A stretch of DNA of 64,000 nucleotides, taken from Tubiluchus corallicola (taxonomy: Eukaryota > Priapulida > Priapulimorpha > Priapulimorphida > Tubiluchidae). The stretch covers positions 158,501 through 222,500 of the forward strand of contig JAQGDQ010000194.1 of NCBI GenBank assembly GCA_030141605.1, read 5' to 3'. The notes below the pieces were generated by a model, which was not told the origin of the DNA, did not search any database, and saw only the letters and a program-made list of their open reading frames with translations. Positions 1 through 64,000 of the stretch are shown one piece after another (the stretch's first letter is position 1; every line of letters begins with the position of its first letter). The translations under genes were made by a program, and so were the position numbers.

Positions 1-1734
1 TAAGTTTAATGACACAAACAAAAACAGTTGTATAATTGAGCTTTTTGTAAACAATGGAAATTAGTAATAAGCAAAAGTAAATCTGAAAACGCTACTAAAC
101 AGCATGGCATGAAATAAATGCAATGACAAAACATACAAAAATCACACAGTGTTCCTAACTATTTAAAGGGTTCCTACTTACTCTACCAGCCACCCCAAAA
201 TGCATACGCTAACGTAATATCTTCTCCAGGGAAAGTGTAGCTTGTGGTCATAGTCCTTTAGAACAACTGAAGTATGGTTCAGATTTCATGTAACGGGTTC
301 ACGACTCCCACAGTAACGACGCAAAAAGTCTGAGTGAAACGTAGTCAAATGTTTAACATAAGTCTATCAAAAGGGTGACGTGTGAACGTAGGTGTAGGCA
401 CACATACGTTCGGAAGCTCCCATCAAAAACAAGTTCTACCTCTGGCGCCAATTAACGATAACGTAAATAAACAGGTACCTTTGCCTTCCGGTTTATTGGC
501 ATAAAGTTCCTACCCGGGCGGTGACGAGTTCTCCGTCCCATGCGATGGACTATCGAGCTGGGCACCTTTCCAACTGCACGACGGTGCTCTCACATGATCC
601 GAAATGACATCTTCCCGGCATGGTAAGATCAGCAAAGCCATGTAAACAAATGAGTGGACATCTTCCACCACCACAAATAGATCATTAGCTTTTCAAACGT
701 CAGCTAATGGACAATCAGGTAAAACGTAAAAACGCAGTTTAACCAACCAAGGTCAAGTTGCATATCCTGTCGGTGAAATCTGTGTCATGAACGTACAGAA
801 ATCAATGCGTTTGGCCTCAATTCGATTAAATGCACAAACGTACAGTTACACGTTTAACCCAACCCGGGGGGGGGGGGACTAACATTCCCTAAACTAACAA
901 ATAGTACCTAGTTGATCATAACAATCTAGAAACAATTTACACTTAGTGAACATAAGTAAAGAAAAGCTGGTGCCAAAATAAGAAAATAAAGCTTAATGTT
1001 TATCTGCAAGTTAAAGTACGGCTCAATGATTTAGTCTGGGTCATTACAGATGGTACTACCTAATTAATATTGCTGTTGTTAAAACTGTTAAATTAATAAA
1101 TCAATAATTGTAACAAAAACTGATGGTACTACTTACATAGTTTTAGTAATTTAACAATTTATTGAAATGAAAAAACTGTTTTACTGTAATTCTGCCAAAC
1201 TAATTTATTTTCGTGATATCAGCAACAAAACAGCGAAAAACTGACATATTTGCAGCTAGCAATGTGGACGATTTTCAGAAAGTAAAAATTAAAGGCTATT
1301 AGTTCAGTTACATTTTCTCAGCAAACCACAGTTTGTGAACAATAATTAACTGCTATATAACTAAGAGCAAAAGAAGTCTGCTCTAATTACCATTCCATTG
1401 TTACAGCTTGTGAAACTTTGTTAAACGACTCCATTTCGACGGCGAGATCTATGCGATCTTATGTAATGTTTAGGAAAGATCGAGCCGATTCTTATTGGGG
1501 TGTGCTTGTGGCTGTACACGGTGACATGCTACCGCAATGAAAAGCATACTTGGAGACACAATGCGAAATCCTTTGGCTAGAATGTACAGCGAAAACTGGG
1601 AAAATCTTATAAGGTCTCTACCATCGTCCTCCCGGTGGCTGCTCATAAGCCCAATTAGAACAAATTAATGCCTTGGAAAAGTAATTTGACTTAATATAAA
1701 TGACTAAACACGAATATAAACAAATTGAGGTCAT
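1..1734. other. AT-rich stretch, no gene recognised
   Basis: No convincing exon, RNA gene or transposon end is seen on either strand. The part from about 420 to 620 is richer in G, C and CpG than its surroundings. There is a run of 12 G at 866-877. Confidence 0.5.
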
Positions 1735-3430
1735 TGGAGACTAACAGTCACGCAGACTTTTCATCGCTGCCTTACTCGCCAACTGATGACATGGACGAAG
1801 CTATTATTGACTGTCTAGATGACCTTGACTTGGTACAGCTGGTCACTGATCAAACTTATCAGACATCAAACCAGCGTAAATAGAAGGAAGCAGCACGTTA
1901 GACGTATTTTGTGTCAGTGATCTTTCTGCTGTCAGCGCATAACAATGGCTGATAACATAATCCCAACTTGTGATCACTATGCTGCGGAATGTGTTGTAAA
2001 TTTTTTGCTGCAACAAAAAAAGAAAAAGTCAAAACTGATTTACACGTATAAAAAGGCCTGAGTTTTGTCACATGAACAGCTTGTTACATTTAGCACCCTG
2101 GGACTTGTGTTACAGTGACAACTTCGATTTTGAGGACATTTGTAATAGATGGTTTTATTTAAATTTGTGCTTCTAAAACTGAGTCAGTTCTATCAAAAAT
2201 TGTTGCTGATAAATATAATCGTCACATGGTAAATTGAACTGACTAAACTTAGATTGTTTCTTTAACGATTCCAGAGACACACGTAAACTACAAACCTTTA
2301 GTCGCAGTCTTAAATATAAATTAAACAAGGATGCTGTTTTTCACCTTGATCATTTAGCAAGTAATGCATTGCACTGCGTGCCCAGACTAAATTGCCAGTA
2401 TTTTATTAATTTTTTTGCTGATGCGTTTATTCAACATTCATCTTTTGATTGCAACAGTAATTATACCCTTCTAATGTAACGTTAACCGTCTCTGGACCAA
2501 TGCTACAGTGAGTTAAGTATGTGGTTGGCAGACGTGCATCGGTACCTGTCAACCACATACTAAACTCACTGTAGCATTGGTCCAGAGACGGTTAAGTCTG
2601 TATTAGAAGGTCTAGATTTATCCAGATCTGCGGCAGGTTTGGCATCTCTGCTGTGTAGACTGTTTAATGCGAATGCATCTGCTGGATGTCTTCCTGCAGA
2701 ATGGAAGAGAACTAATGTCACCCAATTTTTAAAAGGGGTGACAAGGACAGTAGTTTTTCGAAAATTATCTGCCTATCTCGATAACCAACTCGATTAGTAA
2801 AACGATGGAGAGGACTGTAGTTGACATGAGTAACGAATGTGAGTTGGTATCATTAGCAAAACACAGTATGTTTTTCTAGCTTTTCAAGCAACAGACTACA
2901 ACGGGTAGTTTACCAGAAAAATTTCTCAGTGAATCCCAGTCACGTCCGGCGTCCCGCAGGGTCCACTTTTAGGGCCCTTACCATTCGTTTTATATACGAA
3001 CGATTTGTGTCACACAGTTTCTTTCGGTACGCAGTGCTTCAGTATGCAGCTGATACCATTGTTTATAGACACATTAGAGACCCAACAGATGTAGAAGTTT
3101 TACAGTCAAATAAATAACATTCTACGACTGGGGTCTAGCTATTATTATTCAATCCATCCAAAACTGAGTTCACCTGCAGAGGCACTCGGCCCGAACACGT
3201 TACATATTCCATAAATGAAAGTGAAATTAAGGAGTTAACCCACTTAGCCATTTAGGTGCGCATTTTCCAGTGATCTGCCACTGAACCCACATGTCAACAA
3301 TATTAGTTCTCGTGCTAGACCGCTATTGGGTTTCGTATTAAGAACGTACATATTTCATATGTAAGGCCGGAAATGTTCAGAGAGAATTGTACTGCCAGTC
3401 ATTTGTTATTTGTTGAAGATTTTGATGATT
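1735..3430 (+). pseudogene. Decayed LINE (CR1/L2-like), endonuclease to reverse transcriptase
   Basis: This is a broken non-LTR retrotransposon. Around 1740-1885 a frame reads like the end of an AP endonuclease domain (DLDLVQLVTDQT). Around 1955-2065 the frame has CDHYAAECVVNF followed by KSKLIYTYKKA, as in the last part of that domain. From 2640 reverse transcriptase pieces follow: LPAEWKRTNVTQF at about 2690, then VTSGVPQGPLLGPL at about 2940, then LQYAADTIVYR at about 3040. The catalytic YADD box reads YAAD, so the enzyme is dead. Stops and frameshifts separate all the pieces. A palindrome at 2467-2610 lies between the two domains. The clade is inferred from motif style only. It ends shortly before the Helitron at 3628. 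Confidence 0.75.
2467..2610. repeat. Long inverted repeat (hairpin)
   Basis: The arms are about 2467-2530 and 2544-2610. The central ~45 bp of each arm match almost perfectly (AACCGTCTCTGGACCAATGC on the left, its complement on the right). The loop is only about 13 nt. The right arm runs on directly into LINE reverse-transcriptase sequence, so the left arm is probably an inverted copy of LINE DNA. Confidence 0.85.
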
Positions 3431-3627
3431 TGTGCTAGATAGGGCCTTCTGTCAGCAGTTTACAGAAATCATCAGACATTGCGATAATTTTGGCGAATCT
3501 CACAATATGGTGTTTAAGGAGCAAAAAATCAAATATCTAAACTTTATCCCCGAAAAGATGCGAAATATTGTTACTGGAAAAATTTTGCTTAATGGTAAAC
3601 CAATTAATGTCAGTAAAAGTGAAAATA

Positions 3628-3652
3628 TCTATACTCTTATATTAATATTCTT

Positions 3653-3691
<39 letters not shown>

Positions 3692-5591
3692 TTATATATA
3701 TATAAGATTCGAGGCTACAGCTTCGACGAGGTCACCATTTGCGGCGATCTATACATCAAACGAAAGGTCTCGATCTAGTGTCGTGCCATTGATGGTTTAT
3801 TTTTCGAATCGGGCACACCGGGAGGAACGGGGGGCGAAAAACCTCCAAAAATGGCCATTTTTCGGCCGTTTTTTGCAAAAGTTATACGGCTTAGATGTAG
3901 AGAACGGGAATGGGCAGAGGGGGGTACTGGGTATGGATAGATAGCCAGTTCAGCGGTGGGTGTCATAGGCCTATTTAGAATTCCCGAGAGGGCTACGGCG
4001 CCCCGCAACGGGCGTTTTCCCGGACCCAACTCGCGATTTTTTCGAAATTTTGGCCAAACAGCCTGCGGAAAAAACGTTCTAGCGTCGCCCGGTGGGACTC
4101 TCGGAAGGAGATATATGGCTCTTTACAAAGAGGAAGGACAGGGCTATACGATGATGTGGGCTATATTTTAGGGCAGGTCCACCGAGAGAAGTACCGACCA
4201 GTTAATTAGAGGTTCCATTTTCGACAATTTTCGCTTAGAAAACTGTTGACGCAAAGGCATTGTTGTGACGTCATCCATTGTACTCTACTCTGCTTCTAAC
4301 TTTAATTCAGCAAAAAGCTACAGGCTTTGCGTTAGTTAAACAAACAGTAGGCATGATGTTACGGGCTTTGTGTAATAAATGAGGACTAGGTAGGATGTTC
4401 GCGTGTTATTGATTACACGTGTATTTATACGCAAAATATTTTGCGGGGCCTTTGCTATTTATTATATTATAGCACATAGTTTCAACTTTGTGAAAAATGT
4501 TTGGAATGCTTTTGTTGTAATGCTGTGCTGTTGGTGCTTGTGCTATAGGTGTCGTCATTGTTGCCACCATCATCATCATCATCAACATCATGATCACCAC
4601 GTGAGGTGGTGGATTTGATGTGGTGGTGGTGGTGTGCTTTGTGTGTTGTGCTATGGATGGTGTGGTGGGGTGATAGGGTGTGTGGGGTGTGGTGTGGGTA
4701 GTGTGGTATGGAGTGGGTGGCGTGGTGTGTGGGTGGGTGGGTGTTGTGGTGCAGTGCGGTGTGATGTGGTGGAGTATTATGGTGTGGGTGGTGTGGTGTG
4801 GTGTGTGGGTGGTGTGGTGTGTGGGTGGTGCAGTGCAGTGGTAAGGTGTGGTGCAGTGTGGTGTGATGTGGTGGAGTCGTATGGAGTGGGTGATGTGGTG
4901 TGGTGTGTGGGTGGTGCGGTGTGCTGCGGTGGTATGGTGTGGTGCGGTGTGGTGTGATGTGGTGGAGTGGTATGGTGTGGGTGGGGTGGTGTGTAGGTGG
5001 GTGGGTGGTGTGGTGCAGTGTGGTGTTATGGTGTGGTGCTGTGCGGTGTGATGTGGTGGAGTCGTATGGTGTGGGTGGTGTGGTGTGGTGTGTGGGTGGT
5101 GCGGTGTGCTGCAGTGGTATGGTGTGGTGTGGTGTGATGTGGTGGAGTGGTATGGTGTGGTGTGGTGTGATGTGGTGGAGTGGTATGGTGTGGTGCAGTG
5201 TGGTGTTATGGTGTGGTGCTGTGCGGTGTGATGTGGTGGAGTCGTATGGTGTGGGTGGTGTGGTGTGGTGTGTGGGTGGTGCGGTGTGCTGCAGTGGTAT
5301 GGTGTGGTGTGGTGTGATGTGGTGGAGTGGTATGGTGTGGGTGGTATGGTGTGTAGGTGGGTGGGTGGTGTGGTGCAGTGTGGTGTTATGGTGTGGTGCT
5401 GTGCGGTGTGATGTGGTGGAGTATTATGGTGTGGTGTGGTGCAGTGCAGTGTGGTGGTATTGTGTGGTGCAGTGTGGTGCGATGAGGTGGAGTGGTATGG
5501 TGTGGTGCAGTGTGGTGTGATGAGGTGGAGTGGTGTGGTGTGGGTTGTGTGTTGATTTGTGCACAAAATTCTTTTTGTGGGGTTTGGCTAG
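3628..5591 (+). mobile_element. Non-autonomous Helitron, chimeric read-through type (copy A)
   Basis: The 5' end is TCTATACTCTTATATTAAT, preceded by A at 3627. The 3' end is CTAG (5588-5591), followed by T. A hairpin (stem CACAAAA at 5562-5568, TTTTGTG at 5573-5579) lies 8 nt before CTAG. TC/CTAG termini, a subterminal hairpin and A|T insertion without target duplication define Helitrons. Inside are a (TA)n tract, blocks shared with the other copies (for example near 3710, 3800 and 4010), a CRE-like TGACGTCA at 4266, and a second hairpin (CGCAAAATATTTTGCG, 4430-4445) followed by CTAT at 4455-4458 where other copies have CTAG. The rest is a (CAT)n tract and a GTG-rich minisatellite. No Rep/helicase coding sequence is present, so movement must have depended on an autonomous relative elsewhere. 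Confidence 0.85.
4613..5548 (+). repeat. GTG-rich minisatellite in Helitron copy A
   Basis: About 930 bp of GT-rich sequence made of variants of GGTGTGGT, GTGATGTGGTGGAGT and GTATGGTGTGG, in a loose higher-order unit of 60-180 bp. One strand is almost free of C outside GTGC and GCGG steps. The long open frames here (Thr/His/Pro on one strand, Val/Trp/Cys/Gly on the other) are products of the repeat, not genes. Confidence 0.9.
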
Positions 5592-6545
5592 TCTATATAT
5601 TATTCTTCAAAAGAAATTAAAAGTATTTTGTGCAAATTGCATTTCACAGGAATTTACTTTAGCAGCACATGAATATTCTTGTGAGATATATTATTGCGAA
5701 GCATATAAGGTTAGTATTAATAAATTTTTTAAATCTTACGAACTAGGTACGAGAGTGTCTTATATATGTGCGTATAATAATGTTCCACAATTTAAAGTTT
5801 TCACGAGGAAGAACTGATATAGCTTAAGAAGTCGTATACTTGCAAGTAAAAATGACACTCTGATTAGTGGTTGTAAGAACAAGAATAAGAATTTATTTTT
5901 TACATAGATACATTATTAATAGTTATAAAAACTATTATTTGCATAATGGTTCATAATTGTTAGTAGGTAAAAACAGTATATGTTAGATAATGTATTATTG
6001 ATAACCAGTAAAACATGTGCACAATTATTTACTTTAAAGTTTTTAGCACGAAAAAAATCGTGCTAAAATGATTTTTGCTGCTCTTTCTTAATTGAATTAA
6101 ATTAATATTGTTAAAACTCTCAGGTTTTCTCAAAAGTTTCAAATAAAATAGGCAATTTCATACACATATAAAGATATTATATACATTTTTATAAATTATG
6201 TATATTCTAAGCATAAAAATAAGAGTAGTGTTTGGTAAAATTAGTTTATTAACATAAAATCAATCATCGGTAAATTGATAGAGAAAAATCTGAAGCACCG
6301 GTTACCGTTGTAAGGCTTTTTGGAACAGTCTTGTCTTTAGTTGGCTAAAATTTGCGTAATCTGTATTCTTCGTCTTAAATCATTGTACAAAAAAGCCCCA
6401 GAATAATCCAACGAAGCATTTTTGTAATCTGTTCGTGGTTTGGGAACCTGTAGTTCACCGGCATTTGTTAGTCTATTATTATAAATTACATGCTTTCTTT
6501 GAAATTTTCGTTGGATTTTGCAGGGTAGACTGTGAGGAAATCCTC
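5592..6545. other. AT-rich spacer with a perfect short hairpin
   Basis: No gene is recognised. A perfect 11-bp stem (TTTTAGCACGA, 6041-6051; complement 6058-6068) encloses a 6-nt A loop. The 32-bp sequence starting inside its right arm (6065-6096) recurs exactly at 6839-6870. Confidence 0.5.
6065..6096 (+). repeat. 32-bp direct repeat, copy 1
   Basis: AAAATGATTTTTGCTGCTCT and the following 12 bases are identical to 6839-6870. The pair brackets the CGCCAGTC repeat block. Confidence 0.85.
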
Positions 6546-6549
6546 CCAC

Positions 6550-7035
6550 TTCGCCAGCTGTCTTTTTGCCAGTGTGCTGCTTCGCCACTCTACTTTTTCG
6601 CCAGTCTTCTTTTTCGCCAGTTTTCTTTTTCGCCAGTCTTCTTTTTCGTCAGTCTACTTTTTCGCCATCTTCTTTTTTGGCGAAAAAGAAGACTGGCGAA
6701 AAGATAACTGGCGAAACGAGATACAATCCTCTGTAACCTATAACGGCTTGATGTACAAGCATGGCGATATAATTTGCTATAGGTATAATTTTACATTGCT
6801 TTAATTTATTTGCAGTTGCCATATGTATGGTGTCTGTTAAAATGATTTTTGCTGCTCTTTCTTAATTGAAGACGAGCAATATATACTAAATGCTGTTTAT
6901 TTCTGCAGTTTTCCAATATTTTACAACAGTAAGTCAAATGTGGCTGTACAATTCGTCAGTTCTTTTGCGCCACTCGTGTTTTTCGCCAGTCTTCTTTTTC
7001 GCCAGTCTTCTTCTTTGCCAGTCTTCTTTTGTACA
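6550..7035. repeat. TTCGCCAGTCTTCTTT phrase repeat with foldback
   Basis: Degenerate ~16-bp units (TTTTTCGCCAGTCTTCT) repeat in tandem at 6550-6670. They are followed at 6675-6715 by the reverse complement (TGGCGAAAAAGAAGACTGGC). A second forward block lies at 6955-7035. The two orientations could fold into a hairpin. No coding role is supported. Confidence 0.75.
6839..6870 (+). repeat. 32-bp direct repeat, copy 2
   Basis: Exact match to 6065-6096. Two further upstream bases (TG) also match after one C/T difference. Confidence 0.85.
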
Positions 7036-7384
7036 GCATTTTCGCTAGATGCAAGCAAATATAAGGTCTTCTCAGCACACCAATCTTTTGTGCAATTTTA
7101 CCACGCTATTTTGGTTAAATTCTGGTGCTACGGCGGATGTTAATCAAAATAACGCCAAGAAGTTTTTGCATTTGTACCTGTTCTACAGTTTATCTTCAGT
7201 AACGATATCTGTGTTTCTCCTTTCGCTGCATGCAAGTTTCTGCACACTACTTATCATACTTTTGGTTTTACTGACATTTAATTTCATCTTATTGTGGATT
7301 ATCCATTTACAAATATTTTTAGCGTCGGACTGGATTTTTCCTCAACAATTCTTAAGTCTGCATTACCTACATAGACTGTGCTGT
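7036..7384. other. No feature recognised
   Basis: AT-rich. Open frames here show no family motif. Confidence 0.4.
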
Positions 7385-9975
7385 CATCCATAAACATTGT
7401 AGTATGCCATAACATTGTAATTTTTCTATCACAATCCCATGATGAAGGTTATCAAACGCTTTCTTCGGTCTAAGTAGAGGACAGCTGTACATTTACTGTC
7501 ATCTATATTAGTCAACCGTTCATCTGTGAGTGATATCAGTGCAGTTTTTTTTCTAAAACCAGATTAGTTTTCTGTTGAAAGATAGTTGCAATCAATATAA
7601 CTGGTAAGCTCATCTGCAACTAATCTTTCAACTACCTTACTTATAATAGGAAGGATAGAAATTGGGCGGTAGCTTTTAAGATCTTCGCGATCATCAGTTT
7701 TGTGTGTAGGGGTAACCCTAGTCTGTTTCCTGGCGTCTGGGAACACACCTCTACCAAGCGAACGATTTAATAGTTTGCACTGGCTCAATTAAACGTGATG
7801 CCACCTAATCCTAAGGCGTTTCCATTAGGCATTGAATGAAATATATATATATATAGGATTTCGAAATTTCAGCATATGAAGAGTACCCGTATTGCTGTTT
7901 GCCAGGAGGCAATTTTTAACACATTTAACAATAAGAACATAATGCAGTGTCAAGCAGATGTTTAACATTTAGAACGGTATATTATTTGCTGTTTTACTTT
8001 TGTGACTAGCAAAGGCCCCGCAAAAGATTTTGCGTAAAAAACCACGTGTAATCAATAATACGCGAACATCCTACCTAGTCCTCATTTATAACACAAAGCC
8101 CGTAACATCATGCCTACTGTTTGTTTAACTAACGCAAAGCCTGCAGCTTTTTGCTGAATTAAAGTATAAGCAGAGTATAATGGATTACGTCACAACAATG
8201 GCATTGCGTCAGCAATTTTCTAAGCGAAAATTGCCGAAAATAGAACTCCTAATTAACTGGTCAGTACTTCTCTCGGTGGACCTGCCCTAACATATAGCCC
8301 ACATCATCGTGTAGCCCTGTCCTTCCTCTTTGTAAAGAGCCATATATCTCCTTCCGAGAGTCCCACCGGGCGACGCTAGAACGTTTTTTCCGCAGGCTGT
8401 TTGGCCAAAATTTCGAAAAAATCGCGAGTTGGGTCCGGGAAAACGCCCGTTGCGGGGCGGCGTAGCCCTCTCGGGAATTCTAAATAGGCCTATGACACCC
8501 ACCGCTGAACTGGCTATCTATCCATACCCAGTACCCCCCTCTGCCCATTTTTGGAGGTTTTTCGCCCCCCGTTCCCCCGGTGGGCCCGATTCGAAAAATA
8601 AACCCCCAATGAGACGACTCTAGATCGAGACCTTTCGTTTGATGTATAGATCGACGCAAATGATGCCCTCGTCGAAGCTGTAGCCTCGAATCTTATATAT
8701 ATATATATATATATACCAAGAATATTAATATAAGAGTATAGATTAAAGAAACAATTCTTAAATTAGTATAATTCGAAACATTTATATTTGTACTTACGCT
8801 CTATGTGGTATGGCAGTATTACATGTAATTACTTCGTTGCTGTTATTTCAGCCTGATCATTGCTGCAATATCATAAATAAACCACTTTGATTGATTGAGC
8901 AAAATATCCATAGTTATTTAATATATGATACATTTTGTTCAGTAGTTGTTGGCAGAGGAAAGCCTAGATCAGTTGTTTTACTATCCGGAATAATTATGTA
9001 ATTTCAAAGGCAACCTGCTGTTTTCATAAGTGTTTAACTCAAATGCATTGTTACTGATTTGATTAGTTGCAGTTGTAAAGTGCTGATTAAAAGCGTGTGC
9101 TATATCTACCGTATCTGTTAAACATTTGCCACTCACTTTTAATTGAGCAGGAGTTACATGTTTAGAAGTTGGCAGCAGTTTCTTTAGAGTTTTCCATAGT
9201 CTTTTCGAGTTTCCCAGGGACTCTGCAATTGAATTTTGAAAGAAATCCCGTACTTTAGCGAAAACTTTCTTTTTTGCTTTGTTATGAAATGAGACTTATC
9301 TGGTATCGCTTGTATATTTAATTTTTTGACTATAATAATCACGCATCAAGTACTTCCTGATTGATTAATTCTGCTATATCCTTTTTAACTCTTTGCTTTT
9401 CAGAGGAGCGTACTTATTTAATGCTGTTGTTAACTGCGAGTGTATAAAACTCCACGCATTATTTATGTCTATAATTTTGTCCAAGCAGCTCCAGTCTCTT
9501 AATCTGAGATCATGCAGGAAAGAGTCTCTATCAATATTATTCAATTACGATACAGGATTACATCTTATCTGTGATCAATTGCATTTTCCTCCTGTTTAAT
9601 CGCATTGTTGTGTTTTCGTACTAAATAGATCATCTCATGGTCGCGAAAGCCAACGGTGATAGAACCACAGTCTCTCACGTGCTGTTCGTTACTAACGTAG
9701 ATGTAGGTTATTATAGTTTCTGTTGTTTCAGTTATTCTAGTTGTAACGTTGATGATCAGCTTGAGATGGTATGCAGCTCGTAAGAAATTTAATTTTCTAA
9801 CGCAGTCCCGTTTGGCGTAATCATAGTTGAAGTCTCCTAGTAAAATTATTTCTAGGTTTTTATCTACATCGTCAGCTAAATGTCCATCAAGGTTGAAAAG
9901 GGAATCAGTGCAGTCTGGCGGTCAATAAAATGCACCAATCAGAAGGGGCGACATCTTTTCGTGGACTCTTATCTC
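7385..9975 (-). pseudogene. Decayed LINE (CR1/L2-like), split by a Helitron
   Basis: Read right to left. At 9600-9960 an endonuclease segment contains IILLGDFNYDYAKRDC, with the GDFN box, followed by VSNEQHVRDCGSITV. At 8900-9300 is the linker between domains (KRLWKTLKKLLPTSKHVTPA). At 7564-7788 is the start of the reverse transcriptase: LKSYRPISILPIISKVVERL. Downstream, near 7470, AVLYLD is followed by a frameshift where the AFD box should be. Stops and shifts throughout show it is dead. The Helitron at 8006-8742 lies inside it in the same orientation. Confidence 0.8.
8006..8742 (-). mobile_element. Non-autonomous Helitron, short type (copy C)
   Basis: On the minus strand it starts TCTATACTCTTATATTAATA at 8742 (preceded by A) and ends CTAG at 8009-8006 (followed by T). 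The terminal hairpin is CGCAAAATCTTTTGCG. It is 737 bp, has the same 5' blocks as copy A, and stops at the first terminus, so it lacks the GTG-rich tail. The CRE-like site is mutated (minus strand TGACGTAA). An open frame of 71 codons shared with other copies begins with GTG and is probably not a gene. Confidence 0.88.
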
Positions 9976-10149
9976 ACACCACCAGATGTGTCATTAGAGT
10001 CAGCTTTTTTTTAAAAATGGTGAAAGATATTATGTGATGAGTTCAAATTGTAAATTTTTAGGTCAAGGTATATTTAATACGTATTTTAGTTAGTAATTTT
10101 TAATCGGTTTCGTGAATAATTTTTGAAAATAAGTAAAAAATAAAATAAA

Positions 10150-10920
10150 TAAAAGACATTCGAGTTGGCCTTCACTGGACCTTCTCCAGAACCTCACGTT
10201 TTTATGACTGCCTGTTACTTAACATCAATCGTGTAACTTGTTTATGGCCATCCTTCTTTAATCGGTTTTCGCGATTATGGAATGAGCTTTCTAGCGACGC
10301 ACTGGAAGCTGGAACGTTATTTGCGTTTAAGTGTAAGGCTGTAAATTACTATATGAACTAGCAGGGGCCTCGCAAAAAATTTTGCGTATAAATACACTTA
10401 TAATAAAGAATACGCGAACATCCTGCATAGTCCTCGTTTATAACGCAAGCCAGTAGCAGCTTTTACTCAACAAAATTATAGGCAGAGTACAATGGAATGA
10501 CATCAAAACAATGCAAACGTCACTGAACTTCCAAGCGAGAAACGCCTAAACATGTCTACTACATATATTCTAAACACTACATACGAATTCTAATATGCTT
10601 ACTAGTCCCACCGTTGTAACTATTACTGGCACCGCCCTCGGCACGTTAGAGGCAAAGTTTTGAAAATTCTAAAAAGCGGTCGAAAAAGGGCGTTTTTGGA
10701 GTTTTTTGCCCCCTGTTCCTCCCGGTGGGCCTGATTCGAAAAATAAACCCCCAGGTGAAAATCTGTGGGTTGAGGCATTTCGTTTCGAGACAGATCGTCG
10801 AGAATGGTGCTGTCGTCGGAGCTGTAGCCTCGACGGTTATATATATATATATATCCATATAACCACCGAAATAAATATATAGAGATGACGAATGTGTGTT
10901 TATACTAAGGGGCTAGTATT
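10150..10920 (+). pseudogene. LINE C-terminal fragment, interrupted by a Helitron
   Basis: 10150-10357 reads FFNRFSRLWNELSSDALEAG, then FAFKCKAVNYYM. This is the usual C-terminal end of CR1/L2/jockey-like ORF2 (LWNxLP box, then an FK segment). The frame enters the Helitron at 10358. Joining 10357 to 10886 keeps the frame for about nine more codons (NDECVFILRG) before a stop, so the Helitron entered this sequence precisely. Confidence 0.65.
10358..10885 (-). mobile_element. Short non-autonomous Helitron, divergent subfamily
   Basis: On the minus strand the 5' end is TCTCTATATATTTATTTCGG (10885, preceded by A). The 3' end is CTAG (10361-10358, followed by T), with hairpin stem CGCAAAA/TTTTGCG. 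It is 528 bp. The middle shares the TTTATTTTTCGAATCAGGCC block and the 3' blocks with the other copies, but the 5' end resembles the 18790 copy (GGTGG after the AT-rich lead). The CRE-like site is lost (TGATGTCA on the minus strand). Confidence 0.85.
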
Positions 10921-13900
10921 GTAATTTGCTATTGTTTTACTTGCTAACTTGCCTCACTTAATGGTTTTCTTATAGTCTCTTCTCTTGTTATCAATTTCAG
11001 AAATAGCAACTAAGTTATTTTATATTTTAAGTGTGCGCTTTATATCTGATTTTTATACATTTTAACTTGTTTTTAATGATTATTTGTGTTCCCTTACTCA
11101 CTTCTCTAGTATCGGCCAGTTGGTAGCTTGCCAAAACGTGATACTGAAAGCAAATTGCCTTGCTTAATCACACATGAATAAACTACGTTTGATCAAACAA
11201 TCAAGTGACAAACACGGCAATGTACGCGAATCTGGATAAATTCATTCAGCTTTGTTTTTTTTAAACTAGCCACACGCACGTATGTATGTGGTGAATAATT
11301 CTTAGATAAATCCAATCTGATTTCGATAAGTTTAGTTCAGTTATCCTTTTAAAGATGGCGACACTTTATCACGGAATGTCATTAAACTTAACAACCTTAA
11401 TTTAAGTTCCAATACTTTGATTTTTTTTTTGTTTTTTTTCAAAGGCAGCCCAGCAATAACAACAGTGAAAATAACATGAGTAAGAAGTTAAGCACACACT
11501 TTTTCTCTGTTTTTTAAAATGTTGATCTCAGATTTACCACTGCGATTTGTCATTTCGCTGAATCAGTGTTTTCAACTTCAAGATTTGAACTCTGTCTCAG
11601 AAGTATGAACAATCTACTGCAAAATAGTGAAAAAACAATTTTCATTATAAACTTTAAAACACAAAAACATTAAAAGTATTACAATGTTTCGCCTGCACAA
11701 ATCATCATTAGTGTGATAGAGTTTATAAACAGCAACCAGTTTTAAAGCAGAGTACATAGTAGAAGAAAATCACTAATTATATATTCACATAGAAATCAAA
11801 TATAGCATGTAGTAAAATAGGGTGTAGCAACAACGATATATAGCAAAACTACAGAAAAACATTTGAAAAGAAGATTTGAAATGAAATTGAAACATTTTGT
11901 ACATTGTGAGAAGACTTGTTAGGATACATGAACAAAAATTCTTTTATTATTGAAATCAACCAACAAATATGGTCACGAATGATAGATTGAGAAGAACTTT
12001 TTTGTTTTTTTTTGGCTCTTTCTAGACGAAATCCGCAGGTGTTCATCCCTGTTCAAAGTGCCTAGACGTTTTTCCATAGTAAGAAGCAACATTGCAGATG
12101 TTACACTTGAAACTTAAAAAGAATGTCAGTCTGTAGGTATGTGTGTATTTTGCCTAAAAAAGAAATCCGAAAATAAATAAGTACATTAGCAGACTGTACG
12201 ATAACTATTTTTTGGAAAATCTTTTTAGTTTTTGATGGTTGAATAATTTAGTCACATTAGAAATCTGTAAGAAATTAAAAATATATTTTTATATTATTAA
12301 CTTCTTCGTTAAATCTCTAGTATGACGTGATGTACAAAATGCACTATGTGTTGAAACTTGAATGAAATTTCATTTAAACTGTCGGCAAGTGAAATGCAGG
12401 ATTTGATCTAACTAGCTATTTCTCATTGGCATTTCAAATAATGCTGTTTACACTTTATTCATTCGCATCATTCGCGAGATCTGAATTAATGAAAGGAAGG
12501 CAGAAAACGTAATACGAAAAAGAACAAGTAACAGAGGGGAAGCCGATTAATTTTGATATAATACTATTATGTTTATAATTTTTTATGCTTGTGTATGATT
12601 ATTAGGCTGAATAACAAAATAAAATATTACCATAATTTACAATTACATACAAAGAAAAACCTCAGAAAAAAGACAGCTATTGCAGGCTTTTCACAAGAGG
12701 CAATTGTATGATTTTTTTAAAAATTAATTTGTAGTCATTGCTGAAACAGCATCATATAAACAACGTCATACTCTAAAACAGTGGAGATTCTAAAGTAGTT
12801 GAGATTACAATGTCCAAACCATTAATATCATTTTGATTTTTGAAAATCTACTGCTTTCGCTAGTTAAAAAAACAAACATTTGCAAATCAATGACACTAAG
12901 CTTGGAATATAATTAACATGCGCAAAAAAGACAACAATAATGCGATTACCTTCTCATGAAGTATTACAATTAGATGTGAACGGCTGTAAGAGTTGACACT
13001 ACGATTCGAGACACACTACTGGCGATCCAATAGGAATTTGAAAATGAACTTAATCCAGGTGTGTACACAGCCGTGTATAGCATTTTATTTATAAAGCAGC
13101 AGCAGAAACTTGTGCAGTGCCATGTCAAGAGCTCGCCCATTCGAGGTCAAGTGTGGAGACCTAACTTCATTACTGAATAATCATTCAATATATGTATTTT
13201 AAGAATTAGTTCTATTATTTTAAGTAATTGCGTGAAAGGCTAGTACGTTATTCCTGTTGACATGATGTAAGCGACATACGTCACAACAAGTATTCACTAA
13301 TTGCCCACTTTCTAACAAACTTTAGCGAAAAGATAACAAAGACCATACTTACTGACATCATTAGCAGATTTTTTTCAATATCTTCCAGTCAACCGCAGAG
13401 CCAACGTTTTTATAGAACTTCTTCAAACATGAACAGCAAGTACTAGGGCTAATTCTTTTTTTTGCTGTGCCATATATCTCCAATCAGCACCATCTGGCTT
13501 AAGAGGATTCACCGTACTCATTGCTCTTGGGTATTCCACTTACACAGTTTTCTGCAACAGAGTTTACATCTACCTCAACATCAATGTTGTGTTCTGAAAC
13601 TTCAAAATCGCCAATGTCAGGAATTGGCTAACCATCATCCTACGTTAAACTTAACATCAAATTTTTCGTCTTAGATCTTAGTAGTTGTAACAACCTAGAC
13701 TGATGTTTTCAAAAGGCTATCTATTTGAAAAAGAACTTACAGGATTATATTTGACACATACACCTTCTACATAAACCATTTTTAATTACCAACACATGGT
13801 TTTGTTCTCTACGGTTACCTTCGAATTTTGATATATTTGAATACCTTATATACTTTCTCTCTGTTAGGTAAACTTTTTTATCAGTACTTACATACGCCTT

Positions 13901-14437
13901 TCTATACAATTCTCTTACAATTTTTACAATTTCATACACCGGTTATTAAAAGCCAATTAACCAAGGCTCTTTATAAGTCTGGCACAAAATCCTACTGCAG
14001 AAACGATTGTTCTTTTCGTCATAGTCTCTATTTTGTTTCCACTGTTCATCAATGGTTTACCGAAATTTATGTTCTCTAAGCTTGTTAGCTTTGTTTCTAT
14101 GTTGGTGATATGATGCTGTTTGCTTGCTTACCCAGTGCCCCATAGGATAGGGATAATTTCTGACTAGAAGCGTATCATATCATTGAAAGGGATTTTGAAT
14201 TGGCCGAGATCTGTGTTTCAAACTTAATGGAAAGAAGATAAAGTTTGTATCGTTTTCTTACAATCACAGTAGTATGTTGTTTGCCATCTTGCCATATGTA
14301 GCTGAAAAATTAGTCTGTATGTTGTGGCTCACAGGTTTTCGTGGCGCCACATGCATCGGTGTTCGTCTAAAGTAAAATAAACAAGTAAAGAGGGTTCTAA
14401 AGAAAGCGTTTTTAATTTTATTCTTTTCAAGTGAAAC
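10921..14437. other. Long AT-rich stretch, no gene recognised
   Basis: Scattered short open frames show no recognisable family, splice pattern or repeated domain. It is unclear whether this is intergenic or intronic. Confidence 0.45.
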
Positions 14438-14474
14438 TTAGACTAACAATAGAACAGAACTTTGTAAATGGTTA

Positions 14475-14615
14475 CATGGGTTTTGGACACGGTCACTTCG
14501 ACATAAACATTTTGGATACAAGTTATTTCGACACTGGACATTTTGACACATAGAACATATGGACACATAGGACGCTTTGACACAAGCGCATTTGGACATT
14601 TGGACACACAAAAAT
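14475..14615. repeat. Degenerate GGACAC/CGACAC phrase repeat
   Basis: About eight units of 14-20 bp end in GGACAC, CGACAC or TGACAC, spaced by TTT-rich linkers (TTCGACATAAACATTTTGGA, TTTTGACACATAGAACATAT). The spacing is irregular. It resembles the phrase repeats at 6550 and 63680. Confidence 0.6.
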
Positions 14616-17594
14616 GTTTGACTTTTGTTGTTACGTCTGCCTTTAGAAATCAACTGTCTGACCTTGTAGCCACAAGTACTTTATTTGTTGCTTGACTTGA
14701 CTTGGGGTCATCCCTGCAATTTCAAGATCTATTGCTACGTTAAGCTTCTTTCCTTGCTATTTTTATGTAAGATACACACGATCTCTCTTTCTTTGTATTT
14801 TATCGCCACCAATTTATACTGACAAATTTTTTACTAACAACTGGTTTTACTGGTTTTTTACTGGTTGAACCCTGGCCATTCCTTTGACGTAGTACGGCCA
14901 TTTACAAACCCGTTTCTTTTACCCGGACATACTGGGCCTACATGTATATCAGAAATTGTTTCTTTATTAATAACAGTCTCATTTACTTCAAGTAAAGTAT
15001 CAATAGGTGTTTGCTACAGCTGTGAAATTATGTTAAAAAAATTTCTGCACCAACATTGTGTTTTAGGTTTCTATCTGCAGCCATACACTGACGTGAACAG
15101 CCATTGACCTTGTATTATATATAAAAAACGAATTACTATGCTTTATGTTCACAAGAGTCATTTTTGCGTACAAGACACACAAGATATGTTTCATTACAAA
15201 ACGTCTGTTCACTACAAAGCAAAACTGAAATCTGGAAATTTCACGAACATTTTCAACAGTGACAGAATGGGTCATTGTTTTCTGTATCGTTTAATGTACA
15301 GGCATGTCTGCCAAATTTCATTTTCGTGCTTAAAATGTTTTTATGGTGAGTTGTTTGTTACGCCGCGAAATTTTCTGGTGGCTCGGATCCAAGCGTTCGC
15401 TTGCAAATTGAGTCGCGGTAACTGTCTTTCCAAATTAGTTAGATTGTCTACAGGAAACTAGCCCCCTCTGTTTAATGGCGATGCTGTGCATCTTGTCTCA
15501 GCTCTGATTTGTCCCCTGCATCATTTTTAGAGCCGATTTTGATCGCGCTTGATAAATACGGTACAGTGACAGACACAAATCAAGCACAATCAATACAGGC
15601 GTGCATGCGCAGTTACTGCTGGGTCTCAACAGATACGACTGTCTAACCAGGATCGCCTGCAAATAATTTACATAGCTACAGTGTTTTAGACTTTTGCCAA
15701 CTATAAAATATAGTTGTCTTTTTCGCGTTTACTTTTAACTAGTAGGCATTGTGGCGTTTGTCGAATAACCCTTAGAAACAGTGAATAATTTGCGTGAATT
15801 TGTTTTCTCCTGATAAACTTTGCTTGGATCGGTACTGGATGGTCAGTAGTCTGATTCGCATTTAAAAGCTTAAGGTAGGGCGTTGTGGGAATAATGAATG
15901 TGCTTGAAATGTGTAAATCCCCAAGCTATAAATTTCACAAAATGAGTAAAGTTAAAGCATTATACCCTTTAGCCTTTGTCTTTGTCTTTACTTGTCAATA
16001 CACTAATATTTAAGCAAATAAATTAAAAAATAATAATTAGGAACTGAGAAAAACCTGGACATAAAATTAACCATGACAATTTTTTTGCACAATCTGCATG
16101 AAACTGTTAGTCTCAATTATTATAATTGTTATTTATTTGAGTTTTCAAAAATAGCAATGGAATAAACAACCAAGCTGAAATCTATAACGTTTTCAGTAGA
16201 TAAAGACAAAACGGAGTTATTTTGTTGAATATTAAGAATACCAAAAACGGAAACTTATACGTATTGATGCTTACATAATGTGGCTGATAAATGGACACGC
16301 TCCAATTAATTATTCTCTTGAACGCTTACCTAAATGAGAAATGTATTATTATATTACTGTATTATTTATGATCTTAATCACAAGATTATTATTTATAATA
16401 GAATGAACCAATTGTTAATTTTTTTCAAATCAGATGTAGCTGACAGAACTTTCCTTATTGTTCAATGTCTTAATACCCTTTCTTTCGCTCAAGTTCTCAG
16501 ACTAATAATTATGATAATAATATCATACTTGTCATTAATAATCAAAAATAATTAATTTTCCACGCATTAATCTACGTTCTAAATTAGCTGCAAAAAATAA
16601 TGTAACCAGTTAGTAGTTACTAGTAAACTTGGGAATGCTAGACTCGCTGGTGAACTATCAGGAATGAATTAGGGCGTTCTTTGTCCACAAGACGTTGTTC
16701 GTAGCTATGAATGTTGTTTTGTGGTTTAATAATCCAGGCGTACTCCACACTTTTTAACATTCTGTTCTTTTTCACCATTTTTGATTTCAAAATGTAGCAA
16801 TTCCAAGTTAGTTCCATTATTATCCAGCGAATTCTTGTCTCAAGAAGCATTTTTTGTCAGCAGATTACCGTGCAGCTATACGGTATATGCCACGTAAATA
16901 CACGCTTTATTTTAACTGTCTAATGGACTGTTTGCTTTAAAGGAATACAGGACGATTTCTCAGAGCATATTGCATTTAAAATATAGTAAAAACCAGACGT
17001 TTGAAGCCACTACTGTGATTTATCTTGAAGTGAAAATAAGAAACAAACAGAAAAAAACAATTAAAATTACTAATATTATTTTTTGTGAGATTTTTTATGT
17101 TATTAATACTTAAAAATATTACTTAAAAAGGATACAATCATGCAGAAGAAACAGAGACACAGCGTATAAAAACATGGGGAAAATCACTGACGATAGAGGG
17201 AGAATAGAAATTAATGAGATGTCTAACAGAAATTCATAGATAGCTGTCAAACTGATTAGGTAAAAGGCAAACTAGCAAACCAGAATGGTCTATTGGTCAT
17301 TAGCAACTCAGGGAGTTGGAACGAGAAGACAAAAAAGTAAAACTGTTTGTAGCGAGAAGTCAGAAGATAGGAAGGAACACAATACAAGCAACTGTGCATC
17401 TGCGTTCAAATTAAATTTTATTCAATTGTAATTCAATTTTAATTAGGAACTGTACTTTTTGTAAATAAATAAATTAGGAACTCAATAAATAAATAAATAA
17501 CAAATTGTGAATTAGCACTATCATTAATAATAATCTTGATAATTATTAAGGTTGTAAATAATTATGTAACAACACAACAAACAGTTCTAACCAG
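14616..17594. other. AT-rich stretch, no gene recognised
   Basis: Nothing recognised. A modestly GC-richer part lies at about 15360-15660. Confidence 0.45.
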
Positions 17595-18105
17595 CTTTTA
17601 AGCAAAGGCAATTTTAAAGTATGTCCCACAAAAAGCTTTCCGTACTTTTATAAAAGTTATATTATTTGTATTAAGCTTACCTGTTTGAAATACTTATGTA
17701 AAAAGAAAAGAAGATACTTGGTAATAAAATGGTCGCGCCAACTGGTAAAACGTCATTGACTCATATTCCCAGTGTGCACCACTGATTCTTTTGAAGCGTT
17801 ATTAATCTCACTGACAAGATAAAGTAATTTGTACTTTTGCTTAGTTAGTGCAGGGTGCTCTACGAATGCTCTGATTATTTTTTTAAACTTGTTAACTAAA
17901 CTTGTTTCGAACGACCTATCGTCGAAATGGGTGTGTCTAACAGTCATTGCGGGAATTTAAATTTCAAGTTTTATATAGTACTGCTGCGAATACAACCTCT
18001 GTGCGCAATAAGACAGTATGTAGGTGACACAACACGATTTAAGACGAATTTTTGAGCTTTATGCAAGTAAAAGGTTTCTCTGCCCTTAAGGGCGCCATGG
18101 GTGAG
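17595..18105 (+). repeat. Diverged direct repeat, copy 1
   Basis: Aligns over about 490 bp with 20405-20890. Shared landmarks in order are GGCAAT..TATGTCCCA near 17610, CTTATGTAAA, CACTGA..ACTGACAAGATA near 17810, ACTTAGTTAG, ACGAATGCT.TGATTATTTTTT near 17865, GTCAT.GCGGGA.TTTAAA near 17945, GGCAGTATGTA-like GACAGTATGTAGGTG, and GACGAATTTTT..GC.TTATG near 18040. Many substitutions and small indels show it is old. No terminal structure is evident. Confidence 0.75.
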
Positions 18106-18789
18106 TACAGAGGGCATTATAATATGTACGTAAACAGGACGTTACGTCGCATGAGTATTATATCGCATTAGCTAAACGCTAGAAGAAATATCGCTAATCT
18201 AGTTTTTGCTTACACTAAATGAATTGCTTACGTCTGTAGACATATTTTTATCCCAATTAAAATGCTTGACTGCGAATTTCGAATTTCTATAAAATTTATC
18301 GGACACTACACTAGACTGTAGTTTTCTGTTGCTGAAATTTTCTATAAGTTTACCCCTTTCGGTTTGTCCATTATTGGGCTATTCCATAAAAAATGTGCAT
18401 TTTTTTATTTTATAAAAATGTGTTTGTTATTTTGCATCATAGGATTCATCTACGTTTTGACCGAAGCTATACAGAACTGAATTGCAATTGACTCCTTCAT
18501 TATATAAATGTAGCGACAAGTGCGGCTAGGACAATTATCAGACAGGATAGGAATATAGATTTACAGCTTTAATTTATATCTATTTTATCCACTATTTTGA
18601 CAAAACTGAAAAGTAGCAATCTGGGTAGAGTAACTCGACAAAAACGTGTTGATTTCTTGACTTTAAGAAAAGACCGCACCTTCAAGGATCACTTTTATAG
18701 TGTATGTCGCAAGAGGCACAGACAAAACTGAGCACCAGAAGAATTTCTTTTATACATCAATATTTCAAGAGATATTTCATATTTGCAAA
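18106..18789. other. Spacer, no gene recognised
   Basis: AT-rich. Contains GGGCTATTCCAT at about 18375, a phrase seen at the ends of some short DNA transposons, but no partner end is visible. Confidence 0.35.
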
Positions 18790-19969
18790 TCGTATATATT
18801 AATTTTGGTGGTATGTTCTATATATATAAACCTCGTTTATTTTTCGAATCGGGCCCACCGGGAGGAACGGGGGCCGAAAAACCTCCCAAAACGCCCTTTT
18901 TGACCGTTTTTCTCAAAAAATTGCAAGACTTATACCTCTTATTTCTAGAGAATGGGAACCTGCCGAGGGCGGTGCCGGTAATGGTTGAATAGCCCGTTCA
19001 ACGGTGGGTGTAATAGTATTATTTAGATTTTGCGGGAGGGCAAATAAAACCCGGTACGGCAATTTTCCCGGACCCAACCCGCAAATTTTGCTGAAAACTG
19101 CTCAAACAGCCTCTAGAAAAACTCAATTTGTGCAAATGTTTGGGCATGTTGGGAAAAAATAAGCACACCCGCAGAAAGAACACGAAATGGTCCACAAAAT
19201 GTTGAAGGTTTTACTGGGAGAGAGGTCCATTATACGAAACCGGAAGGGTGTATTTCGAAGTTCTTTTTCAACCCTCCTATGCTGCACGCTATTTGGAACA
19301 TCCATTGTCTTTGAGTTTGAGAAATTTCGTGGCTGTTCCAGCCATTGTCTCCACCCGTCGTTCTACAGTGGTATAGACTTTACATGTAAGTAAGTTGTGT
19401 AGTCTATTACCATGTGAGAACCGGCAAACAAAACCATATGGAATGTTTGCGCATTATTGATCATTGGTAAACAGACTAAGAGCATTTATTATAGCACACA
19501 GTTTCGACTTTGTGCAAAATGTTTTGCATGGTTTTGCTGTGATGCTGTACTGTTGGTGTAGGTGCTGTAGGTGTCGTCATCACTGTCGTCATCATCATCA
19601 TAGTCATCAACATCATGATCATCATATGAAGTGGTGTGTGTGCTGTGAATGGTGTGCTGTGGGTGTTGTGTTGTGGATGGTATGGTGGGGTTGGGTGGTA
19701 GGGTGGGTGTGGTGTGGTGTTGGTAGAGTGGTGTGGTGTGGTGGGTGTGGTGTGGTGTACAGTGGTGTGGCATGGGTGGTGAGCTATGATGTGGATGGTG
19801 TGATGTTGTGGTATGGTGTGGGTCATGTGTTGTGACTGGAGTGGTGGGTTGGTGTTGTATGGTGTGTTGTAGGTGGTGTTTTGTGAGTGGGAAGGTGGGT
19901 GGTTGTGTGCTGTGGTGTGGGTTGTTGTTGTGAGTTTATGCGCAAAATTCTTTTGCGGGGTTTGGCTAG
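18790..19969 (+). mobile_element. Non-autonomous Helitron, GTG-tailed subfamily (copy B)
   Basis: The 5' end is TCGTATATATTAATTTTGGT (preceded by A). The 3' end is CTAG at 19966-19969, followed by T, with a hairpin (GCGCAAAA..TTTTGCG) just before it. A 5' segment is missing, so the AT-rich lead jumps directly to TTTATTTTTCGAATCGGGCC. The 3' third has TTATTATAGCACACAGTTTC, a CAT-rich tract and a GTG-rich tract. That tail is what the chimeric copies at 3628, 33233 and 49620 carry after their first terminus. No transposase coding is seen. Confidence 0.82.
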
Positions 19970-20404
19970 TATTAAATTAATCTTCTTGAGAAATTCGCCA
20001 GGAATAGTTAGGAATATGACGACATAAAACATAATTTTTGTCTCATTACTAGTACGTATTTTTATTACTTTGTTGTTCGACGGATTCGACTCAGATCGCT
20101 ACTTTCAATACACAGATTTACTGAAACGAATTTTGCATCGACTGACCGAGTCGGATTCTCGATCTGTCATTTGATTTCAAGATGGCGGCTATAATATAAT
20201 TTTAGAAAAAACTTAAAGAACAAGAACAGAGGTGCCAGAAGTATGTTTCAAAAAATCGTCTTAAAAAATTATATTGCTTTACAGCACTTTTATGCGTATA
20301 TCGTACCCGCGTTAAAAGGAATGTTATTTGTTTTCATTTTAGATCTCCCGCAATACTGTTCCGACAGCGTCATTACATGACGTCACTTATGCAAATGTAA
20401 ATCA

Positions 20405-20890
20405 GGGAAAAAAGGCAATGTTAAATTATGTCCCAAAAAACTTTCCATGCAAGTCTACGTTACTCAGCATTTCGCTTACCTGCTGGAAAAACTTATGTAA
20501 ATAGAAATAATAATTTAAAATGTTCGTGCCTATTGGTAAACTGTTGCTGGCTCACTCTCCAGGGTGCGCCACTCATTGACCAAAAACGTATTTTTAATCT
20601 TACTGACAAGATACATTAACTTAAAATTTTACTTAGTTAGTAATATGTGTGTTACGAATGCTGTGATTATTTTTTCAAACTTTTTCAATGTTATCTATAC
20701 TTATATCAAACGACATCCCATTAAAATGCGCCTAGCGGTCATCGCGGGAGTTTAAACTTATATGTTTTATACAGCATTACGGCGACTCAAGCCATGCATG
20801 CAAAAAGGCAGTATGTAAGTGGTGTAAAATTTCCGGACGAATTTTTTTAGCCTTATGTAACTGGAGGGTTTTCTTGTGCTTTAAGGCTCT
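20405..20890 (+). repeat. Diverged direct repeat, copy 2
   Basis: Partner of 17595-18105, in the same orientation. The two copies flank Helitron B. The family is unknown. Confidence 0.75.
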
Positions 20891-23800
20891 GCCAGTTTGC
20901 AATGAATCGTCTCGAAACTTTATAGGAATACGCTAGGGCGAATTCCACCTATCGACTTACGGAAGTAGCATTTGCGATCTGCCATTTTGAATTGGTGGCA
21001 ACAACGTCATTTTAAAAAAAACCCTAAAGGTCTACCTACTTGCTTTGGATTGTCATGAACTTTTACCAACACATACTAGAATGAATTCTCCATCGATTGA
21101 GAAGTCAATTTTCTGCATTCGATTTTCTATTTGCTGTCTTGAATTCAAGATTGCAAATCACCTCTTGACCAATAAAAAAGTTCGTGTCGAAATTGTTTTT
21201 TGCGATATCATCAGGTGCTTTACATAATGTTTTCACGATGGTCTCATGGTGGTTCTTTTCACGATGGTTTTCACGGTATTGCTTTGATGTTCTGGCACAG
21301 GTAATATCCTACAGATGCAATCAGATGTAGCTTTGGACAAGCTGAAAATGCACACCTGCAATTATATAAACGCCGATGTCGTAAACTTAATCCTGGAACA
21401 CTGAGCTTTATACATAGTTATGATTTCTGCAAACTCAGGTCTTTATAGCATTGCAATGTTTCTATTAATGAGATGCCATTTTTCTCAGGTTTTCAATCCG
21501 TTTTCCTTGTAAATTGCATAGCGTGATTGTGAAAATAGACGTTGTTGCAGCGAGCCCAGAATTGTACTGTTGTCCGCAGGCGATATTTTCTTTCACCGAT
21601 TTCAAGCTTACTGGTAATATGCAGGCCGTTGTCCTTCCATCCCACATGAATTAACTCTTTTTACTTGGAGCACAATTTGTCTTTATCCTTCATTTACAGC
21701 ACCAGGTCTACAGTTCATCACAACACTCTTGAGTCTTGAACAATCTACTATTTATTTCTTCCTCTATGACTACAATGCCGCCGTGGCTAATTTATACACA
21801 TCATATCTATCACTAATATGTATTCTACCTTAAATTCAAATATAATAACAATAGAAGGGAACGTGCAGATCCTTAGAGGCTGCTTTACTACAAACTGCTG
21901 ATAAATAATCATAAGTTTTAAAGCTTAGTTTTGTTCTCAATTTAGACATTTCGCAATCTGTCAAGCGGGTTAAAGTAACATCTATTTGATGGTGTGGCAT
22001 CATTTTCACGTGGCTGCAACATTTCACGGAAGGTTGGGTAGGGGATTTGTAATGACAGAATGTAGCATATGGAGTTAGAGGATTCGAGCACAGTGTGGAT
22101 ATTCCATTATTCTGATGTGTATTTAGCCACTTCTTTGGTATACTCCTCCCAGTCTAAGATTGAAAAAAAGTCACACAAAGTCTTTCTGACATTAAATATG
22201 TCAAGTCAGTCTCGACCCTAATTTAAATCAGTTGAAGATCCCTTTCAAGTATGTGAAAATTTTTTAAGCCGGAGCTGCAGAGTGGGATACTGTAGTAAGT
22301 ACTGTGTATATAGGTCTATAGAGAGGTCACGTCAACATAGACAGCAAGCTCAGAATGTCTGGTTGATGGAGTCTGCCGGATCGTGAGAAAGAATACAAAC
22401 AGAGCCATATCTGACGGAATCAGTACAGAGCCTTTACATACACCAAAGAGCATTCTACGCGGAAAACTGCCTTTTATAAATAACTTGCATGTTGTAAGAT
22501 GTGACGACATAAAGCTGAGTGCCATCTAATTGAAGTTTTTAGAGCAGATCTTTGTGATAGACCTGAATGAAAGTCCTAGATATGTCACCAGCAATTAACC
22601 TAACTTTTGGCATTCTAAAGCTCTATTAATATGCTCAGTGCTTTTCAAGAACAAGCCAGCAGTGAAGAGAAAAAGGAAGGGCGAAAGCCGTACTGTACGT
22701 CAGCAAGAAGATCATTATTGTCCAAAAAACTCAGTTAGTATGATTTCAAAGACTTTACTATGATTGGTAGCAGGCTAATGGGGCGTTTATTCAATGGATC
22801 TGATTTCTCACAACTGCTGTGAGCTGTTGCTGAATAGCCTGACTTGCACGGAAGACAGTTCACGCTTCCACACCTAAGTTAAAACAACAGAATTCTATCA
22901 TGTCCAGAAACTGTCCCGAAGATTTATTCTGAATTAGGAATCAGCTCAGTATACGGGGAAATGTTTTCCAATCTAACCACTAGTTGGAAATTAAACCGTG
23001 AATTAGTTTTGCGTTTCTGAACTTTGCGGTTTTTTGGCGTTTGGCCATTCAATGCTGCTTCTATAAGTTTGTAAAATGGTTTGTGTGAGCAATAGTAATT
23101 GCATACAAAAAAGGAAGTCTTGGCTGGAAATTTGGCTGGAGCTGAAATGTATATGACAGTATGAGTTGATTTATAACCACTTTGATCTCGTTCACAATTC
23201 TAGAAACACCAAGAGAGATGACACTATCCCAGAATACATCGTCAGGGTAGGACGAAATGTCTTTGAGTTTTTGATTAGAAAAAGGTCAATTCAATTTTTT
23301 ATTTTTGTTTAGACTTCCCCTAACGCGTGTTAAAGTATGCTATACATTACTATAAAAATGCGTAAGTTACTCCAGTCAGTCTCAGGTAAGTCATGTGGTA
23401 CGTATATTTCGTTTCATATTGTTGAGGCCAAGAGGTCCATGGTTCAATACTGTACACACAGCCAGAAGTGACGACGCAAATATGCGAATTGAACAAGAAA
23501 TTTATAAGAAGAAGCTGCCAGGTTTCAATCACGTGTGCCTCATGCTGGACGCGATTACAGAACATGTGCTTAGCTAGTAAACGCACCTGGTCCGGCTATC
23601 TACTGAATCGACGAGGCAATTCCATAGTGTTGGTTCTATACCTGGTATTCAACGCCGCTATGCAATGGCTACGCACAGATGATGCCATCACAATGTGGGG
23701 GGGGGGGCGAAAATAATTGGCATTTTGTCCCCGCAGCATTATTATTACACGTGGCTGCTTTTATGTGGGTATGACAACATGGCAACATCTACGTCACATT

Positions 23801-24840
23801 GCTGAACTCATTAGTAGATAAAAATAATAATAAGATCGCTGAACCACATACAGAAATATCTAACATATCAATTAGAGAGACAGATTGAAATATTTGGTGC
23901 TGCTCAACTTCAATCCGCTGTAGCTACCAAGAAAGCATTGTGTAACGGAGAGAAACACATATGTATGAGACTGGAAAGTAGACGATTTTAAACATAATAT
24001 CTATTTAGTTTATGTTTTCTACAATGTAGTAGATGTTGCATGCACGGTGTTATTTTGACAAATGACTGCGGCATTAATGCCTATCGTGCTGGATCAATAT
24101 AGACCTAAGCAGGAATGTTGGTTACAGCTATAGCTGTTTTGTGATTTTTGCTGTGATTAAATGTACGCACGGGCCTAAATGAGAAAAGAATGGCTCCTGT
24201 ATTTTATCTAACGCCATAGGTGCAGAAATCTGTGCCAAGTTGTACGCTGATATGAAACCTTTCTGGCGCTGAGACTTTGCTTGTTGAAAAAAAGCATAAA
24301 AATTAAAAAAACTAACAAATCTCACCGATAATAATATCCGAGGGCTAGTAAAATGACATTCACAAATTAACTAGTTTTTAGAAACTGAAGTGATTAGCTC
24401 TGATGCAACCAACTAAGCCAGTTTAAAGATACAGTCTAGGGTTTCGGAGTATATGTTTTGTTTTTCAGGTTAAGTGAGCCTAAGTCATAGACACTGACAT
24501 GTTTGAACCTTTCACAATAATTTCTTAAAAATATTTGTGGGTACCTGTATAGCTGTGAACAGGCTACTGAGTATACCTATGCAAAATGTGACAACTCTTG
24601 AAAACGAATAGTTTGATTTTTGTGATTTTTCTAGCTACCTGACAGTGACAGAAGAGAAGTATTAATATTAGTACAGATTACATCTTAATGACAAGAATAA
24701 TGGCAATAAATATCAAAAAAGCCCATAATACAAAATCTTTCTTCTTTCATTTTCCTTGCTTTTTAATTGTGGATTTTTTATACAAAGTTTTAGTCTTTTG
24801 TAACGAACTCTGCCCAGTCTTGATTTCATGGAAGATGAGA
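20891..24840. other. AT-rich stretch, no gene recognised
   Basis: No family motif is seen. The phrase 'TTTGCGATCTGCCATTTTGA' at about 20975 and relatives near 20160 and 21115 suggest an old dispersed repeat. There is a run of 11 G at about 23697-23707. Confidence 0.4.
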
Positions 24841-24845
24841 GAAAC

Positions 24846-24893
24846 AGTTGAGTGTTATCAACGCTCAGCGACCGAAGTTAAGCAGCGTCATGC
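24846..24893 (+). pseudogene. 5S rRNA-like fragment fused to a LINE tail
   Basis: ACCGAAGTTAAGCA followed by one mismatch and CGTC resembles the conserved centre of animal 5S rRNA (box A/internal promoter region). GTTGAGTG about 24 nt upstream matches the earlier GTTGAATG of 5S at nearly the right spacing. The similarity ends where LINE coding begins. This is judged from memory of the 5S consensus. It could be a 5S-derived SINE head or a coincidence. Confidence 0.4.
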
Positions 24894-25271
24894 AAAGTTA
24901 CAATCATTCCTTACTAAGTTGTGGAATGGCTTACCTAAAAATATTCAGGAGGCTGCTAGTTTAAGATCATTTAAAAACTTGATTAAACCTTGGTATGGTG
25001 AAATATGGTTAAACCTTGGTGTGAAACTGTAAATGTTCATATTGTGCATATAATCTTGTCAACTTGAATAAGTGATAATTTTATGATTCTGAATAGTGGC
25101 TAAAATTTATTGCTGTCATGATTTTCACTTTCTAGTTGTTACATTTTTATTTAATTGTGTATTTTAAAGATATCATTTTACTTTGTATGTATCGATTATA
25201 GTACCTTCGACTAATGTTCTCTGTTTTAAACATCGACAATATATAAAGTGTCTTATCTTATCTTATCTTAT
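24894..25271 (+). pseudogene. LINE 3' fragment (CR1/L2-like) with (TCTTA)n tail
   Basis: The frame to 25030 reads FLTKLWNGLPKNIQEAASLR then SFKNLIKPWY, the C-terminal end of CR1/L2-like ORF2 (LWNxLP, then an SFK segment). A stop follows, then a short 3' untranslated part and a tail of four TCTTA units at 25251-25270. Microsatellite tails instead of poly(A) are typical of the L2/CR1 group. It is 5'-truncated, with 5S-like sequence just upstream. Confidence 0.7.
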
Positions 25272-27060
25272 GCTTGAGAAAATGAATGACCGCCAGGAAA
25301 ACTGATTTCATCTGCCATATTGCTACCAACTATTTACCCTCTTTCAGCAAGGGCGTAAGTTTAGACACTTCTACCGGTTTAGTGTGTCATATTTGAGGCT
25401 GTCCTTAATAATTGTTAATAAAATACCGGGTCCGCCATACAAATCTACATTGAGATTGCCCTGGTCTTGACGGCTATTTTTAGTTTTTCGCTTGCCGAGA
25501 TGTATAAAATTTCGATGGTTTTTCAAAAGATTAGTCATGCTGTTTTTCGTTCAGATAACTTAAAAAACCAGCTTAACAATGGTCATACGAATGTTGTGCA
25601 ATTGTCGTTGTCTGCATTTGAATGCCGTTGTCGTTGAATTTGCTTGCACTATCGTTGTTGTTAAAATAGTCATCGCTTAAGCAAAATAGCATACTACATC
25701 CCTATTTTAGCTTAACATACATATGATTTGAATCTGTTGATTGGCTATGGACTGGCCTACCTAACCCTAATCAAAGCATCTAATTAGGTACTTAATTTTG
25801 CCAGAATCGCGCGCTAAATATTTATGAAGCGCTTAGCGAGCTGTGCGCCAAATGGGTAATTATGATTCGACAAATGGATGAACAGGTAGCTCTAAGCCAG
25901 AAAGCCCTGCAAAATGTCAATAAAGCGTCTACTAGTGCGCAAATATTACATTGCTGATACGGGTGGGGTGTAAAATATACACATATATTTCTTATATTGA
26001 CGAAAGGCCTGTTGTAAATCGCAGGGGTGATGTAATGTGATAGAACTATAATGATCATAATAATGCAAAATTTATAGTTACAGTTACATTTTTTTTGTTT
26101 AACGTCGGTTTGCAGTACAAAAAGTATTAGTCTGTAAAGATTAATTTCCGACAAAGAGAGGACAGGGACATTTGGAGGATTACACTCTACATTACACACC
26201 TGGACTGGTAGTGTCATATTAAATGTATCATCCTGTAAATGCCTCTGAAAATAATAAAGGCACAGTCGTTAGATATGCTGAACATCGTGAGCAGTTCTTC
26301 AGCCCAAGAAGCGAATGCAGCTAGTCTGATTACGAGTCAAGCATGCAACGGGCTGCTACGTACCACCAGCCAACCAGCTATCTGGCCTTATAGCTAATTC
26401 TTATAGCGCCATGAGAAAACTGCTGGTTTCAGTTCCAAAGGAGGGAAAATTAAGGTTTTTTTTGGTAAATCTAATCTGTAAGATCTCTACGCAGTGCTAA
26501 CGTTAAGATTCCTTATATAGTAGTCTTTCTTACGTTCAACAGATTCGCAAGCCACTAGGATTCACAATTTTCATTATGCTAAAGTGAAATGATTTTCCGT
26601 AAAACATCGAGTCAGTTTATCTTAGTTTATCGAGTCAACTTAGGTTAACTATGTAATAACTGACCGATTCACTTCATACCTTATAGTTGCAGATGCTACT
26701 GCTGTTGCTATGTCGATGATTGTATTAATAATAATTTTTTCAGGTAGTAATTAGTAATTTTTAAAGTTAATTAAATACTAATTCCTTTATGCACGCTAAA
26801 ACCAACTTTGAACATTCATGTTACTTGCACAGGGTGCATTTTAAGTTTTTGGAAGACAGAAAAAAACCGAAGGATTTATATATGGGTAGCTCGCAATTCA
26901 AGCTTCTTTGATGTAACACCGCCTCGCTCACTGTGCGTCTCTCATAAGCGGATGCTGTCAGCATTGATCCCAGAGCAGCGCAATCTGCTCAAATTAGCGA
27001 ATCTATGGGCGCGACTGCTAGATGTGCACGGTTGACAGAACGTTTCTACAATCATATTAA
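25272..27060. other. AT-rich stretch, no gene recognised
   Basis: Open frames at 25822-26217 (minus) and 26808-27035 (plus) show no recognisable family. No transposon ends are seen. Confidence 0.4.
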
Positions 27061-27112
27061 ATAGAGGGTGAAAACGACAAGTGGAAGCAGAAAGAGAGAC
27101 AGGGAGACAGTG

Positions 27113-27228
<116 letters not shown>

Positions 27229-27229
27229 G

Positions 27230-27268
<39 letters not shown>

Positions 27269-28345
27269 CTTTATTTAGGAAATGAATATATATACACAAA
27301 GGTGCCTCTTTTTGCAGGCTCAAATCAACAAATTACATTTTCACATAACAAATCTTTTAAATCCAGTTTCACACTATGTACAACGAAAAACATTTTATAC
27401 TTAAATTAGATATAATTTCAAACGAATCACAAGTATTATACAAACAAATTAACTTTACACAACTACATAATTTATTTTTTTTATACTGGAGCGGGCCTAA
27501 ATTAACAGTTACTTAGTATAAAATTGTCCCTGATCAGGTTAGTGAAAGCCATTATTAAATTTTTATCAGATTGAGGCATAATATTACGTGTATAATTGGC
27601 ATCAGCTATTTCCATGAACGGCATTCTTTTTGCATTATCTATTTTATTACATCTGAATAAAATGTGCTGAGGAGTTTGCTCTTCTTCTCCACATGGACAT
27701 AAACTAGTATCACACATATTAAGTCTATACAAAAAGCTGTTAAAATTCCCCTGGCCAGTTAAAAAGGACATGGCAATGGATTCTATTTTCCTTTCATTAT
27801 TTCCAAGTGGCAAATTTAAGGGTGTACATTTTATATTCTGTATTTCAACATTATCTCCTCGAAATTGCATAACATGCCTATATTTAGTTGCCCAGGTATA
27901 AGAAACATAATCTGTAATTTGACGTTTGGTATAAATTAACATATTTTCAGGAATTTGTTCAAGATCTGTATTACGAAAGTTTTCATTCCAGACAAATTTT
28001 AAAAAAGTTTCTCACAGTCTGCACATTTGTATACATAATATTTTTATAAATATGTCTTCCTGTCAGACGTGCACTACCATACCGCAGAATCTGTTGTTTT
28101 ACTAAATCGTCAGCGCTCTGACATAATGTCTTAAGACATGATTTAACCACAATTACATTTAGTTCAATGACTAACGGTGGAAGACCACAAAGTAATTCCA
28201 ATTTAGTACGATCTGGTTTAAAAGCCAACCCCGCAGAAACTTTCATTATATCATAGGTTATATCTTCAAATACGGTTAGTTTTTTACCTAACCATACAAT
28301 AGCACCATACAGTATAATCGGCAAAATAGTAGTTTTATAAATATT
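27230..28345 (-). pseudogene. 5'-truncated LINE 3' end (jockey/I/CR1-like) with (TTA)n tail
   Basis: Read right to left. 28324-27983 has ILYGAIVW at the end of the reverse transcriptase, then a connection region. 27942-27502 is in another frame and carries SFLTGQGNFNSFLYRLNM, then CPCGEEEQTPQHILFRCN, the CCHC-like C-terminal finger found at the end of ORF2 in several non-LTR clades. It ends NCILSN.. with a stop at 27502. A 3' untranslated part with an AATAAA-like signal near 27270 follows, then a (TTA)n tail (27230-27266 on this strand). One frameshift separates the two frames, so it is inactive. Confidence 0.75.
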
Positions 28346-28357
28346 TAAATATTTTAT

Positions 28358-28789
<432 letters not shown>

Positions 28790-29870
28790 ACATCATGCAA
28801 GTACATGCATCAGTTCTGGACAATTCAGAAGAAGTTGAAGATTTCTATGAAAATGTCCACAAAACTCATGGCTTATGCAAAGTCAGATGAAGTAAATGCA
28901 CTGATGGGTGACTTTAGTGCTAAAGTTGGATAGAATCTAGATTATCGGCCAGATGACAGTCGGACTTGGTAACAGAAATGAAGGAGCATCAGAACTCATA
29001 GAATTCTGCAATGAGTTCATAACTAATCCTTATGAACACAACGTTTAAGTATCACCCGAGGTACTTATGTACATGAAAAATTCCTGGTAATTCATTTTCT
29101 ATTTAAGTGGACTTCATTATAATCTATCGAAGAACTTGAAACAGTGTAAAAAACGTGAAAACTTATTGGGTCAAGAGCAAATATTCAGTCACAAATTAAT
29201 CCTGTATGAATGTAAAGTTGAATGAACAGAGATAACAAACAGATTTTCAATTCTTGTAAATGATGAAAACGTGCAAGGTGTGGATATCGAGGAAAGCTGG
29301 GAGGATATGAAAGAGGCATTCAACAAGGAAAATGTATTGCCTAAGAAAGAGAGAAAAGCAAAACCATAGTTGGATGACAGATGACATTTCGAACTAAATG
29401 AATGAAACGAATGCTGCGAAACAGATACATCCGGTCGGTTAAAGAAGTCTCAATAACAGAATTGATGAAGAAATGTTCTGGAATAAGAAATGTGGAGAGT
29501 AAAATACTTGAATCAATCGAATGAATCGACATAAGGAGATGAATGTCCAAATCAAAGATGTCATTAGTAACCAGAAGAAAGATGGTAGCAACGAATTTGT
29601 AAAAGACAAGGATGGGAAGGCATTTTTGGTGAAAATTACATCAAAAATAGATGGCAAGAGTATGACACAGGGCTTTACGGTGATAACAGAGATCAGAATA
29701 TGGAGACACCAACAGGAGAAAAAATTTTGGTTGAGGAAGTGAGAAAAGTTATATAAAGCTCTAAAAGCAGGGAAGGCAGCAGGCTAGGATAACATTAATA
29801 CCAAAATGTTATGCGCATTAGACGATGAAAATAAGCACATTAATAAAATTTTGTAATTCAGTTTAAAATT
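28790..29870 (+). pseudogene. Decayed RTE-like LINE, endonuclease and linker
   Basis: Pieces in order: SEEVEDFYENVHKT (28830), then GDFSAKVG (28910), then NEGASELIEFCNEF (28980), which follow the RTE/BovB-type endonuclease (EVEKFYE, GDFNAKVG, LxEFC). Next come WMTDDISN (29370) and KKDGSNEFVKDKDGKAF (29580). At 29765 is KALKAGKAAG.DNI, the link into the reverse transcriptase. Frame changes and stops are frequent. The RT core itself is missing. Vertebrate 'craniofacial development protein 2-like' annotations are this same sequence family. Confidence 0.65.
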
Positions 29871-30100
29871 TAATGATAGCCCCAGCAGATTATTATTATT
29901 ATTATTTATGACTCTATTTATTATCGTTGTGCGACTAAATCATAATTGTAAAGTTATAATTATTACATAAAGATAATTTCCCTCCAAATAAAAGAAGGAG
30001 AGGTGCGTATAGGCCTATGGTTTGAATTAGATTAATTCATTAAAAACTGAAACATCTTATGTAGACTCTTCTCTGAGCAAATACAGAACAAATATCAAGA

Positions 30101-31197
30101 CAGGGTTTCGCGGAGCCGGGGCTTTTTTTGCGATAATCGAAAAATGTCCACAGTCGCCAAAAAATTCACGTGATTGTTTTTTGACGCAAATTATTTGTGC
30201 AGAGTTCGAAATGATTTCGCGCGATTTTTGCCACTCTTTCTTGAGAATTTTGGTCCTTTTTCTCGATACGATGTCGCACAAAATTGGCCTGACCTATTTG
30301 ATACATATTTGTAGTTGTTTTGTGACTTTTACAACACTTAATCGACAAGGCGAATGGTGCTCGACATTCGCGTGCATATACTGCGATTCCTTTACGACAA
30401 TTTCAAGGAATTTCGTAGAAAAAAGTACGGCTTAACTAAGGTCCTCCAAAATGTCGCCAAAATAATGAAAATAGTCGCAAAGTGGTCAAACATTCTTATA
30501 AGTATCTCAAAATGTTTTCCGAGTTTTCGTGGATTTCGAAACTGGTGACGAACGTCAAGAATAATTGACGACATATTTGCGCATGCTTAGCGCTTGTCAG
30601 ACAACTTTATGATAGTTTGGATAAGTTGTGGTGAAATGGCTTGTTGTTCAACTCCGGCGAAAAAATTTAAAGCCAGATTTTAACGTTTTTTCGCGACTTA
30701 ACGACTGTCAAAATTAGTCACAAAACATGCATAGGTGTTCGCCTTTATCACCAAAAGGTCACTGGCTTAGCGGAAAATTTTTAAATGTTTGTCATTTGGA
30801 ATTGCAAAACTTGCTACTTTACCAAAGATTTTATAACTGTTCTAAAGTTGTCTGAACATGTACCAAATCTGCGGAATACTTTGCTAATTATTCGTCAACA
30901 ATATCAAAATCCGCAGAAATTCGGAGAACGTTTTGACACACGTTTTTAGAATACAAGAATGATTTGCTACTTGAGCTACAAAACAGAAGCGGATTATTTT
31001 TTGGTTGTCGTTGCCCTGTGAAACACGCATTTAAACATTTAAACATCTCCCGCCGAAGCCAGCGACTATGGTTACAATGGTGAACGTCTGCACATGTTTT
31101 GCAACTATTTGCTGAATTTTACGAACATATTGAGCGACTGTTGGACTTTTTTACAATTTTTGGTCAGTCGCCTATGCGGCGAATCGCGTGAAACCTG
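30101..31197. mobile_element. Possible DNA transposon remnant with imperfect terminal repeats
   Basis: It begins CAGGGTTTCGCGGAGCC and ends ..GCGAATCGCGTGAAACCTG. The complement of that end begins CAGGTTTCACGCGA, similar to the start. The inside is rich in CG dinucleotides and TCGC/GCGA motifs compared with its flanks. No clear target duplication is found (left TATCAAGA, right GGTTTTGT). No transposase is seen. Confidence 0.35.
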
Positions 31198-33232
31198 GGT
31201 TTTGTAAATGACCTAATGCAGTCTAGCTCAGCTAGTGGTAACTCTGTAAACACCAGAGAGGCTTCAAAATTATGGATATAATTGTAGATGTTATTGTGCT
31301 TCTCAACAAACTGCTTGAACTACTTTGCTAACCTACTGCTGAAGCGATTGGTGGGTAATAAAAATAGAGTTACATCTAAGTTCTTCTGTTTTAATATTTA
31401 TTTCACGCTTTTTTAGCATCCCCTTTTCAGCTCATTAATTGCAATGTTTGTAGTTGTAAAATAAACCGCAATAGTTTATTAACTTCTGATAGTCACAATC
31501 ATAATCTAATTAATGATATTGATAATCGTCAGCTAATTTGAAGATACTATAAATATCTCCTTACTGTGGCATGGGTACAGGTGGCGCTTTGGATTATGTG
31601 AGACCACAGATTGCCTGTTACGCTGAACAGTAATTCGGCTGGTTGAGCACAGGTGTTCTAATTCCAGGTTTTTGGTTTCAAGTCCCAACAGTTCAAATTT
31701 CTTCAGTGTTTTCTTTCTTCAACTCTTCACCCTAGCCACAAACTTAGTAGTTATAAATAAAACAATGGTTTAAAAACTTTTGGTACTCCCACTCGTAATA
31801 TAGTTAATAGCATGCACTGTAATGTAAAGTCATATACCTTTTTCGTATCCTGTCTCTTTTGCGAAGACCATGGCCAAAATCTATTATTTTTTTATTCTGA
31901 ACTAAAGTCATTATCTTTGTTTGACGGTCTAGAAGTACTAAAACCGAATTTTGTTAATGCAGTGCTAATGTCATACAGAAATACCAATTTTTTATGTTTT
32001 AGCTTTCAAACTCGAGGGAGTTGCGTATATCGAATGGAAATTACTATGGACTATACGTATTCTTCTCTATATTATAGTCAACAAACAAAGAAATAAGATA
32101 AATAAAGCTTGATAATTATTTCTAATCAATTAAATAAGCCTTGAAAGTTTAGTTATTTGTAAGTTTTTATTGTGGCAATTTAAAGTTAGCTTAGGTAATC
32201 GTATGTAATTAATCAGTTTATTTATTTAAAATTTTCGGCACGTTAGAATGCTTATAAATTAAAAATTATAGTAAGAATTATGGAACTAAAGAACTAAGAA
32301 CCAGGTACAGTAATGACACGCAGTAAAAAAGTGAACGGAAAACATGTGACATTACTTTCCGAAATAATTTTAAAATGACAACTATATTCCATTTGCGTCT
32401 CGCGTAAATAGCGTACATATTTTGTGTATGATGCCTTCTATTATATTATGGTGTGTTATTAACCAAATAAACAAGCATTGGATTAAAGTGAGCATATGTA
32501 AATGCGATCGTTGAATTACAGCACTGGAGTGTGCTCTTGGTATTCAAATAGGGAGCAAAAGATCGGCAAGTTTAAGTTCCGTTTTTTTATTTCAAGTTTA
32601 TCGCTGGTCTAACTTCATAATTAGGTAGTGCCGATTGCCATAGTTCTAATGATTCCGCGCAGCAATACTTTTGCAGAATACATTCCTGAGAAGTAGGGAC
32701 TGTTGCCTGTCTTTATAAGTTTGAGAGCACGTGACTGAAATTAACTACAGTCTAAAATTTGATAATGTTTTTGATAACAACTAAAAGATGGCTGGTTAAC
32801 AACAGAGTGAGGCGTCATTAGAGTGATAAGTTACCCGCAGTTTGCGCAGTACTCTTACCGAGTTTTGCAAGTTCGTAATACATATTTAGACAATTCACTT
32901 GATGATGGCTGCTAGATGCTTAGGTGTCTTCGTTAAATTTCGTGGAAAGCCCACAGCTTTCCGTGTTTTCCCAAACCTTCCCACCCGATTTTTTAAAAAT
33001 TTTCTCCAAATACCCTGTACTAAATTTAATGTACTTTTGTAATATTGTTTTGTAAAAATATTTTAATATGGTGTTTGTAAATATGTTCATTTATTGTATA
33101 TAGTTTTGCACTTTAGTTTTTTTTAGTATGCACTAGACGCATTTGTCTTGAACAGTGTGGTTATTTTAACATTACGCTGAGGCTTACTCAATTTTATTAT
33201 AATGAGTGAACCATTTTAATGACAAATCTATA
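31198..33232. other. AT-rich stretch, no gene recognised
   Basis: The open frame at 31812-32096 has no recognisable motif. A weak tRNA-like segment lies near 31640-31695. Confidence 0.4.
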
Positions 33233-35582
33233 TCTATACTCTTATATTAATATTCTTGGTATCTTAATATATATATTTATTTATATATAAGATTCGAGGC
33301 TACAGCCCGGACGAGGGCACCATTTGCGGCGATCTATATATCAAACGAAAGGTCTCGATCTAGTGTCGTCTCATTGGGGGTTTATTTTTCGAATGGGGCC
33401 CACCGCGAGGAACGGGGGGCGAAAAACCTCCAAAAATGGCCATTTTCAGCCGTTTTTTGCAAAAGTTATACGCCTGAGATGTAGAGAACGGGAATGGGCC
33501 GAGGGTGGTGCTGGGTATGGATAGATAGCCCGTTCAGCGGTGGGTGTCATAGGCCTATTTAGAGTTCCCGAGAGGGCCACGGCGCCCCGCAACGGGCGTT
33601 TTCCCGGACCCAACTCGCGATTTTTTCGAAATTTTGACCAAACGGCCTGTGGAAAAAACGTTCTAGCGGCGCTTGGTGGGACACTCGGAAGGAGATATGG
33701 AGCTCTTTACAAAGAGGAAGGACAGGGCTACACGATGATGTGGGCTATATGTTAGGACAGGTCCACCGAGAGGAGTATCGACGAGTTAATTAGATGTTCT
33801 ATTTTTCGCAATTTTCGCTTAGAAAACTGCTGACGCAAAGGCATTGTTGTGACGTCATCCATTGTATTCTGTCTATAATCTTATAGCTTTAATTCAGGAA
33901 AAAGCTGCTATGCTGCTGTAATTCAGTAAAAGCTGCTACGGGCTTTGTGTTAAAAATGAGGACTAGGTAGAATGTTCGCGTGTTATTGATTATACGTGGT
34001 TTTTTACGCAAAATCTTTTGCGGGGCCTTTGCTATTTATTATATTATAGCACATAGTTTCAACTTTGTGAAAAATGTTTGGAATGGTTTTGTTGTAATGC
34101 TGTGCTGTTGGTGCGTGTCGTCATCGTTGTCACCATCATCATCATCATCATCATCAACATCATGATCACCACGTGAGGTGGTGGATTTGATGTGGTGTGG
34201 TGGTGGTGGTGTGCTTTGTGTGTTGTGCTATGGATGGTGTGGTGGGGTGATAGGGTGTGTGGGGTGTGGTGTGGATAGTGTGGTATGGAGTGGGTGGCGT
34301 GGTGTGTGGGTGGGTGTTGTGGTGCAGTGTGGTGTGATGTGGTGGAGTATTATGGTGTGGGTGGTGTGGTGTGTGGGTGGTGCGATGTGGTGTGGTGCAG
34401 TGGTATGGTGTGGTGCAGTGTGGTGTGATGTGGTGGAGTCGTATGGTGTGGGTGGTGTGGTGGTGTGGGTGGTGCGGTGTGCTGCAGTGGTATGGTGTGG
34501 TGCGGTGTGGTGTGATGTGGTGGAGTGGTATGGTGTGGGTGGTGTGGTGTAGTGTGGTGCAGTGTGGTGTTATGGTGTGGTGCAGTGTGGATGTATATTA
34601 TGGTGGGGTGTGGTGGTGTGGTGTGGGTGTGGCAGTGTGGTGCATGGTGTGGTGTGTGTGGTGGAGTGGGTATGGGTGTGTGGTGGTGTGGTGTGTAGGT
34701 GGTGAGTGGTATGGTGTGGCAGTGTGGTGTGGTGGAGTGGTGGTGTGGGTGGTGTGGTATGGAGTGTGGTGGCGTGGTGTGTGGGTGGGTGTTGTGGTGC
34801 AGTGTGGAGTGTGGTGCAGTGGTGTGGTGGTGGAATTATGGTGTGGGTGGTGTGTGGGTGTGTGGGTGGTGTGGTGCAGTGGTGGTGTGGTGTATGTGTG
34901 ATGTGGTGGAGTCGTATGGTGTGGGTGGTGGTGTGTGTGTGGTGGTGTGTGCTGCAGCGGTATGGTGTGTAGGTGGGTGGGTGGTGTGGTGCAGTGTGGT
35001 GTTATGGTGTGGTGCTGTGTGGTGTTATGGTGTGGTGCTGTGTGGTGTGATGTGGTGGAGTATTATGGTGTGGGTGGTGTGGTGTGGTGTGTGGGTGGTG
35101 CAGTGGTATGGTGTGGTGCAGTGTGGTGTGATGTGGTGGAGGTGATGGTGTGGTGTGTGTGTGGTGTGTAGTGGTATGGTGTGGGTGGTGGTTGTGTGGT
35201 GGTGTGGGGTGGGTTATGGTGTGGTGCTGTGTGGTGGATGTGGTGGAGTGGTATGGTGTGGGTGGTGTGGTGTGTAGGTGGGTGGGTGGTGCAGTGTGGT
35301 GTTATGGTGTGGTGCTGTGCGGTGTGATGTGGTGGAGTATTATGGTGTGGGTGGTGCAATGGTATGGTGTGGTGCAGTGTGGTGTGATGTGGTGGAGTGG
35401 TATGGTGTGGGTGGTGTGGTGTGTAGGTGGTATGGTGTGGTGCCGTGCGGTGTGGTGGTATTGTGTGGTGCGATGAGGTGGAGTGGTATGGTGTGGTGCA
35501 GTGCGGTGTGATGTGGTGGAGTGGTGTGGTGTGGGTTGTGTGTTGATTTGTGCACAAAATTCTTTTTGTGGGGTTTGGCTAG
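33233..35582 (+). mobile_element. Non-autonomous Helitron, chimeric read-through type (copy D)
   Basis: Same structure as the 3628 copy. The 5' end is TCTATACTCTTATATTAATA (A at 33232). The first hairpin near 34010 (CGCAAAATCTTTTGCG) is followed by CTAT instead of CTAG. A TTATTATATTATAGCACATA joint leads to a CAT tract and about 1.35 kb of GTG-rich minisatellite. The second hairpin (CACAAAA/TTTTGTG) and CTAG are at 35579-35582. A CRE-like TGACGTCA lies at 33850. It is 2350 bp, the longest copy apart from the Tigger-bearing one. The extra length is in the minisatellite. Confidence 0.87.
34170..35545 (+). repeat. GTG-rich minisatellite in Helitron copy D
   Basis: The same repeat vocabulary as at 4613-5548, but expanded and rearranged. 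It ends in the same GTTGTGTGTTGATTTGTGCA lead into the terminal hairpin. Long Thr/His/Pro or Val/Trp/Gly open frames are artefacts of composition. Confidence 0.9.
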
Positions 35583-36040
35583 TATATATTATTATACATA
35601 TTATATTATTCAAATTATTAATATAAAGTTTTGCACATAAACCCACAATGACAAACCATACCATATCTATCACTTCACATCACGCACACTACACCACCAT
35701 ATCACCCACAGCACTGCACCAACATCGCCCACAACACATCACCCACACCACACCCACTACACTACCACCATACCATCCACAATACACTGCCTAGACCATA
35801 CCGCCACCTTACCCGCCCACACCATGCCACACCACACCAGATCCACTACACTACCCACATCACATGATGGTCATGACGATAATGATGATGACAACGACAA
35901 TGATAACATAAACAACACCAAGATCAACAGCACAGCATTTTAGCGAAACCGTGCCAACATTTTGCACTAAATTTAAAAAAAAACTCTTAGACCATCCACC
36001 AATGATCAATAATATTCTATTCAGTGTTTGCAAACTGTTC
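35583..36040 (-). mobile_element. Old inverted relative of the GTG-tailed Helitron, 3' part
   Basis: CAC-rich on the plus strand (35640-35860), followed by a CAT/GATG tract and then AACACCAAGATCAACAGCAC and GCATTTTAGCGAAACC. Reversed, this matches the order in the 18790 copy: TTTTGC..GGTTTTGCTG, GTGCTG, CAT tract, GTG tract, GTTTATG-GCAAAA. Its 3' hairpin is eroded. It abuts copy D tail to tail. Confidence 0.65.
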
Positions 36041-36175
36041 TTTTTGATCATAATATAGATTATAAGCTCATTTTCCATTATGTATGTTGACTATGACGTA
36101 TAGCATACACAAGAATTGCACATTTACATAAAAACAGGAACATAAGACCACATATTTCTAGTTTCAAATACTCAC

Positions 36176-36358
36176 TACACATGGCAATACGAGGATGCCC
36201 AACTCTTGTTCCAGGAATTTCGTAACCATGTTTGTCAACACACCACGAATATCTTGTGCTGTGCCAACGCTGGAGTGGATAATAATCACCTGAAGCCGTG
36301 CAACGAGGAATGAAAGCTCCAGGAACTAAGACGACATTTGCTTTCTCAATTAAGCAAG
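36176..36358 (-). CDS. Exon: thyroglobulin type-1 domain (inhibitor gene, module 5)
   Basis: 183 bp, phase 1 at both ends. The acceptor is TTTAAG before CTTGCTTAATTG and the donor is GTGAGT. It codes one Tg-1 module, beginning CLIEKA and continuing IPRCTASGDYYPLQ, then RYSWCVDKHGYEIPGTRVG, and ending IAMC. Tg-1 domains occur in secreted proteins, and several inhibit cathepsin-type cysteine proteases through their loops. The usual QC..CWCV core here reads QR..YSWCV, so two of six cysteines are missing together. These are the third and fourth, which normally pair. It lies 2.3 kb downstream of a WAP exon, with a hAT element in the intron. It is the last recognisable exon in this direction; no stop codon or 3' end is seen. 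Confidence 0.85.
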
Positions 36359-36772
36359 CTTAAATGAAAATGAGCTGTGAATAATATATATGATTTTATT
36401 TGCATATATTACATATTATAACAATGCAATTTATAAATATTTGTAAGTAATAATCTCCAAAAATACTTACATTAGTTAATTATAATACAATACAAAAACT
36501 GATAAATTTCTTCATACGAAAAACCAGGTAGAAGGATTTTACCCTGCAGTAAGCCAGTACAGCTGATAAGCAAATATATGACGATTACTAATACATATTA
36601 CTAATTACTAATAATAGCAGTGTTATTAAGACTGGATTAATTTTTGTGCAATAAACATCCTATTTACTTCCACAGTTGTACAAGTGAAATTAATTTTTCA
36701 AAGTTACAGTGTTTTCAAAACAGTAATTTTTGACCGATTATACATGCCAACAGTTTAAACGTTTCCTTAGTT

Positions 36773-38285
36773 CAGGGGTTCTCAATCTTTTATTGACAGC
36801 GACCCCTTTCAAGAACCCTGCATCATATCACGACCCCACGAAAAACATAATCACATTTTATACTGTTAAACATCATTATCATTTGCTTTATTCATTTATT
36901 AAGTTTAACTTACTATTCAACCAATTATTAAATGAGTGATTGTTTCATAAATTAATTAATATGATGGTTGCGCCTGTTTCTAGTTTTCTAATGCGTGTCT
37001 CAATGCCACTTAGCGCAACAATCATGTCCGATTCTATTTCAAGCCGATCTCTGTATTTCATTTTCATAACAACCATTGTAGAAAACATCTGTTCAAATAA
37101 GTAAGATGAAGGGTACGACATTAGGAAACTTACTGCCTTCATGGATAGACCTGGATAGGATTCACGCATTTCGCACCAGCATTTGAAAAAGGACAGTATC
37201 CTGCTTCACTCACGAGCTCCTCTTGAGCACACTAATACAATTTAGCCAACCAGTCGCTGGACTCCAGCATTGCCACCCATTCATACATGGGTGTACCCAA
37301 AAAATTGTTAAACGTCTGTTCAAATAAGTAAGATAAAGGTTACGACATTAGGAACCTTACTGCCTTCATGAATAGACCTCAGAATCCTGCTTCGATCACG
37401 AGCTCCTCTTGAGCACACTAATACAATTTAGCCAACCAGTCGCTAGACTCCAGCATTTCCACCCATTCACACATGGGTATACCCAAAAAATTGTTAAACG
37501 TCTGTTCAAATAAGTAAGATAAAAGTTACGACATTAGGAACCTTACTGCCTTCATGAATAGACCTCAGAATCCTGCTTCGATCATGAGCTCCTCTTGAGC
37601 ACACTAATACAATTTAGCCAACCAGTCGCTAGACTCCAGCATTTCCACCCATTCATATATGGGTATACCCAAAAAATTGTTAAACGTCTGTTCAAATAAG
37701 TAAGATAAAGGGTACGACATTAGGAACCTTACTGCTTTCATGAATAGACCTCAGAATCCTGCTTCACTCACGAGCTCCTCTTGAGCACACTAATACAATT
37801 TAGCCAACCAGTCACTGGATTCCAGCATTGCCACCCATTCATACATGGGTGTACCCAAAAAATTGTTATAATTCTTCATGTAACTCGTAAACACATAGAA
37901 TTAGGTTTCCTCACGATAACCATCAAAACCAGCACAGAAGAGTAACTTAATGTTATCATCTCATGGCAGAACAATCTAAATTCTTAATAATCTGCTGCTT
38001 AGAGCACTGGATTTGATGTGATTCATGATTTCGAATACTTGTGACAATACCTCCATGAGACTTACAGGCAATGTGCAAGCAGCAAGCACCTCCCTATGGA
38101 TCATGTAATGTATCATGAGCCCAGGAGAACCAGCTGCTGTACAAGGTTCTACTAGAAATAAACAAATCAAGGTACTTTCATTTTTTAACGGGAATTTCTC
38201 CTTAAAAATTAGACTTGACGCCAACATGTAACAGAGTGTTGTGTCTGGATAGTTGAAATTTTCTGCATAAGCCGATTTCATGCAA
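36773..38285 (-). mobile_element. hAT transposon remnant (ZBED/SCAND3-like)
   Basis: The terminus CAGGGGTTCTCAATCTTTT at 36773 is typical of hAT/Charlie-like elements. Read right to left, 38130-37978 has HYMIHREVLAACTLPVSLME then VFEIMNHIKSSALSSRL, as in ZBED5/SCAND3-type transposases. 37169-36945 has YPGLSMKAVSFLMSYPSSYL then KMKYRDRLEIESD and ALSGIETRI, the C-terminal hAT dimerisation region. Between them the coding part is disrupted by tandem copies (37081-37867). The far terminus beyond 38285 was not found. It lies inside the intron between WAP and Tg exons of the inhibitor gene, on the same strand. Confidence 0.75.
37081..37867. repeat. Four tandem units of about 186 bp inside the hAT element
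   Basis: Three exact-length 186-bp units start at 37310, 37496 and 37682 (each AAACGTCTGTTCAAATAAGT). A first unit at 37081-37309 is 229 bp because it keeps 43 bp (TGGATAGGATTCACGCATTT and on) that the others lack. The first unit is the original transposase sequence. The others are copies of a deleted version. Confidence 0.95.
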
Positions 38286-38632
38286 TTGATACCGTATATT
38301 GTTACAGTACAAACATTGCAATTACTGAAAGCTTTTTTCTTTTTTTTTGCTCAAAAATCGATTTGTTAATTTGTCTAATATAAACATTTCATACATTATT
38401 TTGCATAAAAATCTAGTGTGTTAGGAAAGAAGGCAACAAAAATTGTCAAACATCATGTAATCCCTGTTTAGTGAGAGCAGTTCTTCATGAACCCATGCAC
38501 AATGCAGGAAATACTTACAGTCCTGAAGAAGTTAAACAGTCCAACTGTGCGGTACTTCGGCTTGCATTTTGCCATACATATACCAGAAATAAATACAAAA
38601 TTCAAAAATCAAAAAACTGAAAATACAAATAC

Positions 38633-38779
38633 CTCTTGCAGGCTTAAAACAAACAGCACCACACTTGGTAAAGTTGCAACACTTTTCTAACATTGGACAG
38701 TCATCATCGGTTTCGCATTGTTTTGTTGGACAGTTCTGCTCATCAAAGTAGCTTTCATGAAGACAATGACTATCTCTGA
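38633..38779 (-). CDS. Exon: WAP domain (inhibitor gene, module 4)
   Basis: 147 bp, phase 1 at both ends. The acceptor is TATGTGAAG and the donor is GTATTT after CCTGCAAGAG. It codes a whey-acidic-protein four-disulfide core: HCLHESYFDEQNCPTKQC, then DDDCPMLEKCC, then FTKCGAVCF. All eight cysteines are present with normal spacing, including the CC pair. WAP modules are secreted and many inhibit serine proteases. The same length and much of the sequence (CPTKQC.T.DDC, E.CC.FT.CG.VCF) recur in the exon at 56631, so the two arose by duplication. Next downstream is the Tg exon at 36176. Confidence 0.88.
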
Positions 38780-39534
38780 CTTCACATAAAAAATAAAAAT
38801 GCACAACTTTAGTGCACTTGTTAAAGCAATTAACTTCCCTTCCTCACTGATTAGCTATGAAAAATTGCTTCACTACTTAAATAAGTACTTAAAAGGCTTG
38901 GTATTTACTTAGAAAATCTCACTTTAAGGTACGCTGTTTAATTTTTCAGGGTCCTCTACAACTGGCTCTATAATGCAACAACAAGAGGGACTTATGCTGT
39001 ATTTCTTTTTGCACAACGTCCCTAAAAGACGTAAACATCTTTTATGGTAGGACCAGATCCTAGTTCATTTTTACAATAATCCTCTCAGATGAAAAATTTT
39101 AACAGGTATCACAATCACTATCAGACGTATGTAAACATCTTTCGAGCGATATGATACATATTGTTTGCAAAGTGGATTTCTTGGTGCTCGAATGGCCGAC
39201 GATACACCCATTACCATTCCTTTATTTTTCACAGTTGACTTATACTGTGATTTGTATTTAACAAGAGTACTTACATCATGAATAAAATAAAAAACAAATT
39301 ACGAAATCATAACAGCAATTTCAACAATATAAAAATTAGATGGTTAAATTCTCAGGATGTGCCAAAGCAGAGTGTGTCAATAAATTGAGCCACTGCATTA
39401 ATGCTATCCCAAAATACTGTTCAAGAAATCATATATTGTACTTTATTGACAAGTAATAAAATTTACATTCACAGTACTTTTTCCACAGAAAAAACATTCC
39501 TAAAAATAACAACTTCCCTGACAAAAAATTGGCA

Positions 39535-39635
39535 AAATTTTTTTTCACAGAAACGTTTTTAGCAGAAAATATTTTTCTGTGAAAACTTGTTTCACAAAAA
39601 AGTATTTACCAGAAATATTTTTAACAGAAAACTCG
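39535..39635. repeat. Degenerate ACAGAAAATATTTTT phrase repeat
   Basis: About five units such as CACAGAAACGTTTTTAGCAG, AAAATATTTTTCTGTG and CCAGAAATATTTTTAACAGA in tandem, some inverted. Confidence 0.5.
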
Positions 39636-40049
39636 CAGTTGCGTTTTTAATTGTAAGATCTGCTACTTTAGCAGGATAAAGCCTTTATTTTTTGTTTGCC
39701 TCTCCCTCTCTACTTTCTTCTTTTCTGACCCCTTTCATCATTTCCTTCAAAAAACAGTCAGAATGTACTTAATTCATGTTATTATTTGAGCTGTCACACA
39801 TTGCATCTTAATTTATAGCATTAAATTTGAATCAGTTTGCATTAAATCTTCTGCCATAAAATCATCACAAATTTAACAGAACAAAATAATTTGAATCTAG
39901 AAAATGAAAACACTGATGTTGGAATCCATATAATAAATACATCACTCAATAAATTATGCACCTTCATAAGATTTTTGAAAACTATGTACTCCCAATTTCC
40001 AAAAAAGAAATATAATGAAACAGTCATCAAAATATAATGCTATTAAAAT

Positions 40050-40390
40050 AAGGTCATCAATTCAGCGTGAAACGAAAACTCTTAATCTTTATCAATTTAA
40101 AAAAGCATCAAAGAATTACCTACTACAATGGTATAATTAACTCACAATTTTACTCATCCTGATCTTAAGTTACTAAGAAAACTTATTTTGTTCTAATGTA
40201 CGTTATAACTGATGAAAATACTATGCAATGTTAATTGTCAATTGTTTCACTTATCTGGAGGAGGACTCGAAAGCTCAATGCTCCTTCCTCGTCCTCACAG
40301 TAACTCGCTTAGTTTTTTTTTCAATGTAATATCAATTTGTAAGTATGTTTGAGTTGCTGTGGAATAAATTCATAATTCAAATAATTCAAA
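40050..40390 (+). pseudogene. Probable LINE 3' end fragment
   Basis: One frame reads TLNLYQFKKASKNYLLQW, like the C-terminal end of CR1/L2 ORF2. It is followed by a GAGGAGGACTCGAAAGCTCA type 3' region and an ATTCAAATAATTCAAA tail. Confidence 0.45.
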
Positions 40391-41253
40391 AAGAAAAAAA
40401 TGAGGAAGATATATTATAAAGCATTGAAATTTGTCTTTAATGATTAGCTGTGCTTCTACATGCAACTTAACAACAGTCTGGCACATAAGCCCTGATTGAT
40501 GAACGTCAGAATTTTCTTGGGGTTGAAGCATTTACACACTTGTGCAAAACCGGACTCTCCAGGCTGGAAAACACTTTCAGGATTAAAAGTCAGCACTACA
40601 GTCAGAGATTAGTAAATAATCTAGAAATTCCTAGATTTTCAATAGTGTTTAATTTATTTTTTTCAAAATATTTGAAAAACGTCTCATGTGAATGTCAGTG
40701 CTGCACAACATGTTGTACACTATCCGTTTCATATGCCAAATCATCTAAGGTACTTCTTAGTATTGTAATTGTACACTGACTTTTAAATTTATCAACATTT
40801 AGCTTTACTGTAAAAACCTATTATATTGCTAGTTCAGCATTCAATTGGCCTGAAAAACTTACGTAACGATCTTTTCATTTTTAATTATAATGTTAACTGA
40901 AACAATTTGTGATGCACACAATCAGGAAATCTTGCATACCCACATTAAACACAATATAACTTGCAAATATATTTTACTGTTCCTAACAAAGTGTGTACTG
41001 CTGGCCACAGGTGACAGCTCTGTAGCTGTAAACTGGGGTATCTCGTACATTGTGTGCACTGTATTAGAACTTTTCATTTTGTTTTATTTTTTCAACAGGT
41101 CGGAAAACAGCAATTGGCAATGTTGTCTTTTGTAAAATTTATCAATAAATAAAATTTTTGCTATTGCTACTACTACTACCGCATCTGTATTACTGAAGTA
41201 TTTTATCCTTTGCCAAAATGCTGCCTGTCTTGCATTTACCAACTTATCTACTC

Positions 41254-41314
41254 AGTAGTAGTAGTGGTAGTGGTGGTTGTGGTGGTGGTGGCGGCAGTAG
41301 TGGTAGTGGCTGTG

Positions 41315-41387
<73 letters not shown>

Positions 41388-41404
41388 CAGTAGTAGTAGT
41401 AGTA
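41254..41404. repeat. (TAG/GTA)n microsatellite
   Basis: About 150 bp of AGT/GGT trinucleotides. The first third has GGT/GGC variants and the rest is nearly pure AGT. Open poly-Val, poly-Ser and poly-Thr frames come only from the repeat. Confidence 0.95.
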
Positions 41405-41859
41405 CTAAAGTAAAAAAAATTGATAAATTTTAAAGTCAATTTGGAAAAGTCAAAACCTAATTTTTTCTAATTTCTTCTGTCCTAAAACAGTTGCACATAA
41501 CATGGTTTTAGTTTGCACACTCCCACAGGTGCATCAACTCTAATTAGGGGCTTGACCAGCAACCATTCGCTATTGCCGGCCAGGGAGAAGAAGGATGTAA
41601 ACTATACGTTAATAGTTGTCTGACATTTTGTCGATTAGAGTGTGCATATTATGTACTACGAATATTGGACTCAAACTGACGAAGTTTCTAAATTTTGTAC
41701 ACTGCAACCGTCGAACTGATTCTTTGTGTTTTGTGATGTCTGGTTCTATGTGATCTGCAGCTAAAACTGCATGCAAATATCTGGCACTAGGTGTTCGATG
41801 TTACACAAAACCAAAATTTTATAAAAGGGTCATCCTCATGTCACTTCTCTCTGCAAATT

Positions 41860-43810
41860 TTTTGGCAAAAAATTTTACTGTTTATTTTTAATGAATGCGA
41901 CCACAAAAGGCAATCCATCTTCTAGTATCGCAAAATCGTGAACTCCTAATAATGCTTTAATCACTGTTAAATACGCTGATTGTGCTACATAAGAAATTTG
42001 CAAGATCGATCCTTTTGAACTGCACAGGTCCATATTCTTAGCAACAAAAGCAATAAATTTGGCCACAAGACTTTGCTTAATTACAAAATGTTCGTTTACG
42101 GATCATTCTGCAGAACATTCTTGGGTGAACACAGCTCCCATAGAGACCTAAGAATTACACTCAAATCGTGACAACACAGTGCTATCTTATCATACTCTGT
42201 TTCGTTTATGACCAAGAATTTTATTTCACTCAGGTTAATTTCCATGCCTGAGCTTTTACAAATATTGTACAGCATGCTGAACTTGACTTCACATTGCTGG
42301 TGATTAGAAGTAAATAAAACAATGGCACCCATTATTCCATGAGTAACCATCGGGCAAAAAAGGCGCTTCGAATCCGCTACAAATTCATTTACATAGACCG
42401 TGAAAAGAAAACAACTAGTGGGGGAACGTTGAGGGATACCAGTAGCGATAGATACTATTGCAGCTCCCAAAATAAGTTTCGCATCCGCATAAAGAGTGGA
42501 TATTGCAGCAAGCATAAAATAGCGGCATCCTAGCCTAAGTAACAATCTAATGAAATCACGTCTAGGCACCTTATCATACGCCTTTGAAAAAGCTATGTAA
42601 ATGATAAACAACTGACAGACTTTGTATTGTATGTAATCAATTAAAAGTCATAATCCTATTATATTCTCCGTACACTCACGTCCTTTTGTGCTCCTGCCTG
42701 TTCTCTTTCTGGTAAAAACCATAGTTCCAGTCTCTAACACAACATTAAATCAAACAGCTCAGCAAATGTGTCCATAATGGCTATAACTCTATAATTTCCC
42801 CAGCACAATCGAGCCTTTCTTGAAGATAACTACAAGTCTGGAAGCTGTCAATGCAGCCGGATATCTCATGGTTTGAAAAACGGATTAAATAAAATCACGT
42901 GAAACAGTAACCATAGAACTTTCAGGGCTTTAAGAAGCCCTGGAGAGATATCTAATGTCTTGCCACTCTTATCTGCTTTGGTAGTCTTTATGGCATCTTG
43001 TATTTCTCTTGGCAAGAATGGGCTGTCCAATACAGGAACATGCGGTGCATCAATTGGAGGCGGATCCATTATTTCAGCAGTATCCGGACCAAAAAGTTTT
43101 GCGAAGTAATCCTTGAAATCGCTATCTGAAGGCCTTCAATTTATTTCTTCTTCTCTCACTGATCCATTCCATATGATGTGATTCACAATTCTTTTAAATC
43201 GTTACATTGGGCTAACTGTGACCACTTATCTCGGCCCTGTGTAAATGACGGTGTAGGCTGCACAGTTCGACAATGCTCTAGGCCAAAACAGAAAACTTTA
43301 TCTATATCAGGGAAAACAGTATCAACATTTGTGTAGCTATAAACGTCTAGAGGGTCATATCTCCCAATTAACTGCTCAAACTGCTGTAATGTCTTTCCAC
43401 TTTACATGCTTTGCTGATATGGATGGAATTGTACAATAATTACTAAAATTTCCCAATTTCGTCGCTCTCTTCTCCAACTTTTCTAGTAAAAAATCCAATG
43501 ATGCTAGATGTTCAAATAAGAGTTACGCTGATAGATGCATGATTAGATGACAAACAAAAATCTGGAGTTATACGAAATGCATACTCCGAGGGAAGCAACG
43601 GGGGAGACACATAACAATGATATAATTCTGAAATCCAGCGATCCTCTCTGCTTGCATGCAAGATAGTTCTGAAACTGAAAACACCCGAAAAAAATTTCAG
43701 GCAAAAATAAATGAAATTCTCTTCATTAATGTTCACAAACAGTATTTTGTTTTTCAAACAGTCAGTGATAAAAACATCTGACCCGGTATTTATTTGTACC
43801 ACCACTAGTA
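41860..43810 (-). pseudogene. Decayed LINE, endonuclease end to reverse transcriptase C-terminus
   Basis: Read right to left. 43805-43512 looks like the end of an endonuclease (SNHASISVTL). 43069-42866 has PFLPREIQDAIKTTKADKSG, the segment before the reverse transcriptase. 42611-42096 has FSKAYDKVPRRDFIRLLLRL, then GIPQRSPTSCFLFTVYVNEF, with the QGSP box altered to QRSP. The YxDD box is not intact. 42066-41875 has KFIAFVAKN and ALLGVHDFAIL, the post-RT region. Stops and shifts separate them. It lies in the large intron of the inhibitor gene, on the same strand. Confidence 0.7.
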
Positions 43811-44739
43811 AGAACGCTAAAACCAGGAAAACAAGAGCACATGCCAGTTTTTATCTCATTAAGGCTAGTAATATCTTTGTCCAACAGCAATCTTCTTACA
43901 TTTTGGTTGTCTAGTTTATTTTTTATACTGTTAATAATTCAAGTTATAATTTTTAAGTTTGCAAAGCTTTGTCCGCTTTCTGAAAATGCTGTTGCCACCG
44001 GTCAACAATGTTTCCATCAATTTTAATTTCTCATTTATTCTTATCAAATATAATGGTACATTGAGGGTTTTCACATTGGCGTTTTTAAAATTCTTTGTAT
44101 AAGTGTCCCCATTCTCTGCAAACACTCTGATGCTGATCTTCTTTTAGTTTTATTTTATCAAAGTATGCTTTACTCATTACTTCAGTGCGGGACTTAACAT
44201 TAGACAATGTAACCAGTAGAAGTCTGCTGGTTTGTCTGTACTCTAGCAGATGAGTGCAGGTAAACCCACAGTAATATTCATACAGTCAACAGTTCCGAAA
44301 ACGAGCTGCATTTTCTCCTCATCTGTGAAAGCAGGTAAAATTGGCAATCTTCATCAGAATGTTTTACTATCAGCTTACATGCTCTTTTATCGATGCAGAT
44401 TCTCTCAAAAAATATTTGTTACCCATTTACTATCTCTGAAAGTTTGTGACTTGCAACTATTAAGTTGCACTCGATATTTTATCTGTGTGAGCTCTGACAT
44501 CATTGTCAATCGCCATCATTGTCACATGTGTGGCTTTTCTATCAGAGTCTTGCTGCAGCATTTGGTTCATAATTGCACTCAACGATGGCTCGTTGTTGCC
44601 AGTACTAACAACTAGTAGACATAACTGCATGTGATATGTCGGCTATGTTGTGTTTCATCAGTTTATCAGGGCCCAAGGCTTTTAGGTCTCCTAGACATAT
44701 TTAAGATGTGTCCTAACAAACACTGACTTTAGAGGCCAC

Positions 44740-45010
44740 TTCTGGTATTATTACGGCTCATTCTGGCAATGCTGGCATAAAGTCAAACCTTAATTTGGCC
44801 AGTGATGATGTGCTGCTTCCTAGCCATAATATAGTTAACATTGCTGGCCCAGTACTGGTGCAGTTGCAGCATAGCTTTTATTGGACTGGGTGACTCAGAT
44901 GCTGGATAAGTTCAGGCAGACTTAACAGGGCCCGTGAGAGAATGCCACAAAATAGGTAACATTGCTGGCCCAGTACTGGCATAGTTGTGGCAGTGCCTGA
45001 CTGACAGCCG
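44740..45010. repeat. GCTGGCCCAGTACTGG repeat, cluster 1
   Basis: AACATTGCTGGCCCAGTACT occurs at 44839 and 44959 within a ~120-bp loose unit that also has a GGGTGACTCAGATGCTGG part. Confidence 0.6.
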
Positions 45011-46369
45011 TATCGGACAAATTTAATTATGTTAATAACAATGTGGGCGAGTACGGGCAATCAGCAATTGGCCTAGAACTGGCTAACAAGAATCGAGCCA
45101 TTAACGGATTCGCTATGACAAAAACAATTTCAAATTGTATACGAATATAATAATGTACATAATCACACACAATATGTCAGCAGACCAGACATTTCAAGTT
45201 AATTGAACCAATGTTAAACCGCATTTACTAACAATTACGATGTTGCATATTATCAAGTACTTATTGTCCCAAGAATACTAAAATTAAATGTTTAAGTTTA
45301 AATTTAAATTTTTAAGGTTTGTCATGGCCATGTAATTTAAGTTTAAAGTATGTATTCTTGCCAATAACTATATTTTCTTTTTTTATATAAGTATAGTAAA
45401 CTCACTCATTTAAAAGCATGATGTGAATAGGTAAAAAATTAAAATTTTTCTACATACTGAAATATAATTAAAAAGAATAAATCATACGTTTATATTAGAT
45501 GGTAATTGCTTAGGTGTAATTAGGAGTACTTGCCAAACTGGCTCATTTGAGAATTGTGCTTCCCAATTTCGCAGTACTAAAATTGTACCTCTTGTTTTTA
45601 ATGTTTTATGAAGACCCTGATACTAGTTTTGAAGTCTTAGTGCGTTTAACTATTACTGAATTAATGACAGTAATTGCTTGCAGTACTGTAGTGTTTTAGT
45701 ATTAACTATCTTAGGTGTAATACAAGGACTACTATAGTATAGTTGTATAGTAGTCCTTGGTATAATATTAAATTGAGAATTTATACAAAGTACTCAACGG
45801 GCATAATGAGGATCTCAAGGAGTGAACATCTTGTTTTTAGATGCAAATGGATGGATGGAAGACTTCCCTTGGAATAAACTTGAATTTGTTTGTAATAGCT
45901 GGATATGGATAATGGCTAGTTTTTGTCATCAATTTAGCTTGCATGCTAACAGTCATGTTTGTAATTATCTAAAAAAGTTAATAAGTATGATTGAATCACT
46001 CATTTCGGTTTTCAAAAAGATATTTTTATGATTGCTTACCAAACCTGTCTTTACTCAACTAAAAAAACATGTACGCAGCAAACTTCCTAGAGTAATTTTG
46101 ATTTGATAGGGACTTCAATATATGTAATGCGTCTTAATATTATCTGTTGTAATTATAACGACATGGCTCAACATTTAACTACATTGAAGACTGATTTTAT
46201 AAGAGTTTTATTTACTCTTTAAGAAATTCCATTTAATAAATTTATATGCCTTTTCATTGATGATTTGTATAGTTTTCTGCAAGAACTAGCCTACCTCGTG
46301 AGCTCATGCACAGTAAACTTTCGACTTCTTTTGCTGTCAGTACTGTATCAGAAACTGAAAGCGGGTTAT

Positions 46370-47005
46370 TGTGCCAGAATTGGCTGTATTAAGGATTCCA
46401 TTCAGGCAACCTAATTAAGCCAGCATTAAATCCTTATTGAGCCAGTATAGTATTTGTTTTCATTCTAGCTTTGTTCTCAGTACTATAATTCAACAGCTGC
46501 ATAATGAGCATTTGAGTTTGTATATGCACATGTGTTTATGGAACTACAATAAGTACAACTAGAACTTTATTAACTATCACTGCAGTTAATTGAACTCTAG
46601 TTTTATTAAATTGCAGTTGCATAAAAACATGGTGAGCACCTAATGCCCAATATTCGGTCATGGAATTACAGTACCAAGAACAAAGGTAGAAAAGAAAACA
46701 ATTACTATATTAGCTCAATAAGGCTTTAATGCTGGCTAAATTAGTTTGCCTGAATCAGGCCTTAACGCAGCCTTAATACAAACAATTCTGGTACAGTTAC
46801 TGGTTCCCTGCTGTGCTAGTGCTGGTTGCCTGAGTTGGGCCTTGATGAAACCTTAATAAAGCCAATTCTGGCATACCGACTATTCCATGCTGGGCCAGCG
46901 CTGGCTACCAGAATTTGTCAGTACAATTGTGGTGTGTAAACAGCTACTGGCCCTGTATTGGCAAGTTAATGACCCGATTACCAGTTTTTCCTTGCCTGTA
47001 CTGGG
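46370..47005. repeat. GCTGGCCCAGTACTGG repeat, cluster 2
   Basis: Loose units with CCTTAATAAAGCCAATTCTG, GGCCTTAACGCAGCCTTAAT, ATGCTGGGCCAGCGCTGG and GGCCCTGTATTGGCAAG. Related to cluster 1 and more diverged. Confidence 0.55.
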
Positions 47006-47330
47006 CCATACCATACATGCCAGAGGACTGGAGTGTTCATAATAATCAAGTGTCCCAGCATTAAGAAATTTACACAAGCTAGTGCAGCACTACTGATGAT
47101 TCGTAGTCTCGATGCACAATACTGTAGGCGTACAACTGTATTTTAGGCCTATTGCCATAATGTTATCCTTCAACGTTATAATGCCAAGCTAATGAGGCAT
47201 AACAGCATAAACTGTCAAATGGCCACACTAGGCTTTTTAATGTATCCGTCACAAAACAGTTCTTCGTTAATATTTGCTGAACTGTTTCACGTAGAAATTT
47301 ACAAAGTTCATAGTCAAGTTCATCATAAGA

Positions 47331-48109
47331 CTAGCAGAGACTCCGAAAAAAATATTGCGTACAAATACAATCATTATCAAAAATACGCGAACATCCTACC
47401 TAGTGTTTGTTTACTTACCTAACGCAAAGCCAGCAGCAGCTTTTACTGAATTAAAGTTATAAGATTATTGGTAGAGTATAATGGATGACGTCACAAAAAT
47501 GTCTTTGCGTCAGAAGTTTTCTAAGCGAAAATTGCGGAAAATAGAACAACTAATTAACTCGTCAGTACTCCTTTTGGTTGACGTGTCCTAAAATATAGCC
47601 CACGTCATCGTGTAGCCCTGTTCTTCCTCTTTCTAAAGAGCTATATATCTCTTTCCAAGAGTCCCATCAGGCGCCGCTAGAACGTTTTTTCCGCATGCTG
47701 TTTGGTCAAAATTTCGAAAAAATAGCGAGTTGGGTCTGAGAAAACGCCCGTTACAGGACGCCGTAGCCCTCTCGCAAATTCTAAATATGCCTATGACACC
47801 CACCGCTGAACGGGCTATATATCCATAGCCAGCACCACGCATGGCCCATTCCCGCAATTCCGGTCTTCAGATCTCAGACGTATAAATAAGTTTTGCAAAA
47901 AAACGGCCGAAAAATGGCTATTTTTGGAGGTTTTTCGCCCCCAGTTCCTCCTGGTGAGCCAGATTGAAAAAATAAACCCCCAATAGCACGACACTAGATC
48001 GAGACCTTTTGTTTGAGTATACCCGTCGCAAATGGTGCTGTCGTCGAAGTTGTAGCCTTGACTCTTATATATATATATATAAAACATTGTGCAGAATTAA
48101 TATTTACGA
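47331..48109 (-). mobile_element. Non-autonomous Helitron, diverged short copy
   Basis: Minus strand. The 3' end is CTAG at 47334-47331 (followed by T) with an eroded hairpin. The likely 5' end is TCGTAAATATTAATTCTGCA at 48109, preceded by A. The internal blocks match the short type: GATTGAAAAAATAAACCC.. region at 47960, the TTCAGCGGTGGGTG block at 47800, and CRE-like TGACGTCA at 47486. The 5' boundary is less certain than the others. Confidence 0.7.
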
Positions 48110-48720
48110 TAGCGCATTTGAAAATACATATTATGTGCCATCCACTTTACTATATACTATACACGATATTACTATCTAAAAACACTAAATACACAGAAAA
48201 GTTCATAGGCGTTGTAGCCATTTTTCATCACAGTTCAAAATTCATATTATATATATATATATATATGTATTATATGTATATAATACATATTAGCTAAAAA
48301 TAGCTTTAACTCATCTACTTTAAAACCTTCAAAAAGTGCACAAAATAAATTAGTTAAGATAAGTACTTTTGCTGGCTTTCCATCATGTCACTCCATCATT
48401 CATTAAAGTACAACTGTTAAAAATACACGACAACTTAACTGATAAAATTCATGTATCGATATAAAAACATTTTTTCCAAACATATTTAAACATTATTTTA
48501 AGCCACTTACTGAAGTCCACCAATACTTCACTAGATCAGCAAATAAGGGCTATATGCATACCCGCAGGGTATAACTTAATACATGGAAATAAGTAAAAAG
48601 GTTGCCAAAATGACTTGTTTCAAATTATGCTAAAAACTAGATGACTTACTCTTTCATATACTAATTACATAATTAATCCGTAATTGTCTATATTAGCAAA
48701 GAACTAACTATTATTATTAT

Positions 48721-48725
48721 TGTTA

Positions 48726-48773
<48 letters not shown>

Positions 48774-48791
48774 GTATTAGTATTATTATTA
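48721..48791. repeat. (ATT)n microsatellite, left side of Helitron array
   Basis: About 70 bp of ATT/TTA repeats with GTATTA variants. The last base, A at 48791, is the 5' target base. The same repeat resumes at 53791. Confidence 0.95.
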
Positions 48792-49619
48792 TCTCTTATA
48801 TTAATATTCTTGGTATATATATATATAAGATTCGAGGCTACAGCCCGGACGAGGGCACCATTTGCGGCGATCTATATATCAAACGAAAGGTCTCGATCTA
48901 GTGTCTTCTCATTGATGGTTTATTTTTCGAATCGGGCCCACCGGGAGGAACGGGGGGCGAAAAACCTCCAAAAATGGCCCTTTTTCGACCGTTTTTTGCA
49001 AAAAATTGCAAAAGTTATACGGCTGAGATGTAGAGAACTGGAACGGGCCGAGGGGGGTGCTGGGTATGGATAGCCCGTTCAGCGGTGGGTGTAGTAGGCA
49101 TATTTAGAATTCCCGAGAGGGCCAGGGCGCCCCGCAACGGGCGTTTTCCCGGACCCAACTCGCGATTTTTTCGAAATTTTGACCAAACAGCATGCGGGAA
49201 AAAACGTTTTAGCGTCGCCCGGTGGGACTCTGTGAAGGAGATATGGGGCTCTTTACAAAGTGGAAGGACAGGGCTACACGATGATGTGGGCTATATGTTA
49301 GGGCAGGTCCACCGAGAGGAGTACTAGCGAGTTAATTAGATGTTCTATTTTCGGCGATTTTCGCTTAGAAAACTGTCCTAACGCATTCCATTGTGCTGAC
49401 GTCATCCATTGTACTCTGCTGGCTTAATTCAGCAAAAAGCTGCTTTGCGTTAGTTAAACATACAGTAGGCACGAGTAAACGCTGCTACAGCCTACTGCGT
49501 TAGGTAAGTAGGCAGGATGTTACGGGCTTTGTGTTATAAATCAGGACTTGGTAGGACGTTTGCGTATTATTGATTACACGTGTATTTATACGCAAAATCT
49601 TTTGCGGGGCCTTTGCTAG
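48792..49619 (+). mobile_element. Helitron array, unit 1 (short type)
   Basis: The 5' end is TCTCTTATATTAATATTCTT, preceded by A. The 3' hairpin is CGCAAAATCTTTTGCG, then GGGCCTTTG and CTAG at 49616-49619. 828 bp. CRE-like TGACGTCA at 49397. No coding capacity. The next unit starts at the very next base. Confidence 0.92.
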
Positions 49620-50928
49620 TCTCTTATATTAATATTCTTGGTAGATATATATATATATATAAGATTCGAGGCTACAGCTTCGACGAGGGCACCATTTGCG
49701 GCGATCTATACATCAAACGAAAGGTCTCAATCTAGTGTCGTCTCATTGATGGTTTATTTTTCGAATGGGGCCCACCGGGAGGAACGGGAGGCGAAAAACC
49801 TCCAAAAATGGCCATTTTTCGGCTTTTTTTGCAAAAGTTATACGGCTGAGATGTAGAGAATGGGAATGGGCCGAGGGTGGTGCTGGGTATGGATAGATAG
49901 CCCGTTCAGCGGTGGGTGTAGTAGGCATATTTAGAATTCGCGAGAGGGCCACAGTGTCCCGTAACGGGCGTTTTCCAGGACCCAACTCGGGATTTTTTCG
50001 AAATTTTAGCCAAACAGCCTGCGGGAAAAGCGTTCTAGCGTCGCCTGCTGGGACTCTGGGAAGCAGATATACGGCTCATCAGAAAGAGGAAGGACACGGC
50101 TACAGGATGGTGTGGGTTATATTTTAGGGCAGGTCCACCGAGAGGAGTATTGGCGAGTTAATTAGGAGTTCTATTTTCGGCAATTTTCACTTAGAAAACT
50201 GCTGACGCAAAGGCATTGTTGTGACGTCATCCAATGTTTGGAATGGTTTTGTTGTAATGCTGTGCTGTTGGTGCTTGTGCTATAGGTGTCGTCATCATTG
50301 CCACCATCATCATCATCATCATCAACATCATGATCACCACGTGAGGTGGTGGATTTGATGTGGTGTGGTGGTGGTGTGCTTTGTGTGTTCTGCTATGGGT
50401 GGTGCAGTGCGGTGTGATATGGTGGAGTATTATGGTGTGGGTGGTATGGTGTGTGGGTGGTGCGGTGTGGTGCAGTGGTATGGTGTGGTGCAGTGTGGTG
50501 TGATGTGGTGGAGTCGTATGGTGTGGGTGGTGTGGTGTGTGGGTGGTGCGGTGTGCTGCAGTGGTATGGTGTGGTGCGGTGTGGTGTGGTGTGATGTGGT
50601 GGAGTGGTATGCTGTGGGTGGTGTGGTGTGTAGGTGGGTGGGTGGTGTGGTGCAGTGTGGTGTGCGGTGTGATGTGGTGGAGTATTATGGTGTGGGTGGT
50701 GTGGTGCAGTGGTATGGTGTGGCGCAGTGTGGTGTGATGTGGTGGAGTGGTATGGTGTGGATGGTGTGGTGTGTAGGTGGTATGGTGTGGTGCGGTGCGG
50801 TGTGGTGGTATTGTGTGGTGCAGTGTGGTGCGATGAGGTGGAGTGGTATGGTGTGGTGCAGTGTGGTGTGATGAGGTGGAGTTGCGTGTTGATTTGTGCA
50901 CAAAATTCTTTTTGTGGGGTTTGGCTAG
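49620..50928 (+). mobile_element. Helitron array, unit 2 (chimeric, GTG-tailed)
   Basis: Starts TCTCTTATATTAATATTCTT immediately after unit 1's CTAG, so its left neighbour is G rather than the usual A. Near 50232 the sequence jumps from GTGACGTCATCCA to ATGTTTGGAATGG. This deletes the first terminus and the joint that the 3628 and 33233 copies retain. The CAT tract, GTG-rich tract, CACAAAA/TTTTGTG hairpin and CTAG (50925-50928) follow. Confidence 0.92.
50340..50885 (+). repeat. GTG-rich minisatellite in array unit 2
   Basis: Same repeat family as at 4613 and 34170, but shorter, about 545 bp. Confidence 0.9.
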
Positions 50929-50937
50929 TCTCTTATA

Positions 50938-52967
50938 CAGTGGCCGCCGCTTATTGTGGACACCTCGGGCCAGTAGTGTATGTCCATATTAAGCGGCTGT
51001 CCATATTAAGCGAAGTGACCCTTCCCCTTCATTAAAAAAGGCAAAAAACTGTCTGTATCAACTCGTCTCCTGTTTTATTGAAAAAAAGAAGTCAGACGAG
51101 TTTGTTTGGCAGGAAACTTTTCTCTCAACCTTGAACGGAAGGAAGTTATCACAGTTTCGAAGCTCTCAATGTTGAGACTGTTCTGCCTGTGGCCTCGCTC
51201 CAGCACCTCAAGGGCGGCCCTCATTTCTTTCGACGAGACAACAGGCTCCGCTTCTTCCTCATTGTCGTCTTCTTCGGAATCTTCAACTTCGGTTTTTGCT
51301 GCAGCAACGCGTTGCACCAGGTCATGCGTCATCTCTTCACTCATCCTCTCTTCAGCAATTTCTGCGTCGTCATCGACTGCCACCCAAGCAATGAAGTCCT
51401 CGGCGTCACTTTCAGGGACCTCATCCGGGACGGGAATTGCAGTTACAACTTCGTCGACCTCCTCGTCGACATTTCCAAAGCCTCCCTTCCTCCAGCAGTT
51501 CACAATGGTCTCCGGCTTGACCGTCTTCCACGCGGCAGAGAGCATTTCCATGGCTTGCAACACATTCAACTTCTTCACGACTTCGTGTGCAGAAGAATTT
51601 TCATCTTCGAGATCCTCCATGATCTGTAAGATTTTCCGGCGAATCGCTGTCCGGAAGAGAGCCTTCAGCGCCCTGATGATCCCTTGGTCACATGGTTGCA
51701 GAACCGAAGTTGTGTTTGGTGGCAGGAAGCGAATCGTCACATTCTTCAGTCCCTGAACCTGTGCATGGGCGCTGCAATTGTCTGCCAAAAGCAAGATGTT
51801 TCGCTGCTGCCGCCCCATCTGGAGGTCGAGTTCACGCAGAAAACTCTCCCAGATCGCTGCCGTCATCCATGCATTGTGGCTGAACTTGTAAATGCAGTCA
51901 TTCGGCAGTTCACGGCCTTTGAAGCACCGTGGCGGAGGGGAAGCCGCTCTCCTTCGAGGCTGCACGTGACAAGTGCAGTGATCCGGTCCTTGGCAGTTTT
52001 GAAGCCCTTTGCCGTCTTCTTGTTGCGCTGTTTGACGTACGTCGAACCAGGAAGAGCGCGGAAGTAGATCCCCGTTTCGTCGGTGTTGAAAATGTCCTTC
52101 CTGTCAAACTGACCCAACAAAGTCGGCCATTCCTTCTTCAAGAAATCGTCGGCACTTGATGTCTCGGCCTCGGCTGCTTCTCCTCGCAATGTGATGAAAG
52201 TCAAACCGTTTCTCTTTTTCCACCTCGAAAACCACCCATCGGTTGGAATGAACGCAACACCCGCTCCTTCAGCGATTGCCTTGGCCTTTTCCATCAACAA
52301 TGGACCACTAAGAGGGATGTTTCGCTGGTGGGCCCAGTTGTAGAACTGCAGCAGAGCATCCTCGATGTCTTCATTCTTTCCACACCGATGTCGCTTGATT
52401 TGCACACCGTCCTCAGCAGCTTCATGACGAAGTTCGGCTTCGTTCTTGATCATCAAGTGCAGAGCGCTCTTTTTCGTTTCAAGGGTTTCTGGGGTTCTCC
52501 TTCTTCAAATCGTAGAACTTGCTCAACAGTGCCACTTTCTCAGCCACAGAACGGTCCTTTCGCTTACCCATCAGAGAGAGAAGAAGAAGAATAATAAGAA
52601 GAAGAGGACGTGCGGAGACAAGGTTATGCAAAAGTTAAGTGGAGCTAGGCTACGGAGAGGTGATCAAAACGGCATTTCGCAAACCTAGCCTTGTTCACTG
52701 CAATGCAAAACACACCAATCACAAGCACAAAACAATGCGAGTCTAATCGAGTTCACTGCCAAGACAAAGCAGGACAGCCTTCAATCACGCGCGCAGGCCG
52801 TGGTTGGCACGGCTGGTTCACGTGCCAAGAATGTTCGCTGTCCATATTAAGCGGCGGTTGTCCATATTAACCGGCGGATTTTATTAGGGGAAAATTCGTC
52901 CCTCGTGAGTTGTCCACAATAACCGGCTGTCCACAATAACCGTGTCCATAATAAGCGGCGGCCACTG
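50938..52967 (-). mobile_element. pogo/Tigger-type DNA transposon
   Basis: 2030 bp with terminal inverted repeats CAGTGGCCGCCGCTTATT followed by (G/A)TGGACAC, 25 of 26 bases matching. It is flanked by duplicated TA (50936-50937 and 52968-52969). Several subterminal TGTCCATATTAAGCGG-like motifs occur at both ends (about 50983-51018 and 52850-52960), likely transposase-binding sites. It carries one transposase gene on the minus strand, now frameshifted. It is clearly more GC- and CpG-rich than the host DNA around it. Confidence 0.93.
51075..52571 (-). pseudogene. Tigger transposase, two frameshifts
   Basis: The start is ATG at 52571 (MGKRKDRSVAEKVALLSKFY), the N-terminal helix-turn-helix. A one-base frameshift lies near 52490 in a C run. 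The second frame (to about 51950) has a CENP-B-type DNA-binding part (DGWFSRWKKRNGL) and the first catalytic Asp in NTDETGIY (about 52080). A second break near 51950 has lost a few codons plus a frame. The third frame resumes at PRCFKGRELPND, with the second Asp in LLLADNCSAH (about 51782) and the third in PCDQGIIRAL (about 51689). That is a DD30D triad. It ends in an acidic tail and SFFQ-stop at 51075. All three catalytic residues survive and damage is light, so the insertion is recent. Confidence 0.9.
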
Positions 52968-52986
52968 TATTAATATTCTTGGTATG

Positions 52987-53020
<34 letters not shown>
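52942..53020. repeat. Junction of Tigger and (TA)n lead of unit 3
   Basis: The right Tigger terminus (52942-52967), the duplicated TA, then TTAATATTCTTGG and a (TA)n tract (52986-53020) belonging to the Helitron 5' region. Confidence 0.8.
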
Positions 53021-53025
<5 letters not shown>

Positions 53026-53790
53026 GAGGCTACAGCCCGGACGAGGGCACCATTTGCAGCGATCTATATATCAAACGAAAGGTCTCGATCTAGTGTCGTG
53101 CCATTGATGGTTTATTTTTCGAATCGGTCCCACCGGGAGGAGGGGGGGCGAAAAACCTCCAAAAATGGCCATTTTTCGGCCGTTTTTTGCAAAAGTTATA
53201 CAGCTGAGATGTAGAGAATGGGAATGGGCCGAGGGTGGTGCTGGGTATGGATAGATAGCCCGTTTAGCGGTGGGTGTAGTAGGCATATTTAGAATTCGCG
53301 AGAGGGCCACGGCGTCCCGTAACGGGCGTTTTCCCGGACCCAGACCCGGAAATTTTGACCAAACAGCATATGGAAAAACCGTTCTAGCGGTGCCTGGTGA
53401 GACTCTCGGAAGGAGATATATGGCTCATCAGAAAGAGGAAGAACGGGGCTATACGATGATGTGGGCTATGTGTTAGGACAGGTCCACCGAGAGGAGTATC
53501 AACGAGTTAATTAGGTGTTCTTTTTTCGACAATTTTTGCTGACGCATTCCATTGTGCTGACGTCATCCATTGTACTCTGCTTATAACTTTAATTCAGCAA
53601 AAAGCTGCTACAGGCTTTGCGTTAGATAAACATACAGTAGGCAGGAGTAAACGCTGCTACAGGCTTTGCGTTAGATAAGTAGGCAGGATGTTATGGGCCT
53701 TGTGTTATAAATGAGGACTTGGTAGGACGTTCGCGTATTATTGATTACACGTGTATTTATACGCAACATCTTTTGCGGGGCCTTTGCTAG

Positions 53791-53793
53791 TTA

Positions 53794-53830
<37 letters not shown>
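53791..53830. repeat. (TTA)n microsatellite, right side of Helitron array
   Basis: TTATTGTTATTATTATT.. continues the repeat interrupted at 48791. Its first T is the 3' target base. Confidence 0.95.
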
Positions 53831-53833
<3 letters not shown>

Positions 53834-55287
53834 AAATTATATTTCTACTACAGATCATATTATGGGTCTTTTCAAAACAACATTCATTTTGTTCTCTTTT
53901 GTTTTTTTTAAAAATATGCTTTAGTTATATATTTAATTTAGATAATTTAGACACAATGGAAAATTTAAAGACATGTTTTGTGTCACTCTCAAGTTTTCAG
54001 GTTCTCGGAATTATTCACTTGATCAATATGATCACTGCTTGGGCAAAACCTGGAATTCCAGTAGTTGAAAATCAAGTCGACTGGCATCGCTTTACATGTG
54101 TGCGTATTTATGGTTACCACAGCCCAATGAGAGTATAAAGCCAACTTAAACGAAACAAAAGCGGATTTTGACAAAATCTGGAGATTACAGAAGTTGGGAA
54201 GTAATTTAGTTGAAAATTGTTTATTTATCTTTATCTTAATAACCCGTAGTCTAGAAACCTGTTATTTATTGTCTTAGTAATGTTTTAGTCAATGCTTTGA
54301 AAGCAAAATATGACAATTAAACAAAACATGTATAAAAGCTCCAAAGCAGTGATACAGTAATAGGGGCTAGGCAAATACGCTAAAAATTCTGCTTATTAAT
54401 AATATAGGAAATGAATTTGCATAGTTTCAATGGCACAACTGAGAGGAAGGGGAGGACGGGGAGGACAATCTTCCCTCTAGGTCTCTTTTCAGAGAGCAGA
54501 CTTTCATTAATAATGTAGAAAGGTGTTATGAAGCCTATCGCTTGTCCACAGCAGGTAAACATTATTGTCTAATTTGCCTGCGATAATTTTACACGTTACA
54601 CGTTGTAATTTGATAATTATAATTTGCTCATCGTGTCATAGACATAATGACTTTTGCATTTTTAGAAATCGTCCAATTTTCCAGATCAGCTGTTCAATGC
54701 TGGTATGTGATTTTCCTAGCATTAATTTTTATCAAACATTTAAACGTTGTTTGACAAGTTTGTCTATTTTTGTTAACAGAAAGCAAAACCCTGACATAAT
54801 TTAAATTTTACTAGGAAGAGTCTGTTTATAACACTCATACAATTCTTATAATATTTTTTACAGCAATTTTTTCACTAGTGTTGTATTATTCTGTTTGTTT
54901 CCGTACAAATGACTTATGCAACTACAATGCTACTTTAGTCATAAGTAGCTTTAGAACATTATCAGACTCATTTATTTTGGTATAGTCTTTATATAGTCTT
55001 AACTACCTAAGCTGTATTTAAGCTCTGCTGCCACTTAATGATGATAACTTATTGCAATGAGTGGTACCGGTTTTCTAGTAACAATTATTTTTTTTTAATA
55101 TTTGGCCAGTAGACATAAGCAAAATATGTTTGATTTTGGTACTTCAATTCGTAAAGCTATAACTATGTTTACAAATGCGATGAAATCACATTACCTAAAA
55201 TAAAAAATGACCATAATCAAGTGCAATTATAACATTTTACTAAAGCAGGTTATATAAAATTTGGGTTTCAAATTAATAAATTCAAAC
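53831..55287. other. Intron of the inhibitor gene, no feature
   Basis: AT-rich. Open frames at 53794-54138 and 54565-54804 show no family. Confidence 0.4.
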
Positions 55288-55494
55288 CTGGTTCACATTT
55301 TGCCTTTGCACCAGGTCCAACTCTGGTCCCATTGATTTCATACCCATGTTTGTTGACACACCATGAGTATCTTGAACTCGGATCAACTTGCAAAGGAAAG
55401 TAATAACCGGATAATGTGCACTGTGGGATGAAGTATCCCACTGTTATGTTTAATAATGTTTGTGACGTCGGAAATACTTGCTCAAGAAGACAAC
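55288..55494 (-). CDS. Exon: thyroglobulin type-1 domain (inhibitor gene, module 3)
   Basis: 207 bp, phase 1 at both ends. The acceptor is CATTTCAG before GTTGTCTTC and the donor is GTTTGA. The Tg-1 module begins GCLLEQVFPTSQ, continues FIPQCTLSGYYFPLQVDPSS then RYSWCVNKHGYEINGTRVG, and ends KAKCEP. As in the exon at 36176, the Q-C and C-W-C cysteines are replaced (QV, YSWCV), leaving four cysteines, so the variant predates their duplication. It carries about eight more residues between the first two cysteines than the downstream copy. A likely N-glycosylation site (LNITVG) lies in that insert. It is 1.1 kb downstream of a WAP exon. The next recognisable exon is 16.5 kb away, across an intron full of transposons. 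Confidence 0.87.
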
Positions 55495-56630
55495 CTGAAA
55501 TGAAAAAGGTCTGCAATTTATAAAATAAAATTTAAAAAAATATGAGTTAAATTTTATATCTATTTAACATTATATATATATATTATATATATAAGTCATA
55601 TATCTGGAGTTATTCATTCAGACATTAGTGTCCAGTAAGTTTCTTACAGAATAAAGACAAGTCACAATTTGGAGTATGGGGACGTTAAATTGTCTATTAG
55701 TGTTACAGTCCAGTCATTCTTAGGCAGTGCTATATTTCAGTCATTTAAAAGTAACATGAAAGAAGTATAATTGATTTAGAAAAACTATGTAATAGGCCTT
55801 TCTATAGAATGCTTAGTATTTTGTGTGGTGTCAAATGCATTTTTTCGATCATGAACTTGTAAGTTTCTGAAATACATGAATCACTCCAAATTGATGCTAC
55901 ACATCTTTTTCGGAAGTGCATTTGCGGACAGGTATGAAAACTTGTATGAAAACTGCATGATCCACCTGGCCAAGCAGCTTGTCAAAGGTAGTGACGTTGC
56001 ATTGATTACCAATTAAACAATTAACTTACTTGAACTGCTTTCCAAATTTGGAAAATTGACTAATTTGTTAGTTGTTTTCAATACATCACTGCACGAAAAC
56101 TTGTAACACAGGATGTTACTACTTATCATATTTACTTACATCTTTTTTCAAGCACTGATTAGCCTGATCTTAAACATTTACAAAATAAAAAACATTTTGT
56201 GCCTGAAATTATTAATCAAATAAGGGAAAAAGCCTGACCTAATGATTAAATGTAGGTCAAATGCTAATACCCTGCATACGCTAAGCCTTTCATGTTCCAT
56301 ATTACATATTTAAATTCACACATTCACAACCGATTAAGTGAAAGTATGGAATAAAAGAATTAAAAATTTTTGCTGGCTAGCATCCTAAGACATTTCTAGC
56401 TAACTGAGACATCCTAAGCTAACTTTCTCTCCAGTACTAGTTTTCATTCTGGGTAGTTATTTAGCAAGGTAATTGTGTTTACCAGCACAATCTACATGTC
56501 CGTATCATCTCAAATAGTCAACTGTCTTGTAACTTAGTGATGCTTTGCCAATCAATATAGTTTAAGTTTTACCGAAAAGTGCTATGAACACGGCTAAGAA
56601 CAATATTTAAAAAAACAAGAACATGATTAC
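55495..56630. other. Intron of the inhibitor gene
   Basis: A short (TA)n palindrome lies at 55570-55592. Nothing else is recognised. Confidence 0.5.
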
Positions 56631-56777
56631 CTTTGACAGATCTAAAACAAACAGTGCCACAATTTGTAAAACCACAACAATTTTCTGCTTGTGCACAGTC
56701 ATCATTGGTTGTGCATTGCTTGGTCGGACAAATAAGCCCCTCAAAGTAATCAGTGCTATGACAGCTACCAATTTTCA
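56631..56777 (-). CDS. Exon: WAP domain (inhibitor gene, module 2)
   Basis: 147 bp, phase 1 at both ends. The acceptor is TTAATAAAG and the donor is GTAATC after GTCAAAG. It codes a WAP four-disulfide core: SCHSTDYFEGLICPTKQC, then TTNDDCAQAENCC, then FTNCGTVCFRS. All eight cysteines are present. Equal in length to the WAP exon at 38633, with shared CPTKQC, NDDC/DDDC, CC.FT.CG.VCF. It is probably extracellular and protease-directed like other WAP proteins, but the inhibitory loop alone does not predict the target. Upstream neighbour on the strand is the Kazal exon, 2.8 kb away. Confidence 0.88.
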
Positions 56778-59616
56778 CTTTATTAAAAATAAAAAAGGAC
56801 AATTAATTGTAACTTGCTAAAGTCTAATTAAACCTTATATTACAAGTTCATATTACAATATTAGAATTATTTTACTGTAAATCTACTGTAAAACTGTCCT
56901 TTCAATTAATTGCTGCATTATTCACCATCGCATATTCAAACAAAATCGCAAATTTTGTTGTGTAATGCGAATGATACAATCTTAGTACTAATGAAGACAT
57001 ATCTTTTTATACGTGGATACAGCAAGGCACAGCATAATTACCTTAGTTGCTTAAGATAATTTTATATCTGATTGTGTGTGAGTGTGGTTTTTTAGACACA
57101 CTGGCAGCACCTACTAACCAAAAAGTACTTGACGCCATCAAACTGAATTTTCATGAGATCGGTTGCATCAGGGAGGTGTCATTCTAATTTAAATACCTCT
57201 TTGATTTCAGCCAGATAACACATGTCGACCAATGTACTGTTACATAATTTACGGGATCATTTTGCTGTTTCGGCAGAAAGACATTTATTAAAGATTAAGA
57301 AACGACTTCAGTTTTTGAAATTACTAATCTTTTACTAAGGTTTTTTCACATCGGCAATTTAACGTTAGAATTATTCTTGTATGATAAAATGATTGCATTT
57401 CTCAACAAGGTAAGCTAGATTTTGTAGATGTAAGCTGAGCTTCACAGTATTTTACAATAGGGATCGGGGAGTAACATAAATCGTACAAGTTAAAACTTGC
57501 ATCAATCCCAATTCCAAATTCCTGCAGGAATTCATTCAATCTTAGCTATTCACGATGAAAAGAGTTTGGGCAGATGTGCACACTTATTTGAACTTAATCC
57601 TGTACATTAATGTATTAGTTTACAATGTTAATAAAATTATACTAGTCATCATTTAAGTGTTTATGTTACAATTTATGTCACAATGACAACGACAGGTGAA
57701 ATATCTTATGAAGATTAAATTTAAGGGTAAATTTAATTATCTTATACGCCATTCTCTGTCCTCCTTCTTCGGACCACTTTAAGGTATAGAGTTATAAAAT
57801 TCACTTATTTGATGTATAACGTACATGTTTTTTCTCTTTTGGAAAACTACACTAATATGAGCTACACTAAAAGGCTTACATGAAAAAAATTTTATATCTG
57901 TATTTGTTTAGTAAAAAATTATAAATTCATAAAATGTATAAAATTTGCTGCTTTTCCCAATTCACGTGACAAATGCAGCTTTTAGCACCAGGTTTTTAAC
58001 AATATTGAAACACAAATTTGGCTATTTTTGCAAAATACAGTGACTTAAAAAGTGAATATTTATCCATGTCATATTGAAAGTTAACATTGAGCAAGTGACA
58101 TGATATACATAGCCTATGTAACACCTATTAAACTTTGCATGGTAGCTTAGATGCTTCTAGAAAAAAGCAATTGTTAAGCGGTAACTTGACAATTGTAATT
58201 ATCAATTCTATAATACACTAATGAAAATTAAAATTGAACTCATTTGGAAATCTTAGTAAACCTTAAATTATAAATTACTCATTTTAACTTCTCCAGTGAG
58301 TACAGATTTAAATGCCACACAAGTGTTAAGATAAAATGATTATTTTGATCGACTAGGATCAGAGGCGTAGCATGGGTGAGGGGGGAAGCAATCCCAAAGC
58401 GCAAGAGTGAGAGGGTGCATAATTTTTCTAGAGTTTAATAACTGTTAATTATTAATTACTAATCCGTTATTAACAAAGCAATTTAAAAAAGTTTACAAAC
58501 TACGACAAAATTGCTTAGTCAAAGATCATCGTAGGTGACTTAATTACTCCATATGACCTAAAAAAGGCTAATGCTGTTGCAGTACTTAACAGCATGTGCA
58601 GGTATTCTGAGACTTAGCAGATCGATAATTTTAGGAGAAACAGTGGCGTTTCTCTAATGCCAATTATATTAGTGTGAAAACCTGTTAGTGTTCTGTATGT
58701 TTCATAATCTTTCCATGTTTTAATGGTGGAGCTGAATGTTGAAATACTATCGTGTTATGCATAGAAAAGAGTTATCAAACTCAGGTTCACCCATGAAACA
58801 AATAATCGAAACATTAAAAGGATAGGACGCCAGAAATTTTTTCCCAAGAGCACCACAAGCAAGTTGCTAAGCAACGACGGACTTGGATGGCGATGTTGGA
58901 GTGAAAGTAGTGTCATAGGCAGGAGGTATACGGCATGGGTGCAGTAATAATTTTACATTTTTAGGAGTATGGTAATACTCATGACAGCTAGGACTCCAGT
59001 TGTCCAAAAGATTTAGCACCCAAAATTATATCCTTTCAATTTTCGAGTGCTATTTACCATTTCCCAGCTATCCCAATGTAGCTCCTGATGTAGACCCAAG
59101 CGTAAAAGCAGTCAGCATTTTTGCTTTACCAAAGTATACACTGTGAAGGCGAGAAAGATTTATTTTACACTAATTGCGGTTAAATGTTAGCGTCGTTCTC
59201 ATTCTGATTATGTCATTCTCATGCACTAGCATCAAAGTATGAAACATGGTGGCCTTTACGGCAATATACATGATCAAAATTTGAAATAAAATCGTAATTT
59301 ATTCAATTAATAAGCTTATTTTATTGAAACATTAATGTACATGCTTTGCGTAATCTGTCTAATATGTGAAAAACCTCAAAGTCAGTTAGGAATGTATAAG
59401 CCTTTAAATAAAGCTGTACAAGCCTAGATCACATAAAAAAGAAACTGGTAGCTTTGCTGATGAAATTAATCATTGTATGTATTAGTAGTTGTCTCAGATT
59501 TTTTTCACCTATCAAAAATTTTGAAAGTCGCCAGTTGTATACTTGAATATAAAATGCACATTTACCATTGATATATCAAAAAAGTGCTTCAAGAAATTAT
59601 TAAAAATAATATTTAC
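56778..59616. other. Intron of the inhibitor gene, no feature
   Basis: AT-rich; no exon, RNA or transposon end is recognised in 2.8 kb. Confidence 0.45.
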
Positions 59617-59766
59617 AAAAACAGTCATTGTTGAGTGCTCTTCTTAAGCGCGGAAACAGCTTCATATCACATTTTAATTCACATAGATTGTCGTATTTCT
59701 TTCCATTAGTTCCACACACAGGATCCAACTTTTCACCACATGCACAATATAAAGTTGCACGACCCT
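59617..59766 (-). CDS. Exon: Kazal-type domain (inhibitor gene, module 1)
   Basis: 150 bp. The acceptor is TATTTAG before AGGGTCGTGC and the donor is GTAAAT. It is phase 1 at both ends if the first AG is used; a second AG two bases on would change the entry phase. It codes a short Kazal/follistatin-like module: YCACGEKLDPVCGTNGKKYD, then NLCELKCDMK, then LNNDC. All six cysteines and the PVCG.(D/N)G..Y.N.C.L.C signature are present. By the usual Kazal numbering the P1 residue would be Glu, the second residue after the second cysteine. Kazal modules typically inhibit serine proteases. No signal peptide or initiation exon is visible upstream. Confidence 0.87.
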
Positions 59767-60769
59767 CTAAATAAAAAGCAAATTTAAAGTTTAAATAATA
59801 AGTCTTAAGTGCAGTTCTGATTTCAGTCCATAAAGTCCAACGAATCCAGTGCAATGTATTTTTTAGAATCATTTTGGGTTCTATTCTAACAATGAGGGAT
59901 TTACAGTGTTCAGCCTATTATATAAATGCCCAAGTAAGGAATTAATTCAATGTTTTTTTAGGTTTGTATGGTGGATATATTCAAACGTTGGACATAGAAA
60001 TATGCATTTGTAACTCATCTTCACAGTTTTTGAAATGATTAAAATCAGTTTTTATCGTAGTAGAAGGTATCAGTTTCTGAAAGTGATACAAACCACCTTT
60101 TGTAATTGGGTTCCGAGGTAGTGCCCGGCTATTACCGTACTTACACATTTGAAGTCATCCTGCAAGTGTAGCAGAGACAATTTCTTACAGTTGCTTAAAA
60201 ATAATTGTTGTTGAAATTTTTTAGATACTGACTACAGCAGTTCTTGCACATGCAAATCATTGATAGAAAGGCAGTCGTTGTAAGATGTATAAAAGAATTT
60301 TGTAAAATCAATTCAAAGCAACACTAAAATCACTTAGCCAAAAGAATTGCAGAATTTCCTTCTAAGTCCTAGCAAAGTGCTATGTGAAAATTTATGTATC
60401 TTGCATTTGGTGAAAATGATGAAAAATTTAAATGCTAACTTGACTGATCTGTGTAGTGCATACCCATGAAAACTAAACAAACTTAAAAACACCTAATGTC
60501 TAATGGACTACTAAGCCACTGCTTGCTTGTATTACAAGTTGTAAATTATAATCAAACTCTATATAAACATATTCTCCCCTCACTTGAAAAAATTAACGAT
60601 TTCAGTCTGCCTTTCTTGAGAAGTAATACAAATTGAAAAGGTTATTTTCAAAAGTATCATACAAAGATTGTTGTTATATCTGATTACAATGCTAAATTAC
60701 TTTACTGCACGCTGCGTTTTGTATGGTGTACGAAAAGTACTTTCACAGATTCATTTGAGCTGCAGAAAC

Positions 60770-60828
<59 letters not shown>
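60770..60828. repeat. (GA)n microsatellite
   Basis: About 58 bp of GA with one AAA break. Confidence 0.95.
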
Positions 60829-60832
<4 letters not shown>

Positions 60833-61212
60833 ATTTTTTGGATTTAACACTATATTTCAAACATAATTTCCATATCCAACTTCCATATAAACAATAACTA
60901 CACTAAAACACTAAATAACACAAAAATTACAAAAGGAAATATATAAAATGCATAAAAATTACAAAATTTCGCTAATGATAAAAAATGAGGAGCATATCCA
61001 AGCATGGAAGGTAAAAAATACACATTTCCAACAAATACAACATAGACTATATATCAATTACCTCCTTTGTCACAGAACTGTACGCCACATATCACTAACA
61101 TGATAGTGATGACTATTGCACCAGAATTGATAATTCTTTTAGAAATACAGTTTCAACTGTTGTTCAACATAGTATACAACCTATATGTACCCTTACGACA
61201 TAATATATAATA

Positions 61213-61330
61213 CAGTAGATGCCGTTTATTAGACTCACGGTTAACAGAAGCAGTTGCCCAAGTGACTCCAAAACACCTGGTACGGCCCACACCTATTCAA
61301 ATGTATATAAAAACTGTCGATAATAAAACC
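61213..61330. repeat. Possible end of a pogo/Tigger-like element
   Basis: TA then CAGTAGATGCCGTTTATTAG resembles the start of the Tigger at 50938 (CAGTGGCCGCCGCTTATT). No matching inverted end was found nearby. Confidence 0.3.
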
Positions 61331-61644
61331 AAATGACTCCGCATAATTGGCTAATTTTTTGTCTTCACATGCTTCATTAAGGCACTTACGTGCGACCAAT
61401 AAGCTTTCAGTACTTTTATGTCACCTTAGTTCACTTTTGTGCCCTAATACATGTAGTAATAATCATCTTAAGTACCCTTTTGTAAGCAGGAACGTTTACA
61501 GCCATCTCAATGCTGTCCAGGAGTCCCTCTGTAACACATCAATCAGAAATGCTGCAAGTGAAAGGCCTAATGGCACCAATTGACAAGAAAAATGACATGA
61601 ACATTGAGACTAACCTCAGTGGAAATTTATTGGGCCTATACAAA

Positions 61645-62897
61645 TCACCTGGCAATTAACCTATGATGGGTGTATATATGACCTACGAGGCTACAGCTCC
61701 GACGATTGTACCATTCTCGATGGTCTCGACGCACAGGTTCGCATCTGGGGGTTTATTTTCCAAATAGGTCCACCGGGTAGAACTAGGGCGAAAAACCAAA
61801 ATAGGCTTTTTTCGCAAAACTTATAACTATTTTTTCTAGAGAAATGGAAAGTGCCGGGGGTGGTGCCAGCAATAGTTCCCATTCAACGGTCGGTGTAACA
61901 GTCATATTTAGATTTAGCGGGAGGGCCATTAATACCCCCTTATAGGCATTTACGCAGACCTAACCAAACAAATATGGCAGAAAACTGCTCCAGAAAAAAA
62001 TCAATTTGTGCAACTGTTTAGGCATGTTGGGAAAAAATAAGCAATCCGACAGAAAGAGGACGAAATGATCCATAAAATGTTGAAGGTTTTGTTGACAGAG
62101 AGGTCCACTAGACGGAACGGAAAGGGTGTATTCAAAGTTTATTTTCAATGCCCCTAAGCTGCACGGTATTTGGAACATCCATTGCTTTGAGTTTGAGAAA
62201 TTTTGTGGCTGTTCCAGGTATTGTTGTCACCCGCCATTCTACAATGTCATAGATTTTACATGTAAGTAAATTTTGTTAGCCTATTATCATATGAGAGGCA
62301 GCAAACAGAACAATGTGGAATGTTCACACATATTATAGCACCCAGTTTCAACTTTGTGGAAAATGTTTTGAATGGTTTTCTTGTGATGCTGTGCTGTTGG
62401 TGTTTCTGCTGTAGGTGTCATCAAGGTTGCCGTCATCATCACCATCGTCATCAACATCATGATCACTATGTGATGGGTGTTGTGTGGTGTGGTGGTAGAG
62501 GCGTGCTATAGGTGTTGTGTTATGGTATGGTGGAGTGGTAAGGTGCGTGTGTGTGTGGTGTTCATGGAATGGTGTGGATGGTTTGGTTTAGTGTGGTCTG
62601 GGTGTTGTGGTATATATGATGTGGTGCTGGTGGAGTGTATGGGTGGTGTAGTAGGTTTATTTTGATGTGCTGGGGTGATGGAGCATGAGTTGTGTGGTGT
62701 GAGTTGTGTTACTGTAGTGTGATGGGTGTGGTTTGTTGTGAGTGGTGTCCTACGGTGTGGTGTGCTGGTGTTGCGTGGTGTGATGTGGTGGGTATGGTGT
62801 GGCTTGGGTAGTGTATTATGAGTGGGGTGGAGGGTGGTTTTGTGGTGTGGTGTGGGTTGTTGTTGTTGTGGAGTTATATTATTTTGATTACAGCTAG
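61645..62897 (+). mobile_element. Non-autonomous Helitron, old GTG-tailed copy
   Basis: Internal order matches the GTG-tailed subfamily: ACGAGGCTACAGCTCCGACG (61683), TTTATTTTCCAAATAGGTCC (61752), TTGTGCAACTGTTTAGGCAT (62010), ATTATAGCACCCAGTTTCAA (62332), a CAT tract and a GTG-rich tract to 62865. CTAG is at 62894-62897, followed by T, but the hairpin is eroded. The 5' end (ATC.. at 61644) is tentative. Compared with the 18790 copy it retains the 5' GAGGCTACAG block. Confidence 0.65.
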
Positions 62898-63679
62898 TTA
62901 AGAAGTAAGTAATTAAGAAGTAAGAAGCCAAGTAATTTCTGTAGCTTAAAATGTAATGAATAACTTAAAAGCCAAGTGAATCACTACTGTCATCACCTCA
63001 TTATCCACATAATACATAAATCACAAAATGTCAGTCAACCAGCAGCGATCCCCCTAGTGACAGCCTATTAGCTCCCCCTTTGTCTTGCCTCCTAATTCAT
63101 CTGAGTTGCGAAATGAAAGCGCCTCAGAGGCTCGTGCAGAAATTGCATCGAAATATACTACGAGAGTGAAAGTCAAGTGGGCATTATTAACATTATTTTT
63201 ATTCCTCCAGTTATATAAGATTTCTGCAACTAAAATTGTCTAGCAGTAGTACAGAGACATTATAGTGGTGAAACATGCTTGAGTAATAGTTATGTAGATG
63301 TGCAGTGCCTGGAAAGATTAAAAACAGTCAGATTCATCAGTTTCTCCAAGCCGAAAACTCAAACAAATTTTCCGGATGGAAAAATCTCTCCCAGCTAGGT
63401 AAATTAATAAAATTTAAGTCCTAAGGTAATTAGTTTCCTATTTTTTTTTAATTAAAGCCTTTATGCCATTACAAGAGTTTGCCAAATGCTTGCATTAATG
63501 TTTATTAAGGTTGAACATCCAGTATTTGGCTGACCTCTTAATTGTCATTCACAGTTTAACTGGAGTAATTAATTTACATTGTTTTAAACCTAATATTGCT
63601 TATACGACTCTTTAAAACTGATCTAATATGATCTTGAATGTATGATAATTTTGTAGATTTTATAAAAGATACTTTTTCG
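62898..63679. other. No feature recognised
   Basis: AT-rich. Nothing identifiable. Confidence 0.4.
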
Positions 63680-63950
63680 AATAATACTTTCCTAGTACCA
63701 GTTTAACTTTTCCAATACTAAACTTTCCTAGCACCAAACCTGTTCCGTACCATTTTTACTTTGTACCAGATTTACTTGTACCAAAAATGCTTGACAACTT
63801 TTGCCAGTACCGTATTAAATCTTCCCAGTACCACAATTTCCCAGTACCCAATTTTCCTAGCAATAAAATTTTGCTGTACTATAAATTTGTAGCAGTAATT
63901 ACTAGGACTAAATTTACTTGTACCAAACTTACTAGTACCAAATTTTTCCA
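63680..63950. repeat. Degenerate CTAGTACCAAATTT phrase repeat
   Basis: About 17 units of roughly 14-18 bp built on (C/A)(T/C)AGTACCAAATTT(A/T)C, for example TTTCCTAGTACCAGTTTAAC, TTGTACCAGATTTACTTG and CTAGTACCAAATTTTTCC. Spacing is irregular and units are imperfect. Confidence 0.75.
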
Positions 63951-64000
63951 TGTTTTTCATTTATTTACATGCTGTAAGCACTTACAGCGATTGAGTTTGT

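Follow-up and report, generated by a model that had tools for sequence, protein, structure and literature searches.

Head-to-tail Helitron arrays in the priapulid Tubiluchus corallicola, probably built by serial insertion at the left edge of resident copies

The three Helitrons standing head to tail in a microsatellite of Tubiluchus corallicola were probably acquired through three independent insertions, each following the ordinary A|T rule and each taking place at the left edge of the resident copy. Unit 3 would have entered the (ATT)n microsatellite first, unit 2 would have followed at the host A|T of unit 3, and unit 1 would have been added last at the host A|T of unit 2. Since a host A together with the first T of a resident element forms an A|T target, canonical insertion at this point yields exactly the CTAG|TC join. 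The array lies in the window, i.e. the whole stretch of 64,000 nucleotides that was analysed (contig JAQGDQ010000194.1, positions 158,501 to 222,500).

Positions 48792-49619 (unit 1), 49620-50928 (unit 2) and 50929-53790 (unit 3) represent three non-autonomous Helitron copies on the forward strand, all with the canonical TC/CTRR ends (5′ TC, 3′ CTAG) and joined with zero spacing, the TC following directly 3′ of CTAG at both inner joins. This structure had been correctly read from the sequence by the earlier note, and its assignment of units 1 and 3 to the short type and of unit 2 to the GTG-tailed type was borne out as well. The left host flank is an (ATT)n microsatellite (48709-48791, forward strand) whose last base, at 48791, supplies the A of the A|T target, and the right host flank is a (TTA)n stretch (53791-53830, forward strand) which begins with its T; set side by side without the array, the two flanks make (ATT)n in register. 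Unit 1 (828 bp, TCTCTT...CTAG) has the leaderless 5′ end TCTCTTATATTAAT and carries the target-like motif ATTAAT at +9 (48800-48805, forward strand). The same motif is located at +9 of unit 2 (49628-49633, forward strand), a copy of 1,309 bp with GTG-rich tandem repeats in its tail (50359-50879, forward strand). Hairpins of six, seven and five pairs are predicted on the forward strand near the 3′ ends of units 1, 2 and 3 (49591-49606, 50899-50916 and 53762-53777, respectively), ending 12-13 bases before the 3′ end.

Unit 3 (TCTC...CTAG) looks long only because a DNA transposon of 2,030 bp (50938-52967, reverse strand), absent from the earlier note, splits it after 9 bp; without this insertion it measures 830 bp, the length of the short type. 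The nested element has inverted terminal repeats (CAGTGGCCGCCGCTTATT) and a TA duplication (50936-50937 and 52968-52969). It encodes on the reverse strand a DDE_1 transposase part (PF03184, E 4.2e-31; 51075-51965) and, overlapping it in another frame, a Tc5-type helix-turn-helix part (HTH_Tnp_Tc5, PF03221, E 1.6e-11; 51863-52456). We take it to be pogo/Tigger-like. The longest listed open reading frame over the array belongs to this nested transposase (296 aa; the domain scan covered the reading frames of the nested element). A profile search of the genome with Helitron_like_N gave one match (C2069:9053-9544, E 1.4e-47), and the gene located there is a possible source of the transposase.

Joins of the same kind recur throughout the 343.5-Mb assembly. 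The earlier note had proposed to search for other CTAG|[sequence] junctions, and the exact junction CTAG|TCTCTTATATT... was found 118 times, in part on redundant contigs. Read backwards, the same 26-base pattern (CTAG|TCTCTTATATTAATATTCTTGG) had no match, thus the joins are not due to chance. Six loci (L021-L026 on contigs C2107, C2074, C2072, C1974, C1831 and C1752) share an identical 3.8-kb stretch, and five of the six contigs list five junctions each at equal spacings, which suggests redundancy in the assembly. As the identity includes the flanks, we rejected the interpretation of these loci as six transposed arrays. Counting each redundant five-junction set once leaves about 93 joins (118 minus 25), a figure for which identity was shown for two of five contigs and which assumes that the sixth contig carries the same five junctions. 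Such redundancy could speak for an assembly artefact in the window; however, the contigs with joins are many and the neighbours on them vary, and the average divergence between adjacent units is about 8%. Judged from the assembled sequence, an artefact therefore appears unlikely and is given next to no weight here.

The loci parsed for units comprised twenty regions of 6-9.5 kb, three that were smaller and four of 3.8 kb, and are biased to copies resembling unit 1. With unit 1 as the genome query, scoring of 40 out of 2,706 first-look candidates gave 91 matches, many of which touch one another. In 33 pairs of neighbouring units the cores were 91.66% alike compared with 91.60% for shuffled partners (p 0.39), the between-locus mean core identity being 91.3%. 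In the sampled arrays, the distances between left units and those between right units showed a correlation of 0.037 (p 0.35); left distances do not predict right ones, and thus these arrays are not repeated as wholes. Based on neighbour identity and distance correlation, we rejected a single-template concatemer as well as arrays that move as units.

More generally, a rolling-circle concatemer or a head-to-tail circle could have been integrated at once, or the replication could have switched templates between two elements. Circles of Helraiser do carry a perfect CTAG|TC junction (PMC4778049), and rolling-circle amplification is reported to explain plant centromeric arrays (PMC12628747). Mutual nearest relatives were furthermore found in 3 of the 33 pairs (L037 3455/5339, with 30 bp between the units, L051 1023/1862 and L052 1251/2054) and one-way nearest relatives in L031 and L049, and some of these pairs may be real duplications. 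However, neighbours are overall no closer than random copies, units 1, 2 and 3 differ from each other by 12-14%, and parent circles of the leader form described below would give CTAG|TCTATAC, of which no case was found. An origin of this kind is therefore very improbable. The suggestion of one rolling-circle concatemer in the earlier note is contradicted by the sampled arrays, while its statement that the array is beyond the reach of a simple one-element circle is supported, as is its alternative of growth by repeated reinsertion at a terminus.

The insertion sites share the motif A|T-N4-7-ATTAAT. With at most one mismatch, ATTAAT is located at +6 to +9 in 24 of 27 host-side 3′ flanks compared with 6.5% of 9,567 background A|T sites, i.e. 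those of the window outside the elements; the exact motif is present in 10 of the 27 and in 0.46% of the background. These flanks derive from 31 host-type 3′ ends minus five, plus the end at 19969 of the window taken from the inner list. Two of the five were dropped because a unit follows (L030 2332 and window 50928) and three as apparent stray pattern matches (L038 minus 1379, L048 plus 3999 and L048 minus 6312). All 27 retained ends are followed by T, which is lacking in two of the three stray matches.

Since the range of +6 to +9 was picked after the local flanks had been seen, genome-wide sets of ends are a better test, though some loci are shared. ATTAAT lies in this range in 64 of 71 short-type ends (among the first 100 listed of 480 places) and in 50 of 74 GTG-type ends (among the first 100 listed of 205 places), the remaining 24 of the 74 having it elsewhere among the matches listed; ends overlapping a listed inner junction were excluded from both sets, which may still include unlisted inner units. 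Insertion at A|T without target duplication is indicated by the register of the (ATT)n flanks, by the A before all 198 exact leader-form ends and by the T on the 3′ side. Helraiser missed AT in 46 of 1,751 insertions, with TT, AC and AA as the most prominent exceptions, and its preference for AT-rich targets is most pronounced on the 3′ side (PMC4778049). An (ATT)n repeat is a near match to the motif, which fits the sites of the array in the window, L042 and L046. All three arrays end in (TTA)n (at 53791 in the window), and L041 begins in (AAT)n, which points to microsatellites as repeated targets.

Single and leftmost units start mostly with TCTATACTCTTATATT (leader form) or TCTCTTATATT (leaderless form). 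The leader consists of an extra 5-bp TATAC, which pushes ATTAAT from +9 in leaderless ends to +14; other inner variants have it mostly at +8 or +9, with C1027 as the one inner end among the matches listed in which it lies at +17. Consequently, a host A followed by a leaderless end resembles the target, whereas a host A followed by the leader does not. In the whole genome the exact leader form follows A in 198 cases and C, G or T in none, while the exact leaderless form follows A in 128 cases and CTAG in 118. None of the 198 exact leader-form copies is an inner unit, and GCTAG directly before a leader form was not found genome-wide even with one mismatch allowed. The association between form and preceding context is highly significant (Fisher p 3.5e-38 for 118 joins and 1.2e-31 for 93 joins). 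Locally, A precedes ten of ten leader-form ends; the nine leaderless ends of that comparison were selected by their A. A TCTA remnant stands before at least two of the 128 leaderless copies after A (those of L038 and L041). In L037 (5339) and L045 (8343, reverse strand) the 5′ ends are lengthened by TCTACTA repeats, another leader-like form.

Based on these observations we propose that the 5′ terminus mimics the element's own target (A|T-N4-7-ATTAAT), the leaderless form acting as a landing pad and a switch to the leader form protecting the copy and capping the array; we consider this proposal evenly balanced. The transposase would read its target through the ATTAAT motif, so that the front edge of a leaderless resident would itself serve as a ready target and stacks would grow leftwards until capped by a copy with the TATAC leader. 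Two nested cases bear on the side of entry. In L041, CTAG|TCTA|[unit]|TATTAATATTC shows that a unit has entered the 5′ end of the next one at A|T, and C307 (CTAG|TCCCTTA|TCTATAC) is a second such case, read on its left side. Together with the A|T rule and the lack of leader forms after CTAG they point to an entry left of the resident. With unit 3 inserted first, ordinary A|T entry suffices for all three units, and the conclusion of the earlier note that units 2 and 3 departed from standard A|T insertion is not a necessary one.

A comparable Helitron pair in the r1 region of maize was reportedly studied by Du et al. in 2008. Canonical insertion between the host A and the first T of the resident was one of two readings given for this pair, between which the authors could not choose (PMC2267711). 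In the simple reading the left copy came first and the right one entered later at G|T, while under the canonical order the right copy must later have been cleanly excised; PCR found three lines with the left Helitron alone, and in the part of the report concerned none is named with the right one alone (PMC2267711). By itself, the occurrence of such lines favours the opposite order, or else it needs the clean excision. Growth to the right, with newcomers entering the resident's 3′ edge between CTAG and the host T, fits the maize lines directly, and it would keep the motif in the right flank, as CTAG|T-N5-ATTAAT is still motif-like. However, newcomers of the leader form should then give CTAG|TCTATAC, in conflict with the exclusive position of this form after A, and G|T is absent from the alternative Helraiser targets that are named (PMC4778049). 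Rightward growth is therefore unlikely in T. corallicola, and so is the successive insertion at CTAG|T considered in the earlier note.

Insertion at the left edge might also have affected leader-form residents, the 5-bp leader being lost at the join during repair through CT microhomology. Such a loss would explain the lack of inner leader forms and also why the 5′ form does not track the body tree (see below). The end is trimmed further in L034 (CTAG|CTCTTATATT), and the TCTACTA-lengthened host-side ends of L037 and L045 face inner ends TCTATTATATT, which could reflect the same loss. However, such a loss would have to be nearly universal, and 128 leaderless copies are already located at A|T, including those after the TCTA remnant. 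We regard this explanation as somewhat less likely still than growth to the right. An exact join 300-3,500 bp downstream was found for 10 of 100 leader units and 6 of 67 leaderless units in the contigs covered by all listings, so arrays follow both forms about equally often.

Serial insertion at the left edge predicts that the leftmost unit is the youngest. The nearest non-self relatives are 96% (full length, 829 bp) and 98% (754 bp) identical for unit 1, 93% for unit 2 (query of the first 621 bp) and 90% for unit 3 (query of 771 bp). This order fits the prediction, although it would arise by chance in one of six cases and the queries were of unequal length (829, 621 and 771 bp). Inspection by eye of the end-branch lengths of other pairs, in the sample biased to copies resembling unit 1, revealed no trend towards younger left units. 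A neighbour on the left is present in approximately 42% (93 of 221) of the exact leaderless copies. A random motif site should attract far fewer insertions, thus newcomers must be drawn by more than the motif.

On the tree of element bodies, from which the chimeric copy L042r_1720 was left out (it was kept in the neighbour-pair comparison), the 5′ form requires seven changes for ten leader copies compared with a mean of 9.3 after shuffling, 17 of 500 shuffles being as low. This scatter suggests that the forms switch or recombine often, which is not predicted by the model of leftward growth. The leader form as the newest burst was rejected, the median end branch, in a sample biased to copies resembling unit 1, being 0.037 in ten leader copies and 0.0325 in 26 inner leaderless copies (p 0.41). 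The nine A-preceded leaderless copies had a median end branch of 0.022 (p 0.04 versus inner copies).

The window also contains single copies with the leader form, among them a short-type copy (8006-8742, reverse strand) and two composite copies starting with TCTATAC (3628-5591 and 33233-35582, forward strand). A broken LINE-like endonuclease/reverse-transcriptase region, judged by eye, is located at 8800-9900 on the reverse strand, and a tandem repeat of 186 bp (3.6 copies, 95% matches) at 37194-37868. Both composite copies correspond to the short type through GCTA, have the internal short-type end CTA|TTTATT and continue with TTTATTATATTATAGC and then the GTG tail; an older GTG element carries the matching stretch after A (A19484|TTTATTATAGC). 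The composite type most likely goes back to the insertion of a short element into an older GTG element, at A|T, combined with the loss of the G from the CTAG of the short element. Replication would then read through to the next terminator, the end of the GTG tail. At 3628-5591, 33233-35582 and 18760-19970 the inner 3′ terminus lacks the final G and the element continues to the terminator of the GTG tail; here the loss of a terminator has probably produced a new element in nature. Unit 2 of the array matches the composite type except that the internal short-type end is missing.

Helitrons stacked head to tail are known from bat, maize, fungi and plants (PMC2267711, PMC5876387, PMC4778049, PMC5148889, PMC12628747), and both such stacks and the idea of canonical insertion were already in print for maize in 2008 (PMC2267711). 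The maize r1 pair resembles the arrays of T. corallicola in the TC directly following CTAG and in its unrelated neighbours, but it is one pair of unsettled order (PMC2267711), whereas here about 100 joins, a target motif and a 5′ dimorphism favour canonical entry at the left edge. Perfect head-to-tail joins are shared with the tandem Helibat of Myotis (Pritham and Feschotte, as reported in PMC2267711) and with Helibat copies abutting another copy (PMC4778049). The Myotis copies were read as tandem repeats by their first authors on account of the missing A (reported in PMC2267711), a reading without support in our arrays. The FoHeli self-insertions and the triple tandem in Metarhizium differ in that they comprise few cases of non-canonical Helitrons (PMC5148889). 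The centromeric rolling-circle Helitrons described by Xiong et al. 2016 (reported in PMC12628747) also form tandem arrays, but of truncated units, and many of those arrays combine several 5′ ends with a single 3′ end; in the arrays here, units are mostly complete at both ends and adjacent ones are unrelated. A search of the open-licence literature, part of which named the motif, found no paper combining this motif with Helitrons and target sites and no mention of a Helitron whose own end imitates its target motif.

The choice between a concatemer and serial insertion, and the side on which stacks grow, were not settled by the maize and fungal reports as far as these treat the question (PMC2267711, PMC5148889). 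With about 100 joins and two natural 5′ forms, the genome of T. corallicola provides a built-in test of the origin and the side of stacking. It suggests a simple sequence rule, the spacing of a motif, for when a transposon attacks itself.
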